64,000 nucleotides of DNA, from NCBI GenBank assembly GCA_037481875.1, contig JBBFKY010000002.1, forward strand, positions 291,264 through 355,263, written 5' to 3'. This DNA comes from Desulfosoma sp. Lineage in GTDB: Bacteria > Desulfobacterota > Syntrophobacteria > Syntrophobacterales > DSM-9756. A program made the position numbers and the translations under genes. The notes under the pieces were generated by a model. It made no database searches and was not told the origin of the DNA. It saw only the letters and a list, made by a program, of their open reading frames with translations. Shown here in pieces: positions 1 through 64,000 of this stretch (position 1 is the first letter of the stretch; each line of letters opens with the position of its first letter).

Positions 1-82
1 GTCTTTCTCTTGAGAGAGTTTTCTGATTTTTTATAGTTTTTCGACGGTGCAATCTTTTCCGGGCCAATGCAGGAGCGTTTCC

Positions 83-1066
83 ATGAGTAAGCCATCGGCG
101 TCTCTGCTCCAACGGGTCTTTGAGGACCTTGAGGGGCCGGCGGTTTCGGCGCTTAATAATTTTCTGGAATTTCTTGCGTCCCAAAGGGCTTTGAGCCAGG
201 CTACGGTAAAAAGTTATGGAGCCGACCTGGCCCAGTGGTTTCTTTATCTCGGAAAACTTCTGGGGCGGTCGCGTCTTGAGATGGAAGACCTCTCCGAAAC
301 GAACTTACGCCGCTTTGTTTTTCACAGGCATCCACGTCTCGCCAAGAGCAGTCAGGCGCGTTCCCTGGCAACATACCGATCCTTTTTTCGATTTTTGACA
401 GAAAGGTATGAACTGACATCCAATCCCGTTCGATCCCTGCGTTCTCCTAAAGTAAATGTCACGCTCCCGTCCTTTCTTGATGTGGATGATATGGTCGGTT
501 TCCTTAACGACTTGCAAAAAAAAGCCCAAGCCCCCTCCGCCCCTTGGACCAGAGTGCGAGATTGGGCTCTTTTTGAAACGCTTTACTCCACCGGGCTGCG
601 TGTTGGAGAACTGGTTCGACTCAACCGCGACCATGTGGACATGCAGGAGGGTTTGGTGCGTACATTGGGCAAAGGATCCAAGGAACGCATTGTGCCCATA
701 GGGTCCAAAGCGTTGCAAGCCATCGGCAGCTACTTCAAAGCCTTTTACAACCAGTGGCGTGGGCCGTACGATGCGAAAGCCTTGTTTCTCAACGTTCGAG
801 GAACTCGGTTGTCGGATCGTTCCGTGCGTCGTCTTCTGACGGAAAGACTTCGGGATGCCGGCCAATGGCGCCCTTTAAGCCCCCATGGTATTCGCCATAG
901 TTTTGCCACGCACCTTTTAAGTTCCGGGGCGGATCTCAGAAGTATTCAGGAAATGCTGGGGCACGCCGGTCTTTCCACCACGCAGAGATATACTAAGGTC
1001 GATCTGGACCATTTAATGAGTGTTTATGACGCGGCACATCCTCGAAGCCGCAAAGAAACACCTTAG
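83..1066 (+). CDS. xerC: Tyrosine recombinase XerC
   Basis: Site-specific tyrosine recombinase that resolves chromosome dimers at dif, normally together with XerD. The 327-aa protein has the N-terminal SAM-like core-binding region (about residues 20-115) and a C-terminal catalytic domain in which the usual catalytic residues are visible: Arg173 in GLRVGEL, Lys200 in GKGSKER, His268 and Arg271 in HGIRHSF, His294 in LGHAGL and the nucleophile Tyr303 in TQRYTK. The start at 83 is preferred over an upstream in-frame ATG at 47 because AGGAG lies at 71-75. XerC rather than XerD is inferred from its place directly before hslVU, a common neighbourhood for xerC. Length is slightly above the usual 300 residues. 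Confidence 0.93.
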   Translation: MSKPSASLLQRVFEDLEGPAVSALNNFLEFLASQRALSQATVKSYGADLAQWFLYLGKLLGRSRLEMEDLSETNLRRFVFHRHPRLAKSSQARSLATYRSFFRFLTERYELTSNPVRSLRSPKVNVTLPSFLDVDDMVGFLNDLQKKAQAPSAPWTRVRDWALFETLYSTGLRVGELVRLNRDHVDMQEGLVRTLGKGSKERIVPIGSKALQAIGSYFKAFYNQWRGPYDAKALFLNVRGTRLSDRSVRRLLTERLRDAGQWRPLSPHGIRHSFATHLLSSGADLRSIQEMLGHAGLSTTQRYTKVDLDHLMSVYDAAHPRSRKETP

Positions 1067-1110
1067 GAGGCCGGCCGGGAACGAAAAAGACCCTGCATCG
1101 AAGGCTCTAG

Positions 1111-1139
1111 TTAGGGGCAAGGCGCCGCCTCGCCTCTAC
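1111..1139. repeat. GC-rich palindromic spacer repeat (copy 1)
   Basis: Imperfect palindrome built around GGCGCCGCCTCGCC with flanking TAGGGGC and CCTCTAC arms, in the 190-bp xerC-hslV spacer. Its core recurs at 27832-27859, and a related palindrome lies at 57618-57646. It resembles REP-like elements of the form GTAGGGGC...GCCCCTAC. Confidence 0.5.
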
Positions 1140-1257
1140 GCGAATGTTTCATGGAAGGCGGCCTTCGACCGCTTACGATGCAGGCGGCACGGTCGCGATC
1201 CCAGAAAGAAATCTTTCTCGAACAAGGCCTTGGCCCCTGATGCCGGAAAGGAGATGC

Positions 1258-1821
1258 ATGACTCCACAACCCTCATCGCACACTCCATGGGCTCGATGCC
1301 ATGGAACGACCATCCTGGCCATTCATCGAGACCATCACGTGGTTATGGCCGGAGATGGCCAGGTTACCTTTGGTGACACGGTCATGAAGCAACAGGCTCG
1401 TAAAGTGCGAAAAATGTACCATGATCAGATTTTGGCCGGGTTTGCCGGCGCGACCGCTGATGCCTTTACGCTTTTTGAGCGGCTGGAAACCAAACTCGAG
1501 CAATACAACGGTAATCTCAAAAGGGCCGCCGTGGAACTAGCCAAGGATTGGCGAATGGATCGTGCGCTGCGACGTCTGGAAGCACTCCTTGTCGCGGCGG
1601 ATCACACGCAATGCCTGATTTTGAGCGGCACAGGCGATGTCATCGAACCTGATGACGGCTTGGCGGCCGTGGGTTCGGGAGGGCCCTATGCCCTCGCGGC
1701 GGCTCGAGCCCTTCTTCTGCACACGGATCTTCCCTTACGTGCGATCGTCGAAGAGGCTATGAAGATCGCCGCTCGGTTATGTATTTACACCAATGAAAAC
1801 TTTACCATAGAGGAGTTGTGA
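1258..1821 (+). CDS. hslV: ATP-dependent protease subunit HslV
   Basis: Peptidase subunit of the HslUV (ClpYQ) chaperone-protease, a T1 threonine peptidase that forms a dodecamer capped by HslU. The family signatures [36 protein letters not shown] and [12 protein letters not shown] are all present. The ATG at 1258 is the only one with a good ribosome site (GGAAAGGAG, 1245-1253). It places about 16 residues before the expected catalytic threonine (Thr17 in GTTI), whereas most HslV have only Met or a few residues there, so a longer propeptide seems to be removed. It is 187 aa with this start. It is followed 4 bp later by hslU, so the two are surely co-transcribed. Confidence 0.93.
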
Positions 1822-1825
1822 CACC

Positions 1826-3202
1826 ATGCAGCAGCCCTTGACGCCTGCGGAAATCGTGCGCGAACTGGACAAATTCGTTATCGGCCAAAAAGAGGCCAAG
1901 CGCATGGTAGCCATTGCTTTGCGGAACCGATGGCGCCGCCAACAGGTACCGGAACACCTGCGTGATGAAATCGCCCCCAAAAACATCATCATGATCGGCC
2001 CCACAGGCGTAGGGAAAACCGAAATCGCTCGACGCTTGGCCCGGCTGGCCCAGTCCCCTTTTCTTAAGGTGGAAGCCAGTAAATTCACCGAGGTGGGCTA
2101 TGTCGGGCGGGATGTGGAATCGATGATTCGAGATCTCACCGATCTGGCGGTGAACATGGTGAGATCAGAAGAGATGGAAGCCGTCCGGGTTAAAGCGGAG
2201 GAACTGGCGGAAGAAAAGCTTTTGGATATTCTTCTGCCCCCGTCAAGACGAGGTGTGTCGGGACAGAGTCGAGCCCAGGATGCGGCGGAAACGAGGCAGG
2301 ATGTGGACGAGGCCCAAAAAGTTGATGCCACACGAGAAAAACTTCGAAAAATGCTGCGCCAAGGGGCTCTGGACGATCGTTATGTGGAATTGGAAGTGGA
2401 AGATCGTTCCGTACCTGTCTTTGACCTTTTCGCCAGCGCCGGCATGGAGGAAATGGATTTTAACTTTCGCGAAATGCTAAGCTCGATGCTTCCCAGACGC
2501 ACGAAGCGGCGCAAGGTAAAAATTCCCGAAGCTCGTGAAATTTTGGTGGAACAGGAATCCCAGAGACTCATCGACATGGACAAGGTCATCCGGCAAGCCA
2601 TTGAACGGGTGGAACATTCGGGCATCATTTTTATCGACGAAATCGATAAGATCGCCGGGCGTGAAGGCACCCATGGACCTGATGTCTCTCGAGAAGGTGT
2701 GCAGCGTGACCTTCTACCCATTGTGGAAGGATCCACGGTCACCACCAAGTACGGCATGGTGCGCACAGACCATATTTTGTTTATCGCCAGCGGGGCTTTC
2801 CATATCGCCAAGCCTTCGGAACTGATTCCCGAGCTTCAAGGTCGCTTTCCAATTCGTGTCGAACTTCAGTCCCTCACGAAAGAAGACTTCGTGCGCATCC
2901 TTAAGGAACCGGAAAATGCTTTGATCACACAATACATCGCCCTTCTGGCCACGGAAGACGTGACCTTGGTTTTTGACGATGAGGCTATCGAAGAAATCGC
3001 GGAAATCGCATATCAGGTGAACGCACGAACGGAAAACATCGGAGCTCGAAGGTTACACACCATCATGGAAAAGCTGCTCTCGGACATTTCCTTCAATGCT
3101 CCGGAACTCAAAGGACAAACCCTTCACATTACTCGAGACTACGTGAAACAAACCTTGGAGAATATCGTCAAGGACGAAGATCTAAGCCGCTATATTCTCT
3201 AG
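1826..3202 (+). CDS. hslU: ATP-dependent protease ATPase subunit HslU
   Basis: AAA+ unfoldase that feeds substrates to HslV. The 458-aa protein shows Walker A GPTGVGKT at residues 58-65, the VGYVGRDVE pore region, a charged intermediate (I) domain at roughly 130-240, Walker B FIDEID near 269 and the C-terminal small domain ending in SRYIL, the tail that inserts into HslV. Length and domain order are standard (E. coli 443 aa). AGGAG at 1811-1815 supports the ATG at 1826. It lies directly after hslV. Confidence 0.96.
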
Positions 3203-5339
<2,137 letters not shown>

Positions 5340-5343
<4 letters not shown>

Positions 5344-6254
5344 AAAAAGATTTTCTCTCCCTTTGGGATGTGACTCGAGATGAGATCTTTTTCCTCATCG
5401 ATCAAGCCCTTGAGCTGAAAAAGGACTGGTCTCGAGGATCCCTGGAACCTGTGCTTCAAAGAAAAACCCTTGGGCTCCTCTTTACCAAACCGTCCACGAG
5501 AACGCGGGTTTCTTTTGAATGCGCCATGCATCGGCTCGGCGGAGCCTGCACCTTCTTGAGTGTTCAGGATACCCAACTTTCACGGGCGGAACCTCTTTCG
5601 GATACGGCAAGGGTTTTGTCCCGCTATCTGGATGCCTTGGTGGTGCGAACCTACGATCACCAGGACGTGGTCACTCTGGCACGCTACGCTTCCATTCCCG
5701 TGATCAACGGGTTGACGGACTTCTGTCATCCCTGTCAGGTTTTGAGCGATCTCATGACTGTGGCGGAAAAGAAAAAGCGAGTCGATGACCAAGTGGTGGC
5801 ATGGATCGGAGACGGAAATAACATGGCCCATTCCTGGATCAACGCTTCGGCGCGTTTGGGTTTTCGATTGAACATTTCCTGTCCGGAAGGTTACTGGCCG
5901 TCAGCTCAGGTGCTCGAAAGAGCCCGTCGCGAAGGGATCGCTGACATTGGCTTGTACGAGGACCCTGGGGCGGCCGTCAAGGAAGCGACTGTGATTAATA
6001 CGGACGTTTGGGCCAGTATGGGACAGGAACACGAAGCGGAAAAACGTCGCAAGGTCTTTCAGCCGTTCCAGGTGAATGCCGCTTTGTTGGCCAAAGCGCC
6101 CAAGGATGCTATCGTCCTTCATTGTCTTCCGGCCCATCGAGGTGAAGAAATTACGGAAGACGTTCTGGAAGGGCCGCAATCGGTTGTTTTTGATCAAGCG
6201 GAAAACCGGCTGCACGCACAGGCCGCGCTGCTTCGATGGCTTCTCACATCGTAG
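5340..6254 (+). CDS. argF: Ornithine carbamoyltransferase
   Basis: Transfers the carbamoyl group to ornithine to make citrulline. The carbamoyl-phosphate motif STRTR appears in FTKPSTRTRVSFE (near residue 53), with HPCQ in FCHPCQVLSD, the ornithine-binding DVWASMG loop and the catalytic cysteine in HCLPAHRG. The 304-aa length is typical. The start at 5340 overlaps the argD stop (ATGA) and follows AAGGAGTGG at 5326-5334; an upstream GTG at 5331 is less likely. Confidence 0.95.
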
Positions 6255-6260
6255 TATCTC

Positions 6261-6290
6261 TTGTCAAAATGCGCAATCATCCGTTATGTA
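6261..6290 (+). promoter_or_regulatory. Possible sigma-70 promoter before argG
   Basis: TTGTCA at 6261-6266 and TATGTA at 6285-6290, 18 bp apart, sit in the 124-bp argF-argG spacer, the longest gap within the arg run. The match is moderate; it may give argGH and the lysine genes extra transcription independent of argBDF. Confidence 0.3.
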
Positions 6291-6378
6291 GGACGTCTCT
6301 CGGTGGGTTTTACGAAACTACAAGGAGAAAAAAACGATAGAGAACCCAGACCCACATGGTAAGGAGAACCGTACGATC

Positions 6379-7599
6379 ATGGGCACAAGCAAAGTGGTTT
6401 TGGCCTATTCCGGAGGCTTGGACACTTCGATCATTCTCAAGTGGCTTATTGAAACCTATGACTGCGAGGTCGTGGCTTTTGCAGCCGACCTGGGCCAAGG
6501 GGACGACCTCAAGGCCATCGAACAAAAGGCCCTGAACACTGGAGCCGTCAAGGCTCGTGTGGAGGATCTTCGAGAAGAATTCGTTCGAGATTTTGTCTTT
6601 CCCGCTTTTCGAGCCAACGTCATTTACGAAGGACAGTACCTCTTGGGAACGGCCATCGCCAGGCCCCTCATAGCCAAAAGACAAGTGGAAATCGCTCAGG
6701 AAGAAGGCGCCGATGCGGTCAGTCACGGCGCCACCGGAAAAGGCAACGATCAGGTGCGTTTTGAACTCACCTACACCGCCCTGGCTCCCCATCTTAAAGT
6801 CATCGCCCCTTGGCGCGAATGGGACCTCAAATCCCGCCAAGCCCTTTTGGATTTTGCTCATAAACACGGTATTCCCGTCCCTGTCACTCCCGAAAAGCCC
6901 TATAGCTGCGATGCAAATTTGCTGCATATCAGCTACGAGGGAGGCATTTTGGAAGATCCATGGAGGGAACCTGACCCGTCCATGTTCACCCTTACAGTGG
7001 ACCCTCGTGAAGCCCCGGACGAACCGGAAGTGTTGGAATTGGACTTCCTTCGAGGGGATCCTGTCGCAATCAACGGGCAGGCCATGACACCGGCAACTCT
7101 GCTTCAGACCCTTAACCGCATCGGCGGTCGTCATGGTGTCGGACGAGCGGACGTGGTGGAAAGCCGGTTTGTGGGCATGAAATCGCGAGGTGTGTATGAG
7201 ACGCCAGGCGGAACCATTTTGCGTATCGCGCATCGAGCCATGGAATCCATTACCATGGATAGGGAAGTGATGTTCCTTAGAGACTCTCTCATTCCTCAGT
7301 ACGCCAAACTGATCTACAACGGCTTTTGGTATGCGCCCGAAAGGGTGGCTTTGCAAAGCCTCATCGACACTTCCCAGGAAAATGTCTCGGGCACCGTTCG
7401 CTTGAAGCTCTACAAAGGAAACTGCACCGTCATCGGCAGAAAGTCGAACCAGTCCCTTTATGATCCGCAATTGGCCACCTTTGAAGAAGAAGATGTGTAT
7501 CGGCAAAGCGACGCCACTGGATTTATTCGATTGCAGGGATTACGCCTTCGAGTCCAAAACTTGGTGAAAAGCCGCGCACAAGGACGAACACATGTCTGA
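6379..7599 (+). CDS. argG: Argininosuccinate synthase
   Basis: Joins citrulline and aspartate with ATP to give argininosuccinate. The 406-aa protein starts with the PP-loop AYSGGLDTS (residues 8-16) and contains [15 protein letters not shown] and [17 protein letters not shown], hallmarks of the family. Start at 6379 has AAGGAGAAC at 6361-6369. The last codons overlap argH by 8 bp. A long open frame on the opposite strand is a shadow of this gene. Confidence 0.96.
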
Positions 7600-9010
7600 A
7601 AAGATGTGGCAAGGCCGATTTGAACAGCCCACCGATTCTCTGGTGGAAGAGTACACGGCATCCATTCACTTTGACCGACGTCTCTATCGATACGACATTC
7701 AAGGGAGCATGGCCCATTGCCGTATGCTCGCCGAATGCGGCATCATTGCCCATGAAGAAGCGTCCCAGATTATCCAAGGTTTAGGGGAAATTCTTCGGGA
7801 AATTGAACGGGGGGAATTGCCTCTCAATGCCGGCCAGGAAGACATTCACATGGCCGTCGAGCAAAGGCTCATGCAAAAGATCGGCGAGGTAGGCGGAAAG
7901 TTGCATACCGCCCGCAGCCGAAACGATCAGGTGGCTTTGGACACTAGGCTTTACATGCGGGATGTGGTTCTGGAATGTCGGCGGCTTCTTTTGGAAACCG
8001 TGAGTCTTTTGACCGAGCTGGCGGAAAAGAACATCGACATCATCATGCCGGGTTACACCCATCTGCAGCATGCACAACCTGTGCTCCTTTCCCACCATCT
8101 CATGGCCTATGTGGAAATGTTTCTTCGAGACGAAGCGCGTCTTGCTCAGTGTTATGAACGGATCAACGTGCTTCCTCTGGGGAGTGCTGCTCTTGCAGGC
8201 ACCACCTTTCCCATCGACATGGAAAGGACCGCCCGTGCCTTGGGTTTTTCGGCGATTACGCGAAATAGCATGGATGCCGTCAGTGATCGTGATTATTTGA
8301 TTGAATTTTGTGCGGCTGCGGCCATTCTGATGATGCACGTGAGCCGTTTTGCGGAAGAACTGGTTCTGTGGTCCACTTCGGAATTCGGATTCATCGAGAT
8401 CAGCGATGCCTTCTGCACCGGCTCCAGCATTATGCCTCAAAAGAAAAACCCTGATGTTCCGGAACTCATGCGCGGGAAAAGCGCCCGCGTTTATGGAAAC
8501 CTTATGGCTTTACTCACCCTTACCAAAAGCCTACCCCTGACTTACAACCGAGATCTTCAAGAGGACAAGGAACCCGCTTTCGACACGGCCGATACGGTGC
8601 GTCAGACTCTGGCCGTCTTCAACAAGATGCTTCCAGAACTCAAGTTTCACAAGGAACGCATGGAAGCCGCCGCGGCTCAGGGCTATGCCCTGGCCACGGA
8701 GATAGCGGACTACTTGGTGCGCAAAGGTGTTCCCTTTCGAAAAGCCCATCATGTGGTCGGACAACTGGTGCACCATTGCGAAAGACTCGGTAAGGATTTC
8801 ACGGACTGTACCGTGGAGGAACTCAAGAAGTTTCACAAGGCTTTGGATGCGGATCTCTTCGGGCTGCTCACATTGCAAAGCGCCGTCGAACGGCGTCTGT
8901 CCTTAGGAGGGACAAGCCCACAAAGGGTCCGGGAAGCCATCGGTGCGGTGCGTGTTGAGACCACGAAACGGCTTGAGCGTCTCCATGCCGATGCACCGCA
9001 TATGTCTTGA
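7592..9010 (+). CDS. argH: Argininosuccinate lyase
   Basis: Splits argininosuccinate into arginine and fumarate, the last step of the pathway. Fumarase/aspartase superfamily fold; the catalytic-loop signature [13 protein letters not shown] is present near residue 278, with [10 protein letters not shown] and TVRQTLAVF also typical. It is 472 aa, normal length, and overlaps the end of argG (ATG at 7592, argG stop at 7597-7599), so the two are translationally coupled. Confidence 0.96.
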
Positions 9011-9068
9011 GCTCGGTGGCTTCGGTATTTGTTGAGCGCCCGAGGCGGTCATGATAGAGGATGCCATC

Positions 9069-10157
9069 ATGCGCGTATGTCCTTTAAATCTCGGCAAATC
9101 CGGAAGGACGTGGCTGTTTCGCACTCCCTTAATGCTCGCCCTGGTTTTTGCGGCAGGCTCCTGCGGAAAAAAAACGTCGCCATGGCCCACAGGCCTTGAA
9201 AAGCCGCCTCAGGTGGTCAACATTCGAGCCCAAGTGGTGGACGGGCATGTGGAACTTTCCTGGCCCATTCCCCAGATCTTTCAGCAAAAGAGACAGCCCG
9301 GGGATCTTTTGTTTGTCGTGCAACGGGAACACTCGGATCTGCAACGGGCTCAGTGCAGCGAATGCCCTCCGGAAGCTGTAGAAACCCTGGTGCGCATCGA
9401 TCCTTCGAGCCACGGCCCATGGCAAGTGCAACAAGACGTGGTCCGATGGACGGACACATCCGCAAAACCTGAGGAGGTTTATCGTTATTGGATCGGCATT
9501 ATGGACAAGAAGGAACGGCTCGTATCCCTTTCGGCATCAGTGCGTGTCCATGTAACCGCGGAGCCGCGACCCCTCAAGAAAGTGGAAACACTTGCCGATT
9601 CCCGAGGCCTTCTGGTCCGTTGGGATGCCCCGACAGCGGCAGCCAAGATGCCGGATCCGCAATTGTTCTTTCTTATCGAGAGACGTTTGAAAGGACTGGA
9701 CTGGGAGCCCTTGAATCCGGAATTGTTTCAGGGAAACAGTTATCTGGATACCTCCGTGGAGCCGCAACGGCTTTATCAGTATCGAGTACGATCGGCCCGT
9801 CGAGTTCTGGATGCCGATGTTTTCGGGCCGTGGACGGAAAGCACCTTTACCAAAGCCCCCGAAAAGGTCCCCCCTCCGCCGCCTAAGACCGTTTGGGCTG
9901 TTCCCGCTGGCGAAAAAATGGAAGTGCACTGGACGGAATGTCCTCTTCCTGTGGCCGGGTATCATGTGTATCGGCGAGAGGGCAAAACTATTATTCGCCT
10001 CACCGCGGAGCCTCTTAAAAACCCTCCTTTCACGGACACCAAGGTGGAACCCAACAAGGTCTATCATTATGCCGTTTCATCGGTCAGCCCCGATGCACCT
10101 TATAAGGAAGGGCTTCTTTCCAAGTGGGCGGAAGTGCGCCACGTTCGGTTTAAATAG
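9069..10157 (+). CDS. Fibronectin type III-like lipoprotein, function unknown
   Basis: I do not recognise a specific family function. The 362-aa product begins with a basic n-region, a hydrophobic stretch (TPLMLALVFAAGSC) and a lipobox ending AGSC, so it should be a lipid-anchored envelope protein. The mature part contains two or three beta-rich units of fibronectin type III character (repeated V..L.W, YRYW, YQYRV, VYHYAVSSV patterns near residues 55-160, 170-260 and 270-355). Start 9069 follows AGAGGA at 9056-9061. It lies between argH and lysA, where many deltaproteobacteria keep a small lipoprotein gene; this one is much larger. Its link to amino-acid synthesis is positional only. Confidence 0.7.
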   Translation: MRVCPLNLGKSGRTWLFRTPLMLALVFAAGSCGKKTSPWPTGLEKPPQVVNIRAQVVDGHVELSWPIPQIFQQKRQPGDLLFVVQREHSDLQRAQCSECPPEAVETLVRIDPSSHGPWQVQQDVVRWTDTSAKPEEVYRYWIGIMDKKERLVSLSASVRVHVTAEPRPLKKVETLADSRGLLVRWDAPTAAAKMPDPQLFFLIERRLKGLDWEPLNPELFQGNSYLDTSVEPQRLYQYRVRSARRVLDADVFGPWTESTFTKAPEKVPPPPPKTVWAVPAGEKMEVHWTECPLPVAGYHVYRREGKTIIRLTAEPLKNPPFTDTKVEPNKVYHYAVSSVSPDAPYKEGLLSKWAEVRHVRFK

Positions 10158-10193
10158 GATCATCGTCGATGACGGGTTGTTTGGGGAGAAAAC

Positions 10194-11444
10194 ATGCACC
10201 ATTTCGAGTATCGTGACGGAAGATTGTACGGGGAAGATGTCCCCGTGGACACCATCGCTCGGGAAGTGGGAACACCGGTTTACATCTACAGCCGAGCCAC
10301 GCTGACGCACCATTTTCAGGTCTTTGACGGAGCTTTTTCCCATATTCCTCATTTGACCTGCTATTCCGTCAAGGCCAATTCCAACCTGGCGATTCTGTCT
10401 CTTTTTGGATCCTTGGGCGGCGGTGTGGACATTGTTTCGGGAGGGGAACTGTACCGAGCACGACGAGCCGGCATTCCTTCAGCCAAGATCGTCTATTCGG
10501 GCGTCGGCAAGACTCGGGAAGAAATCGATGAGGCCCTTTCCGCAGACATTCTCATGTTCAACATCGAATCACGCCAAGAACTGGAGGCCATCAGCCAGAG
10601 AGCTCAAGCCTTGGGACGTACCGCTCGCATTGCACTCAGGGTGAATCCCGACGTGGACCCCAAAACCCATCCTTACATTACGACGGGGATGGAAAAAAAC
10701 AAGTTCGGCATTCGTGTGGAAGAGGCCATTGAAAGTTATCGATACGCCACGAGGCTTCCCAATATTCAGGTGGTGGGAATCGATTGCCATATCGGCAGCC
10801 AATTGACCGACATACGACCTTTTGTGGACGCCCTGAAAAGGCTTCGCGTCCTTATGGAACGCTTATACGCTTTGGGAATTGGGGTGCACTATCTGGATCT
10901 CGGAGGCGGTTTGGGAATCACCTATGCTGATGAGGAACCGCCCCATCCCGTCGAATACGCCCAGGCGATCCTCAAAGAAATGAACGGGCTTTCCTGCACC
11001 TTGGTTTTTGAACCAGGCCGAGTCATTGTGGGGAATGCCGGCATTTTGGTGACCCGCGTGCTGTTTACCAAAACCACGCCAAGCAAGCATTTCGTCATCG
11101 TGGACGCGGGCATGAATGATCTGATTCGTCCAAGTCTTTACGGAGCCTACCACCATATTCAACCCGTGATGGTTTCAAACAGAGAATCAATCCCGGTGGA
11201 CGTGGTCGGGCCCATCTGTGAAAGCGGTGATTTTCTGGCTCGCGACAGGACCTTGCCACGAGTGGTACCGGGAGAACTCTTGGCGGTGATGAGCGCCGGT
11301 GCTTATGGTTTCAGCATGGCTTCCAACTACAATTCTCGACGGCGTCCCGCGGAAGTGTTGGTGGACGGTGAAACCTTTCATGTGATTCGTCAGCGGGAAA
11401 CTTGGGAAGATTTGGTTCGGCTGGAAAACATTCCCCAATGGTGA
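10194..11444 (+). CDS. lysA: Diaminopimelate decarboxylase
   Basis: PLP enzyme that decarboxylates meso-diaminopimelate to lysine. The Schiff-base lysine is in YSVKANSN (about residue 61); HIGSQ, the LDLGGGLG loop, the FEPGR phosphate-binding motif and the active-site cysteine in GPICESGD follow. It is 416 aa, normal length. It starts the lysine cluster lysA-dapF-dapA-dapB-dapL, 36 bp after the lipoprotein gene. Confidence 0.96.
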   Translation: MHHFEYRDGRLYGEDVPVDTIAREVGTPVYIYSRATLTHHFQVFDGAFSHIPHLTCYSVKANSNLAILSLFGSLGGGVDIVSGGELYRARRAGIPSAKIVYSGVGKTREEIDEALSADILMFNIESRQELEAISQRAQALGRTARIALRVNPDVDPKTHPYITTGMEKNKFGIRVEEAIESYRYATRLPNIQVVGIDCHIGSQLTDIRPFVDALKRLRVLMERLYALGIGVHYLDLGGGLGITYADEEPPHPVEYAQAILKEMNGLSCTLVFEPGRVIVGNAGILVTRVLFTKTTPSKHFVIVDAGMNDLIRPSLYGAYHHIQPVMVSNRESIPVDVVGPICESGDFLARDRTLPRVVPGELLAVMSAGAYGFSMASNYNSRRRPAEVLVDGETFHVIRQRETWEDLVRLENIPQW

Positions 11445-11453
11445 GGCTGCGCC

Positions 11454-12314
11454 ATGGAGCGTGTTCCCTTCTTTAAGATGACCGGTTCCGGAAACGATTT
11501 TATCATCATTGACAACCGACAGGGTATGATCCCTTTAGAAGGAAGCCGGGACTTTGTCAAAGCGGTCTGCCGAAGGAAGCTCTCAGCCGGCGCCGATGGT
11601 GTCATTCTCATTGAAAGCGATTCGGAATGCGATTTTTCCTGGCGTTTTTTCAATGCAGACGGCAGTGAAGCGGAAATGTGCGGCAACGGCGCGCGTTGCG
11701 CCGCTCGATTCGCTCACCTTCAAGGCATCGTGACCCGAAACACCATGACCTTTCGAACTCTTGCCGGAACAATTCAAGCCCAGGTGGATGGCATACGTGT
11801 GCGCGTGCAAATGACCCCTCCTCACGGCTATGAACCGAATCTGGAAGTTTCGATACAGGGGCAATCGCTGCGCGTCCATTTTATCAACACAGGGGTGCCT
11901 CACGTGGTGCTCTTTCTTGATTCCCCAAATCAACTTTCCCAGTTTGACGTTTTCTCCATCGGACGGGCTCTGCGTTACCATTCCCGTTTCGCCCCAGCCG
12001 GTACCAACGCCAATTTCGTCACCGTTCTTGGACCATCCCAACTCAAGATCCGAACTTATGAACGTGGCGTGGAAGATGAAACCTTGGCTTGCGGTACCGG
12101 ATCCATTGCTGCGGCTCTAATTGCTACCGCTCAAGGCCTTGTGCGACCTCCCGTGCAGGTGGAAACCCAAAGCGGTGAAACACTGGTGATTCATTTTCAA
12201 GAAAGTGGCGGGGAATTTCGTGATGTCTTTCTTGAGGGGGATGCCAAAGTGGTTTACGAAGGCCTTTTGTGGAATGAGACGCTCGGTGCGGCATCCAAGA
12301 GTCAGAATGTTTAA
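11454..12314 (+). CDS. dapF: Diaminopimelate epimerase
   Basis: Converts LL- to meso-diaminopimelate without a cofactor. The two catalytic cysteines are visible: EMCGNGARC (about residue 76) and LACGTGSIAAAL (about residue 213), with the N-terminal KMTGSGNDF signature. It is 286 aa. Its presence next to dapL makes sense, as DapL yields the LL isomer that DapF then epimerises for peptidoglycan and LysA. Confidence 0.95.
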   Translation: MERVPFFKMTGSGNDFIIIDNRQGMIPLEGSRDFVKAVCRRKLSAGADGVILIESDSECDFSWRFFNADGSEAEMCGNGARCAARFAHLQGIVTRNTMTFRTLAGTIQAQVDGIRVRVQMTPPHGYEPNLEVSIQGQSLRVHFINTGVPHVVLFLDSPNQLSQFDVFSIGRALRYHSRFAPAGTNANFVTVLGPSQLKIRTYERGVEDETLACGTGSIAAALIATAQGLVRPPVQVETQSGETLVIHFQESGGEFRDVFLEGDAKVVYEGLLWNETLGAASKSQNV

Positions 12315-12346
12315 GATTCCGTAGTCCTAGAAACAAGGAGGGAATC

Positions 12347-13222
12347 ATGTTTCAAGGAGCCTTTGTGGCCATTGTCACGCCATTTCAAAACGGGCGCATC
12401 GATGAACCGGCTTTGAGGGATCTTATTGAATTTCAAATCGAAAACGGCACGCACGGCATTGTCCCCTGCGGCACCACAGGGGAATCGGCGACCCTGAGCC
12501 ATGAAGAACACGAACGCGTCGTGGAAATCACCGTGGATCAGGTTAAAAAACGTGTCCCGGTCATCGCGGGCACTGGATCCAACAACACTTCGGAAGCCAT
12601 TCGATTGACCAAGCATGCCAAAGAATGCGGTGCCGATGCAGCCCTTATGATTACACCGTATTACAACAAGCCGACACAGGAAGGTCTTTACCAGCATTTT
12701 CAACAGGTGGCCGAAGCGGTAAATCTTCCCATCATTCTTTACAACATTCCGGGTCGTACCGCCGTCAACATGGAACCGGAAACCATCGCGCGTTTGGCTC
12801 AAATCCCCAATATCGTGGGGGTCAAAGAGGCTACGGGCTCCATGAAACAGATTACGGACATCCTTCGTCTATGTGGCAAAGACTTCGTCGTTCTTTCCGG
12901 GGAAGATTACCTCACGTTTCCTCTCATGTGCGTGGGCGGTAAAGGGGTTATTTCCGTGGTCTCCAATATCGCTCCACGGGATATGGCCGACATGTGTACC
13001 CATTACTTGGAAGGCCGTTTTCAGGAAGCTCAAACGCTTTACTACAAGCTTTTACCCCTATGCCATGCCATGTTCGTGGAAACCAACCCCGCTCCGGTGA
13101 AAGCCGCTCTCAAAATGATGGGAAAGATTCCCAGCGATGAGGTCCGTTTACCGCTGGTCAGTTTGGGTGCTTCTAGTAAGGCAAAAGTGGAACAAGCCCT
13201 GAGAGATTATGGTCTGATCTAG
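12347..13222 (+). CDS. dapA: 4-Hydroxy-tetrahydrodipicolinate synthase
   Basis: Condenses pyruvate with aspartate semialdehyde, the first committed step to lysine and diaminopimelate. TIM-barrel aldolase with GTTGESATL (pyruvate-binding TT pair), YNIPGRT (the catalytic tyrosine) and the Schiff-base lysine in VGVKEATG (about residue 161). It is 291 aa. CAAGGAGGG at 12335-12343 supports the ATG at 12347. Confidence 0.96.
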   Translation: MFQGAFVAIVTPFQNGRIDEPALRDLIEFQIENGTHGIVPCGTTGESATLSHEEHERVVEITVDQVKKRVPVIAGTGSNNTSEAIRLTKHAKECGADAALMITPYYNKPTQEGLYQHFQQVAEAVNLPIILYNIPGRTAVNMEPETIARLAQIPNIVGVKEATGSMKQITDILRLCGKDFVVLSGEDYLTFPLMCVGGKGVISVVSNIAPRDMADMCTHYLEGRFQEAQTLYYKLLPLCHAMFVETNPAPVKAALKMMGKIPSDEVRLPLVSLGASSKAKVEQALRDYGLI

Positions 13223-13242
13223 GATCCAAGGAAGGAGCCGCC

Positions 13243-14049
13243 ATGGTCAAAGCAGCGGTAGCCGGCATCGGAGGCCGGATGGGATCGCGCATCGGGCAAA
13301 TCCTGAGCCAAACAGAAGGCATTACACTGGTCGGGGGTCTTGAACGACCGGGGCATACCGCCGTGGGATGCGATCTCGGACAATTGAGCGGAACTCAACC
13401 CATGGGTATCGCCGTGGAAGATTCGGTGGAAAGCGTCCTTCAGCGCTGCGATGTTTTGATTGATTTCACAGCCCCGGAAGCTTCCCTGAATCATCTCAAA
13501 GCGACAGCGGCGGCCGGTAAAGCCATGGTCATCGGCACCACGGGATTTAGTCCGGACCACATGAAAGAGATTCGAACACTTACCCGGAAGATTCCTTGTG
13601 TGCTGGCCCCGAACATGAGCGTCGGCGTCAATGTGTTATTTAAAATCGTTCGGGACCTTACCCGCCTCTTGGGCCCTGACTATGATGTGGAAATTGCGGA
13701 AGTGCATCATCGTTTCAAAAAAGATGCACCCAGCGGAACGGCCATTCGATTGGCCGAAGCGGTGGCTCAGGCACGAGAGCAAAACTTGGATCAGGTAGGG
13801 CTGTATAGCCGTCACGGCTTTATCGGGGAAAGGCCTCGAGACGTCATCGGGGTTCAGACCTTGCGAGGCGGGGACGTGGTGGGGGAACACACCGTGTTTT
13901 TCTTCGGCATGGGAGAACGTATCGAGGTGACCCATCGTGCCCACAGCCGGGAAAACTTCGCCCGTGGTGCCGTCACCGCCGCCAAATGGGTGGTGGGAAA
14001 ACCGGCGGGCTTGTACAGTATGCTTGATGTCTTGGGGATTGCAGACTGA
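13243..14049 (+). CDS. dapB: 4-Hydroxy-tetrahydrodipicolinate reductase
   Basis: NAD(P)H-dependent reduction of the DapA product. The Rossmann motif [10 protein letters not shown] is at residues 6-15, GTTGFS in the middle and the substrate-binding loop in [15 protein letters not shown] carries the catalytic His and Lys residues. It is 268 aa. AAGGAG is at 13230-13235. The frame continues tightly into dapL (16 bp). Confidence 0.96.
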
Positions 14050-14065
14050 TGGAGCGGAGGCACTC

Positions 14066-15232
14066 ATGAATGTGGATTTTGCGGATCGTGTGAAAAATCT
14101 TCCCCCTTACCTCTTTAAGGAAATCGATCGCCTTAAAGCCGAACTTCAGGCCAAGGGTGTGGATGTAATCAATCTGGGCGTGGGAGATCCGGATCTGCCG
14201 ACGCCATCCCATATCATCGAACGTCTCAAAACGGCTGCAGAGGATCCCGCGAACCATCAGTATCCTTTGTATTCGGGAATGAATGCCTTTCGGGATGCGG
14301 TGGCCCGCTGGTATAAGCGACGCTTTCAAGTGGATCTGGACCCTGCCACACAGGTTCTCACGCTTATCGGATCCAAGGAAGGAATTGCCCATCTGCCTTT
14401 GGCTTTCATCAATCCCGGGGATACGGCCCTGGTTCCCAGCCCCGCTTATCCCGTCTATCAGGTGGCGGTCATGTTTGCGGGCGGAACATCGCACCTGATG
14501 CCTTTGCTCAAAGAAAACCATTTCCTTCCGGATTTGGATGCCATCCCTGAAGAGACGGCGCGACGTGCAAAGCTGCTTTTCATCAATTATCCCAACAATC
14601 CCACGGGAGCTGTCGCTGATGCGGCCTTCTTCGAAAAGGTGGTGGCTTTCGCCAAGAAGTACCAAATCATCGTGTGTCACGATGCCGCGTATTCGGAAAT
14701 GGCTTTTGACGGCTATCGTCCCATGAGCTTTCTGGAAGTGCCGGGTGCCTTGGATGTGGGGATCGAGTTCCATTCGCTGTCCAAGACTTACAACATGACC
14801 GGATGGCGAATCGGTTTCGCCGTCGGCAACGCCCAGATCATCTCCGGGCTGGCCCAGATCAAGAGCAACGTGGACTCGGGTGTCTTTAACGCAGTTCAGC
14901 TCGCAGGTGTGGAAGCTCTGGACGGCGACCAAAGATGTGTTCAGGAAATGCAGGCGATCTATCAGGAACGACGGGATATTCTCATCGAAGGGCTTCGTCG
15001 CGCCGGACTTGAGGTGCAGCCTCCCAAGGCCACCTTTTATGTGTGGTGTCCCACTCCTAAGGGCTTGTCGTCCACGGATTTTACGGCGAAATTGCTCAAG
15101 GAAGCCGGGATCGTCACCACGCCGGGAAGTGGATTCGGCGCACCAGGTGAGGGCTATGTGCGCATGGCTCTAACTGTCGACAAGGCACGTTTGCGCGAAG
15201 CCGTCGATCGCATTCTCAAACTTCGTTGGTAA
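14066..15232 (+). CDS. dapL: LL-diaminopimelate aminotransferase
   Basis: PLP-dependent class I/II aminotransferase that converts tetrahydrodipicolinate directly to LL-diaminopimelate with glutamate as donor, bypassing DapD, DapC and DapE. The Schiff-base lysine lies in [16 protein letters not shown] (about residue 236), with [12 protein letters not shown] near the N-terminus and [10 protein letters not shown] for PLP. Assignment as DapL rather than a general aminotransferase rests on its position right after dapA-dapB and next to dapF, plus the [15 protein letters not shown] region. Start 14066 follows GGAGCGGAGG; upstream ATGs run into dapB. It is 388 aa. Confidence 0.88.
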
Positions 15233-15280
15233 TCCCGACACAAAGGAAATCGCCGGCAACGCAACAAGACAGAAGACCCC

Positions 15281-15817
15281 ATGCCGCACCGAGACGAACC
15301 TTGCACATCCGGTATCTTAACGCTCATCGGCTTTGGGGCCAATGTGGGTAACCCTACCCAAGATGCCGAAGGAAACTGCCGTGAAGCCGTTGGAATCCTA
15401 AGGCAGCTAAAAGGATTTCGGCTCCTTGCGACCTCCGCTTTGTACCGCACGGAACCCATCGGGTATACGAACCAACCGTGGTTTATTAACGGGGTGGTTC
15501 TGGGGGAAACCGTCTTGAGCCCTCGGGATCTGTTAAGGGCGCTTCTTGATGTGGAAAAGACTTTCGGGCGGGTGCGCACCACCCGCTGGGGACCTCGCCC
15601 TCTGGACCTGGATATCATCTTCTATGGGAATCTCGTGATGGATTCGAAAGACCTGGTTATTCCTCACCCTCGAGCTCACGAACGTCGATTCGTTCTGGAA
15701 CCTGCCTACGAAGTGTGCCCGGACTACGTGCATCCCGTTTTGGGTGTTTCGGTGCGGGAATTGTTGCATCGACCCGAAGTTCAGGCCCAGGACGTTCAGC
15801 GGTGGAAAAGCCTATGA
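15281..15817 (+). CDS. folK: 2-Amino-4-hydroxy-6-hydroxymethyldihydropteridine pyrophosphokinase
   Basis: HPPK transfers pyrophosphate from ATP to 6-hydroxymethyl-dihydropterin in folate synthesis. The family signature RWGPRPLDLDIIFYG (about residues 105-119), the GANVGNP start and the SALYRTEPIGYTNQPWF region are all present; the two metal-binding Asp residues of DLDI are intact. It is 178 aa. The ribosome site is weak. The next gene starts inside its stop codon. Confidence 0.93.
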   Translation: MPHRDEPCTSGILTLIGFGANVGNPTQDAEGNCREAVGILRQLKGFRLLATSALYRTEPIGYTNQPWFINGVVLGETVLSPRDLLRALLDVEKTFGRVRTTRWGPRPLDLDIIFYGNLVMDSKDLVIPHPRAHERRFVLEPAYEVCPDYVHPVLGVSVRELLHRPEVQAQDVQRWKSL

Positions 15818-16077
15818 TTCGGCTTCTGATTCTTGCCCTGATCATTTACGCCGTGTATCGATACCTCAAACCTCGGCTGGGAAGTTCAGGAGGTTCGAAC
15901 AACGAGGTCAAGGATTCCCAAGAAGCCGAACTCATCAAGGACCCGGAGTGCGGGGCCTATTTTTTGAGAAATAAAGGGGTGTCCGCGTGGATTGACGGAA
16001 AGGCCGTATTTTTTTGCAGCGAATCATGCCGTGACGCCTACCTTGATCGACGAAGAAAGGAGACCGAAAAGAGATGA
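15814..16077 (+). CDS. Small membrane-anchored TRASH/YHS-like metal-binding protein
   Basis: An 87-aa protein with one N-terminal membrane helix ([18 protein letters not shown]), a short Ser/Gly-rich linker and a compact C-terminal part containing [11 protein letters not shown] and [12 protein letters not shown], the cysteine spacing of the TRASH/YHS and PP0621-like families thought to bind a metal ion. It overlaps the folK stop by 4 bp and is itself overlapped by the transaldolase ATG, so it is part of the same operon. The function of such proteins is not established. Confidence 0.72.
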
Positions 16078-16733
16078 AGTTTTTTATCGATACGGCAAAT
16101 TTGGATGAAATTCAAAAGGCTCACGCGCTGGGTGTTCTGGACGGTGTCACCACCAACCCGTCCTTGATCGCCAAGGAAGGCATCGCGGATCGTGAAAAGT
16201 TTCGAGCGCACATCAAGAAAATCTGCGAGATTGTGCAGGCTCCCGTCAGCGCGGAAGCGGTGAGCACCACGGCGCAGGAAATGATCGCCGAAGCCCGGGA
16301 ACTGGCGGCTATCGACGATCATGTGGTGGTCAAGATTCCCATGACCGAAGAAGGACTCAAGGCGGTCAAGGTCTGTGCCGATGAAGGTATCAAGACCAAT
16401 GTGACATTGGTCTTTTCTCCTCTGCAAGCCTTGTTGGCGGCTAAAGCAGGGGCGACCTACGTCAGCCCGTTTGTGGGACGTTTGGATGATATCGCCGCCT
16501 CCGGTATGCAGGTGGTGTCTCAGATTGTGGACATTTTTTCCAACTACCTTTTTGATACGGAAATCATTGTGGCAAGTATTCGAAATCCAATCCACGTTCT
16601 GGAGGCGGCTCGCATGGGCGCCGATATCGCCACCATCCCTTACGCCGTCATCGCTCAGCTGGTGCGCCATCCCTTGACGGATGTGGGATTAGAAAAGTTC
16701 TTGAAGGATTGGGAAAAAGTCGAGAAAAGATAG
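16074..16733 (+). CDS. tal: Transaldolase family protein (fructose-6-phosphate aldolase type)
   Basis: Small class I aldolase, subfamily 3B. The 219-aa length, [13 protein letters not shown] start, [13 protein letters not shown] loop, Schiff-base lysine in [11 protein letters not shown] (about residue 86), NVTLVFSP and [11 protein letters not shown] all fit. In bacteria this group includes true transaldolases and fructose-6-phosphate aldolases; the sequence alone does not separate them, but transaldolase activity in the pentose phosphate pathway is the usual assignment. The ATG overlaps the preceding stop (ATGA). Confidence 0.9.
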
Positions 16734-16765
16734 ACCGGTTCGGCTTAAAGATGAGGAGGACGAAG

Positions 16766-17386
16766 ATGTTGAATTCAAGCGCAGCACATTTTCGCCTCTC
16801 CCCACACGTCTTGGCTTTCGTACTCACCGTGGTGCTCCTGAAAGGCACCACGGGGCAAAGCGCTTATGCCGGAGCGATTTACAAGTACGTGGATGAAAAA
16901 GGTGTGGTCCATTTCACCAACGTTCCAACCAGTCCGCGGTTCCAGAAGGTTTCCCTGCCGCCTTTACCCCAGGTTACGCAACCACTGCGCACAATGGACT
17001 CGCCTTACGAGGTGCATATTTTCAGGGCTTCGCAAATGCATGGCATTGATCATCGATTGATTCGAGCGGTCATCAAGGCGGAATCCAACTTTAACCCGAG
17101 GGCGGTCTCTCCCAAAGGCGCTATGGGACTCATGCAACTGATGCCGCAAACGGCAAGGGAAATGGGGGTTTCAGATCCCTTTGATCCCATGCAAAACATC
17201 TTCGGAGGAACACGATACCTCAAGGAAATGCTCCAGCGTTTTGACAACAGCCTTTTGCTGGCGCTGGCGGCCTACAACGCCGGTCCACAAACGGTGGAAC
17301 TTTACGGAGGCATTCCACCTATTCCTGAAACGAACGCATACCTTCGAAATGTGCTGCGCCATTACATGCAGTACAAGAGGCAATGA
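16766..17386 (+). CDS. Lytic murein transglycosylase with DUF4124 domain
   Basis: Periplasmic peptidoglycan lyase. The start at 16766 follows AGGAGGA (16754-16760) and gives 206 aa with a signal peptide (hydrophobic LAFVLTVVLLKG, cleavage likely after SAYAGA). A DUF4124-like beta segment comes next (IYKYVDEKGVVHFTNVP, about residues 35-55). The goose-type lysozyme/SLT domain follows, with catalytic Glu in KAESNFNPRAVSPKGAMG, then LMQLMPQTARE, GGTRYL and LALAAYNAGP. This architecture is common in deltaproteobacteria. It is coupled to pgsA by a 4-bp overlap. Confidence 0.9.
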   Translation: MLNSSAAHFRLSPHVLAFVLTVVLLKGTTGQSAYAGAIYKYVDEKGVVHFTNVPTSPRFQKVSLPPLPQVTQPLRTMDSPYEVHIFRASQMHGIDHRLIRAVIKAESNFNPRAVSPKGAMGLMQLMPQTAREMGVSDPFDPMQNIFGGTRYLKEMLQRFDNSLLLALAAYNAGPQTVELYGGIPPIPETNAYLRNVLRHYMQYKRQ

Positions 17387-18009
17387 TTCGAGACGACTTT
17401 TCCCGAAAAAACCTGACGGCTCTGCCTAACCTTCTGACCTACCTGAGGGTTTTGGCCATTCCTGTCATCATCATGATCTTGATGCCCCCTGCGTCGGGAC
17501 ACAAGTTCAATGCGGCTTTTGTTTTGTATGTGGCGGCATCTTTGACAGACTATCTGGACGGCATTTTGGCCCGGCGCCACAACCTTGTGACTTCCGTCGG
17601 GAAACTTCTAGACCCTTTGGCGGATAAACTCCTTACCTGCGCCGTGCTCATCATGCTCATCGAACTGGGTAAGGTTCACGGCTGGATGGTTTTTCTCATC
17701 ATCGGTCGAGAATTCATCATCACCGGGCTACGTTCTATTGCCGCCGGCCATGGATTGATTCTGGACGCCAGCCGCATGGGCAAGAACAAGATGGTCTCCC
17801 AAACCGTGGCCATCTTGTGTCTCCTTCTTCACCTGGAAAGGTTTCAGCATGCCTTGTGGCTCACGGGAACGGCTTTTCTGTGGATCTCTTTAGCTTTTGG
17901 ATACTGGTCGGCGGGAGCTTACTTTGTGGATTTCTACCGTAAGGCCAAAGCCGTTCATGCTTCTCCGGCACGAGCCACCCCTCAAGGAACCGCGCAAACT
18001 GATTCTTGA
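17383..18009 (+). CDS. pgsA: CDP-diacylglycerol--glycerol-3-phosphate 3-phosphatidyltransferase
   Basis: Integral membrane enzyme making phosphatidylglycerophosphate. The CDP-alcohol phosphatidyltransferase signature D-x2-DG-x2-AR-x8-G-x3-D-x3-D is complete in DYLDGILARRHNLVTSVGK followed by LLDPLADK (about residues 52-78). The 208-aa length and the LPNLLTYLRVLAIPVI start are typical of PgsA. About five to six hydrophobic segments are visible. It is the last protein gene of the plus-strand run. Confidence 0.94.
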   Translation: MIRDDFSRKNLTALPNLLTYLRVLAIPVIIMILMPPASGHKFNAAFVLYVAASLTDYLDGILARRHNLVTSVGKLLDPLADKLLTCAVLIMLIELGKVHGWMVFLIIGREFIITGLRSIAAGHGLILDASRMGKNKMVSQTVAILCLLLHLERFQHALWLTGTAFLWISLAFGYWSAGAYFVDFYRKAKAVHASPARATPQGTAQTDS

Positions 18010-18034
18010 CACGAGAGCCTGTTTCCGTTAAGCA
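18006..18034 (+). promoter_or_regulatory. Possible tRNA-Cys promoter
   Basis: A perfect -35 box TTGACA at 18006-18011 overlaps the pgsA stop; 17 bp later TAAGCA (18029-18034) is a poor -10. The tRNA starts 15 bp further on. Confidence 0.35.
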
Positions 18035-18048
18035 GAGGATACAGCTGC

Positions 18049-18123
18049 GGCGGCATACCCAAGTGGTAAGGGAGCGGTCTGCAAAACCGTTATTCACCGG
18101 TTCGAATCCGGTTGCCGCCTCCA
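18049..18123 (+). tRNA. tRNA-Cys (GCA), canonical
   Basis: Standard cloverleaf of 75 nt: acceptor stem GGCGGCA pairing with TGCCGCC (18049-18055 with 18113-18119), anticodon loop TCTGCAAAA giving GCA, short variable loop, TTCGAAT T-loop, discriminator U73 (18120) and an encoded CCA. U73 plus GCA are the main identity elements for cysteinyl-tRNA synthetase. A second, very different tRNA with the same anticodon lies at 24387-24478. Confidence 0.97.
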
Positions 18124-18132
18124 GAAAAAACC

Positions 18133-18164
18133 AGGGCCGATTTTTTAACGATCGGCCCTTTTTT
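18133..18164 (+). terminator. Rho-independent terminator after tRNA-Cys
   Basis: GGGCCGAT (18134-18141) pairs perfectly with ATCGGCCC (18151-18158), followed by six or more T residues. It closes the plus-strand run and also faces the converging uptake operon. Confidence 0.92.
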
Positions 18165-18250
18165 ATCTTTCCTTTCTCGGCTGTTTTCCTTAGGTGAGTC
18201 CCCTGCCATTCCCTCCCCTTTCAAGAAGCCGAAAGGCACCCCAAACGCCA

Positions 18251-19057
18251 TCAGGAATGAACTGCAGGTACCACCACGGCGCGATCCTTCCAAGATAGGG
18301 TGTCAAGTGCCATGCCATAGACGCGCTGAAGCAGCGTGGAAGACCACGGCACTGTTCCGGGATCCGGAGTGAGGACTTGGCCGTCGACAAGAAAGAGAAA
18401 ATCGTTTCCATGCCAAAACGCCAGATTTGGATCATGCAAAATGGCGACAACGGTCATTTCCGGGCACAGAGAATTCCGAATGAGTTCAAGAAGACGGTTG
18501 GCGTTGACAAAATCCAGATGCGATGTGGGTTCGTCCAAAAGAAGAAGGCGAGGTTTTTGAGCCAGAACCCGCGCGATAAGCACCAACTGCTGTTCCCCGC
18601 CGGAAAGATCCGTATAGGGCTTTCGAGCCAGGTGCTCGATTTTTAGCCGTGCCAGAGCCTCCAAGGCGGCTTCACGGTCTTTGGCTTTTGGCGTTAGGCC
18701 CACATGGGCCGCTCGACCCGTAAGAACCACATCGAGCACTCGAAACGGGAAAATCGCGGAATGGTGCTGCGGCAAAAAGCCCACAATCCGTGTTCGATCC
18801 CGAAAATCAAGGTCATGAAGGTTGTGTCCGAAAACGGTCACGGAACCCTGCAACGGTTTGAGAAGACCTACAATGATACGAAAAAGTGTGGATTTACCGC
18901 TGCCGTTTCGTCCCATGACCACGGTAAAGCTTCCCGGCGCTACACGAAAAGTCACATCCCGAAGCACTTCCAAGCCGTCGTAGGCAAAGGTTACCTTATG
19001 AACCAAAAGTGCTTCCGAATCTTGGTTTGATAAGATTTGTTTTTGCATCGTTTTCAT
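18251..19057 (-). CDS. FecE/BtuD-type ABC transporter ATP-binding protein
   Basis: ATPase of an iron-complex/cobalamin-type importer. The 268-aa protein has Walker A GRNGSGKST (about residue 50), Q-loop FLPQHHS, signature LSGGEQQLV, Walker B LLLLDEPTSHLD and the switch His in AILHD. It overlaps the permease gene by 4 bp (ATGA) and is the last gene of the operon TonB receptor - binding protein - permease - ATPase. Confidence 0.93.
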   Translation of the reverse strand: MKTMQKQILSNQDSEALLVHKVTFAYDGLEVLRDVTFRVAPGSFTVVMGRNGSGKSTLFRIIVGLLKPLQGSVTVFGHNLHDLDFRDRTRIVGFLPQHHSAIFPFRVLDVVLTGRAAHVGLTPKAKDREAALEALARLKIEHLARKPYTDLSGGEQQLVLIARVLAQKPRLLLLDEPTSHLDFVNANRLLELIRNSLCPEMTVVAILHDPNLAFWHGNDFLFLVDGQVLTPDPGTVPWSSTLLQRVYGMALDTLSWKDRAVVVPAVHS

Positions 19058-20058
19058 GCATGCCAGCCCAGTTGGGTTCGACGGAGCAGAAAAATGAAAA
19101 AGGGACCTCCTACAAGCGTCGTGAAAATGCCGATGGGCAGTTCAAAGGCGGTGAGGGACCGCGCCAGATTGTCCATGAACAAAAGAAAAGCTCCACCGAA
19201 AAGCATGCAGGCGGGAATGCCTAGACGGTTGTCCGGCCCAAGAATCATCCGCACCATGTGGGGAACCACAAGACCCACCATGCCGATGACCCCGGCCGCC
19301 GCCACGGCTGCAGAAGCCGCCAGGGTGGCAGGAATAAGCATCTTCAGCTTTTCTCTTTCAGGATGAACCCCGACGGCCCAGCTTTCCTGATCCCCCAAAG
19401 CCAAAACATTCATGCGCCAACGCAACAGGAACATTCCCAGGTAACCCAGAACCAGAAACGGAAGACAATCTCTTAGCCTTTTCCAATCCGCATTGTGCAT
19501 ATTACCCATGGTCCAATGAACGATGGACTGAAGTTTGAAAGGGTCACTTAGGAATTGGATCACCGTCAGGAGCGCGGTAAAAACCCCGGATACAATAATG
19601 CCTGAAAGCACCAAGGTCACGGGGCTCACCGTTTTCCCGATGCGTCCTAAAAAGTAGCTGCACCCCACAGCCCCCAATCCAAAAAGAAAAGCCGATGGAT
19701 AAACAGGAAGGATAGATGTGGCCAGAGCCAAAGCCGTGCCGAAAGCAGCGCCCGAAGATAGTCCCAAAACATAAGGAGAAACTAGGGGATTACGAAATAT
19801 AGCTTGTAGAGTGGCTCCAGAAGACGCCAAGGCTCCCCCTACAAGAAAGGCGAGAAGCACACGGGGAATACGAATATCCCAGAGAATGGCCCGCACCAGA
19901 TCGGCGTTTTCAGGTTTCGGGGTTCCCAAAACCATAGCCTTGAGAAATTCCACCACATCCTGAGCCGAAAACACATCGGACGGACCAATGAGCAAGGAAG
20001 CAAACACCAGAGGCCACGGGACACCAAAGACAAGAAACCGTCGCGTTCTAGAACACAT
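19054..20058 (-). CDS. FecCD-family ABC transporter permease
   Basis: Ten-helix inner-membrane permease of the FecCD/BtuC family, 334 aa. The hydrophobic segments fill almost the whole chain, and family motifs are visible: RIPRVLLAFLVGGALASSGATLQ and NPLVSPYVLGLSSGAAFG near the N-terminal third, then GVIGMVGLVVPHMVR, the loop that contacts the ATPase. It overlaps the end of the binding-protein gene by 11 bp. Confidence 0.94.
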   Translation of the reverse strand: MCSRTRRFLVFGVPWPLVFASLLIGPSDVFSAQDVVEFLKAMVLGTPKPENADLVRAILWDIRIPRVLLAFLVGGALASSGATLQAIFRNPLVSPYVLGLSSGAAFGTALALATSILPVYPSAFLFGLGAVGCSYFLGRIGKTVSPVTLVLSGIIVSGVFTALLTVIQFLSDPFKLQSIVHWTMGNMHNADWKRLRDCLPFLVLGYLGMFLLRWRMNVLALGDQESWAVGVHPEREKLKMLIPATLAASAAVAAAGVIGMVGLVVPHMVRMILGPDNRLGIPACMLFGGAFLLFMDNLARSLTAFELPIGIFTTLVGGPFFIFLLRRTQLGWHA

Positions 20059-21118
20059 GATCGGCTACGGATCCCACAGCTTTGGAGTTATAAAGTCTCT
20101 CAAGAAAAACACGGCGCCTTTGGCGAACATCCTCGTGGGAGATGACCTCGGGGTAAAGCCAGTGGGCCAGTGTGATCACGGCGATGGGATATTTCAGGGT
20201 CCAAAGATCGCAGGTGAAAATGTCCGGCAATTCATACACGCGTCGATTCTGCACGGCTTTGACGGAGCGCCATCGGAGATCCGCAAGGATGTGCGAAGGG
20301 TTGCGCTGGCTGTTGACCCACATGACCACTACATCGGGATTGGCTTGAAGCACCTTTTCCCAGCGAACCACCGCGTGTTCGTGAGGGAGATCTCCAAAGG
20401 CGTTCCGACCACCAGCCGCTTCAATGAGGTCGTTTACAGTGGATGGGGCGCCTGAGGTTTCCAGATCTCCCTGCGCCCACATGAAATAGACGACAGGTGG
20501 CGAGTCTGCCGAGCGAGTAGCGATCAGACGCCGAACCCATGCCATTTCCTCTTCTACCATGAGGTTCAGCTCCTGGGCTCGAGCCTCGGAACCCGTGAGC
20601 CTTCCCAAAGCCTCAATTTCACGGTGCACGTCAGAAAACCGTTCGATGAACACGCCAAAAACCCTGAGACCTCGGCTTTCCAAGGATCGAATGGCTTCCG
20701 TCTGATGAGCCCAAAGAATGACCAGGTCAGGCTGTAGTGCGACCACCGATTCCACGTTGATAAAATCCCAGTTGCCCGGAGCCGCCAAGGCCCTGGATCG
20801 AATCCTTTCGTCCAACGCTTCGTAGTAGGGTCTGATACTTCCATCATAGACATTGGTGGAAATCCCGACCACACGATCCGCTACACCCAGCATGTATAAG
20901 GCCGAAAGGGCACTTTCAATGAGGCACACAATTCTTTGAGCCGGTTGAGGCAACTCAACGCGTCGCCCCCGAAAATCGACGGCATCAACCGGTTCTGCAG
21001 CACTGGGGCCTGCGAAGCCTTCTTCCCAAAGCAGAAAGAAGAAAGCAGTCAATAGAAAGATAAATAAAAGACGCCCCGCTGAAACGGACTGTCTCAGGTT
21101 ATACCAGCGAGGCTTCAT
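20048..21118 (-). CDS. Periplasmic substrate-binding protein (iron-complex/cobalamin type)
   Basis: Class III binding protein (BtuF/FecB superfamily). From the ATG at 21118 the protein is 356 aa with an N-terminal signal/anchor helix (LLFIFLLTAFFFLLW) and then two lobes: DFRGRRVELPQPAQRIV, LGVADRVVGIS, VVALQPDLVILW in the first and ETSGAPSTVNDLIEAAGGRNAF, LQANPDVVVMWV in the second. The frame is open far upstream but would overlap the TonB receptor gene, so the start near the signal helix is preferred; no strong ribosome site is visible. The ligand cannot be named from sequence; no heme or siderophore signature stands out. Confidence 0.82.
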   Translation of the reverse strand: MKPRWYNLRQSVSAGRLLFIFLLTAFFFLLWEEGFAGPSAAEPVDAVDFRGRRVELPQPAQRIVCLIESALSALYMLGVADRVVGISTNVYDGSIRPYYEALDERIRSRALAAPGNWDFINVESVVALQPDLVILWAHQTEAIRSLESRGLRVFGVFIERFSDVHREIEALGRLTGSEARAQELNLMVEEEMAWVRRLIATRSADSPPVVYFMWAQGDLETSGAPSTVNDLIEAAGGRNAFGDLPHEHAVVRWEKVLQANPDVVVMWVNSQRNPSHILADLRWRSVKAVQNRRVYELPDIFTCDLWTLKYPIAVITLAHWLYPEVISHEDVRQRRRVFLERLYNSKAVGSVADHVF

Positions 21119-21188
21119 AGAGCTGGTCTTCAAAAGGTGAGCATTGGGGAAGGCCCCTCGAAGCCGCGAAGGGTCTTTCCGCCGAAAC

Positions 21189-23213
21189 TTAGAAGACAAA
21201 CTTGAAACCTCCCGTAAACGCAAATCCTGGATCCTGGAATTGCCATGGCATTTCAAACTCATTGTCGGTGAGATTATAGAACTGTGCGTAGAAGGACAAG
21301 GTGGTGATGTCTTTTTTATGAAGGATTTTTTCCACATAAGCGTTCAAGACTTCATAACCGGAAAATTGGTTTCGGTTTTGCTTGGAAGTACTGTCGTAGA
21401 TTTTTCCAGCAAGATGGAGATAAAGACTGACCTTGAGGTCATACGGCAGATTCAAGTCCACTCCAATATTGCCCATGTTTTTGGGAACGAACGGGACTTC
21501 CGCGCCGTCCATATCCGGATCCTTTTTGTTTTCAATTTCCGTGTCCGTATACGTGTAGTTGGCAAAGCAGCGCATCCAAGAAACAGGGCTGTAATGTGCT
21601 TCCAGTTCGAAACCCCTGGACCTGGTATCTCCTGCATTGATGTCTTGAGCCTGAGACGGCTTTTGACTCACGACCACCTGCACGATCTGGTCATCGACCA
21701 TGTTATAGAACCCACGCACACCAAAGCCCACATTTTTCCAGGGTTTCCAGTCCACCCCCAGATCCAATCCCACTCCCGATTCAGGTTTCAGGTCGGGATT
21801 GGGTAACCGCCCGTCCTTTCCGGGCACACCCCGATCTGAAGATCGCAACGTGCCGCCTACGGAATGAATCGAAGGGGCCACAAAACTGGTTCCCACATTG
21901 GCGTACACGGCGAAATCATCCCAAAAGGCATGGCGCACGCCCGCGCTCCAAAGCCACTTATCCCAAGATGCCGATTCATCCTCAGGAGATTTTCCTCCTA
22001 AAAGGTCTATATCGTGTTTTGTGTAGGCGTAACGACCTCCCAATCGAAACACGGTACGACCCCAAACCAATTCCTCCTGAGCGTATACTCCGTATTGGAC
22101 CGCGTCGGCATCGTTGGAGACCAAACGAGCCCCTGAATCTGTGTAAGTTTTATAAGAGGCCGTTTGAAAATCCGTACCTATCGTCAGCAAGCTGCCTTGC
22201 CAATGTTCAAAAGCGATAGAAAAATCTCCAGGAACGATCGCCTGACGCACACCCCCTTTTTCTCGAAGGGAAAGATTTGTCGGATAATTGTCCTCTTCCC
22301 AGGAACGATCGTAGTTGCGATAACCCAGCTTGGCCGAAAGGGTAAAGGCGTCGCTCAGCGGCAGTTGATAAGCGGAATGGATTGTCCAGTACTCATGATC
22401 AAACCCTCTGTTGGGACGACCCGCATCCCCTTGGTGATTGGTGTGGTTTACAAAAAAAGAGACTTTGTGCTTTTCGTTCCCGTTAATGAACCATGTGGTC
22501 CTACCGTAAAACTTGGTCTTTTGGTACTCGGGATCATCGATCATGTTGAGCCAGGAATCTTTGGTGCCGTAATTGGTGTAATCGGAATTTTCAACACTGG
22601 CTCCCAGAAAGAAATGAACATTTCCAAGGGGTTGTTGATGCAGTATCCGGCCGCCAAAGGTTGCGTAGGAACCATAGGAAGTATCGATAAAGGTTTCAGG
22701 TCTTGAGAAACGCTCCTTTAACAAAATGTTGGTTGTGCCGGTAAGCGGACTTTGATTCCCGGCGAAATCCATTCCAAGGTAATTGGGATAGAGCACGGCG
22801 GCAGGACCACGCTGAACTTCGATGCGATCAAAGGTCAAAAGTTCCAGGGCTTGAGGTTCAACGAAAACATCAATGGGAAGTCCTTCCAGCATGTAGGTGT
22901 TATACTTCTGAGAAAGGCCTCCCACAGAACCCCAATTGGCATCGTTACGAGAAAGGACACTGCTGAAAACTCCCGACTGGTAAATGAGATAGTCCGCGAT
23001 GTTTCGGTGTCCCGAAACAATGACCGACAAATCCTGAGAATCCAACATGTCCACCTTTTGGGTGACATTGCCGGCCGTGCGAGGGAGTTTGGAGGCCGTC
23101 ACCACCACGGGCTCCATTGTTTCGTTCGCGTTCACGCCTGCCGGCTCCAGAACCACCCATAATGTCAAAGCCAATGCCACACACAAAAACTCACACCCGC
23201 CCCTTTTGCTCAT
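21189..23213 (-). CDS. TonB-dependent outer-membrane receptor
   Basis: 674-aa gated beta-barrel. It has a cleavable signal peptide (FLCVALALTLWVVL, cut near GVNA), a TonB box-like MEPVVVTASK right after it, a plug domain (about residues 40-150, with LEGLPIDVFVEPQAL and VQRGPAAVLY) and a long barrel with alternating aromatic strands ending in a terminal Phe (GGFKFVF), as needed for BAM recognition. A strong AGGAGGAAGG precedes the ATG. It is first in the uptake operon with the binding protein, permease and ATPase. The ligand is unknown: iron chelate, cobalamin or another metal complex are all possible. Confidence 0.92.
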   Translation of the reverse strand: MSKRGGCEFLCVALALTLWVVLEPAGVNANETMEPVVVTASKLPRTAGNVTQKVDMLDSQDLSVIVSGHRNIADYLIYQSGVFSSVLSRNDANWGSVGGLSQKYNTYMLEGLPIDVFVEPQALELLTFDRIEVQRGPAAVLYPNYLGMDFAGNQSPLTGTTNILLKERFSRPETFIDTSYGSYATFGGRILHQQPLGNVHFFLGASVENSDYTNYGTKDSWLNMIDDPEYQKTKFYGRTTWFINGNEKHKVSFFVNHTNHQGDAGRPNRGFDHEYWTIHSAYQLPLSDAFTLSAKLGYRNYDRSWEEDNYPTNLSLREKGGVRQAIVPGDFSIAFEHWQGSLLTIGTDFQTASYKTYTDSGARLVSNDADAVQYGVYAQEELVWGRTVFRLGGRYAYTKHDIDLLGGKSPEDESASWDKWLWSAGVRHAFWDDFAVYANVGTSFVAPSIHSVGGTLRSSDRGVPGKDGRLPNPDLKPESGVGLDLGVDWKPWKNVGFGVRGFYNMVDDQIVQVVVSQKPSQAQDINAGDTRSRGFELEAHYSPVSWMRCFANYTYTDTEIENKKDPDMDGAEVPFVPKNMGNIGVDLNLPYDLKVSLYLHLAGKIYDSTSKQNRNQFSGYEVLNAYVEKILHKKDITTLSFYAQFYNLTDNEFEMPWQFQDPGFAFTGGFKFVF

Positions 23214-23329
23214 ACCTTCCTCCTCATGGAAAATAGAGTCAGACTACCCGTGCCGCTTGACGCAGCAAGCAACACGACTACGCAAAAAGGAGCCTTCGTG
23301 GCCCTGGTTTTATGAGTAAGAAAAGGAAT

Positions 23330-23426
23330 TATGGAAAAACAAGGCATGCCCCTCCTCTTCGGGGCATGACATCTCAGATTCCGGCCCTTTCAAGAACCGG
23401 CTGTTTTATTGGAACAGGTCGGTTCT
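23330..23426 (-). promoter_or_regulatory. Attenuator-like leader of the TonB uptake operon
   Basis: Read on the minus strand, a first stem-loop pairs AGAACCG (23426-23420) with CGGTTCT (23399-23393), with an inner CTGTT/AACAG stem. A second perfect 8-bp stem follows, CATGCCCC (23368-23361) with GGGGCATG (23352-23345), after which comes CCTTGTTTTT. The second hairpin plus T-run resembles an intrinsic terminator about 130 nt before the receptor ATG. Since the gene upstream on this strand runs the other way, there is no upstream gene for it to terminate; transcription attenuation of the uptake operon is the natural reading, but the trigger is unknown. Confidence 0.5.
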
Positions 23427-23543
23427 GGTTAGCAAAGATGGTTTCGGTCGTCAAGGCCTATAAACCAACCGCGGAAAGGCTAGGAGATCTTGCCTTACGT
23501 CGCTATTTGTGAAATAAGCTACTCAGCGAAAGACATGGTTTTT

Positions 23544-23565
23544 AGACATAGGGAATATCATGTCT
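23544..23565. promoter_or_regulatory. Candidate operator dyad
   Basis: AGACAT (23544-23549) and ATGTCT (23560-23565) form a perfect 6-bp inverted repeat with a 10-bp gap in the divergent spacer. CATAGGGAA occurs within it and again just downstream (near 23575). No known consensus is matched. Confidence 0.3.
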
Positions 23566-23647
23566 CAATTTCATACATAGGGAAGGGATCTTGCACATGA
23601 TGCATCAAACAAGATAGAGCCGCTTAAAAGAAAAAAGGAGAAAAGCG

Positions 23648-23992
23648 ATGAAGAAGGTCACCGTGGTGGGCTGTGGCGCATACATGGACAACGGGTACGG
23701 ATGTCCGGGCGAGTGGCGGTGCTTCAAGGCCGCCGCCTTGGGAGAAGGAAAATTCGACGAACCGGTTCAGGTGACGGCCTTTATGAGGTGCGAATGTCCA
23801 GGGCGCACCCTAGCCGCCAATGTAGGCATGGCCATCAAGCTTTCGGAAATCAAGCCGGATGCCATTTACCTCAGTTCTTGTCTCGTGAACGCCAAACCTG
23901 GTTGTCCTTACACGTCCGGGCAAGAGATAGCGGAAATCCTTCAGGCAAAGACAGGTCTTCCTGTCATTCTAGGAACCCACGATTATCATTGA
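23648..23992 (+). CDS. CGGC domain-containing protein
   Basis: 114-aa soluble protein of the CGGC family, thought to bind a metal through conserved cysteines. It starts VTVVGCGAYMDNGYGCPGEWRC and continues FMRCECPGRTL, IYLSSCLVNAKPGCPYTS and LPVILGTHDYH, with eight cysteines and a C-terminal His. AAAAAAGGAG precedes the ATG. It is divergent from the TonB uptake operon and shares its spacer, which hints at common metal-linked control. Biochemical function is not known for the family. Confidence 0.82.
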   Translation: MKKVTVVGCGAYMDNGYGCPGEWRCFKAAALGEGKFDEPVQVTAFMRCECPGRTLAANVGMAIKLSEIKPDAIYLSSCLVNAKPGCPYTSGQEIAEILQAKTGLPVILGTHDYH

Positions 23993-24386
23993 TTCCTTTG
24001 GAGGTCCCTTCCCTCGCGCGTGCGGCGGCGACCTCTTTGATCCATACCCAATGTCGTCCGCCGCCACATCACGCAAAGCAGCCCTCAAATCCTACTTGGT
24101 GGTGTTCTCAGGAAAAATTTCCAGCAATGGCACGACGCTTTATCTATTAGTATTTCCTATGTGACTTATCGCATGAAGCCGGCTATATAAAGCCGGTCCC
24201 TTGAATAAGAAACGAGGAGTCCTTCATGGTGCGTCTTTTGGGCTTTACCTGACGTGGTGTTTTAACACATACCCGTGCCAGGTAGGCAGTGGGCCGGTCT
24301 GGAAGACGCGCTTTACCATTTCATCTATGCTTTCCCCACAAAACAACACTGCATGACCGTAACCCGTCCACCTGGCAGGGGCTTGA
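23993..24386. other. Spacer upstream of the tRNA-Cys*/SelB module
   Basis: 394 bp without a convincing protein gene. GAGGTC (24001-24006) and GACCTC (24030-24035) followed by TTT form a weak terminator for the CGGC gene. CCGGCT/AGCCGG (near 24179-24196) is a second small hairpin. An 8-codon reading frame with a good ribosome site starts at 24226 and ends in TGA at 24250. No clear promoter for the tRNA was found. Confidence 0.5.
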
Positions 24387-24478
24387 GGGGGCAACGGCGC
24401 TGGGCGCCCCGCGGGCTGCAAACCCGTTGGCTCGGCCTCATAAGCCGGGAGGAGGTTCGATTCCCCTTGCCCCCTCCA
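24387..24478 (+). tRNA. tRNASec-mimicking cysteine tRNA (GCA), 8/4 type with bulge
   Basis: 92 nt. The 8-bp acceptor stem pairs GGGGGCAA (24387-24394) with TTGCCCCC (24467-24474). Discriminator is U (24475) and CCA is encoded (24476-24478). The D arm is compact: GGCGC/GCGCC (24396-24400 with 24404-24408) around a 3-nt loop. The anticodon arm (24411-24427) has loop CTGCAAA, anticodon GCA. A long variable arm pairs 24431-24436 with 24444-24449. The T arm has loop TTCGATT, and its stem is four G-C pairs (24451, 24452, 24454, 24455 with 24463-24466) with A24453 bulged. The 8-bp acceptor stem, long variable arm and compact D arm are selenocysteine-tRNA features; GCA and U73 are cysteine identity elements (tRNASec has G73). 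From memory, such 8/4 minor cysteine tRNAs were described in deltaproteobacteria (Mukai and co-workers, 2017). It leads an operon-like run ending in a SelB gene. Confidence 0.88.
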
Positions 24479-24535
24479 TCTGAAGATGACTGCAGAGCGC
24501 AGCCACTTGTGATACGCAGCTCTACGGAGGTTTCT

Positions 24536-24997
24536 ATGGATCTCGCCGCCCCTTTCGCAAGCGTCGACCAAGAGCCCTTTCATTTGCAGCCATTTGAGCC
24601 GGTGATCGTGTGTTTCTGTTGTCAGTGGTGTTCCTACGCGGCGGCCGATCTGGCGGGAGCCATGCGGCTCAACTATCCCCCCAACATTCGCATTGTGCTG
24701 GTTCCCTGCACCGGGCGCATCGATGTGCTCCACCTTCTCAAAACACTGGAAGCCGGAGTGGATGGGGTGTTGGTTTCCGGTTGTCTTCCTGGAGAATGCC
24801 ATTACGTCAGCGGAAACCTCAAGGCTGCGAAACGAGTGGCACGGGCACGGCAGATTCTGGAAGAACTTGGAGAGAATCCTGAGCGGATCGGCATGGTGCA
24901 CAATTCGGCTTCCATGGGACCGCAATTGGCCCGTTGTTTCACAGAAATGGTCGAGCGGATCAAAAGACTCGGCCCCATTTTCCTCCGGAAGCAATAG
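24536..24997 (+). CDS. MvhD/VhuD-like hydrogenase delta-type iron-sulfur protein
   Basis: 153-aa member of the MvhD family, the [2Fe-2S] subunit that in methanogens passes electrons between hydrogenase and HdrA. The family core is clear: VIVCFCCQWCSYAAADLAG (about residues 21-39), RLNYPPNIRIV, VPCTGRID, GVLVSGCLPGECHY and an ERIGMVHNSASMG tail. GGAGG at 24526-24530 precedes the ATG. It follows the unusual tRNA by 57 bp and precedes an unknown gene and selB on the same strand; no HdrA or hydrogenase gene is adjacent. The family includes selenoproteins (archaeal VhuD), but here cysteine codons occupy all sites, mostly TGT, and there is no in-frame TGA. Confidence 0.85.
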   Translation: MDLAAPFASVDQEPFHLQPFEPVIVCFCCQWCSYAAADLAGAMRLNYPPNIRIVLVPCTGRIDVLHLLKTLEAGVDGVLVSGCLPGECHYVSGNLKAAKRVARARQILEELGENPERIGMVHNSASMGPQLARCFTEMVERIKRLGPIFLRKQ

Positions 24998-25037
24998 CTT
25001 GCCATGGTGGCCAAGAACACCGAGGCAAAGGAGCCGC

Positions 25038-25706
25038 ATGATGGGCATCGTCGTCAACTTTAGTTCTTGGGTGCATCAAAAAGCGGCGGAGCGTGCGTAT
25101 CGGCTCTGGCGAAGTCTCTTCGGCGAAACTGTGTGTCTTCATGCCGGGACGAGCTGGAAGGACCTTCCCGATACCGTCCTACTCTTTTTCTGTCGGGAGT
25201 CAGCACGAAGCAAGCTCGCCCTCTACGACTTTCTTATGGGCGCTCTGGGCCTTGGCTATGGTTACGAGCTGGAGTCGCAGCCCCCCGAAGATTTGTCTCA
25301 TCTTCTCAATGCGTACTTTTATTTCTCGGATCAGGCCCGCTTTGAATGCTGCCGAAGAATCGAGTGGACAGAACCCATGGCTTCCGCCACGAGACCACTG
25401 ATTGAACAGGTCTTGGATCCATCCGTTTACGATTATCCAAACCTCATGCAGACGCCCGTCCCGACACCGCACCATCCTGCCCATGAAGCTTATCAGGCCG
25501 CTTCGGGATTGGAAAAAAACGTGCTCATGCGCCGCTGGCTGCCGGAGGCAGTCAAAAGGTTTGAAGGATTGGTCATAGCGGCGGATGCACAAGGAACGAG
25601 TCTGCCCAAAGGGGATTCCAAACATGACAAGGACTGTTACGATCGGCATTGCAGGCCATGTCGACCACGGCAAGACGACTCTGGTGCGCCTCTTAACAGG
25701 CGTTGA
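25038..25706 (+). CDS. Unrecognised protein in the tRNA-Cys*/SelB module
   Basis: I do not recognise this 222-aa protein. The start is ATGATG at 25038/25041 after AAAGGAG (25027-25033). It is soluble, with no signal peptide or membrane helix, and shows an alternating alpha/beta pattern: VVNFSSWVHQKAAERAYRLW, DTVLLFFCRESARSKLALYDF, then a helical middle with ARFECCRRIEWTEP and an LMRRWLPEAVKRFEGLVIAA helix. The reading frame runs 83 bp into selB, so its last 27 codons, Cys/Arg/Asp-rich, are read from the SelB start region in another frame. Such a long overlap is unusual and suggests translational coupling, or that the native end is different. Its only functional clue is its place between the MvhD-like gene and selB. 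Confidence 0.55.
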   Translation: MMGIVVNFSSWVHQKAAERAYRLWRSLFGETVCLHAGTSWKDLPDTVLLFFCRESARSKLALYDFLMGALGLGYGYELESQPPEDLSHLLNAYFYFSDQARFECCRRIEWTEPMASATRPLIEQVLDPSVYDYPNLMQTPVPTPHHPAHEAYQAASGLEKNVLMRRWLPEAVKRFEGLVIAADAQGTSLPKGDSKHDKDCYDRHCRPCRPRQDDSGAPLNRR

Positions 25707-27585
25707 TACAGACCGCATGCCCGAGGAGAAAAAGCGCGGTCTGAGTATCGAACCGGGTGTGGCTCCCCTTCGCCTTCCGTCCGGTGTGCTCCTATCGCTC
25801 ATGGATGTGCCGGGTCACAAGGATTACCTGCGCAATGCGGTTCGAGGATTAAGCTGTGTCGAAGGAGCCGTGCTTGTGGTGGCGGCTGACGACGGCGTTA
25901 TGGCTCAAACCAAAGACCACTTGGATATTTTGCAGTTGCTCGGTGCCCGAGCCGGTATGGTGGTTCTCTCCAAGTCTGATCGCGTGGATGAAGAAACCCT
26001 GGAATACGCTCGTCTAGAAATCGAAGAATTGATCGCAGGAACGTTTCTGCACCAAAGCCCAATCATTCCTTTTTCGGCCGTTGATGGTCAAGGCATCGCG
26101 GACATTTTAAATGAGCTCGAGCACTTATGCCAGAGGCTGAAAGAAACCGATTCCCCTGGACCTTGTCGACTCTGGATTGACCGTGTTCGCAACGTGCCTG
26201 GGCATGGCACGGTGGTGAGCGGCACCCTCATCTCCGGAGTGCTTCGGGAAAACGATCCTCTCACCCTTCTTCCCTCAGGAAAACTTACACGGGCTCGCTC
26301 CCTGGAATGGCACCATGTCAAGGTCCAGGAAGCCTTTACGGGGCAACGTGTGGGTGTCAATCTTCATCATCTCAGCCTGGATGAGGTCTCTCCTGGCATG
26401 CTTCTGGCCCAGCCTGGAACGGTTGACTGTGTTCCTTATGCGAACGTGGTCCTTCAACTGCTTCCCCATGCTCCTCGAGGACTCGTCCATCAGCAGAAAA
26501 TTCGCCTGCATATGGGAACAGCGTGTATCCAAGGAAGAGTGATCTTTCTGGAAACGGCCTCAGTCCCTCCCGGCTGCACCGTTATCGCTCAAATTCGGCT
26601 GGAACGCCCTCTTCCATGCCTGGCCGGGGATCGCTTCGTTCTCACCTTCCTCGATGATTACGTCGTGGCCGGTGGAGGTCGCATCTTAGAGCCTACAGGG
26701 GAAAAACTTCGGGGTGCCAAAGCGTCCCGCATGCTGCCATACCTTCAGTGCCTCGAACGCAGGGACCTGGAAAAGGCCCTGGAACACCTTTTTCTGAGAA
26801 ATCCTTACACCCCTCTTTCAGCTTCTCGAACGGCTCTGGCTACAGGGTTTCGTTTCGATGACACTGCACGGGTTTTGGAGCGCTGGGTTCAAGAGGATCA
26901 GCTCGTAAACATAGGGGAGCATCGCTACATTAGAAAAAAGGATTACACGGCTTTGCGTCGAAAATTTCATGAGGCTCTTGTGGATATTCTTTCATCAAAC
27001 CCGCTCAAAGAGTGGGTGACGGCAGAAGAATTGCGAGCCCGCGTGGATATGAAATTGGACCCGGACTTGACGCGACATCTCATTTCGGATCTGTGCGACC
27101 GGAATCTTGTCGAGCGGGGTGAAGGTGGATACAGACTTCCACACCGAGTGCGCCAATGGTCTCCGCGCCAAAAAGAAATGATGGAAGCCATTTTCAATCT
27201 TGTGCGCCGAGAAGGACTGAGCAGTTTTGCGGCAGGGACCATTGGTGATATGACGCAGGAACGATTTGATCGTTTAGAGATTCAAAGAATGTTGGATTAT
27301 CTTGCTGCCCAAAAGCTTTTGACCCGATTTCGAGACGGCCGTTATATGACTCGAGAAGCCTTTATGGAGGCGCAGAGGCGAGTCTGTTCGTGGATTCGGA
27401 CTAAAGGAGCCATACGCTTGAGCGACTGCTCGGCGGTATTAGGTTATGGTCGAAACAGGGCGATGGCCCTTTTGGAACATCTGGATGATATCGGCGTCAC
27501 CGTTCGCCGAGGCGACGAGCGTATTCTGGCGGAAGATTACAGCAAGGAGTTCTGGCGTATGGCAAAATCCGAAACCAAGATTTAG
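25624..27585 (+). CDS. selB: SelB-family selenocysteine-specific elongation factor, divergent
   Basis: SelB is an EF-Tu-like GTPase that delivers Sec-tRNASec to UGA codons marked by a SECIS hairpin. The 653-aa protein has G1 GHVDHGKT (11-18), switch I RGLSIEPG (38-45), G3 DVPGH (61-65), G4 SKSD (116-119), domain II IDRVRNVPGHGTVVSG (185-200), and four C-terminal winged helices; the last, with GYGRNRAMALLEHLDDIG and VRRGD, matches the SECIS-binding module of SelB. Compared with the consensus I remember (RGISIDLGFA, DVPGHERF, NMVAG, FTxKGFGTVVTG) several conserved spots differ: IEPGVA, GHKDY, NAVRG, RNVPGHGTVVSG. The start at 25624 gives the usual N-terminus. The tRNA-Cys* 1.2 kb upstream makes it a candidate carrier for that tRNA. 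It may be a paralog; selA, selD and a true selC are not in the window. Confidence 0.85.
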   Translation: MTRTVTIGIAGHVDHGKTTLVRLLTGVDTDRMPEEKKRGLSIEPGVAPLRLPSGVLLSLMDVPGHKDYLRNAVRGLSCVEGAVLVVAADDGVMAQTKDHLDILQLLGARAGMVVLSKSDRVDEETLEYARLEIEELIAGTFLHQSPIIPFSAVDGQGIADILNELEHLCQRLKETDSPGPCRLWIDRVRNVPGHGTVVSGTLISGVLRENDPLTLLPSGKLTRARSLEWHHVKVQEAFTGQRVGVNLHHLSLDEVSPGMLLAQPGTVDCVPYANVVLQLLPHAPRGLVHQQKIRLHMGTACIQGRVIFLETASVPPGCTVIAQIRLERPLPCLAGDRFVLTFLDDYVVAGGGRILEPTGEKLRGAKASRMLPYLQCLERRDLEKALEHLFLRNPYTPLSASRTALATGFRFDDTARVLERWVQEDQLVNIGEHRYIRKKDYTALRRKFHEALVDILSSNPLKEWVTAEELRARVDMKLDPDLTRHLISDLCDRNLVERGEGGYRLPHRVRQWSPRQKEMMEAIFNLVRREGLSSFAAGTIGDMTQERFDRLEIQRMLDYLAAQKLLTRFRDGRYMTREAFMEAQRRVCSWIRTKGAIRLSDCSAVLGYGRNRAMALLEHLDDIGVTVRRGDERILAEDYSKEFWRMAKSETKI

Positions 27586-27910
27586 GGACCGGCACACCTT
27601 CAAGGCCTAACCTTTGCTAGGTTATTTAAGCGATCTTTTCAGCCCTGATAAAGGTTTTGGGTGCACAGTCGAGAACTTAGGATGAGCCATTCCAGGCCAG
27701 GACGTCGGGGCATGGCGCGCCGTGCCCTTACATCTCAAAACTTTTGTTTTCTGGGAAGGCCGGGTATCCCGCCCGCAAAATAAGCGGGCCTCAGGCTTTG
27801 CGTTTCCAGGGAATGACCGATTCCAGCGGTTCCAGGGACGAGGCGCCGCCTCGCCTTCATTTCGAAGTGGGGTTCAAGACCTTGGTTTTGCGAGTTCTCG
27901 GATAGCTTCC
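27586..27910. other. Spacer between converging selB and pstB
   Basis: 325 bp with no gene. It contains an imperfect palindrome CCGGGTATCCCGCCCGC...GCGGGCC (27763-27790) and the GGCGCCGCCTCGCC repeat. Neither is a clear terminator with a T-run. Confidence 0.55.
27832..27859. repeat. GC-rich palindromic spacer repeat (copy 2)
   Basis: GAGGCGCCGCCTCGCCTT core, sharing GGCGCCGCCTCGCC with the element at 1111-1139. Confidence 0.5.
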
Positions 27911-28615
27911 TTAGGAAAGAGATCTTAACGTTTCTTCCGTCACTTCATACACATGATCCGCCAATCGCCGAACCTGTTCCAGGTAATGGGACACCACAAT
28001 CAGGGTGCATCGTCCCTTGAGGCTAACCAGGAGTTCCTCAATGATGGCTGAGGCCCTCCCGTCCAAAGAGGAGGTCGGCTCATCCAAGAGGAGAACTTCC
28101 GGTTGGGCCGCAAGAGCTCGAGCGATGCACAACCGTTGCTGTTGTCCGCCGGAAAGGCGGCGGGCATCTTCGTAAAGGCGGTCTTTCACTTCGTTCCATA
28201 GGAAAGCTTGGCGCAAAGCGTCTTCCACCCTGTCAGCCACGACTCGCTTATTCCTTTCGCCAATAATTTTTAGAGGGAAAGCCACATTCTTGTAAATGCT
28301 CATGGGCAGAGGATTAGGTGTCTGAAAAACCATGCCGACTTTTCTTCGAAGCTCCGTTACAGAATAGGATGGCGCGGAAACCAGTTGTTCTTGGCCATCT
28401 AAACGAATCCAAACATCTCCTTCACCATGAGCGCCGGGAATTTCTTCCCATAAGCGGTTAAGAGTCATAAGAAAAGTGCTCTTTCCGCAGCCCGACGCTC
28501 CTACAACCGCTGTGAGCGCGTGTTCGTAAAAAACGGTGGTGACATGACGAAGCACCGTTCGAGAACCATAGCGAAAGTTCAGGTCTTTTACGCGAATCTT
28601 GACGATGGAACCCAT
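27911..28615 (-). CDS. pstB: Phosphate ABC transporter ATP-binding protein
   Basis: ATPase of the high-affinity phosphate importer. Walker A GASGCGKST (about residue 39), Q-loop VFQTPNPLPMSIYKNVAFPL, signature LSGGQQQRLCIARAL and Walker B VLLLDEPTSSLD are all present; the TPNP stretch after the Q-loop is characteristic of PstB. At 234 aa it is a little shorter than the usual 250. It is the last gene of pstS-pstC-pstA-pstB; no phoU or phoB/phoR follows in the window. Confidence 0.93.
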   Translation of the reverse strand: MGSIVKIRVKDLNFRYGSRTVLRHVTTVFYEHALTAVVGASGCGKSTFLMTLNRLWEEIPGAHGEGDVWIRLDGQEQLVSAPSYSVTELRRKVGMVFQTPNPLPMSIYKNVAFPLKIIGERNKRVVADRVEDALRQAFLWNEVKDRLYEDARRLSGGQQQRLCIARALAAQPEVLLLDEPTSSLDGRASAIIEELLVSLKGRCTLIVVSHYLEQVRRLADHVYEVTEETLRSLS

Positions 28616-28621
28616 CTCATC

Positions 28622-29503
28622 TCATGCTCGGTAAAGAGCCCAATGGCCTACGAGTCGTTGGATCGTATAGGCTAGAGTATACAAAGTCACGCTGACTCCC
28701 AGAAGGATCAATGCCGCTCCAAATCCCCGATTCAGTTCTTCCTGGGATGCATACTGGGTTGATACGTAGAAAATGTAAAAAGGAAGGGCTTCAAAAGGAT
28801 CCAGCAGGGAGCGAGGGACACCGGCGGATATCACAACGCCCGTGAGCAGGATCACCGCCGTGTCCTCAGCGCATCGGCCGATAGCCAAAAGAAGACCGCT
28901 GGCGATGCCCCGCAGGCTGGAAGGAAGAAGAACCCACAAAAGATTTTGGATTCGATCGGCCCCCAGGCTCAGGGCCACAAGGCGCGTATGCGGTGCGACG
29001 GCCTCAAGGGCTGTCTGAGTAGCTCGAATGACATACGGAAGCACCAAGATCATAAGCGAGAAGACAGCCACCAAGAGGCAAGGGCCAAAACGCGGCGAAA
29101 CGGTTTTGTGGAGAATCAGGGAAACACTGAAGCCGAAAAGCCCCACCAGCACAGACGGAACGCCCGCAAGCACGTCGAAAAAGACAGTCAAAATCTCCTT
29201 GATTCGGCCTCGGGAGAACTCCGCCAGATAAATCCCGGCGGCCAAACCCAACGGAGCCGCCAGACCTACGGCCCCGAGGACTAGAGAAAGAGTTCCCACA
29301 GTAGCCGGCCATAAGCCGTTGAGAACGGACACGCGGTTCAAAAGCGCATCCCATGGGGAAACGGACCCAAAAAGCAATGCAGGGGTCACGTGAAGAATTC
29401 CTCGCCAGGCCACGTACCCAACCACCACGATGGCACCGAAAAAAAGCCAGAATCCACTGATCCAGCAAAACCCCCGAACCAGCCATGCCCAAAACGGTTT
29501 CAT
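28622..29503 (-). CDS. pstA: Phosphate ABC transporter permease PstA
   Basis: Inner-membrane permease, 293 aa from the ATG at 29503, which overlaps the pstC stop (ATGA). The frame is open further upstream but that part is an out-of-frame copy of pstC. About six hydrophobic segments are visible; the permease loop with PYVIRATQTALEAVAPHTRLVALSLGAD is the EAA-type contact site for PstB. The gene order and GIYLAEF motif support PstA. Confidence 0.9.
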   Translation of the reverse strand: MKPFWAWLVRGFCWISGFWLFFGAIVVVGYVAWRGILHVTPALLFGSVSPWDALLNRVSVLNGLWPATVGTLSLVLGAVGLAAPLGLAAGIYLAEFSRGRIKEILTVFFDVLAGVPSVLVGLFGFSVSLILHKTVSPRFGPCLLVAVFSLMILVLPYVIRATQTALEAVAPHTRLVALSLGADRIQNLLWVLLPSSLRGIASGLLLAIGRCAEDTAVILLTGVVISAGVPRSLLDPFEALPFYIFYVSTQYASQEELNRGFGAALILLGVSVTLYTLAYTIQRLVGHWALYRA

Positions 29504-30360
29504 GACATTCCCTGTCCAAAAGAAGTACGTATCTTCCAGGCCAACAAGGCTGCGCAGCTCGTCAAGATATAGAGCACCATGCCACAGAGAAAAATGGAGG
29601 CAAATTCCAGGCTCTGAAAGTCCGCAGCGATCACAAGGGCAATATGGGCGGTGAGGGTTCTTGCCGATTCCAAAAAACCTGAGGGCACCTGGGCTGCGTT
29701 TCCCGCAAGCATCAAAGCGATAAGGGTATCCCCCAAAGCCCGACCAAAAGATAGAACCGTTCCGGCGGCCAGACCTCTTCCGGCAGATGGGATCACTACC
29801 AACACAAAACGCTGCACAGGATCCGCCCCCAAGGCGGCCGCCCCCAAAAGCATTTCCCGGGGGATGGCGGTAAAGGCATCGGCAAAAAAGAGGGTCATGG
29901 TGGGAGTAATCATGAGGGAAAGGGGAATAAGGGCGCTCAAAAGACACCGACCGGAACCTTGCTGAAAAACTTCACGAACGGCGGGAACCAGCACAAACAC
30001 GCCTACGAAGCCGTAAACGACGGTGGGAAATCCCGTCATGACCTGCACGAGACGCTTAAGCAGACCCGCTACAACAGGCGGCGCCAAGCCGTAAATCAAG
30101 CCGGCACAACCTAAACTGACTGGGAAAGCTACGGCCAAGCTTGAAACCGCCAGAAGAAAGCTTGTCACCATCATGGGAAAGATTCCATAACCCCTATGCA
30201 TGGGGTCCCAATGGCCGGTCAGAAGATCCGCGAAAGAAAATGAATTGTATAGGGGCAGAGCCAACAAGGTCACAAAGACCAATATGGCCAAAGGAAGGAC
30301 GGCGGCGGCCAGAGTGGCCGCCGCCAGGAAAGTTCGCATCCAATGTTCACGATGGCTCAT
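29500..30360 (-). CDS. pstC: Phosphate ABC transporter permease PstC
   Basis: Inner-membrane permease, 286 aa, six predicted helices. Family motifs include the periplasmic loop NSFSFADLLTGHWDP, the FPTVVYGFVGVFVLVP segment and the cytoplasmic contact loop with AIPREMLLGAAALGADPVQ. It overlaps pstS by 4 bp and pstA by 4 bp, showing a tightly coupled operon. Confidence 0.92.
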   Translation of the reverse strand: MSHREHWMRTFLAAATLAAAVLPLAILVFVTLLALPLYNSFSFADLLTGHWDPMHRGYGIFPMMVTSFLLAVSSLAVAFPVSLGCAGLIYGLAPPVVAGLLKRLVQVMTGFPTVVYGFVGVFVLVPAVREVFQQGSGRCLLSALIPLSLMITPTMTLFFADAFTAIPREMLLGAAALGADPVQRFVLVVIPSAGRGLAAGTVLSFGRALGDTLIALMLAGNAAQVPSGFLESARTLTAHIALVIAADFQSLEFASIFLCGMVLYILTSCAALLAWKIRTSFGQGMS

Positions 30361-31199
30361 TTGGCGACGGGAATGTATCCTTTGGCGGCGATAACCGCTT
30401 GGCCTTCGGGAGTGTAGAGGAGATCAAGAAACGCTTTGGCCAATGGCGATGGTTCCCCCTTCGTGTTGCTGTAGAGGCCTCGGGCCACAGGGTATTTCCC
30501 AGAAAGCACGGTCTGGACGCCGGCTTCCACACCGTCTAAAGCCAGTGCGCGCACCGTCTCATCCACGTATCCCACCGACATATACCCAATGGCGGCTGGA
30601 TCCGTCCCAACAGCCGTTTTCATGGCGCCATTGGAAGGCACCACATCCGCATCCTTTCGAATGGCACCCTTCTGAAGGGCTTTCTCCCAGAACACTTCCC
30701 GCGTTCCACTGGCCTCATCTCGAGTGACCACGTGAATGGCCTGATCGGGCCCTCCCACTTCCTTCCAGTTCAAGATCTTTCCGGAAAAAATGTCTTGTAA
30801 CTGCTGAGAAGTGAGAGACTTCACGGGGTTTTTGGGATGCACCACAGCGGCTACACCGTCCATGGCCCAGCAGTACACCTTCAAACCGTAGGTGGCGACT
30901 TCCTCATCCGTCGGCTTGCGCCCGGAATTGCCGATATCCACTAATCCTTCCCCAACCTGCTTGATGCCGACACCGGAACCACCCCCGGCAATGCTGATGC
31001 GAATGGAAGGGTATCGGGTCATGATTTCCTGAGCCAACGCCTGCATCACGGGAATGTGCGCCGTGCCACCAGAAATTTTAAGAGTTCCCTCCAATCCCTT
31101 GAACACTTCGTACGCATCGGCGTGAGCCGTGAGGCGCATCCCTAGCACACAGGCTGTAAAAGCCAGAAAACACAGCACAAAAAGTTTGCGTCGAATCAT
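30357..31199 (-). CDS. pstS: Phosphate-binding protein PstS
   Basis: Periplasmic phosphate receptor, 280 aa. Signal peptide FVLCFLAFTACVLG with cleavage near AHA-DAYE, then GTLKISGGTAHIPVMQALAQEI, SIAGGGSGVGIKQVGEG and DIGNSGRKPTDEE, the phosphate-binding loops of the PstS family, and TRDEASGTREVFWEKAL. GGAGGGAC lies just before the ATG. It is first in pstSCAB. Upstream on the minus strand TTTCATTTTCAT and TTCTTCAC lie near 31220-31250; these could be part of a Pho box but the match is too loose to call. Confidence 0.92.
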   Translation of the reverse strand: MIRRKLFVLCFLAFTACVLGMRLTAHADAYEVFKGLEGTLKISGGTAHIPVMQALAQEIMTRYPSIRISIAGGGSGVGIKQVGEGLVDIGNSGRKPTDEEVATYGLKVYCWAMDGVAAVVHPKNPVKSLTSQQLQDIFSGKILNWKEVGGPDQAIHVVTRDEASGTREVFWEKALQKGAIRKDADVVPSNGAMKTAVGTDPAAIGYMSVGYVDETVRALALDGVEAGVQTVLSGKYPVARGLYSNTKGEPSPLAKAFLDLLYTPEGQAVIAAKGYIPVAK

Positions 31200-31387
31200 G
31201 ATGTCCCTCCATGAGATTCCTTTGGTTTTGTGAAGAACTCATGAAAATGAAACCTTTTTTGCCGGTGAATCACAAATAGGAAATGCCGAAGGGAAAAAAC
31301 AAAAACGATGGAGAACGCCGATGACAGCTCAAAACTTAGATCGTGCCTACTGAGTTTTGTTATTTAAAGATATTCGATGAAGGGACT

Positions 31388-31470
31388 GTGGACGGCCCGG
31401 TCAGGGGAGAGAACACGGAGGAGCCGTTCCGCGTTCCGTTCATGGCCGGGGTACCATGCGGGCCGTCCAC
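31388..31470. repeat. Long inverted repeat between pstS and the HdrD-like gene
   Basis: GTGGACGGCCCG (31388-31399) and CGGGCCGTCCAC (31459-31470) are a perfect 12-bp inverted repeat with a 59-bp loop that itself contains AACGCGGAACGG-type pairing. It lies just downstream of the HdrD-like gene and may act as its terminator or processing hairpin; there is no T-run. Confidence 0.45.
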
Positions 31471-31492
31471 GCAACCGATTCCCGTCAAAGGT

Positions 31493-32821
31493 CTATTCTT
31501 CTTCTTCCATGCCGAAGTCCACGCCCAGTCGTTCCCATTGGGCCTTGGCCTCTTCTTCGGCACGGGCCACCTCTTCATCACTCCAGGGTTCCAGGACCAA
31601 AGTTTCGGCCACCAATTGCCAAATATATTTGACTTCGTAGTGGGCATCCTCAGGATAAAACTTCGGAAGTCTTCTCATCATTTGATCTCGGCAATTGGAA
31701 CACCCCACCACGACCACGTTCGCTCCGCTGTTTTTGATTTGGCGCACCTTATATCGCCCATGCCAGGCGGAATCTTCCTCATACGGCATGGGCCAATTGC
31801 CTCCGCCCGCCCCGCAGCAATAATTGCCGCTTCGATTGGGCTCCATGTCCACAAACTGGTCCACGCATTGTTGAATGATCCAACGTGGCTCTTCATAATA
31901 GCCTTTGCCGAAATTACGTTCCAGTTCTCGACCGTGTTTACATGAGTCGTGCCAAGTGAAGATCTTCCCCGCGTTGCGGCTCTTATCTAAACGGATTCGA
32001 CCCGTCTCGATAATTTCTTTCAAATAATCGTAGAGATAAATGTAATCCACGCGATTGTTCGGATCTTCCAAGGAACACACCTTGAGTCCCTTGCGGCAAC
32101 CGTAGGACCCTCCTCCGCAATCGGGCATGATCATGCGCTTCACGCCCAGACGTTTCATGTGTTCGATTTTTCGTTTGGCAAGAATTTTAGTCGCTTCATA
32201 GTTTCCTGTAAAAAGCCCCCAGTCCACCGCCTCCCAGTTCTCTGAGGGGATGGTCCAGTTTTCCTTGGCGGCGTAAAAGATTTTCCACCACCATTTCATG
32301 TCTTCGTTGTCGCTAAAGACTTCCTTGCTGTTGGGGAAAAAGAGGATATCCGCGCCTTGTTTGTCCACGGGTACGTAAAAGCCGGGACATTCTTCTGCAG
32401 CCAGCTCCGCCCCCAAATCCGCCATCAGGAAGAAATAGTCCTCCTTGGGAATGGCCATATTGTTGCCGGTAGCCAGCACGTTTTCCACACCCTTGTGCAA
32501 TATGCCGGGCACCTGGTCTCGAGGTCGAAGATGCTTCATGTGGGCTAAAATGGCTACGATATCAATACCCATGGGACATGCATGGGCACAGCGGCCGCAG
32601 CCGGTACAAATCCATGGGAACTTGGAATGGACCACTTCGTCCAAAAGCCCCAACGCTAACATGCGAATCACCTTGCGAGTGTCCCACCCTTCCATGCTCG
32701 GATTGCCCGTGATGGGACACCCGTTGGTACAGGTGCCGCAGGTGAGACAAAGATTCAAATCAAACTGGCTGAGATACTGGCGAACGTCGTCTTGAAGTTT
32801 CCGCGGTGTCAGGGCTTCCAT
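31493..32821 (-). CDS. HdrD-like iron-sulfur protein (CCG domain)
   Basis: 442-aa soluble redox protein. Two [4Fe-4S] ferredoxin motifs occur near the N-terminus (CLTCGTCTNGCP at about 30-41 and CTGCGRCAHACP at about 72-83), followed by a cysteine-rich CCG-type site: HDSCKHG, NYCCGAGGG and VVGCSNC, the pattern that holds a noncubane cluster in HdrB/HdrD. It resembles the cytoplasmic HdrD/HmcF/TmcB-type subunits of sulfate-reducer membrane complexes. No membrane partner gene is adjacent, so it stands as a lone gene; electron donor and acceptor are unknown. The C-terminus is very acidic (EARAEEEAKAQWE, FGMEEEE region). GGAGGATAACC precedes the ATG. Confidence 0.82.
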   Translation of the reverse strand: MEALTPRKLQDDVRQYLSQFDLNLCLTCGTCTNGCPITGNPSMEGWDTRKVIRMLALGLLDEVVHSKFPWICTGCGRCAHACPMGIDIVAILAHMKHLRPRDQVPGILHKGVENVLATGNNMAIPKEDYFFLMADLGAELAAEECPGFYVPVDKQGADILFFPNSKEVFSDNEDMKWWWKIFYAAKENWTIPSENWEAVDWGLFTGNYEATKILAKRKIEHMKRLGVKRMIMPDCGGGSYGCRKGLKVCSLEDPNNRVDYIYLYDYLKEIIETGRIRLDKSRNAGKIFTWHDSCKHGRELERNFGKGYYEEPRWIIQQCVDQFVDMEPNRSGNYCCGAGGGNWPMPYEEDSAWHGRYKVRQIKNSGANVVVVGCSNCRDQMMRRLPKFYPEDAHYEVKYIWQLVAETLVLEPWSDEEVARAEEEAKAQWERLGVDFGMEEEE

Positions 32822-33039
32822 GGGTTATCCTCCTTGCTTGCCGTGACGAGAGGCTGCCGCTGTGGTCGGCTTTTTTAACAACCGGAAACTAAGGTTTTTG
32901 AAATTCGCGAAAGGTGTAAACGGTTTACAAGTGAAGGGCAAATAGGAAGTTTCGATGAAAACACAACGCTCTTATCGGCGAAAAAGGACCATGAAGGGAT
33001 CTTGATGGTGAATTTCGTCTGTCCGGCTCATTCTAAGGA

Positions 33040-34041
33040 TCATTGAGGAAGACGCAATTCGTAGGAAAAGTAAATCTTGATTCCCTTTTCTTCGGCAGCT
33101 TGTCTGACTTTAGGGGACGCCTGGTAGGTTACGAGAACCGGAAAAATTTCCATTCTCGAAATCTCCCGAACCTTCGCGATGGTTTTGAGGAACTCGTCCA
33201 CATCATGCTTCTTGAGCTGGGTCTTGGCTTCTCCGAGGATAGCCATGCGCCGGCCGTTTATAACGCCGGATCCCCATATATTCACTTCCATGTAATGATT
33301 GCGGGCTGTCTCCAAAAAGGTCCTCACCAACGGAGTTTCGATCTTCATGCCAAAGTCTCGTTTCAAAAGCTGCGGTAGGGCCCAGATGGCTTCATCTTCC
33401 AGACGATATCCCACCGTGTGGGACAAGCCCCCGAGCATTTCTCTGGTTTTTCGATGTTCGTCGGTGAGTGTGGCCAGCTTGATTTCCGTCTTCTTCTGCG
33501 CTTCCGCAAGCTCCTCAACTCGAGCTTCGGTACGTTTCTGAGCTTCCGCCAACTCCTCCAGTCGAGCTTCCGTGCGCTTTTGAGCTTCAGCTAGTTCTTC
33601 GACCCGGGCCTCGGTACGCTTTTGAGCCTCCGCGAGTTCTTGGACTCGAGCTTCAGTGCGCTTCTGAGCTTCGGCCAGTTCTTCGATGCGGGCCTCGGTA
33701 CGCTTTTGAGCTTCCGCCAACTCCTCTAGTCGAGCTTCGGTACGTTTCTGAGCTTCGGCTAGCTCTTCAACTCGGGCTTCCGTGCGCTTTTGAGCCTCCG
33801 CGAGTTCTTCGACTCGAGCTTCAGTACGTTTCTGAGCTTCGGCCAGTTCTTCGACTTTTTCAACAAGCCGGTTGAGGGAATGATCGGTGCGGACTTGAGC
33901 CTGGGCCAGTTCTCGAACCACCTGCTTAAGATCTTCGAACTCCTCGCGGGCAACCCGGATTTCTCGCACCCGGTCGTCTACGATGGCAAGGATCGTTTTA
34001 TAAAGTTCTGGTGTGAGTCCCTGTTCCAGGCTGTGGGGCAT
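33040..34041 (-). CDS. Coiled-coil repeat protein with PD-(D/E)XK-like tail (DUF3782 type)
   Basis: 333 aa in three parts: an N-terminal helical region (1-62), nine tandem 14-residue units of the form VEELAEAQKRTEAR (63-188, two heptads each, so a straight coiled coil), and a C-terminal alpha/beta domain (about 205-333) with the nuclease-like segment RRMAILGEAKTQLKKHD. In that domain the expected acidic residue of the PD-(D/E)XK fold may be Asn (EVNIWG), so activity is uncertain. Families like this occur scattered in archaea, cyanobacteria and deltaproteobacteria with variable repeat numbers. No neighbour suggests a role, and it stands alone between two spacers. Confidence 0.72.
   Translation of the reverse strand: MPHSLEQGLTPELYKTILAIVDDRVREIRVAREEFEDLKQVVRELAQAQVRTDHSLNRLVEKVEELAEAQKRTEARVEELAEAQKRTEARVEELAEAQKRTEARLEELAEAQKRTEARIEELAEAQKRTEARVQELAEAQKRTEARVEELAEAQKRTEARLEELAEAQKRTEARVEELAEAQKKTEIKLATLTDEHRKTREMLGGLSHTVGYRLEDEAIWALPQLLKRDFGMKIETPLVRTFLETARNHYMEVNIWGSGVINGRRMAILGEAKTQLKKHDVDEFLKTIAKVREISRMEIFPVLVTYQASPKVRQAAEEKGIKIYFSYELRLPQ
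33478..33855 (-). repeat. Nine 42-bp coding repeats
   Basis: Nine tandem 42-bp units, each encoding a 14-aa double heptad ((V/L/I)(E/Q)ELAEAQK(R/K)TE(A/I)(R/K)). Units differ mainly at synonymous positions (CTCGAGCTTC, CCGGGCCTC, GCGGGCCTC variants), so the array is not freshly duplicated but the protein repeat is conserved. Confidence 0.9.
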
Positions 34042-34177
34042 GGTTATTCCCTTTAAGAATCCGATCCGTTGATAGACTTAATTTTTATTTCTTTCAGCTT
34101 GCTACGTCAAGTGAAGAAGGCCGATAAGCAGGCAACCGAAATCTATGAGGGAGCGGGGGTCCATGAAAGGTACAAAA

Positions 34178-34942
34178 TCACGCAGAAGATGCCGTCAGCG
34201 CGGCCCCTAGAGCACCGATAACATCAGGGTTTTCAGCTACGATCAATCCGCCGCTCAGAGCCTCACTCAAAAGGTGAGCCATGCACCGATTGTGGGCAAC
34301 GCCTCCGGCAAAAAGCACGGGTGGATCACCTCCCACGCGCCTCAGCATGGCCAGAGTGCGTTTGACCACAGCACGATGAAGGGCCATCGCGATATTTTGT
34401 GGTTTTTCACCCCGGGCCATTAAAGACGTCGCTTCAGATTCGGCAAACACGGTGCACATGCTATTGATTTCAACCAGTTTGTCCGCTTCAAGGGCAAAAT
34501 CACCAAAGGCTTCCAAGGGAACCTGAAGAGACGTGGCCATGAATTCAAGAAATTTTCCGGTTCCTGCGGCGCATCGGTCGTTCATTTCAAATTTCAGGAC
34601 GGCACCTTTTGAAGACAGGGCGATGACCTTGGTGTCCTGGCCTCCGATATCCAAAACGGTTCGGACTTCCGGGTACAGATAGTGGGCTCCACGCGCATAG
34701 GCCTGGATTTCGGTGACGGTTTGAACTGAAAGATGGGGAAAATGTTCCGACACCAGCCTCCGGCCATATCCCGTCGCTACCACAGGCCATCCGTCCACGT
34801 CGGCCAGCAATCGACGGCATTGGGCCACCGGGTCAAAGGTCGTCAGCGTTCTTTCCCAGGTCCACGTTCCGGACTTTGCGTCCAAAACAACCCGTTCAAT
34901 AGAGCGGCTTCCCACATCAATTCCAACAATCGGCACGTCCAT
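34178..34942 (-). CDS. BcrAD/BadF/HgdC-type ATPase activator
   Basis: ASKHA-fold ATPase that drives electrons at low potential into a partner iron-sulfur enzyme, using a [4Fe-4S] cluster shared between two subunits. The 254-aa protein has VGIDVGSRSIERVVLD (phosphate 1), LDIGGQDTKVIAL (phosphate 2), the two cluster cysteines in RCAAGTGKFLE and SMCTVFAESE, and LFAGGVAHNR (adenosine site). Start at 34942 is uncertain; ATGs at 34954 and 34969 are alternatives. Its likely partner is the double-cubane-type protein 454 bp upstream on the same strand. Confidence 0.88.
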   Translation of the reverse strand: MDVPIVGIDVGSRSIERVVLDAKSGTWTWERTLTTFDPVAQCRRLLADVDGWPVVATGYGRRLVSEHFPHLSVQTVTEIQAYARGAHYLYPEVRTVLDIGGQDTKVIALSSKGAVLKFEMNDRCAAGTGKFLEFMATSLQVPLEAFGDFALEADKLVEINSMCTVFAESEATSLMARGEKPQNIAMALHRAVVKRTLAMLRRVGGDPPVLFAGGVAHNRCMAHLLSEALSGGLIVAENPDVIGALGAALTASSA

Positions 34943-35396
34943 GGTGATAGACATTCCTTTCCAAGTCATTCACCAAGGCATCAAGACATAAGGGAAAAGG
35001 GAGTGCGCCGCCAGATTCGATCTCAAGAACTTGCTACTCCCATCAACAAGAACCCTTCGAAACACAACCGTGGATCCATCAAAAGCTTGTAAGCGTAAGT
35101 CCACATGTCTACCCCATGGTCAGCCACCTATAGGGTCGGACCAGTGTTTCTGCATGTAGGGGCGGACCGATGTGTCCGCCCCTCCTCCCTCGAAACCTGT
35201 GACCTAACTTTACCGGTCCCAAGGTCACGCAAACATCCCCGCCCTCAGCTTCGATCTGAAATATTCTTACCTGAAGCGGCGTCTACAAAACCCTCATATC
35301 CATCGAAGTGTCGAAGTCTCCCGATGAAGAAGGCTCGTTTCGGTCTCCTCCTCGGGTTCCAACACGCCCCATTCTCATACCTTCATAAATGGTGTT
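34943..35396. other. Spacer between activator and double-cubane protein genes
   Basis: 454 bp with no credible gene; contains the GC-rich palindrome at 35156-35184 and, before it, a half-related TAGGGTCGGACCAGTGT (near 35131). It separates two genes that are usually adjacent. Confidence 0.5.
35156..35184. repeat. GC-rich palindromic spacer repeat (copy 3)
   Basis: GTAGGGGCGGACC followed by GATGT and GTCCGCCCCT: a near-perfect palindrome. Related copies are at 44550-44577, 59537-59562 and, with a different core, 37800-37829. Confidence 0.65.
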
Positions 35397-36668
35397 TCAC
35401 CGAATCATTTCCACGAAAGCTTCCACCCTTGTCTTCAGCTGCTCCACATCCTCCATGCTGTAATCCGTTTCGATGGCCAGCATGGGTATGCCCGCCTTAC
35501 TAAGAGCCTTTTCAACCTTGTAGCTCTCTATGGCATAGGGCTGACAAAAAGATAGACCATAATGAATGACGCCCTTTACCTCCAATTCCCGCGCCATGTC
35601 CACGATATGGTCCAGCCGCTCCGTATTGGGTGTAAAACACGCACAATCGATTTTCATGTAGCGGTCCACCAGAGCGTCGAGAAGTTCTTCAAGCGTCGTG
35701 CCCGATTCGTCTACGAGATCCCGAGTGTTTCGAGTCCCGATACAGGATTCTTCACCCACCACCACGGCTCCGGAGGATTCGATGATATAGGGAAGTTTCC
35801 AGTTGGGTATGGCCATAGGACATCCGGAGAGCATAACTCGAACGGCGCCATCCGCCACCCCTTCACCGCGCCGAACTTTTTCTTCCAATTCGTTACAAAG
35901 CTCTTCGATCTTCTGGGTGAATCGCTCCGGGTCGTCGTAAAAACTCACTTGGTTAATGAGCAGCACATCGCGACCAGAAATAGGCACAGGCTTAGCGGCC
36001 CGCAATTGATTAAGCCGTTGAAGCACCCGCCGACGCCGATTGATAAGCTCAATGGCTTTCCGTAATCTTTCCGCCGTGATTGTAACGCCGGTCAAATTCT
36101 CTACGGCTTGCTTGAAACGCAAAACCTCCTCTTTCCATAACGCTCTGTCGGCGGCGCCCTTCATCTGGGGAATTTCCATCACGTAAACCGGCGCATAGTC
36201 TGAAAAAATTTCATAAGCCTTCTTCTTGCCGTCACACGTTGTTTCTCCCACCACCATGTCGCACGATTCAATGAAAGGGCACAGACGTGAGAGTTTGAAT
36301 CCCACAAAAGATTTGATAAGAGCGCACGTGTTACGAGGAAGGATCTTTTCGGCGGCTTCCGTTCCGGCTTCCGCTCCTGCACATAGCCCTACCTGAATAG
36401 CATCGGCGGCCCACACGATTTCTTCAGGAACAAAAACACAAAAGGTCCCGATAACCTTTCGTCCTTGAGCGCGTGCTTCCTGCAGTTCTTGAATACGCAA
36501 CCCGTGAATCTCGGACAGGACAAAATCCAAATACTCCATGCCTCGAAGTCGTCCCTGCTGGTTCAGGTAGATATCTCCATAAAACTTTCCTAAAACCTCC
36601 AGCAGGGATGCATGAGCATCCAGATCGAGATTCAACTTTTCCCACATGGCTTCGTACCGTCCCGTCAT
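35397..36668 (-). CDS. Double-cubane cluster-type protein (2-hydroxyacyl-CoA dehydratase family)
   Basis: 423-aa single-chain member of the HgdB/BcrBC family. Cysteines at GTFCVF, VGLCAGAEAG, NTCALIKSF, LCPFIESCDMVVGETTCDGKKKAYE, LSGCPMAIP, GEESCIGTR and CACFTPN fit two lobes that each hold a cluster. True 2-hydroxyacyl-CoA dehydratases need two different subunits of this type; a single gene with one activator is the arrangement of double-cubane cluster proteins, which hold an [8Fe-9S] cluster and reduce small molecules such as acetylene, azide or hydrazine in vitro (Jeoung and Dobbek, Carboxydothermus). GAGGAGGAG lies before the ATG. Natural substrate unknown. Confidence 0.82.
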   Translation of the reverse strand: MTGRYEAMWEKLNLDLDAHASLLEVLGKFYGDIYLNQQGRLRGMEYLDFVLSEIHGLRIQELQEARAQGRKVIGTFCVFVPEEIVWAADAIQVGLCAGAEAGTEAAEKILPRNTCALIKSFVGFKLSRLCPFIESCDMVVGETTCDGKKKAYEIFSDYAPVYVMEIPQMKGAADRALWKEEVLRFKQAVENLTGVTITAERLRKAIELINRRRRVLQRLNQLRAAKPVPISGRDVLLINQVSFYDDPERFTQKIEELCNELEEKVRRGEGVADGAVRVMLSGCPMAIPNWKLPYIIESSGAVVVGEESCIGTRNTRDLVDESGTTLEELLDALVDRYMKIDCACFTPNTERLDHIVDMARELEVKGVIHYGLSFCQPYAIESYKVEKALSKAGIPMLAIETDYSMEDVEQLKTRVEAFVEMIR

Positions 36669-37476
36669 TCAACTCCTCCTCGACAGTTTCCGTGCTTTGC
36701 CTTCTCGATTTTCGATAGATTGTCCCAGTAATCTTTTAGTGCTTTGTTTGTAAGACATGCACCATCGGCAAACAAATAGGAAATCCTGGATTTTCTGGAT
36801 GCCACGGATCGGGGATTCCTATACAACTTCTGCATCAAATTCCGGCTGAATCCCGCCGAAGAAAACCCAGGAGACACTGTAGGAACGACAAAGATCGCGG
36901 CATCAAGGTCTCTCAAAGGGCGGGCAAGGCTGCGCCAACCCCTACAAACCTTAAAACTGGCTCTTCAACCAAGGAGCGGGTCTCCAGCCCGCTTTTTTGT
37001 GCGGAGGGGGAACCACACTTCCAGGGTCAAATTTTCTTTCACACCGTCTCCCTAAAGAGCCGAAGCGCCGTAATCCTCTGGATCTTAAAGTCGCTTACTC
37101 CCACCTGGCCCACCTTAACCTTTCACGGTGAACTGTCGGGGAAGGTGCGGAGCCGTGTCGTTGCTCCGGCAAGATGGTTTCCTTAGTGTGCCTTTGCGGT
37201 TAAACATGGCTTTTCCCATGCGCAGGCTCGCGGGTCTTCGATAACCGTCGGTAGACTGAAAACGATTTCTTCCAAAAGAAGCGAAGCCCGTCGGCTTGAA
37301 GGAAACGGGTCCTCATGCCTCCAAACAAAGCTTTTGGAGTCTGATGCTTGACCTCTGCAAAATTGCAGAATGAGGTGGTATTCACGAAAGAATTATGGGA
37401 AACTTAGCTTATATTCTAAAGGAAAGCCGATTGACAAAAGGGGTTAACTCACGTGACCACAGCCCCTTAATTTTTC
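36669..37476. other. Gene-poor spacer before tRNA-Arg
   Basis: 808 bp. Only short open frames are present, without ribosome sites or recognisable motifs. It contains an orphan terminator-like hairpin at 36975-36998 and otherwise nothing I can assign. Confidence 0.5.
36975..36998 (+). terminator. Orphan terminator-like hairpin
   Basis: AGCGGG (36975-36980) pairs with CCCGCT (36988-36993), followed by six T residues. There is no gene upstream on the plus strand; it may be a member of a dispersed repeat (compare CCGGGTATCCCGCCCGC near 27763). Confidence 0.5.
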
Positions 37477-37553
37477 TGGCGCGCCTGGGAGGATTCGAAC
37501 CCCCGACCCGCGGATTAGAAGTCCGCTGCTCTGTCCTCCTGAGCTACAGGCGC
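37477..37553 (-). tRNA. tRNA-Arg (TCT)
   Basis: 77-nt cloverleaf on the minus strand: acceptor GCGCCTG pairing with CAGGCGC, D arm GCTCAGGAGGACAGAGC, anticodon loop CTTCTAA giving TCT (reads AGA/AGG), T-loop TTCGAAT, discriminator G and encoded CCA (37479-37477). Confidence 0.96.
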
Positions 37554-38064
37554 CCATGTGTACCCAAAGGCCGAGGGCGTGCCTCGGCCTCAAATTATGA
37601 TGCGCCCTACTTTACGTAAAGCCCCGATGCTGTCAATAGTATTACGAGCCGACCGTGCAGCGCCTCATAAGGAAGCCTCAAACTTGCCTGATACCCTCCT
37701 AGACTTTGTCCTAGTACCTACGATAAGCCATTCCACCTCAAAATGTACGGGCTAGGCACCCCCTCCGTCTTCCCCTTTAGGTATGGCAAGACCCACCTTG
37801 TATGGGCGACGCATCACGTCGCCCCTGTGCAGAAAAAGCACTCGCCGCATCGATGATTTTAGATTTTCGGACTCGCTCCTAAGAGCGTATGTCAGAACGA
37901 AGTTCTTTCTGAGAGTGCTGGCATCCCACCCGCATAAATGTCGGGCCGGCGGTCCGCAATTCCTTTTTCTTTGCCATGGCTTTGAAAAATAGATACAGGT
38001 ACGTGACGTGGATGGTGGAAAAAGCGCGTGTCAGGAGGCGGCAAGATTCGTCACGGAGGGGGCC
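37554..38064. other. Spacer between tRNA-Arg and small membrane protein
   Basis: 511 bp with no credible gene. It contains the palindrome at 37800-37829 and a GC-rich CCCACCCGC...GTCGGGCCGG stretch near 37927-37953. Confidence 0.5.
37800..37829. repeat. GC-rich palindromic spacer repeat (copy 4)
   Basis: GTATGGGCGACG, CATCA, CGTCGCCCCTGTG: same layout as the element at 35156-35184 but with a GCGACG core in place of GCGGACC. Confidence 0.55.
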
Positions 38065-38229
38065 ATGAATCGAAGTACCGCATGGATGTGTTTGGGAGGC
38101 GGCGTCATCCTTTTCGCGCTGGGTGTGCAGCGACTATGGCAGCATGGTGATTGGGCGTTGCTGATCCTCAGTGTCCTCATCGGGGCTTTCAGTATTTCTG
38201 CTCTCATGAAACACAAAGCCCGTAAATAG
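38065..38229 (+). CDS. Small two-helix membrane protein
   Basis: 54-aa protein from the ATG at 38065, preceded by GGAGGGGG. Two hydrophobic segments (CLGGGVILFALGVQRLW and WALLILSVLIGAFSISALM) separated by a short polar turn, ending in a basic tail KHKARK. No family recognised. It lies 127 bp before lysS. The good ribosome site and membrane pattern argue that it is real. Confidence 0.55.
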   Translation: MNRSTAWMCLGGGVILFALGVQRLWQHGDWALLILSVLIGAFSISALMKHKARK

Positions 38230-38356
38230 GCTCTCTTCTTGCGGCCTCGGCACGGTCCGTGCTTGACGCCACGGCATAAATCATCTACGGTTCACCCGCA
38301 TTTTTCGGCCGCTGGAGCGGCCGTTTATCGCTCAAGGGGAAAGGACAACAGTCTTC

Positions 38357-39850
38357 ATGGAGGAACTCAGTCAGGTACTGCGAGAGCGCCTTGCAAAAGC
38401 GGAAGAAATGGAACGGGAAGGCATCTGCCTTTACCCAAACGGATATGCCGTCGATCATGCCATTGGCTCCATCGTCAATGATTATGCCCACACAAGCCAA
38501 GAAGAACTGGAAATCCACCCGCCATCCCCTTTTCTTGTGGCCGGACGCATCATGGCTCTACGCTCTTTTGGGCGATCCATTTTCATGCACATTCAGGATG
38601 GATCCGGCCGCATTCAGGTTTATTGCCAGCAAAACACGCTGGGCAAGGAAGCCTATGCCCTGGTCAAGAAATTCGATCTGGGGGATATCATTCGCGTTCG
38701 CGGCATTCTTTTTCGCACCAAGACCCAAGAACTGACGCTGCTGGCCCAGGAGGTGGTGCTTCTCACAAAGAATCTTCGACCGCTTCCTGAAAAGTACCAC
38801 GGGCTCAAGGATGTGGAAACCCGTTACCGTCAGAGGTATGTGGATCTCATTGTCAATCCTTCGGTCCGAGACACTTTTGTCAAGAGAACCCAGATTGTTC
38901 AGGCGGTGCGGCAATTCCTTTCCAGCCGCGGTTTTTTGGAAGTAGAAACACCCATGATGCAGCTCATTCCTGGTGGGGCTACCGCTAAGCCTTTCAAAAC
39001 CTTTCATAATGCTTTGGGAATCGATCTCTATCTGCGTATCGCTCCGGAACTTTACCTTAAAAGACTTCTTGTGGGCGGCTTTGAGCGGGTCTTTGAGTTG
39101 AACCGCAACTTTCGAAACGAGGGCATTTCCACGCAGCATAATCCCGAATTCACCATGTTGGAATTCTACCAGGCCTATGCCACTTACGAAGACCTCATGG
39201 CGCTCACCGAGGAACTCTTCACCCATGTCGCTCGACAGGTGAACGGCGGAAGCCTTCAGCTGACCTATCAGGGAACCCCCATCGATCTTACACCCCCGTG
39301 GCGCCGTTATCGACTCTCGAAAGCTCTTGTCGAAATCGGAGGCCTCTCGGAGGAATCTGTTGAAAATCCAGAGGCTACCGCCGAAGCGGCCCGATCTCTT
39401 GGACTGCCCGTGGAAAAGTACGAGGGCCACGGTAAATTGTTGACCAAAATTTTCGACCTTGTGGTGGAACCCAAACTGGTGCAGCCCACCTTTATCACCC
39501 ACTACCCGCTTGAAGTGTCCCCCTTGTCCCGTAAAAATGATCAAGAACCCCATCTTACCGATCGTTTTGAACTCTTTATCGCCGGACGCGAAATGGCCAA
39601 TGCCTTTTCGGAACTCAATGATCCTCGAGATCAAAGGGAGCGGTTTCGGCGTCAGGTGGAAGCACGGGATGCCGGAGACGAGGAAGCGCACTTGATGGAT
39701 GAAGACTACATTCGGGCCCTGGAATACGGCATGCCGCCGGCCGCCGGGGAAGGGATAGGTATCGATCGCATGGTCATGCTTTTTACCGATTCCCCAAGTA
39801 TTCGAGATGTTATTTTGTTTCCTCATCTTCGCCCCGAAAAGAAGCAATAG
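38357..39850 (+). CDS. lysS: Lysyl-tRNA synthetase (class II)
   Basis: Charges tRNA-Lys. The 497-aa protein has an N-terminal OB-fold anticodon-binding domain (about 55-160, VAGRIMALRSFGRSIFMHIQDGSG) and the class II catalytic core: motif 1 around FLEVETPMMQLIPGGATAKPF, motif 2 FERVFELNRNFRNEGIS and motif 3 GEGIGIDRMVML. Lengths and order are standard. It is followed 10 bp later by lolC. Confidence 0.96.
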   Translation: MEELSQVLRERLAKAEEMEREGICLYPNGYAVDHAIGSIVNDYAHTSQEELEIHPPSPFLVAGRIMALRSFGRSIFMHIQDGSGRIQVYCQQNTLGKEAYALVKKFDLGDIIRVRGILFRTKTQELTLLAQEVVLLTKNLRPLPEKYHGLKDVETRYRQRYVDLIVNPSVRDTFVKRTQIVQAVRQFLSSRGFLEVETPMMQLIPGGATAKPFKTFHNALGIDLYLRIAPELYLKRLLVGGFERVFELNRNFRNEGISTQHNPEFTMLEFYQAYATYEDLMALTEELFTHVARQVNGGSLQLTYQGTPIDLTPPWRRYRLSKALVEIGGLSEESVENPEATAEAARSLGLPVEKYEGHGKLLTKIFDLVVEPKLVQPTFITHYPLEVSPLSRKNDQEPHLTDRFELFIAGREMANAFSELNDPRDQRERFRRQVEARDAGDEEAHLMDEDYIRALEYGMPPAAGEGIGIDRMVMLFTDSPSIRDVILFPHLRPEKKQ

Positions 39851-39860
39851 CGGAGTCGGT

Positions 39861-41108
39861 ATGTACTTTGAGTTTTTTGTCAGCCTCCGCTACCTGTTGG
39901 CTAAAAGGCGGCACGCTTTCATCTCACTCATTACCCTCATTTCAGTAGCCGGCGTGGCCGTAGGTGTTATGGCACTCATTGTGGTTTTGGCGGTCATGAA
40001 CGGCTTTCAGCATGATTTGCGGGATCGAATCCTCGGGGTCACGTCCCATGCTGTCGTCGGCCATTTTCAAGGAAGTTTCGGATCTTACGGCGATCTGGTG
40101 CAGGAAATACAGCATGAAGACGGGGTTGAAGCCGCTACTCCTTTCGTGCTCACACAGGTCATGGTCAATTCCGGAAAATCCATTTCAGGCGCCATTCTTC
40201 GCGGCATCGACCCGCAAACGGCTTCCAAGGTGACACGTCTGGAACAAAGTCTTCTTCAGGGAACACTTGCCAGCCTGCTGACCCCTCGGCAAACCCTTTC
40301 CACATCGGAACGTTCCCTACCAGGAATCCTTTTTGGCGTGGAACTAGCCGCACGTTTAGGTGTTCAAACCAACGACTATGTCACCTTGATTTCCCCGACG
40401 GGCCAGACCACACCGGCAGGGCGAGTCCCCAAAAGCCAGCTCTTTCGAGTGGTCGGACTGTTTAAATCCGGCATGTATGAATATGACAACACTTTGGCCT
40501 ACGTTCATCTGCAGGACGCTCAAAAGCTTTTGGGTATCGGTGATGCCGTCAACGGCATCGAGGTAAAGGTCAAGGATATTTACGCAGCCTCCCAGGTGGC
40601 CGAGCGACTGCAAAAAAAACTGGGTTATCCCTACTGGGTTCGAGATTGGATGCAAATGAACCACAACCTCTTTTCGGCGCTCAAATTAGAAAAGGTAGTG
40701 ATGTTTATCATTTTGACACTCATTATTCTGGTGGCGGCCTTTAACATCGTGAGTTCTTTAATCATGATGGTCATGGAAAAAACCAAAGACATCGCTATCC
40801 TTAAGGCCATGGGAGCGACCACGCACAAAGTGCGGCGTATCTTCGTGCTCGAAGGGCTTCTCATCGGTGTCGTCGGAACCGTTCTCGGGCTTGTGGGCGG
40901 CTTTACCCTATGTGAACTTCTCAAACGCTACCAGTTCATTGAACTCCCCCGGGACGTTTATTACATTTCCACACTGCCTGTGCTCATGGAACCCATGGAT
41001 GTGGTCATCATCGCGTGTGCCGCCGTAGTCATTTGTTTAGCCGCAACCTTTTACCCGTCCAAACAGGCCGCCAAGCTCCACCCCGCGGAGGCGTTGCGCT
41101 ATGAATGA
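39861..41108 (+). CDS. lolC: Lipoprotein-releasing ABC transporter permease LolC/LolE
   Basis: Inner-membrane subunit of the LolCDE complex that extracts lipoproteins for transfer to LolA. It is 415 aa from the ATG at 39861 (CGGAG at 39851-39855). It shows the family N-terminus [23 protein letters not shown], a first membrane helix, a large periplasmic domain (about 50-270) and three C-terminal helices with the FtsX-type loop [23 protein letters not shown]. Only one permease gene is present before lolD, so it probably forms a homodimer (LolF-like arrangement). Confidence 0.92.
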
Positions 41109-41805
41109 GCGAGCGCAGGGTTTGCAGATTCACGCTGTGGGCATTTCCAAGGTTTTCAACAATGGCCCGCACCGAGTGGAGCTTTTTCGGGATGTGGACC
41201 TGACCGTTTCTCGAGGGGAAATGGTAGCGGTGGTTGGAGCTTCCGGAGTGGGCAAATCCACGCTGTTGCACATTCTTGGAACTCTGGATCGACCAACGGC
41301 CGGTAAGGTTCTTTTCGGGGGAAACGATGTGTTCCTTTGGCCGGAAGACCAATTGGCCGCCTTCCGCAATCGACATATCGGCTTCGTGTTTCAATTCCAT
41401 TACCTGCTACCGGAATTCACAGCTCTGGAAAACGTGATGATGCCTGGACTGATTGCCGGCCTTTCCAGAAAGAATCTTCGAGAACGCGCGGAAGATCTTC
41501 TGGACAAGCTCCAGCTGAGCCATCGGCGTTTTCACAAACCTGCGGAACTTTCTGGAGGAGAACAACAAAGAGTAGCCATTGCCCGGGCCTTGGTCTTGGG
41601 ACCGTCCCTTCTCCTTGCGGATGAGCCCACCGGAAATCTGGACACAAAAACGGCTCGGCGTTTCCATGATCTATTGGTGGCCTTGAACCAGGACTTGGGT
41701 ATTACCATGGTCGTGGTCACTCACAACCAGGAACTGGCCGCCATTATGCATCGCACTTTGCAGCTTTCGGACGGGCAGCTTCGGCCGCTGGAAACTTTTC
41801 ATTGA
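41101..41805 (+). CDS. lolD: Lipoprotein-releasing ABC transporter ATP-binding protein LolD
   Basis: 234-aa ATPase partner of LolC/E. Walker [10 protein letters not shown] (about residue 47), Q-loop [17 protein letters not shown] (characteristic of the MacB/LolD group), signature [15 protein letters not shown] and Walker [13 protein letters not shown]. It overlaps lolC by 8 bp. Confidence 0.95.
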
Positions 41806-41849
41806 GGATGCAAAGGGGCTTTCTTCGAACACCCATGAGGAGGTTCATG

Positions 41850-44504
41850 ATGCTCAAAAAGCTCGGCTATGCTTTGGGACTACTGCTGGTGTGGGCTCTG
41901 AGCGCTCAGGGACAGCAAACAGCCACGCCTGAGCGTGTGGTGGTCGCTGTGGCTCCCTTTGCCATCCACACAGCCCAGCCTCAACCTCAATTGAGCACGA
42001 GCCTTCAAGAACTGGTGGCGCAAAATCTTTTGAACCTCGGTGTGGATCTGGTGCCTCTTCCTGAGGTGCAACGCGCCACAGGCAACCGACCTGTAACCAG
42101 TGAAACTCAAGCCGTTGAGGTGGCGAAACGTCTTAAAGCCCGATACCTCATCTGGGGAAGCCTCACGCAGTTGGGGGAAAAAGCAAGCCTGGACGGGCGA
42201 TTGGTGGACGCTGAAGGGCTGGTTCCGACTCGAGTCCTTTTTGCAGAAGGGGATTTGGCCAATTTGGTGGAAGCCACCCAACAAATGGCTCAACAAGTGA
42301 CCGTGCATGTGCTCGCCAAAGCTGTGGTCGCCGAGGTTACGGTGCGGGGTACGGAAAGGATCGAACCTGACGCCGTTTTGGTTCAGGTAAAAACAAAAAA
42401 AGGGGAACTCCTAAGCGACGATACCCTTCAGGAAGACATTCGGACCATCTACAAAATGGGCTTTTTTGAAACCGTAGCCGCCGACGTGACAGATACGGAC
42501 AGAGGCAAAAAGGTAACCTTCGTTGTGCGCGAAAAGCCTTCCGTCGTGGAAGTCAAGATTCAAGGAAACGACAAGATCAAAGAAAAAGACATTCTTGCTG
42601 CTATTTCCACAAGACCGTTTACGGTCCTACGCATGAATGTGGTCAATGACGACGCCAACCGCATTGTGAAACTTTATCACCAGAAGGCTTTCTTCAACGC
42701 GGAAGTGACTCCCTCCATCGATTTTCCTCAGGACCCTCGCAAGGCCGTTGTGACCTTTCGTATCAAAGAAGGCAAAAAGATTTATGTGAAACACATCGAC
42801 TTTACCGGCAACGATCATTTTTCAGACCGCAAACTTCGCGGTGTGATGGAAACCAAGTCCCGTGGAATTTTTTCCTGGTTTTCTGACAAGGGGGTTTTGG
42901 ATCGAGAAGTGTTGGATACCGATCTGGACCGTGTGACCGCTTTTTATCACGATAACGGATTCATGGACGCTCGTGTGGGCACCCCTTCTGTGGAAAAGAA
43001 GGAGGACGGTTTTCATGTGACCGTACCCGTCGTGGAAGGTCAGCGCTATCGAGTGGCTACCGTGAATGTCCAAGGGGATCTGTTGGACTCTACTCCAAAG
43101 GTCGTCGAAAAACTCGAACTTAAGGAAAATAAATATTTCAGCCGTGAAAAACTTCGAAAAGACTTGGACACTCTCACCAAACACCTTATGGATGCGGGGT
43201 ATGCCTACGCGGAAGTCGATCCATCCGTTACCAAAAACGCTGAAAAGCTCACAACATCCGTGGTCTATCAACTGCGTAAAGGGCCCATGGTTCACATAGA
43301 AAGGATTACCATCACGGGAAATACGCGAACCCGAGACAATGTCATTCGTCGCCAAATTCAATTGGCCGAAGGAGACCGCTTCAGTGCATCGGCCATGGAA
43401 CGCAGCCAATTGAACCTTCGACGTGTGGACTACTTTGAAGAAGTGGACATTCAGACGTCTCAAGGATCCAGCCCTGAAGCCATGAACCTGAATGTGAAAG
43501 TCAAGGAAAAGCCCACGGGGGCCCTCAGTGTGGGAGGCGGTTATTCTTCGGAAGACGGGGTTTTCGTCGGGGGCAACATTATGCAACGCAACCTTTTCGG
43601 TCGTGGTCAATACCTGGCGCTTAAGGCCTATCTGGGTGGGGAAACATCGCGGTACTCCCTGAGTTTCACCGAACCTTGGTTGTTTGACACCCCTCTCTCC
43701 GCCGGCTTTGACATCTACGATTGGTACAGGGAATACAACGACTTTACCAAAGACGCCGCGGGTGGAAAGTTGAGAATCAGCCATCCCTTTGGCACCTGGA
43801 GCCGCTGGCATCTGGCTTATGTTTTTGAAAATGCTAAAGTTTCCGATGTGGATGAAGACGCCGCTTTGATCATCAAAGACCAAGAAGGTCGTCAGATTAA
43901 AAGCGGTTTTATGGCCTCCATTGAGCGAGACAGCACGGATCATCCTTTCCTGCCCACTCGAGGATCCACTCTCACCATCTCAACGGAGTATTCCATTCCT
44001 TACTTAGGAAGTGATTCCAATTTTCTGAGCGTCGTGGCCGGATATGGAAGATATTTCCCCATATTCTGGAAATTTGTCGGATTCGCTCACGTGAAAGGCG
44101 GCTACCTTTTTGAGTTGGACTCGGACAAACCTGTCCCCATCTATGAAAGATTCTTCCTGGGCGGTATCAACTCGATTCGCGCCTTTGACTGGGGAGATGT
44201 GGGTCCCAAAGACGAGGCAACGGGAGACACAATCGGCGGCATCAAGTTCGGCCAGGTGAACTTGGAATTGCTCTTTCCTTTGGTCGAAAAGATAGGTATG
44301 CGAGGTGTGCTCTTTTTTGATGCCGGGAACGCCTTTGACAAAGGCGAGAACTTTGATATCGGTGAGTTTCGAACCGCCGTTGGAACCGGTGTGCGATGGA
44401 ATTCTCCCATGGGACCGCTTCGCATCGAATGGGGTTACAACCCGGATCGAAAACCGGGAGAAGATGCCAGCAAATGGCAATTTTCCATGGGCGTGTTTTT
44501 CTAA
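41850..44504 (+). CDS. bamA: Outer-membrane assembly factor BamA with extra N-terminal domain
   Basis: Core of the BAM complex that inserts beta-barrel proteins. It is 884 aa from the ATG at 41850, the one best spaced from AGGAGG (41838-41843). Signal peptide LGYALGLLLVWALSAQG. Residues about 25-165 form a TolB-like/GNA1162-like alpha-beta domain (VAVAPFAIHTA, LVAQNLLNLGVDLVPLPEV, LKARYLIWGSL) not found in E. coli BamA. Five POTRA-like repeats follow (about 170-520) and then the 16-stranded barrel with the VRGF-like NSIRAFDWGDVGP loop and a terminal Phe. It heads the bamA-skp-lpxD-fabZ-lpxA-lpxI-lpxB cluster. Confidence 0.93.
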   Translation: MLKKLGYALGLLLVWALSAQGQQTATPERVVVAVAPFAIHTAQPQPQLSTSLQELVAQNLLNLGVDLVPLPEVQRATGNRPVTSETQAVEVAKRLKARYLIWGSLTQLGEKASLDGRLVDAEGLVPTRVLFAEGDLANLVEATQQMAQQVTVHVLAKAVVAEVTVRGTERIEPDAVLVQVKTKKGELLSDDTLQEDIRTIYKMGFFETVAADVTDTDRGKKVTFVVREKPSVVEVKIQGNDKIKEKDILAAISTRPFTVLRMNVVNDDANRIVKLYHQKAFFNAEVTPSIDFPQDPRKAVVTFRIKEGKKIYVKHIDFTGNDHFSDRKLRGVMETKSRGIFSWFSDKGVLDREVLDTDLDRVTAFYHDNGFMDARVGTPSVEKKEDGFHVTVPVVEGQRYRVATVNVQGDLLDSTPKVVEKLELKENKYFSREKLRKDLDTLTKHLMDAGYAYAEVDPSVTKNAEKLTTSVVYQLRKGPMVHIERITITGNTRTRDNVIRRQIQLAEGDRFSASAMERSQLNLRRVDYFEEVDIQTSQGSSPEAMNLNVKVKEKPTGALSVGGGYSSEDGVFVGGNIMQRNLFGRGQYLALKAYLGGETSRYSLSFTEPWLFDTPLSAGFDIYDWYREYNDFTKDAAGGKLRISHPFGTWSRWHLAYVFENAKVSDVDEDAALIIKDQEGRQIKSGFMASIERDSTDHPFLPTRGSTLTISTEYSIPYLGSDSNFLSVVAGYGRYFPIFWKFVGFAHVKGGYLFELDSDKPVPIYERFFLGGINSIRAFDWGDVGPKDEATGDTIGGIKFGQVNLELLFPLVEKIGMRGVLFFDAGNAFDKGENFDIGEFRTAVGTGVRWNSPMGPLRIEWGYNPDRKPGEDASKWQFSMGVFF

Positions 44505-44517
44505 GATTCACGGGGTA

Positions 44518-44577
44518 GCAGGGCCGGACCCACGTGTCCGCCAAAATCTGTAGGGGCGGACCGATGTGTCGGCCCCC
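44518..44577. repeat. GC-rich palindromic spacer repeats (copies 5a, 5b)
   Basis: Two neighbouring copies in the bamA-skp spacer: a degenerate GGGCCGGACCCACGTGTCCGCC (44520-44542) and GTAGGGGCGGACCGATGTGTCGGCCCCC (44550-44577). They interrupt an otherwise tight cluster. Confidence 0.6.
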
Positions 44578-44658
44578 ATGGGGCTTCAAGGCTCCAGCGA
44601 TTAACCTATGGGGTCTTTCATGCACTCAACTTTTTTCACCAAGGAGGTTTAAACCTTT

Positions 44659-45183
44659 ATGAAACATCGTCTGTTCACCGCCATGTTGTGCTTGCTTGCC
44701 TTTTCTGCATGGACCACACCTTCCCACGGGGCGGATCTCAAAATCGGATACTTCGACCTGCAAGCCGTTTTGGAACGTTCCCAGTGGGGCCAGGAAGTGA
44801 AAAAGGAATTCAACGCCAAAAAGAGCCAATTGGAAGCCGAAGTGCAAGCCAAGGCAAAAGAATTCCAGGAATCGAGAGAATCCTATGAAAAACAAATAAA
44901 GATGATGGATGAGAAGTCCAAGAAACAGAAAGCCGAAGAACTTCGCAAGATGCAGATGGAAGGTGAAAAGCTGCTCATGGAAAGCAATGCGGAGCTTAAC
45001 AAACTCTCCCAGCAACTGAGCAAGCCTCTCATCGATAAGGTTATGGACATTGTCCAGAACATCGGCAAGAAAGAAAAATACGATTACATATTTGAAGTGC
45101 AAAAAGCTGGTTTGGTGTACGCGAATGAAAAGACGGACTTGACGCAAACCATCATCAAAGAACTGGACATGGCGAAGCGCTAG
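44659..45183 (+). CDS. skp: OmpH/Skp family periplasmic chaperone
   Basis: 174-aa periplasmic chaperone that escorts outer-membrane proteins to BamA. Signal peptide LFTAMLCLLAFSAWTTPSHG, the start of the mature chain KIGYFDLQAVLERSQWGQEV typical of OmpH, then a long coiled-coil (about 45-125, KKEFNAKKSQLEAEVQAKAK onward) and a short beta-forming end YDYIFEVQKAGLVYANEKTDLT. It lies between bamA and lpxD as in many Gram-negatives. Confidence 0.92.
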   Translation: MKHRLFTAMLCLLAFSAWTTPSHGADLKIGYFDLQAVLERSQWGQEVKKEFNAKKSQLEAEVQAKAKEFQESRESYEKQIKMMDEKSKKQKAEELRKMQMEGEKLLMESNAELNKLSQQLSKPLIDKVMDIVQNIGKKEKYDYIFEVQKAGLVYANEKTDLTQTIIKELDMAKR

Positions 45184-45188
45184 TCTTC

Positions 45189-46292
45189 ATGAAAAGGCCC
45201 TGTGGCGTGGACAAAAAAGGTTATCGGCTCTCGGAAATCGCGCATCTTCTTCAAGTACCCTTCAAGGGAGACGGGGATGTGTGGATTGACGGCGTCGGCC
45301 CTCTGGAAGCGGCTGGCCCGACGCATCTTACCTTTTTGGCGAATCCTAAATATAAGGCTAAACTGCAAGGAAGCCGCGCCGCCGCGGTCATCGTGGATCC
45401 AAACTTGGAAGACATCGGGCGTCCTGTCTTGCTGTCCCGGAACCCGTATTGGACGATGGCCAAAGCCGCCCAGCTCTTTTACAATCCCCCTGCTCTGGAT
45501 CCCGGCATTCATCCCAGTGCTTTGGTTTCCCCGGAAGCGCTGGTGCATCCTGAGGCCGCCATCGGTCCCTGGGTGCATGTGGGGCCCGGCTCTTGCGTAG
45601 GTCCCGGGACCCGCCTCTATGGGCATACCTACGTGGGAGCCAACGTGACTATTGGGCAGCAATGTCTGATCTACCCTCATGTGACCATTCTCGACGGATG
45701 CCGACTGGGGAATCGAGTCATCGTTCATTCGGGAACGGTCATCGGAAGTGACGGTTTCGGATTCGCCCAGGACGCTGAGGGGCGTTCCACAAAGATTCCT
45801 CAGATGGGTATCGTTCAAATCGACGACGATGTGGAAATCGGAGCCAATTGCGCCGTGGATCGAGCCACCTTTGGACGCACCTGGATTCAGGAAGGTGTCA
45901 AGATCGATAATCTGGTGCAGATCGCCCATAATGTCACCATCGGTCAGCACAGTATCATTGTGGCTCAAGTTGGCATCGCCGGCAGTACCACACTTGGAAG
46001 TCACGTGGTTTTAGGAGGTCAAGCCGGCATTGCGGGGCATCTTACCGTCGGTGACCGTGTCCGCATCGGAGCCAAATCCGCCATTTCCCATTCAGTGGAA
46101 CCCGGCCAGGATCTTCTGGGTATTCCCGCCATGCCGCACAAACAGTGGCTTCGTCATTACGCGGCATGGTTGAGATTGCCTCGATGGCAGCAAGAACTGG
46201 CATCGCTTAAAGAACGTGTGCGTTTTTTGGAAGAAGCCTTGACGAGAACCCGGAACCCAACCGAGGACGCGAGCCATGGAAATGAATGCTGA
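45189..46292 (+). CDS. lpxD: UDP-3-O-(3-hydroxyacyl)glucosamine N-acyltransferase
   Basis: Adds the N-linked hydroxyacyl chain in lipid A synthesis. The 367-aa protein has the uridine-binding N-terminal domain (about 1-110, THLTFLANPKYKAKL) and a left-handed beta-helix of hexapeptide repeats with the catalytic His in DNLVQIAHNVTIGQHS (about residue 248), ending in a C-terminal helix. It overlaps fabZ by 17 bp. Confidence 0.94.
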   Translation: MKRPCGVDKKGYRLSEIAHLLQVPFKGDGDVWIDGVGPLEAAGPTHLTFLANPKYKAKLQGSRAAAVIVDPNLEDIGRPVLLSRNPYWTMAKAAQLFYNPPALDPGIHPSALVSPEALVHPEAAIGPWVHVGPGSCVGPGTRLYGHTYVGANVTIGQQCLIYPHVTILDGCRLGNRVIVHSGTVIGSDGFGFAQDAEGRSTKIPQMGIVQIDDDVEIGANCAVDRATFGRTWIQEGVKIDNLVQIAHNVTIGQHSIIVAQVGIAGSTTLGSHVVLGGQAGIAGHLTVGDRVRIGAKSAISHSVEPGQDLLGIPAMPHKQWLRHYAAWLRLPRWQQELASLKERVRFLEEALTRTRNPTEDASHGNEC

Positions 46293-46704
46293 AGAAATCC
46301 TCAGGAAATTGCCCCATCGATACCCTTTTCTCCTGGTGGATCGCATTCTGGAAATGGGCGACGAAGAGATCACGGGGCTGAAAAACGTCACCATCAATGA
46401 ACCCTTCTTTCAAGGACATTTTCCAGGCCATCCTGTCATGCCCGGCGTGCTCATCATGGAAGCCCTGGCGCAAACGGGGGGTGTTCTGGCTTTCGCACTC
46501 GGAGAGGTGGGCTCTGGGGGCCCCGTGTATTTCATGGGTATGGACAAGGTGCGGTTTCGTAGACCTGTTCGGCCCGGAGATCAATTGATTTTGAAAATGA
46601 AACTTTTACGACGCAAAGGTCCTGTGTTTAAGATGAAAGGGGAAGCCTACGTGGGCGATGAACTGGCAGCCGAAGGTGAACTGCTGGCAACCATTGAACC
46701 TTAG
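46276..46704 (+). CDS. fabZ: 3-Hydroxyacyl-ACP dehydratase FabZ
   Basis: Hot-dog-fold dehydratase of fatty acid elongation. The 142-aa protein has LPHRYPFLLVDRI, the active-site motif GHFPGHPVMPGVLIMEALAQ (catalytic His and Glu about residues 55-69) and the FRRPVRPGDQL region. It lies between lpxD and lpxA, the usual place, balancing fatty acid and lipid A synthesis. An ATG at 46282 is an alternative start. Confidence 0.95.
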   Translation: MEMNAEEILRKLPHRYPFLLVDRILEMGDEEITGLKNVTINEPFFQGHFPGHPVMPGVLIMEALAQTGGVLAFALGEVGSGGPVYFMGMDKVRFRRPVRPGDQLILKMKLLRRKGPVFKMKGEAYVGDELAAEGELLATIEP

Positions 46705-46749
46705 AAAGCTCAAGATCGAATCTCGATCAAAGGAGGACGCAACCTTCCC

Positions 46750-47523
46750 ATGGACATTCATCCGACAGCTCTTGTCGATCCCAAGGCGGAACTGGCCGAC
46801 GACGTGACGATTGGTCCCTACGCTGTCATCGGCCCTCATGTGCGGATCGGCTCCGGCACATCCATCGGCTCCCATACGGTTATCGACGGCTGGACCGAAA
46901 TCGGTCGTAACAATCGCATCAGCTCTTTTGTCTCCGTGGGTTTTCCGCCCCAAGATCTGAAATACAAAGGAAGCCCCACCCGGCTCGTCATAGGAGACGG
47001 TAACACCATTCGAGAATACGCCACCATTCATCGGGGTACGGAACATGGCGGAGGCGTAACACAAATCGGCAATTACAATCTGATCATGGCCTACGTGCAC
47101 GTGGCTCACGATTGCATTTTGCATAACCGAGTGATTATGGCCAACGCGGCTATGCTGGCGGGACATGTGATCATCGAAGACGATGCCGTCATCGGAGGTC
47201 TCGCGGCCATTCATCAATTTTCTCGAATCGGCACGCACGCTTATATTGGAGCCAAAGCCGGCGTCAAGAAAGATATTCCTCCGTACATGCTGGCTACTGG
47301 ATATCCTGCGAAGCTTTACGGCCCTAACCTGGTAGGTTTGAAAAGAAAGGGCTTTTCCAGCGAAGCCATTCACGGGTTGAAAAAAGCTTACAAAATCATT
47401 TTTCGTAGCGCCATGACACTGTCGGAAGCTATGGAAGAAGTGCGCCGAGAAGTTGGCAACGTGGTGGAGGTGGAAATCCTTCTGCGATTTATCGAAGGCA
47501 CTCAGAGAGGGATCACACGCTGA
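46750..47523 (+). CDS. lpxA: UDP-N-acetylglucosamine acyltransferase
   Basis: First step of lipid A synthesis. 257-aa left-handed beta-helix: IHPTALVDPKAELADDVTIG start, hexapeptide turns through about residue 190, catalytic His in VHVAHDCILHN (about 122) and the C-terminal helical part with LKRKGFSSEAIHGLKKAYK. Whether the acceptor is UDP-GlcNAc or the 3-amino analogue GlcNAc3N is open, given the oxidoreductase domain encoded next door. Confidence 0.94.
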   Translation: MDIHPTALVDPKAELADDVTIGPYAVIGPHVRIGSGTSIGSHTVIDGWTEIGRNNRISSFVSVGFPPQDLKYKGSPTRLVIGDGNTIREYATIHRGTEHGGGVTQIGNYNLIMAYVHVAHDCILHNRVIMANAAMLAGHVIIEDDAVIGGLAAIHQFSRIGTHAYIGAKAGVKKDIPPYMLATGYPAKLYGPNLVGLKRKGFSSEAIHGLKKAYKIIFRSAMTLSEAMEEVRREVGNVVEVEILLRFIEGTQRGITR

Positions 47524-47576
47524 TAAGCCCCGAACCTTGGGACACAAAAAGGATCAACTTAGAGACCAAGAGCCTT

Positions 47577-49466
47577 ATGCCAAACGATACTTTCATCGGA
47601 CTTATTGCAGGGGGCGGGCAGTTTCCGCTCCTTTTTGCTGAAGGCGCCAAAGAAGCAGGCTACAGGGTGGTGGCCGTAGGGTTTGACGGAGAAACGGACC
47701 CGGCCCTTGCAACCCGCGTCGACTCTTTTCATAGCCTCAAACTGGGCCAGCTCAACAAGCTCATTCGCATTTTTCAAAAGGCGGACATTCAGCGGGTCGC
47801 TATGGCCGGATCCATCAACAAGACGCGGCTTTACACCAAGATTCGACCGGATTGGAGGGCCTTCAAGCTATTGGCGGCCTTGCGCAACAAGAAAGACGAT
47901 CACCTTCTAAGGGCCCTGGCCGCGGAGTTGGAAAAGGAGGGGATTCGTGTTGAGCCCTCCACTCTGTTTCTTCCTGGGCTTCTGGCCCCTGAAGGATTGT
48001 TGACGCGGCGGCATCTCAACGCTCGAGAACAGCGAGATGTGATATTCGGGTGGGAAATGGCCAAGGCTGTGGGACACTTGGACATCGGTCAATGCTTGGT
48101 CGTTAAGGATCAGGCGGTGCTGGCCGTGGAGGGTATCGATGGAACAGACGAGACCATTCTTCGTGGAGGGCGTCTATGCCGAGAAGGAGCTGTGGTGATC
48201 AAGGTCAGCAAGCCTATTCAGGATTTGCGCTTTGATGTTCCCGCGGTCGGTCTACAGACCATTGAAACCATGCGTTCGGTCAAGGCCCGTGTTCTGGTGG
48301 TGGAAGCTGGTAAAACCTTGATCTTTGATCGAGAAAAGGTGGTGGAAGCCGCCGATCGTTATGGCATGAGCCTTGTGGCCATCTCTGACCCTCTAGCCAC
48401 AGCGGATGCAAAAACTTCTAAGGAAAACGCCTCCGGTTCCACCACATCCGAAACCCTTCGGCCCCTTAAGCCTGTGGCGATCATTCGCCATGCCGATCCC
48501 GAAGCTCTGCGCACCGCTGTGGTGGGCGCAGGCTACCTCGGCACCTTTCATGCCGAAAAATACGCCCGTCTCAAGGAAGCTCATCTGGTCGGAGTGGCGG
48601 ATATTGATGGGGAACGCGCGCAAGCCCTGGCTTCCAGGCTGGGTTGCGCGGCCTACACGGACCACCGGCATCTTTTAGGCGCCGTGGATGCCGTCAGTAT
48701 TGTGACTCCAACGCCGGAACATTTCACCGTTGCCCGAGATTTCCTTGAAGCGGGCGTGCATGTCCTGGTGGAAAAACCTCTAACGCAATCCCTTGAAGAA
48801 GCCGAAGAATTGGTAAGGCTTTCGGAAACCAAGGGTGTGGTCCTTCAGGTGGGACACCTGGAAAGATTCAATCCCGCTTTCAAGGCCGTGGAACCCTATA
48901 TTGTCAACCCCCTTTTCCTGGAGGCCCATCGGCTCGCTTTGTTCAACGAACGCGGCTTGGAAGTGGATGTGATCCTCGACCTTATGATTCACGACCTGGA
49001 CGTGGTCCTGCATTTGGTGCGATCCCCTGTGGAAACCTTTTCGGCATCAGGTGTTCCTGTTCTGACACCCTTGCCGGACATCGCCAATGTGCGTTTGGAA
49101 TTCCGTAACGGAGCCGTCGCCAATCTTACGGCCAGCCGTATTTCGATGAAAAACATGAGACGCCTTAGAATATTTCAGGAAAATCGATACCTTGTGGCCG
49201 ACTATGGGAACCGCCGTGCCTTTTCGTTCCTTAAGGAAGCCGCTGCGGACGAAGAAGGCTATCCGGAGATTTCCTCGGAAGAATTGGAAGTGGAGAATCG
49301 GGACCCATTGGAGGAAGAGATTCGCTCTTTTCTGGAAGCTGTGAGATCGGGAACGCCTCCCCTTGTGGACGGCCGTCAGGGTCTGGAAGCGGTTCGGCTG
49401 GCTTTGGCCGTTTCTCGACAGATTTGTGAGCGCATGCACAGAACCCGCATCCAGGGTATAGGATGA
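47577..49466 (+). CDS. lpxI: Fusion: LpxI-type UDP-2,3-diacylglucosamine hydrolase + Gfo/Idh/MocA oxidoreductase
   Basis: 629 aa that read as two enzymes in one chain. Residues 1-275 match LpxI (DUF1009): GLIAGGGQFPLLFAEGAKEAG, VAMAGSINKTRLYTKIRPDW, and the catalytic-domain KAVGHLDIGQCLVV and VEGIDGTDETILRGG; LpxI cleaves UDP-2,3-diacylglucosamine to lipid X. After a Ser/Thr-rich linker (about 278-300), residues about 310-629 form a Gfo/Idh/MocA oxidoreductase with AVVGAGYLGTFHAEKY (NAD site), the VEKPLTQ catalytic-lysine motif and LQVGHLERFNPAF. In related genomes these are usually two neighbouring genes. Similar oxidoreductases (GnnA) make the 3-keto precursor of UDP-GlcNAc3N, but no GnnB aminotransferase is in the window. 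No frameshift or internal stop is seen. Confidence 0.88.
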   Translation: MPNDTFIGLIAGGGQFPLLFAEGAKEAGYRVVAVGFDGETDPALATRVDSFHSLKLGQLNKLIRIFQKADIQRVAMAGSINKTRLYTKIRPDWRAFKLLAALRNKKDDHLLRALAAELEKEGIRVEPSTLFLPGLLAPEGLLTRRHLNAREQRDVIFGWEMAKAVGHLDIGQCLVVKDQAVLAVEGIDGTDETILRGGRLCREGAVVIKVSKPIQDLRFDVPAVGLQTIETMRSVKARVLVVEAGKTLIFDREKVVEAADRYGMSLVAISDPLATADAKTSKENASGSTTSETLRPLKPVAIIRHADPEALRTAVVGAGYLGTFHAEKYARLKEAHLVGVADIDGERAQALASRLGCAAYTDHRHLLGAVDAVSIVTPTPEHFTVARDFLEAGVHVLVEKPLTQSLEEAEELVRLSETKGVVLQVGHLERFNPAFKAVEPYIVNPLFLEAHRLALFNERGLEVDVILDLMIHDLDVVLHLVRSPVETFSASGVPVLTPLPDIANVRLEFRNGAVANLTASRISMKNMRRLRIFQENRYLVADYGNRRAFSFLKEAAADEEGYPEISSEELEVENRDPLEEEIRSFLEAVRSGTPPLVDGRQGLEAVRLALAVSRQICERMHRTRIQGIG

Positions 49467-50593
49467 AAAATTTGAAGGTTTTTGTCAGTGCCGGGGAAGC
49501 TTCCGGGGATCTGCATGGATCCAGGTTGGTGGCTGCCCTTCGAAAAAGAAATCCTTCCATACACATCGACGCCATGGGAGGACCGCAGCTGGCGGCGGCT
49601 GGAGCTCATCTATTGGTGGATTATCGAGATCTGGCGCTAATCGGCGTCCTGCAAGTTTTTCCAAAGATTCGAGTCTTATACCGTGCTTTGAGGGATCTTC
49701 GTGGGTACCTGCGACGAGAGCGTCCCCATCTGGTTGTTCTCATCGATTTTCCCGATTTCAATTTCTTTTTGGGGCGTTTAGCCCGCTCCCTCGGTCTCAA
49801 GGTGTTCTATTACATCAGCCCTCAGGTTTGGGCCTGGAGATCGGGAAGAATTCGATCCCTCAAACGCTTCGTCGATGCCATGGCGGTTATTTTACCCTTT
49901 GAAGAAAAATTTTACCAAAGATGGGGCATGACGGTGCGTTTTGTGGGACACCCTTTGGTAGATGAAGTTCGTGGCGTTGAAGACGCGGAGACCTGCCATC
50001 GTCTTTTGGGCCTTAATTCGAAGCCTGTCATCTGCCTTCTTCCCGGAAGCCGATCAGGTGAAATCAAGATCTTTCTGCCGATTCTTCTCAATGCCGCGGA
50101 TCGCCTTCGAAGAGAGTTTCCATCCGCGGAGGTTGTCCTGCCTGTGGCTCCGGGTCTAGACCGCAACAAGGTCTTGTCCATGGTGCAGGAAGCTTCCATG
50201 CCGATAAGGTTGCTTTTTCGAGACACCTATCGGGCTATTCGCGCATCGGATGTGGCTTTGGCTGTTTCGGGAACGGTCACTTTGGAATCTGCTCTTTTGG
50301 GCACTCCCATGGTGGTCGTTTACAAGGTTTCAACCCTGGAATATCATGTGGGTCGGCGTGTAATTCGTGTGCCTTACATCGCATTGCCGAACCTTATTCT
50401 TGAGCGAGGCGTCTGCCCGGAACTCATTCAACAGGATGCGTGTCCGGAACGTGTCGCCGAAGAAGCAATGCGCCTGCTCAAAAACCCGGACTGTGCCGCC
50501 GAGCAGCGCCGATGGTTTCAACGTTTGGCCGATTTGTTGGGGGAACCTGGAGCGGCGGATCGGGCGGCAGCCCTGGCCTTGGAGTTATGCTGA
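49463..50593 (+). CDS. lpxB: Lipid-A-disaccharide synthase
   Basis: GT19 glycosyltransferase joining lipid X and UDP-2,3-diacylglucosamine. 376 aa with SAGEASGDLHGSRL (N-terminal signature), PHLVVLIDFPDFNF, YYISPQVWAWRSGRI and the donor site VSGTVTLESALLGTPMVVVYK. It overlaps the lpxI fusion by 4 bp and msbA by 7 bp. Confidence 0.95.
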   Translation: MKNLKVFVSAGEASGDLHGSRLVAALRKRNPSIHIDAMGGPQLAAAGAHLLVDYRDLALIGVLQVFPKIRVLYRALRDLRGYLRRERPHLVVLIDFPDFNFFLGRLARSLGLKVFYYISPQVWAWRSGRIRSLKRFVDAMAVILPFEEKFYQRWGMTVRFVGHPLVDEVRGVEDAETCHRLLGLNSKPVICLLPGSRSGEIKIFLPILLNAADRLRREFPSAEVVLPVAPGLDRNKVLSMVQEASMPIRLLFRDTYRAIRASDVALAVSGTVTLESALLGTPMVVVYKVSTLEYHVGRRVIRVPYIALPNLILERGVCPELIQQDACPERVAEEAMRLLKNPDCAAEQRRWFQRLADLLGEPGAADRAAALALELC

Positions 50594-52335
50594 AAAAAGA
50601 CTCAGCTACCCACTTTGCTTTGCTTCGTATGCTGAACCTGCTACGGCCCCATTGGCGCCGTCTTGCTTTGGCCGTCACTTGTATGCTCGTGGTTTCCGGC
50701 GCCACAGGCTTGACGGCTTATCTCATCAAGCCGGCCATGGACGAAATCTTTATTAAAAAAGACGTGTTCATGCTGAGTCTTTTGCCCGCTGTGTTTCTTG
50801 CGGTGTCCTTGGTGAAGGCGCTCAGTGATTGGGGAAGCACATATTTTTTGCAGTCCGTAGGTCTTCGAGTGGTGGCGGGGCTGCGCCAGGAGCTTTTTGA
50901 CCATATTCATGGCTTGTCCCTGTCCTTTTTCGACAAGGCCAGTACAGGCACCCTCATGAGCCGTATCACCAATGACATCAAAGAAATTCAGGTGGCTGTC
51001 AATCAGGCCGTTTCAGGCCTGGTTCGAGATACGGTGACCATCGTGGGGCTCATCTTCGTGGTCTTTTACCAAAACTGGAAACTGGCTTCCATCGCCGTAG
51101 CGGTTCTTCCCTTGGCCTTTTTTCCCTTAGTGCACTTTGGTAAGAAACTGCGAAAACTTGCCCGCAGAGGCCAGGAAAAGACGGCACATCTCAGCGTAGT
51201 GCTTCATGAATCCTTTACGGGCGTGCGTATCGTCAAAGCCTTCGGCATGGAAGATCACGAAAAGAAACGGTTCGCTCGTCAAAACATCTCGGTTTTGGAA
51301 AATCAGCTCAAAGCCTTACGCATCGATGCTCTATCCAGTCCTTTGATGGAATTCATCGGGGCCATCGGCATCTCTTTGATCATCGCCTACGGCGGATACC
51401 ACGTGGTTCGAGGGGTATCCACTCCGGGGACTTTCTTTTCCTTTCTCGGCGCTTTGATCATGCTTTACAAACCTGTAAAAAGCCTGAACAAGCTCAATAG
51501 CACGCTGCAAAAAGGGATCGCCTCCATTCTGCGAGTGCAGGAAGTGCTGTCTCAAAAGAGTGACATCGTGGATCGGCCCGGAGCCATAGAACTGACTCGA
51601 GTGCAGGGTGCCGTGGAGTTCCGTCGTGTTTCGTTTGCTTATGACACTGTACCGGTTCTTCGAGACATTTCTTTCAAAGTCAATCCGGGAGAAGTTGTCG
51701 CTCTCGTGGGAAGCAGCGGTGGAGGTAAAACCACCCTGGTGCATTTGATTCCCAGGTTTTATGACGTGAGTCAAGGAGCCGTCCTTATCGACGGGATCGA
51801 CGTGCGGGATGTGACCGTGCGTTCCCTTCGGCGTCATATCGCCATGGTGACGCAGCACAGTTTTCTTTTTAACGATACCGTTCGAAACAACATCGCCTAC
51901 GGCGATCCATCCAAAACGGAAGAGGACCTGATCGCCGCCGCCAAAGCCGCTTATGCCTACGATTTCATCTGCCGGTTGCCTCATGGTTTTGATACCGTGG
52001 TCGGAGAACAAGGTGTGATGCTTTCCGGAGGCCAAAGACAAAGGATTTGTATCGCTCGAGCTCTGCTTAAGGATGCCCCTATTCTGATTTTGGATGAAGC
52101 CACCTCCGCTTTGGACAGCGAAGCGGAATTGGAAGTCCAACGGGCTTTGGAAAACCTCATGCAAGGCCGAACCACGTTCATCATTGCTCATAGGTTGTCC
52201 ACGGTAAAGATCGCCCACCGCATTTTCGTGTTGAGCCACGGACGCATCATTGAAGAGGGCTCTCATCACAGCCTTATGGAACGTCATGGTGAATACCGAA
52301 GGCTCTACGACATCCAATTTCAACAAGCCGATTGA
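50587..52335 (+). CDS. msbA: Lipid A export ABC transporter MsbA
   Basis: Fused half-transporter flipping lipid A-core across the inner membrane. 582 aa from the ATG at 50587 (overlapping the lpxB stop): six-helix transmembrane domain to about residue 320 and an ABC domain with Walker A GSSGGGKTT, signature LSGGQRQRICIARALL and Walker B ILILDEATSALDSE. Position between lpxB and waaA supports MsbA over other exporters. Confidence 0.93.
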   Translation: MLKKDSATHFALLRMLNLLRPHWRRLALAVTCMLVVSGATGLTAYLIKPAMDEIFIKKDVFMLSLLPAVFLAVSLVKALSDWGSTYFLQSVGLRVVAGLRQELFDHIHGLSLSFFDKASTGTLMSRITNDIKEIQVAVNQAVSGLVRDTVTIVGLIFVVFYQNWKLASIAVAVLPLAFFPLVHFGKKLRKLARRGQEKTAHLSVVLHESFTGVRIVKAFGMEDHEKKRFARQNISVLENQLKALRIDALSSPLMEFIGAIGISLIIAYGGYHVVRGVSTPGTFFSFLGALIMLYKPVKSLNKLNSTLQKGIASILRVQEVLSQKSDIVDRPGAIELTRVQGAVEFRRVSFAYDTVPVLRDISFKVNPGEVVALVGSSGGGKTTLVHLIPRFYDVSQGAVLIDGIDVRDVTVRSLRRHIAMVTQHSFLFNDTVRNNIAYGDPSKTEEDLIAAAKAAYAYDFICRLPHGFDTVVGEQGVMLSGGQRQRICIARALLKDAPILILDEATSALDSEAELEVQRALENLMQGRTTFIIAHRLSTVKIAHRIFVLSHGRIIEEGSHHSLMERHGEYRRLYDIQFQQAD

Positions 52336-52354
52336 AACATTGACGTCGCCGTCT

Positions 52355-53659
52355 ATGGAACCCTGGCGTCTTGCTTATAATGTTGTTCTGAGCGCGTCCT
52401 GGCCCGGCCTGTGGCTTTATTACCTTTTACGAAAAGCCGGCTCGGGAAAATACACCACCTCGTATTCTTCTCGACTCGGCCTTTGCTTACCTCAAATCTC
52501 CAAGGCTTTTTCACGACCCTTATGGGTGCACGCTCTCTCTGTTGGAGAAGTTCTTTCCAGCGTCCCTCTTCTCCATGAGATTCGACACAGACAGCCCGAG
52601 GTTGCCATTGTCTTTTCAGCAGCGACCGAAAAAGGGCTGGCTGTGGCGCAAAAAGAAGTGGGGTCTTTGGCAGAAAGCATCTTCTATCTTCCGCATGATC
52701 ATTTATGGAGCATGACTCGGTTGGTGCGGCGATTGCGCCCGGCAGCCTTCATTCTTGTGGAAACGGATCTGTGGCCCAATCTGCTTTGGGTGCTTAAAAA
52801 AGCCCTCGTGCCTGTTCTTATGGTCAATGCACGTCTCTCTTTGCGATCCTTTCGCGGCTATAGACGACTTGCGCCCATAAGCCGTTCCATCTTGGCATGT
52901 TTGGATCGAATCTATGTCCAGTCCGAAGAAGATGCCCGTCGGTTCGCCTCTTTGGGTGTTCCCTGGACGCGGCTTCGCCTCTGCGGCAACCTTAAGTTCG
53001 ACCTAGCCGTGTTTCAGAAGGAAAAATACAGTCAAAAAAACGGCGACCCCTTTTTCATGTTTAAAGACAGCCGACCTTTGTGGATCGCGGGAAGCACTCA
53101 CGACGGAGAAGAAAAGATTTTGCTGCAAGCCCATGCCATGGTGCTTAAACGTTACTCGAACATTCTCTTGGTTTTGGCTCCCCGCCATATTGACAGGGTG
53201 CATCGGCTCGCGCACCTATGCGAGACCATGGGACTGCGCTGGACTCTTAGAAGCCGAGCGAACGCCATCGACCATGTGCATGTTTTCCTTCTGGATTCCA
53301 TCGGTGAGCTCGCTTCCCTGTATCCTCTTGCTCAGGCGGCTTTCATCGGTGGCAGCTTGATTCCTTTTGGCGGCCATAATCCCTTGGAAGCAGCTGTTCA
53401 CGGTGTCCCCAGCTGTTGGGGTCCTCATCTGGATAACTTCAGAGAAATAGAGGCTTTTCTTCTCAAGGAACGCTGCGGACGCCGCGTTCATAATGCACAA
53501 GAACTTGAAGCCTTTCTGCTGGAAACTCTGGAGGATCGTCTCTCGTTGTCCACCCGCCGTAGGCTTTGCGCACACAGGGTTTCGGCTCAGGCAGGAGCTG
53601 CCTCGGTCATTGCTCAAGATCTAAAGCTTCTTATGGCCGAAAACTTTCGCGCAAAATGA
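52355..53659 (+). CDS. waaA: 3-Deoxy-D-manno-octulosonic acid transferase
   Basis: Membrane-anchored GT30 enzyme adding Kdo to lipid A. 434 aa from the ATG at 52355: N-terminal hydrophobic anchor AYNVVLSASWPGLWLYYLL, WVHALSVGEVLSSVPLL with the catalytic Glu, VETDLWPNLLW, LCGNLKFDL and the donor-binding FIGGSLIPFGGHNPLEAA. The start is uncertain; the frame is open into msbA and an ATG at 52286 is possible, but 52355 gives a family-typical length and avoids the overlap. Confidence 0.92.
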   Translation: MEPWRLAYNVVLSASWPGLWLYYLLRKAGSGKYTTSYSSRLGLCLPQISKAFSRPLWVHALSVGEVLSSVPLLHEIRHRQPEVAIVFSAATEKGLAVAQKEVGSLAESIFYLPHDHLWSMTRLVRRLRPAAFILVETDLWPNLLWVLKKALVPVLMVNARLSLRSFRGYRRLAPISRSILACLDRIYVQSEEDARRFASLGVPWTRLRLCGNLKFDLAVFQKEKYSQKNGDPFFMFKDSRPLWIAGSTHDGEEKILLQAHAMVLKRYSNILLVLAPRHIDRVHRLAHLCETMGLRWTLRSRANAIDHVHVFLLDSIGELASLYPLAQAAFIGGSLIPFGGHNPLEAAVHGVPSCWGPHLDNFREIEAFLLKERCGRRVHNAQELEAFLLETLEDRLSLSTRRRLCAHRVSAQAGAASVIAQDLKLLMAENFRAK

Positions 53660-53722
53660 GACACTTTGAAAGTTATACGACAAGTTTGTCTTGGGGTGCC
53701 GAGATCGTGACCGAGTCCTGCG

Positions 53723-53751
53723 TTGACTTGTCAAGACCCTTGTGCTAAGAA
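53723..53751 (+). promoter_or_regulatory. Possible promoter for ptsH
   Basis: TTGACT (53723-53728), 17 bp, TAAGAA (53746-53751). Moderate match in the 148-bp waaA-ptsH spacer. Confidence 0.35.
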
Positions 53752-53807
53752 ACGGCCGTAGTTTCGAGAGGGTTACGATGCCGTCAACGGAGGCGTTTTG
53801 AAATTCG

Positions 53808-54080
53808 GTGGCCGAAGTCGAGCAGGATTTCATCGTTCCTAACAAATTGGGTTTTCATGCGCGGGTAGCAGCCAAGATCGTCAAGGTGGCCACCCAATTT
53901 CAAGCCGACGTCTTGATCGTCAAAGATCATACGATGGTGAACGGCAAAAGCATTCTTGATATTTTGAGCTTGGAGTGCCCGAGAGGCACCAAGGTCAAGA
54001 TTATTTCGCGAGGTCATGACGCCGAAGAGGCGCTGAAAGCTTTGGCGTCCCTTTTTCAAAGCAATTTTGGGGAAACATAA
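53808..54080 (+). CDS. ptsH: Phosphocarrier protein HPr
   Basis: 90-aa HPr. The phospho-accepting His lies in KLGFHARVAAKIV and the regulatory Ser in NGKSILDILSL, both intact. The likely start is GTG at 53808, though GGAGG at 53789-53793 is 14 bp away, longer than usual. An in-frame ATG at 53778, with AGAGGG just before it, is cut off from HPr by a TGA at 53799. No sugar EII genes are here, so HPr and EI probably act in regulation or with a mannose-type or PTSNtr system elsewhere. Confidence 0.9.
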   Translation: MAEVEQDFIVPNKLGFHARVAAKIVKVATQFQADVLIVKDHTMVNGKSILDILSLECPRGTKVKIISRGHDAEEALKALASLFQSNFGET

Positions 54081-54134
54081 TATCTTAGACGATCCCCACG
54101 TGACGGCCCATGTGTTCTACCGAGTCGACCGAAG

Positions 54135-54180
54135 ACCGAGGCGGGAGAGGAAAGCCTCTAAGGTCTGCTCGGTTTTTTAT
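54135..54180 (+). terminator. Terminator or attenuator between ptsH and ptsI
   Basis: Outer stem ACCGAG (54135-54140) with CTCGGT (near 54168-54173) and an inner AGAGG/CCTCT stem, followed by TTTTTT. It sits between two genes that should be co-expressed, so it may work as a partial terminator setting the HPr to EI ratio. Confidence 0.65.
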
Positions 54181-54224
54181 TGTTCAAAAATGACTTTCGG
54201 CTGGTTTCTGCAGGATCAGGTTAG

Positions 54225-56027
54225 ATGATGGATAAAGAACCCATTCGGTTAAAAGGATTTGGGGTTTCACCCGGAATCGCCATCGGTAAAGCTTTCCTTG
54301 CCGAAGAAAACCACGTGCCTTTGGCCTTGCATCGTTTGGAGACCGAAGAGGAGGTTCTGCAGGACTGCCTTCTTTTCCAGGAAGCCGTCGCCAAGGTGGA
54401 ACAAGACCTGGAAAAAACAAAACAATCCATTCATGGCGACTTCATGGATCACGCCCATATCCTGGACGCTCATCAGCTCATTTTGCGGGACCCTTTTTTT
54501 TATGATCAAACTCTAGAAACCATCCGTAAAGAGCGCCTCAACGCCATGCTGGCCTTGAAGCGGTCCATACGAAAAATTTCCGACCTTTTTGCGGCCATGG
54601 AAGACGATTACCTTAAGGGACGCATCGCCGATGTGCGTAGTCTCGGGGAAAGGGTACTGCGCCATCTTGCCGGACAAAAGGCCAGCAGCTTTGATGAAAT
54701 TCGAGAGCGTGTGATCATAGTGGCTCGGGATATTTCTCCTGCGGACGCTATACGTATTCAGCTGGAAAGGACACTAGGATTTATCACCGACACCGGGGGC
54801 CGCACGTCTCATACGGCCATAATCGCGCGAGCTTTGGGCATTCCGGCCATTGTGGGTGCCGAAAAAGCTACCGAGACGATTCGCACTGGTGACTTGGTCA
54901 TCGTGGACGGAGCCAGTGGACGCATCATTGTGCATCCCACCGAAGAACAAATCGCATTTTATTATGAACTTCAGGAGGCTCTGGAGACCTATCTCAAGGA
55001 TATTACCCGAAAGGCACATCTTCCGGCGGTGACTCTGGACGGCCGTAAGATTCGGGTGGAAGCAAACATTGAACTTGTTGAAGAAGTGGTGGCCGCCAAG
55101 GATCACGGTGCGGAAGCCGTCGGACTTTACCGGACGGAATTCGCCTATCTGAACCGAGAACATCCGCCCGACGAAGAAGAGCTTTATCAGGAATACAAAG
55201 AACTGGCCGAACTCATGGCCCCGTCTTTCGTCACGATTCGCACCTTGGATCTCGGGGCGGAAAAGTTGGGCGTGTGGATGCCCTCCATTCAGCAGGAAAA
55301 TCCGGCGTTGGGACTGCGAGGTATCCGATTATGCCTGCAGCATAAGGGATTTTTTAAAACCCAACTTCGAGCCGTTCTGAGAGCTGGCGCCGTCGCACAC
55401 AATCTTCGACTCATGTTTCCTCTTATTTCCGGCATGGGCGAATTGCTTCAAGCCAAGGCCGTCTTAGAGGAGGCCAAACAGGAGCTGCGACAGCAGGGGA
55501 TTCTCTTTGACGAGACCATGCCCATAGGAATAATGATCGAAGTGCCGGCCGCTGTGGCTGTCGCTGATATTCTGGCTCGAGAAGTGAATTTTTTCAGTAT
55601 CGGCACCAACGATCTCATTCAGTATGCTTTAGGTATTGATCGCGTTAATCCACATGTGGCTCATCTCTATGATCCATTGCACCCGGCGGTGCTCCGACTG
55701 ATTCGGCACGTGGTCCACACGGCCCATGAGGCCGGAATCCCCGTGACGGTCTGTGGAGAAATGGCTGGAGAGCCTTTCTATGTTCCCCTGCTCTTGGGCT
55801 TGGAATTGGATTGCCTTAGTATGAACCCTCAGGCCATTCCTCGAGTCAAGAATCTGGTTCGCCGTTCCACTCTTGAAGAATGCCGACGTTTTGTGAAAAA
55901 GGCCTTGACCTTGACCACAGCCGCCCATATTCGAGATCTTTTGCAGGAAATGGTTCTGAGAGTCTTTCCAGAGGAGTTTAAGTTCTTTGACCCGCAGGCG
56001 GTTAAACCCAATTCTCGTGCTGCCTGA
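54225..56027 (+). CDS. ptsI: Phosphoenolpyruvate-protein phosphotransferase (PTS enzyme I)
   Basis: 600 aa. Passes phosphate from PEP to HPr. HPr-binding helical region (about 30-140), phosphohistidine in GGRTSHTAIIARALGIPAIVG (about residue 190), a PEP-binding TIM barrel with GLYRTEFAY, LGLRGIRLCL, FFSIGTNDLIQYALGIDR and the catalytic cysteine in VTVCGEMAGEP. Two ATGs in tandem (54225, 54228) and a weak ribosome site. Confidence 0.94.
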   Translation: MMDKEPIRLKGFGVSPGIAIGKAFLAEENHVPLALHRLETEEEVLQDCLLFQEAVAKVEQDLEKTKQSIHGDFMDHAHILDAHQLILRDPFFYDQTLETIRKERLNAMLALKRSIRKISDLFAAMEDDYLKGRIADVRSLGERVLRHLAGQKASSFDEIRERVIIVARDISPADAIRIQLERTLGFITDTGGRTSHTAIIARALGIPAIVGAEKATETIRTGDLVIVDGASGRIIVHPTEEQIAFYYELQEALETYLKDITRKAHLPAVTLDGRKIRVEANIELVEEVVAAKDHGAEAVGLYRTEFAYLNREHPPDEEELYQEYKELAELMAPSFVTIRTLDLGAEKLGVWMPSIQQENPALGLRGIRLCLQHKGFFKTQLRAVLRAGAVAHNLRLMFPLISGMGELLQAKAVLEEAKQELRQQGILFDETMPIGIMIEVPAAVAVADILAREVNFFSIGTNDLIQYALGIDRVNPHVAHLYDPLHPAVLRLIRHVVHTAHEAGIPVTVCGEMAGEPFYVPLLLGLELDCLSMNPQAIPRVKNLVRRSTLEECRRFVKKALTLTTAAHIRDLLQEMVLRVFPEEFKFFDPQAVKPNSRAA

Positions 56028-56050
56028 AAGGATGTCCATAAGGTTCTGCC

Positions 56051-56536
56051 ATGAAGAAGCCATCTAGTGCTCCAAACGGCATCAAGATCGTCTGCCAAAA
56101 TAAAAAGGCTTTTCACGACTATGAAATTATCGAAACCGTGGAGGCCGGAATGGTCCTTACGGGCACCGAAGTGAAATCGCTTCGAGAAGGACGAGCTAAC
56201 CTTAAGGATAGCTACGCTAGGATCAAAAAGGGCGAAATCTGGATCCATGATTTTCATATCAGCCCCTACCCTCATGCCTCCTACAACAACCACGAACCTG
56301 AAAGAACGCGAAAACTGCTTTTGCATCGGCGGGAAATTCGTCGCCTTGCCGGAAAGACTCAGGAAAAGGGCCTGACACTTGTGCCTTTGAAAGTCTATTT
56401 CTCAAAGGGCAAGGCTAAAGTGGAAATAGCCCTGGCCCGCGGCAAGAAAGACTACGACAAGAGAGAGCGCATCAAGGAAAAAGAAGAGGCTCGAGAGATG
56501 GACCGGCTGCGTAAGAAGTACAACATCGCGTCCTGA
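56051..56536 (+). CDS. smpB: SsrA-binding protein SmpB
   Basis: Binds tmRNA and brings it to stalled ribosomes. The 161-aa OB-fold protein shows [48 protein letters not shown] and the basic C-terminal tail [21 protein letters not shown] that enters the mRNA channel. No tmRNA gene was found nearby. Confidence 0.96.
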
Positions 56537-56614
56537 GTCGTCGTCCAGGGCCTTGGAGCCTCGAAAAACAATGAGAGGACATCATAGCCTCAAAGAATGA
56601 TTCTGGACTTTTTC

Positions 56615-56644
56615 TTGACAGGGTCGGGCTCTATTTCTTAATAT
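56615..56644 (+). promoter_or_regulatory. Promoter of tRNA-Leu
   Basis: TTGACA (56615-56620), 18 bp, TAATAT (56639-56644), with the tRNA beginning 12 bp later. A good sigma-70 match. Confidence 0.6.
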
Positions 56645-56655
56645 GCCGTCGCTTC

Positions 56656-56743
56656 GCCGGAGTGGTGAAACAGGTAGACGCGCTGGACTCAAAATCCAGT
56701 GGGCCCCGCGCCCGTGAGAGTTCGAGTCTCTCCTCCGGCACCA
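56656..56743 (+). tRNA. tRNA-Leu (CAA)
   Basis: 88-nt class II tRNA: acceptor GCCGGAG with CTCCGGC, D loop with AGGTAGAC, anticodon loop CTCAAAA giving CAA (reads UUG), a long variable arm GGGCCCCGCGCCC-type, T loop TTCGAGT, discriminator A (56740) and encoded CCA. Confidence 0.96.
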
Positions 56744-56754
56744 GAAGAACCTAA

Positions 56755-56790
56755 GGGGCTGCCGGTTATTCCGCAGCCCTTTTCTTTTCT
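56755..56790 (+). terminator. Rho-independent terminator after tRNA-Leu
   Basis: GGGGCTGC (56755-56762) pairs with GCAGCCCT (56773-56780), followed by TTTCTTTTCT. Confidence 0.85.
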
Positions 56791-57939
56791 GTCGATTTCA
56801 CCCCAATGAATCCGCTTGTCGGGCCATTGAGCAGGACATGAGCCGCGCTTGTCGCTGGAATCATGATCCTGGGGTTGGAAAGCGAACAGGCTTCACCTTT
56901 GCTTTTAAGAAGGTTGAGTATTGGTGCGTGCCGTACCTGTTCCCTGCCTCCACATGGAAAGGCACGCGGAATCCTTGAACCTTCCTACAGTCGAAAAGAC
57001 GCCCTCCAAAAGGTTGCAGCTTGAATTTCTTCCGGGATTGGCATTCGTCCATCACATGAACGGAACTGTTACGGTCCGACCTTGGGTACACGGAGTCAAA
57101 TTCACCGCCTGCGACAGGCCCCTGTGGGAGACGGTCACGCGAAGGGTCTTCTGGTCCAGCGTCTTCCAAAGGGTCCCAGGGCCAAGCGGCAAGGCGGTCG
57201 GCAGAGCACCGCTTTCGCCATATAACGGCCATAGGTGTCTCATGCATCGTGTGGACCACCCCCCACGCACACACCACAGGTATAAGGCCAAGAACTCAAA
57301 AACGCGTCCAACTCGCGCTGTCAGAACCGCACTTAATCAAGGTTCTTGGGTTCGAGCTTGCAAAGGAAACCTGTTGGAGCGGCCGGAATCTATTTAGAAC
57401 AAGTATCAGCCAATAATTATGGGCGCCATCCCTAGGAGAAGTCAAAGCCGCCACGACTTTGATCCCTAGACAGCTGGTTGCCCGGGCAGTGGAAGTCTAC
57501 TTTGAGGCTTTGATCATGAAATGGGTTGCGGCAGGTCATGCCGCATTTTATCCTGGCGTGAGGCTGGAAGCTTGTGCGAGAACTTGCAATACCGTAGTCT
57601 TAAATAGCATGGCAAGGTCGGGGCTAGGAGGCGCCTCGCCCCGACAAACTGGAAACCTTGCTGTTTTCTGGAAGCGCAAGTCTCTGGCCCGCTAATTTTC
57701 AGCCTAAAACGCTTGCCACGCCAGGGAAAAGACTTGTTTTCGGACAGGCTTCCGGGTTTTGGTGATGGGCTGGAAATGGAACGCATCTGAGCCGTCTTTT
57801 TTATGAATCCGTTCATCTGACGGATATGACTGTAGCGGACATGAAATCGGATCTTTCGTTCGTCGTGCTACAAGTGATGATCGATCCTCCCAGGCCGAAG
57901 GCTATTGAGGCTGTGGCAGGCTGCTCCGGATAAGCCCTC
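56791..57939. other. Gene-poor 1.15-kb region after tRNA-Leu
   Basis: No convincing gene. Overlapping open frames on both strands (56921-57397 plus, 56861-57277 minus, 57459-57695 plus) lack ribosome sites, recognisable motifs and a protein-like composition (rich in Arg, Pro, His, Trp and Cys). It holds the palindrome at 57618-57646. It may be decayed coding DNA or a remnant of something inserted at the tRNA, but I saw no repeat of the tRNA 3' end. Confidence 0.45.
57618..57646. repeat. GC-rich palindromic spacer repeat (copy 6)
   Basis: GTCGGGGCTAGGAGGCGCCTCGCCCCGAC: outer arms GTCGGGGC/GCCCCGAC are perfect inverted repeats around an AGGCGCCT core, related to the elements at 1111-1139 and 27832-27859. 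Confidence 0.6.
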
Positions 57940-59214
57940 ATGAGATCGAACCCTATGTCAAATTTACCCACCCGCGTTTTTCAAAGATTGGCCGATTTCT
58001 TGGCATTGCGCTCGGGTACCGTCGGTGTGCTGGGCATGGTCGTCCTGATAGGCATGGGTGAGCGCATGGCCGAGCGCTTCCTGCCTATTTACATCCTGGC
58101 TCTGGGCGGAAGTGCTTTGGCCGTTGGCCTGCTTCAGGCCATGGATAACCTTCTTTCGGCTCTTTATTCCTTCCCCGGCGGGTACCTGTCGGACCGTATC
58201 GGTGCCAAGCGTTCCTTGTTGATCTTCAATTTGGTGGCTATGGCTGGATTTACCGTGGTGATCCTTAGTCCAACGTGGCAGGCCGTGCTTGTCGGTGCCG
58301 TGCTTTTCATTTCTTGGTCGGCCATTTCCATGCCGGCAACCATGAGCCTGATATATACCGTCTTGCCCGGAAATAAACGGACCATGGGCGTGACCATGCA
58401 TTCTCTTGTTCGACGCATTCCCATGGCTTTGGGGCCGATCCTGGGCGGTATCTTCATCGCCGTCTGGGGGGAGACTGACGGAGTGAGGCTGGCCTTTGTG
58501 GCGGCGCTCGTTTTAGCCGCAATAGCTTTGGTCCTGCAGCAGCGGATGATCCCAGACCAAAGGGCTGAGCGTAACGTACCTCATGAAACTTCCAATGTCT
58601 CCAAAACAATCGCCGAGAAAAACCCGCTCAAGTTGTATCGACGTATGCCCGGAGACATGAGAGTGCTTCTCCTTTCTGACATACTGATTCGTTTCTGCGA
58701 ACAGATTCCTTATGCCTTCGTTGTGGTCTGGTGCATGCAAGTTATCAGAGAACCGGTAACGGCGGTCCAGTTCGGCCTTTTGACCTCCATTGAAATGGCT
58801 ACGGCCGTTCTGGTCTACATCCCCGTGGCCTACATGGCGGACCGAACTGTGAAAAAGCCTTTTGTCACGGTGACCTTTGTTTTTTTTACTCTTTTTCCGT
58901 TAGCCTTGATGCACAGCCAGTCTTTCCTCTGGCTGATAGGAGCCTTTGTGTTACGCGGCCTAAAGGAGTTCGGAGAACCCACCCGCAAGTCACTCATCAT
59001 GGACCTGGCCCCGGAAGATTGCCGAGCCGGAATGTTCGGTCTCTATTACCTCATCCGGGACGTCTTTGTTTCAGCGGCTGCCTTGGGGGGTGCCTACCTC
59101 TGGATGATCAGCCCTCAGGTCAACCTGTGGACTGCCTTTGGATTCGGTGTGGCCGGGACAATCGGCTTCGGCCTCTTCGGCCGGGACGCAACCAGAAAAC
59201 CTCTCGCTCAATGA
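57940..59214 (+). CDS. MFS transporter, substrate unknown
   Basis: 424-aa major facilitator with about 12 hydrophobic segments. The loop 2-3 motif appears as GYLSDRIGAKRSLLIF and its C-half copy as YMADRTVKKPFVTV; a central cytoplasmic loop (about 205-235) separates the halves. No substrate-specific signature recognised. Start may be ATG 57940 or 57955; the ribosome site is weak. It stands alone between two spacers, with no regulator beside it. Confidence 0.85.
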   Translation: MRSNPMSNLPTRVFQRLADFLALRSGTVGVLGMVVLIGMGERMAERFLPIYILALGGSALAVGLLQAMDNLLSALYSFPGGYLSDRIGAKRSLLIFNLVAMAGFTVVILSPTWQAVLVGAVLFISWSAISMPATMSLIYTVLPGNKRTMGVTMHSLVRRIPMALGPILGGIFIAVWGETDGVRLAFVAALVLAAIALVLQQRMIPDQRAERNVPHETSNVSKTIAEKNPLKLYRRMPGDMRVLLLSDILIRFCEQIPYAFVVVWCMQVIREPVTAVQFGLLTSIEMATAVLVYIPVAYMADRTVKKPFVTVTFVFFTLFPLALMHSQSFLWLIGAFVLRGLKEFGEPTRKSLIMDLAPEDCRAGMFGLYYLIRDVFVSAAALGGAYLWMISPQVNLWTAFGFGVAGTIGFGLFGRDATRKPLAQ

Positions 59215-59577
59215 GAAAAAGGGAATCCATGGGCTCTTTTTAAAGCCATCACCTCAGCACCCTTTAAAAAGCTTCGGTCGAGTTCACAAGTGATGGTGAA
59301 AACCCTGGTGCTCCTGTTTGCTCGCTGAAAGGCTCTTTGCCGTCGTCGAACGTATCGGACAAGAGGCTCGCAGGCACGAGCAGGTGGTTTCGGTGGGCAG
59401 CTTCCAAAAAGAAAATAATTCCACGAAAAAACCGAGGCAGATACGTAGGTTCTCCCCTAAAGATCCTGTCTTGGGTGGGCGAAGATCCGGCTGTCCGGGA
59501 TTTTGACGAGGCGCAAGGATTCATAGGCATGGTTACGAGGGGCGGACGGGTGGGTCCGCCCATTGTCGAACCGGCTC
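59215..59577. other. Spacer between converging MFS and secF genes
   Basis: 363 bp without a credible gene; contains the palindrome at 59537-59562 near the secF end. Confidence 0.5.
59537..59562. repeat. GC-rich palindromic spacer repeat (copy 7)
   Basis: GAGGGGCGGACGGGTGGGTCCGCCCA: GGGCGGAC/GTCCGCCC inverted arms as in the 35156 copy. Confidence 0.6.
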
Positions 59578-60624
59578 TCAGCGGCTTTTTTTGGAATGCT
59601 CTTCAAAAAGGATCAGCAGAGGACTGGCAATGAAAACGGATGAATATGTCCCCACCAAAATACCGATTAACAAGGCAAAGGAAAAGTCATGAATCACACT
59701 ACCGCCCAGCAGAAACAGGCACATGACCACCAAAAGCGTGGTCCCCGAGGTGAGCAAAGTACGGCTGAGGGTTTGATTAATGCTGCGATTGACCAAAGTC
59801 TTCAGGTCGCCTTTTCGAGAAGCTCGAAGGTTTTCTCGAATACGGTCATAGACGATGATAGTATCGTTCAGCGAATAACCCACAATGGTCAAAAGGGCGG
59901 CCACGATGGTCAGGTCAAATTCCTTGTTGAGAAGGGCAAAAATTCCCACCGTGATGAAAACGTCGTGAATCAAGGCCACGACGGCTCCTAAGGCATATGG
60001 CAGTTTCAGAATCCAGCACAAAGCTAAAGTGATGATCAAAGCGCCGATGATCAGGTACGTCATGGATAAGCCTGTGAGCCCTAGAAGATAAACCCCGATG
60101 AGAAGGGCAGCTGCCATGACGCCGCTTGTTCCCCATTTCAGTTCAAACCGGCCTGAAATATACAAAGCTATGAAAAGCAAGGCGTAGTAGATGGCCAGCA
60201 AGGCTTTTTGACGGAGATCGTGTCCCACTTTGGGACCCACCATTTCCACGCGCAGAATGTCGGCTTTACCAGCCCCGAAAGCCTGATCCAAGCGGGCCTG
60301 AACATCATCGCTAACCCTTTTGGCCTTCTCTTCACTAATCTCGGAACGAATAATAAATTCGTTGTCCGAGTCGGCTCCCACCTGCTGAATGGCACTTCGA
60401 GCAATGCCCAAATCCTTCAAGGCATCCCGAATAGCATCCGGCGTTGTCCTTTCTGAAAACTTGACCTGAATCAGAGTGCCCCCGGCAAAATCGACACCCA
60501 TGTTAAGCCCGCCACGCCATACAATGGCTGCCGCTCCCAAAAGGATTAAAACAGCGGAAAGGATTAAGGCCTTCGTCCGCATACCGACAAAATTGATGTT
60601 GATGTCCGGTCTAATAAATTCCAT
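59578..60624 (-). CDS. secF: Protein translocase subunit SecF
   Basis: Inner-membrane partner of SecD that uses the proton-motive force to pull secreted proteins out of the Sec channel. 348 aa: first helix near ALILSAVLILLG, GVDFAGGTLIQVKF, a periplasmic domain (about 45-135) and five C-terminal helices with GYSLNDTIIVYDRIREN, the signature that follows the conserved Asp. Slightly longer than the usual 300-320 residues. It lies 18 bp after secD. Confidence 0.95.
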   Translation of the reverse strand: MEFIRPDININFVGMRTKALILSAVLILLGAAAIVWRGGLNMGVDFAGGTLIQVKFSERTTPDAIRDALKDLGIARSAIQQVGADSDNEFIIRSEISEEKAKRVSDDVQARLDQAFGAGKADILRVEMVGPKVGHDLRQKALLAIYYALLFIALYISGRFELKWGTSGVMAAALLIGVYLLGLTGLSMTYLIIGALIITLALCWILKLPYALGAVVALIHDVFITVGIFALLNKEFDLTIVAALLTIVGYSLNDTIIVYDRIRENLRASRKGDLKTLVNRSINQTLSRTLLTSGTTLLVVMCLFLLGGSVIHDFSFALLIGILVGTYSSVFIASPLLILFEEHSKKSR

Positions 60625-60642
60625 AGGCGGTCCAGCCCCTCG

Positions 60643-62238
60643 CTAGATACTCAGTGTTCTCATGCGCTTTTCAACAAACAGGTAATCGAAGACAAGCCGT
60701 GTGACCACAATGGCCGTAAAAAGACTGGCCACAATACCGATGCTCAAGGTCACGGCAAAGCCTTTTACAGGCCCGGTTCCGAACTGGAACATCACCAGAG
60801 CGGCGATAAGAGTCGTTATATTGGCGTCCAAGATGGTCAAAGTCGCTCTAGCGTACCCCGCATCCAAGGCTGCCTTGGGTGTCTTGCCCAACCGCATCTC
60901 TTCTCGAATCCGTTCGAAAATGAGCACATTGGCGTCTACCGCCATACCGATGGTTAAAATAATACCAGCGATGCCGGGCAGGGTTAGAGTGGCTTGAAAG
61001 GCGGCCAGACCTGCCATGATCAGGATGACGTTCAAAACCAGAGCCAGATCCGCCACGAACCCCGAAAACCTGTAGTAGAGGACCATGAATATGACGATGG
61101 CCACCGATCCCACGACCATGGACAGGAATCCCTTGCGAATGGAGTCAGCCCCCAGAGAGGGACCCACGGTACGTTCTTCCAGGATCACCACGGGCGCAGG
61201 CAGGGCACCGGCACGAAGCACGATGGCCAAATCCCTGGCCTCTTCCATGGTAAACGACCCCGTGATACTCGCTCTTCCCCCGGAAATCTTTTCTTGAATC
61301 ACCGGCGCGGAATAAACCACGCCGTCCAACACGATGGCCAGCTGTTTCTTGACGTTTTCTTCGGTGATTCGTTCAAAGACTCTGGCCCCCTGAGGATCAA
61401 ATTCCAACGCCACATAAGGCGTGTTGTACTGAGTATCTATACGCACATTGGCGTTGGTGATGTATTCGCCGGTCAACAGTGTACGATCCTTTAGGGCGAT
61501 CTTTCCTTCCACGCTTCGGCCCGTGTTGGGATCCACGCGTCGCATGGGATAGACTTTCACACCACCCGGCAAGGCCGATGGATCTGCGTGGGGATCCACC
61601 CCTTCGGCCACCAGCTTGAATTCCAAAATCGCCGTCTTCCCGATAAGTTCCAAAGCTCGCTTGGGATCCTTGATTCCTGGAAGCTGCACGAGAATACGGT
61701 TTTCCCCTTGAGGCCGTATGTCGGGCTCGCTCACCCCAAATTGATCAATGCGGTTTCGAATCGTCTCCAGCGCCTGTTTGACAGCCAATTCGCGAATATG
61801 GGCAGCTTCCTTGTCCTTGACCCGTAAGGTCACTTGAAACCCTTCGGAAGTTTCCAACGCTTGCGCCCAGTCCAAAGTAGGATACTCTTTTTCCATCAGC
61901 TCACGCAGGCGGTCTCGGCGGCTTGCATCTGAAAGCTGCAACACCAGGGCTCCTTCCTGCGTGCGTTCTATGGCGCGAAAACCGATCTTCTCCTTTCGAA
62001 GCAGCCCTTTAAGCTCATCGATCATGCGGTCCACCGTGGTTTTGACCGCTTCCTCGGCTTGAACCTCCAGCACCAGATGCATGCCTCCCTGAAGGTCTAA
62101 ACCAAGATGAATCTTGTCGTCCGGAAGGACACCGTGCCACCATTGAGGTAATGACACAGGTAAGGACGGCAAGAGATAGACGATCGAGGCACCAAGCACC
62201 AAAGCCACTAGAATGGCTCGCCACTTCAGGTCTTTCAA
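60643..62238 (-). CDS. secD: Protein translocase subunit SecD
   Basis: 531 aa. N-terminal helix (AILVALVLGASIVYLLP), LGLDLQGGMHLVLEV, the P1 periplasmic domain with SEPDIRPQGENRILVQLPGIKDP, the AITGSFTMEEARDLAIVLRAGALPAP region and five helices with AVDANVLIFERIREE. Order on the minus strand is tgt-yajC-secD-secF, the widespread arrangement. Confidence 0.96.
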   Translation of the reverse strand: MKDLKWRAILVALVLGASIVYLLPSLPVSLPQWWHGVLPDDKIHLGLDLQGGMHLVLEVQAEEAVKTTVDRMIDELKGLLRKEKIGFRAIERTQEGALVLQLSDASRRDRLRELMEKEYPTLDWAQALETSEGFQVTLRVKDKEAAHIRELAVKQALETIRNRIDQFGVSEPDIRPQGENRILVQLPGIKDPKRALELIGKTAILEFKLVAEGVDPHADPSALPGGVKVYPMRRVDPNTGRSVEGKIALKDRTLLTGEYITNANVRIDTQYNTPYVALEFDPQGARVFERITEENVKKQLAIVLDGVVYSAPVIQEKISGGRASITGSFTMEEARDLAIVLRAGALPAPVVILEERTVGPSLGADSIRKGFLSMVVGSVAIVIFMVLYYRFSGFVADLALVLNVILIMAGLAAFQATLTLPGIAGIILTIGMAVDANVLIFERIREEMRLGKTPKAALDAGYARATLTILDANITTLIAALVMFQFGTGPVKGFAVTLSIGIVASLFTAIVVTRLVFDYLFVEKRMRTLSI

Positions 62239-62443
62239 CCCGAATCCTCCTACGCTGCAGAATACCTGGAAAAAAGCGGGATCAACGGAACCGCCGACCC
62301 CGCCACTATAGCCTCATGACGGCCGCACCCTCTCCCTATGGCACGCACACCGCCACTCTACTGACATGGCACCGGCAAAAAGCCATCATGCCTTAAGAAA
62401 GCCGAACCGGCATCGGTCACAAGCGTCCTTGCTCGGTACGCGT

Positions 62444-62806
62444 CTACGCCTTCTCCTCTTCTTCGTCCCTGGTCTCACCTCGGGACAGCAAGCCGGCAAT
62501 GTACCCCCGCTGCACCTTCACTCGAACCTTGTCGGCGATTTCCAAGGTGACTACGGAATCCGTCAAGCCAGTAATTCGGCCGTGGATTCCTCCCTGGGTC
62601 ATCACCACATCGCCTTTACGAAGGTTTTGAAGCATCATACGATGCTCTTTCTGGCGCTTTTGTTGGGGACGAATCAAAAGGAAATAAAAAATCACCACCA
62701 TCAGAATCAATGGGAGAAAAGCCGTAAGACCTCCACCGGCCGCTTGGCCCCCTCCGCTTTGCTGCCCCGCTGTTCCCATCGCATGGGCCATGCTCACCCA
62801 ATTCAT
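62444..62806 (-). CDS. yajC: Sec translocase accessory protein YajC
   Basis: 120-aa protein with a Gly/Gln-rich N-terminus, one membrane helix (LTAFLPLILMVVIFYFLLI) directly followed by RPQQKRQKEH, the YajC signature, and an SH3-like domain with LRKGDVVMTQGGIHGRITG. The ATG at 62806 is preferred because GGAGGAG lies just before it; the frame extends further but into the tgt spacer. 205 bp separate it from secD. Confidence 0.94.
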   Translation of the reverse strand: MNWVSMAHAMGTAGQQSGGGQAAGGGLTAFLPLILMVVIFYFLLIRPQQKRQKEHRMMLQNLRKGDVVMTQGGIHGRITGLTDSVVTLEIADKVRVKVQRGYIAGLLSRGETRDEEEEKA

Positions 62807-62892
62807 GGACTCCTCCGTTTCCCTTTTTCCGATTAACGAACAAACACCCCCATCAAACAATCGAGCCTTTAAACGATATTTCGCGGACAATG

Positions 62893-64000
62893 TCAATCTG
62901 CTATCGGCTCCTCGCCCCGACGTCGCTCATAAAATTCCCTGCGAAACTCCTCAAAGCTTCCTTGAAAAACGGCTTCCCGAACGGCTTTCATGAGATGCAG
63001 AAAGTAATGAAGATTGTGAAGTGACAAAAGTCGATACACCAAAAGCTCCTTGGCCATGAAAAGATGCCTCAGATAGGCCCGTGAAAACGTACGGCATGTG
63101 TAGCATGAGCATTCCGACTCAATGGGCCGGGGATCGTCCGCATAGCAACTGTGTTTGATCTGCAAGGCTCCCCAGGACGTAAAAACCATGCCGTTGCGAG
63201 CATTTCGAGTCGGCACCACGCAATCGAACATATCAATACCGCGCCGAACCCCTTCCACCAAGTCTTCCGGCATTCCGACGCCCATGAGGTACCGAGGTTT
63301 GTCGTGAGGCAGTTCCGGAACCACGGTGTCCAGCACCTCCAACATAACCTCCTTGGGTTCTCCCACCGCCAAGCTTCCTAGAGCATAACCGGGAAAATCC
63401 ATGTCCGTGAGCGCCTTCACACAAGCATGTCGCAACTCACGAAAAACGCCTCCCTGCACAATGGCAAAGAGCAGTTGGTCCTCCTTCTTATGAGCCTCGC
63501 GACATCGCGAGGCCCATCGAACCGTTCTTTCCATGGAGAGCCGCGTTTCTTCCCAACTCAAGGGATAAGGCGTGCATTCGTCAAAACACATGGCAATGTC
63601 GGATCCGAGAAGCTCTTGAATTTCTATGCAGCTTTCCGGGGTGATTCGATGGCGAGACCCGTCGATATGGGATTGGAACGTGACACCATCTTCATCAATG
63701 GTGCGAATGGTGGCCAGACTAAAAACTTGAAAACCCCCGCTGTCCGTAAGAATCGCCCCTGGCCATGCCATAAACGCATGCAAGCCCCCGAGGCGGGCGA
63801 TTCGCTCGGCTCCAGGGCGCAGAGACAGATGGTAGGTGTTACCTAGAATGATACGAGCGCCCAGAGAAAAGACTTCGTCTGGAGATAGACTCTTGATGGT
63901 GGCCTGAGTGCCCACAGGCATGAATACAGGGGTGTCCACAGGGCCGTGAGCGGTATAAAGACAACCGCAACGCGCTTGACTTTTCGAATCTTCGGCTAAA
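62893..64000 (-). CDS. tgt: Queuine tRNA-ribosyltransferase (5' end beyond window)
   Basis: Exchanges guanine 34 for the queuine precursor in tRNAs with GUN anticodons. TIM barrel with DSGGFQVFSL (catalytic Asp), VQGGVFRELR, MGVGMPEDLVEGV, the second catalytic Asp in MFDCVVPTRNARNGMVF and the zinc site CSCYTC plus a downstream His. The coding frame runs past 63939 to the window edge (LYTAHGPVDTPVFMPVGTQ), so the gene is cut at its start; the GTG at 63939 is not the true start. First gene seen of tgt-yajC-secDF. Confidence 0.95.
   Translation of the reverse strand, partial: LAEDSKSQARCGCLYTAHGPVDTPVFMPVGTQATIKSLSPDEVFSLGARIILGNTYHLSLRPGAERIARLGGLHAFMAWPGAILTDSGGFQVFSLATIRTIDEDGVTFQSHIDGSRHRITPESCIEIQELLGSDIAMCFDECTPYPLSWEETRLSMERTVRWASRCREAHKKEDQLLFAIVQGGVFRELRHACVKALTDMDFPGYALGSLAVGEPKEVMLEVLDTVVPELPHDKPRYLMGVGMPEDLVEGVRRGIDMFDCVVPTRNARNGMVFTSWGALQIKHSCYADDPRPIESECSCYTCRTFSRAYLRHLFMAKELLVYRLLSLHNLHYFLHLMKAVREAVFQGSFEEFRREFYERRRGEEPIAD

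Follow-up and report, generated by a model that had tools for sequence, protein, structure and literature searches.

The window, by which we mean the whole 64,000-nucleotide stretch of Desulfosoma sp. DNA analyzed here, contains an operon headed by a tRNA gene of 92 nt (positions 24387–24478, forward strand). ARAGORN identifies this gene as tRNA-Cys(gca) with exactly these ends. It is also the single match in the window to the Rfam family for bacterial tRNA-Sec (RF01852; 24386–24475), scoring 54.4 bits where the gathering threshold is 47, a covariance-model result that bears out the tRNA-Sec-like fold proposed in an earlier note on this DNA. The structural features named in that note can all be read directly from the sequence. 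The acceptor stem comprises 8 bp (GGGGGCAA/UUGCCCCC, with 8/8 positions paired), the compact D arm has 5 bp and a 3-nt loop, and the long variable arm has 6 bp. In the T arm, GG-A-GG pairs with CCCC to give 4 bp with one bulged A at 24453, as expected for a modified 8/4 tRNA. The anticodon GCA occupies 24418–24420, and the discriminator base U73 at 24475 is followed by an encoded CCA (24476–24478). An ordinary tRNA-Cys(GCA), which the note had placed 6.3 kb away, is located by ARAGORN at 18049–18123. Searches of the genome revealed no further copy of the 92-nt gene, which we refer to as selC*.

The fold is supported by comparative data. In an alignment of 32 distinct selC* relatives, 98.0% of cells agree with the cloverleaf pairing, compared with 44–58% when the pairing partners are slid, and double-sided changes occur in 15 of 30 pairs, a number matched by none of 500 shuffles. 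All four T-stem pairs are invariant across the alignment and were partly imposed by the pattern used for retrieval, and for these reasons they provide no evidence of covariation. Folding energy alone is unremarkable (z of −0.58). A covariance model of selC* scores the window tRNA, which is itself among the sequences used to build the model, at 112.4 bits, versus 37.9 bits for the tRNA-Sec of the same genome. Jointly with the explanation developed below as a whole, we consider it probable that selC* encodes a functional tRNA-Cys.

Three protein-coding genes follow the tRNA on the same strand, giving the order selC*-FlpD-gene 3-selB*. The first encodes an FlpD/MvhD protein (24536–24997; PF02662, 166.5 bits). 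Gene 3 (25038–25706) encodes a small, conserved protein for which an all-helical structure is predicted with a pLDDT of 92, and which matches nothing in Pfam or among PDB folds. Its reading frame overlaps by 83 bases with selB* (25624–27585), which starts 1.1 kb downstream of selC* and encodes another SelB, the genome's second (308 bits with TIGR00475, cut-off 242). No CysRS* lies beside the window operon. The operon order is kept in the same genus, in Desulfacinum, a second genus of the family, and in one genome of another family (G017). In another member of the same family, G003, the tRNA has UCA and A73, selB* lies directly downstream, and the pair of FlpD and gene 3 is inverted and located upstream. 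We considered gene 3 as a selC*-specific partner and rejected it, because 18 of the 99 genomes sampled from the phylum encode a member of its family; neither FlpD nor SelB was found next to the other gene-3 copies examined. Elsewhere in the window, positions 33040–34041 of the reverse strand encode a protein in which many near-identical copies of EELAEAQKRTEAR make up a long, coiled-coil-like repeat.

The structural claims of the earlier note thus stand, but it left unmentioned the second SelB and the presence of a true tRNA-Sec, SelA and an ordinary SelB. The genome (3.4 Mb in 19 contigs, 99.6% complete) encodes a true tRNA-Sec(UCA) at C1:565137–565231 (74.5 bits), SelA at C3:314320 and an ordinary SelB at C2:106378. 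This SelB shares merely 33% identity with the window SelB*, and therefore the two proteins need not recognize the same SECIS. There is one clear gene for CysRS, and a weaker second match (154 bits) lies within a 784-aa frame.

The window SelB* has a complete architecture of GTPase and winged helices, including the SelB-wing_3 domain. Its P-loop and switch I are normal and its G domain is intact. A structure model (TM of 0.79 to E. coli SelB) predicts a SelB fold with EF-Tu-like domains, and the final winged helix is similar to its E. coli counterpart, so that SelB* appears to keep the SECIS-reading C-terminal domain. In a quick maximum-likelihood tree, the window protein belongs to a clade of 34 SelB* proteins (SH-aLRT of 100) that is separate from ordinary SelB proteins and from seven other, ordinary-looking SelB proteins linked to selC*. 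These last occur at loci L045, L059, L062, L085, L088, L096 and L108, where selC*(GCA) is followed by a SelB that has an ordinary pocket and falls outside the SelB* clade. One SelB may serve both tRNAs in these cases.

The amino-acid pocket of EF-Tu is formed by H67, E216, D217, F219, T229 and N274 (PMC6386890). We mapped these sites onto SelB by sequence alignment, which the structure model supports at the level of the fold. The residues F-D-R-F-T-R are found in 9/9 ordinary SelB proteins and 7/7 of the other selC*-linked ones, a small comparison set of 16 sequences, and in 0/34 SelB* proteins. All 34 SelB* proteins have V or I at the H67 site, D at the E216 site and R at the N274 site. The D217 site is more variable (Q in 20, R in 10, G in 3 and H in 1), as is the F219 site, which is R in 18, K in 8, W in 4, I in 2, H in 1 and T in 1, and never F. 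The T229 site is S in 31 proteins, T in 2 and N in 1. The window protein reads V-D-R-R-S-R. In Aquifex SelB, the T229 site is occupied by R and the D217 site by S. We found no earlier description of the SelB* pocket signature in the literature compared, a set that stops short of the primary 2017 and 2018 papers. Judged from these sequences, the amino acid carried by SelB* is likely to have changed, with SECIS reading retained.

Among 60 relatives, genomes with selC* carry at least two SelB proteins and genomes without it carry one, the exceptions being G037 and G057, the latter a genome that is 66% complete. Both selC* and selB* are missing from G005, a member of the same family, and among the relatives the two genes are kept or lost almost together. 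G037 (L099/L042) has a selC*(GCA) with no FlpD or SelB* nearby, and no second SelB is encoded in this genome; the tRNA seems to be left without its former partner.

A pattern scan of named genomes returned 68 loci, 64 of which are real selC* genes, for a total of 65 genes with that of the window. Of these, 18 have the anticodon GCA and 47 have UCA, counts that would be biased if taken from the scan alone, because its pattern required C35 and A36 as well as part of the T stem. A covariance-model search without any anticodon demand yields exclusively GCA or UCA where an anticodon is called. Of 198 genomes sampled from the phylum, this search places selC* in about 22, and the scores are widely separated, at 87 bits or above versus 62 bits or below. 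U73 is present in 62 of the 65 genes and A73 in 3, and the anticodon has changed at least twice on the SelB tree. Where at least 300 nt of downstream sequence is available (58 loci), a SelB gene follows selC* on the same strand in 53 cases, and within 300 nt in 47. A tRNA-Sec match of at least 65 bits is found in 38 of 50 selC* genomes, with the anticodon UCA in 30/30 examined. The 12 genomes without such a match are mostly MAGs, and SelA scores above its cut-off in 9 of them.

Several members of the family depart from the general arrangement. At two loci, L059 (Candidatus Geothermocultor) and L094, selC*(GCA) lies ahead of selB in records labeled Actinomycetota, although MAG labels may be wrong. 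A review's list of phyla with selC* does not include Actinomycetota (PMC7609411), and we found no description of selC* in records with this label within the compared literature, to which the primary 2017 and 2018 papers do not belong. Desulfobacteraceae Eth-SRB1 has an identical pair of selC* genes (L072/L097; G107 C40:941929 and 944255) 2.3 kb apart with a SelB* frame between them. In L058, L064 and L071, selC* has the anticodon UCA, and the Cys discriminator U73 is replaced by A73. The SelB* proteins of L064 and L071 have altered P-loops (HVAHGKT and HAGHGKT) and lack a normal switch I motif. These A73 members with altered SelB* reflect either decay or a different use.

The tRNA kind to which selC* belongs was reportedly described in 2017–2018, and we take it to be the one later called ‘tRNAReC’. 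Vargas-Rodriguez et al. are said to have found in 2018 that the tRNAReC of Desulfotomaculum nigrificans is charged by CysRS, is bound by SelB and recodes UGA in E. coli. Like the window tRNA, it is a tRNA-Sec-like tRNA-Cys from a genome that also has tRNA-Sec. It was tested in E. coli, whereas the window tRNA is known from its sequence and has a SelB* of its own.

The published selC* tRNA-Cys is characterized by a modified 8/4 fold, an A51a bulge, U73 and either GCA or UCA, and a second selB (selB*) lies downstream of selC* in Syntrophobacterales and Desulfobacterales (PMC7609411). The window combines the bulged-A 8/4 fold, U73 with GCA, a tRNA-Sec elsewhere in the genome and a downstream selB*. 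Its tRNA is a member of this described group and not a new kind, and the earlier note's assignment to the known minor Cys tRNAs concerned the same object. As summarized in the review, the system of Mukai et al. (2017) shares with the window the 8/4 fold, the bulged A, U73, GCA, the Sec-like arms and the downstream second selB, and the review names Syntrophobacterales; the nearest named relatives of this genome are Desulfosoma and Desulfacinum (Syntrophobacteraceae). In comparison with that summary, the window has FlpD and gene 3 between selC* and selB*, and its operon is without CysRS*, the genome having one clear CysRS. Cysteine insertion at Sec UGA codons is cited in passages of two further papers (PMC11415595, PMC8762117).

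Bacterial tRNA-Sec resembles the window tRNA in its long acceptor and variable arms, and the window tRNA scores above the RF01852 cut-off. However, the window tRNA has U73 instead of G73, which is a SerRS identity element and essential for tRNA-Sec (PMC5330540), and GCA instead of the majority UCA. Its acceptor branch has 12 bp compared with 13 bp in tRNA-Sec, and its D arm lacks the 6-bp stem and 4-nt loop that SelA recognizes. Allo-tRNAs (8/4 and 9/3) likewise have a 12-bp acceptor branch and a long variable arm, but they have SerRS identity with G73 (PMC7609411), as opposed to U73 and a Cys anticodon in the window tRNA. SelB* for its part passes the TIGR00475 cut-off and has a predicted fold similar to that of E. 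coli SelB, and differs from SelB in its pocket.

The operon FlpD offers a hint as to which codons might be read. It has Cys (UGU) where its closest paralog, C6:144456, has UGA (CCQWC versus CCMYU). This paralog (L179, C6:144456–144863) is, at 57%, the most similar to the operon protein among the 14 FlpD matches in the genome. A compact hairpin of 7 bp with a GGC loop lies 13 nt past the UGA, making this codon a likely target and the hairpin a candidate SECIS. Cysteine at this site would be plausible chemistry, because the operon FlpD has Cys there. The genome contains a second FlpD paralog with an in-frame UGA (L182, C12:24060–24476). No conserved SECIS-like hairpin was found after the UGU of the window FlpD and its relatives. 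We also looked for dedicated targets among UGA genes of the operon and the rest of the window; no candidate is convincing, and the operon itself is without a UGA gene. FlpD genes near other selC* loci were rejected as targets, since the covered sites carry Cys codons. The proximity of FlpD in other lineages may be due to chance, because FlpD is common, as the number of matches here illustrates.

We regard the following explanation as probable. CysRS would charge the selC* tRNA, and SelB* would deliver cysteine to UGA codons marked by a SECIS, with a probable role as backup during selenium shortage. The genome's CysRS could recognize the tRNA by its U73, its G1:C72 pair and its GCA anticodon. 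The Cys-tRNA would then be carried by the SelB* of the same operon, because an 8-bp acceptor stem should make a poor ligand for EF-Tu and a good one for SelB. Since its SECIS-reading C-terminal domain appears to be kept, SelB* would bring cysteine to those UGA codons that are followed by a SECIS hairpin and are also served by tRNA-Sec. The product would be a selenoprotein with cysteine in place of selenocysteine, of greatest use under selenium scarcity. The GCA anticodon may be retained because CysRS needs it. G34 of GCA has no normal pairing with the third base of UGA, and thus UGA reading would demand a tolerated mismatch; that a GCA member might read UGA is suggested by what the 2018 work reportedly found. 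Some lineages with UCA and A1 instead have a second CysRS beside selB*, as in four loci downstream of selC* here, all of them UCA members with A1 (see also PMC7609411).

A farther-reaching reading is possible, although we incline to doubt it. SelB* might be a separate elongation factor specialized for cysteine, not a spare SelB, and together with selC* it might constitute a second, parallel line of UGA decoding, in a cell where UGA is read as Sec as well. On the same tentative footing, a marked UGA might have two meanings, set by selenium status or by the SECIS bound by each SelB, and SelB* might be marked by the pocket change seen throughout the clade (V/I for F; R/K/W or another residue for F; S for T).

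Delivery by SelB* to UGU or UGC codons with a SECIS-like hairpin, which would secure or regulate cysteine at particular sites, seems improbable to us. GCA does pair with UGC and UGU, and the operon FlpD has UGU at its paralog's UGA site. However, no compact hairpin like that of the UGA paralog is present in the window FlpD or its relatives, the ordinary tRNA-Cys already reads Cys codons, and UCA members point to UGA in close relatives, including G003 of the same family (with A73). An equally low probability attaches to a role as a regulatory RNA or sink, in which the tRNA or SelB* occupies the SECIS or SelB and tunes selenoprotein synthesis, with cysteine insertion being secondary. The location of the tRNA upstream of selB* in the operon would suit this role, and regulation of the selB/selC balance was proposed by Mukai for a different arrangement (PMC8124441). 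Nonetheless, the full tRNA is conserved, including CCA, anticodon and identity bases, the G domain of the window SelB* is intact, and a pure sink would have no need of the second CysRS found in those four loci, which are of the Desulfobacterota type.

We consider it highly improbable that selC* is an ordinary minor tRNA-Cys that works with EF-Tu in general decoding and whose odd shape is meaningless. GCA and U73 are indeed the main CysRS identity elements, but the genome has an ordinary tRNA-Cys, the 8-bp acceptor weakens EF-Tu binding and favors SelB (PMC7609411), selC* is linked to selB* and lost with it, and covariation across the family preserves the Sec-like shape. Still less weight falls on a decaying relic of a past UGA-Cys system. 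The orphaned tRNA of G037 (L099) and the altered P-loop and switch region in SelB* of the UCA/A73 members would fit such decay, yet in the window both the tRNA and SelB* are intact, SelB* has a normal P-loop and switch I, and the operon persists in different genera.

Cysteine delivery by SelB* to SECIS-marked UGA codons consequently remains our preferred explanation, and the pocket signature makes the role of selC* and SelB* directly testable. SelB* could also provide a ready-made factor for selenoprotein engineering. If SelB* is cysteine-specific, bacteria would have evolved a dedicated route to the ribosome, the third after those of EF-Tu and SelB, and in a single cell one codon would have two regulated meanings.
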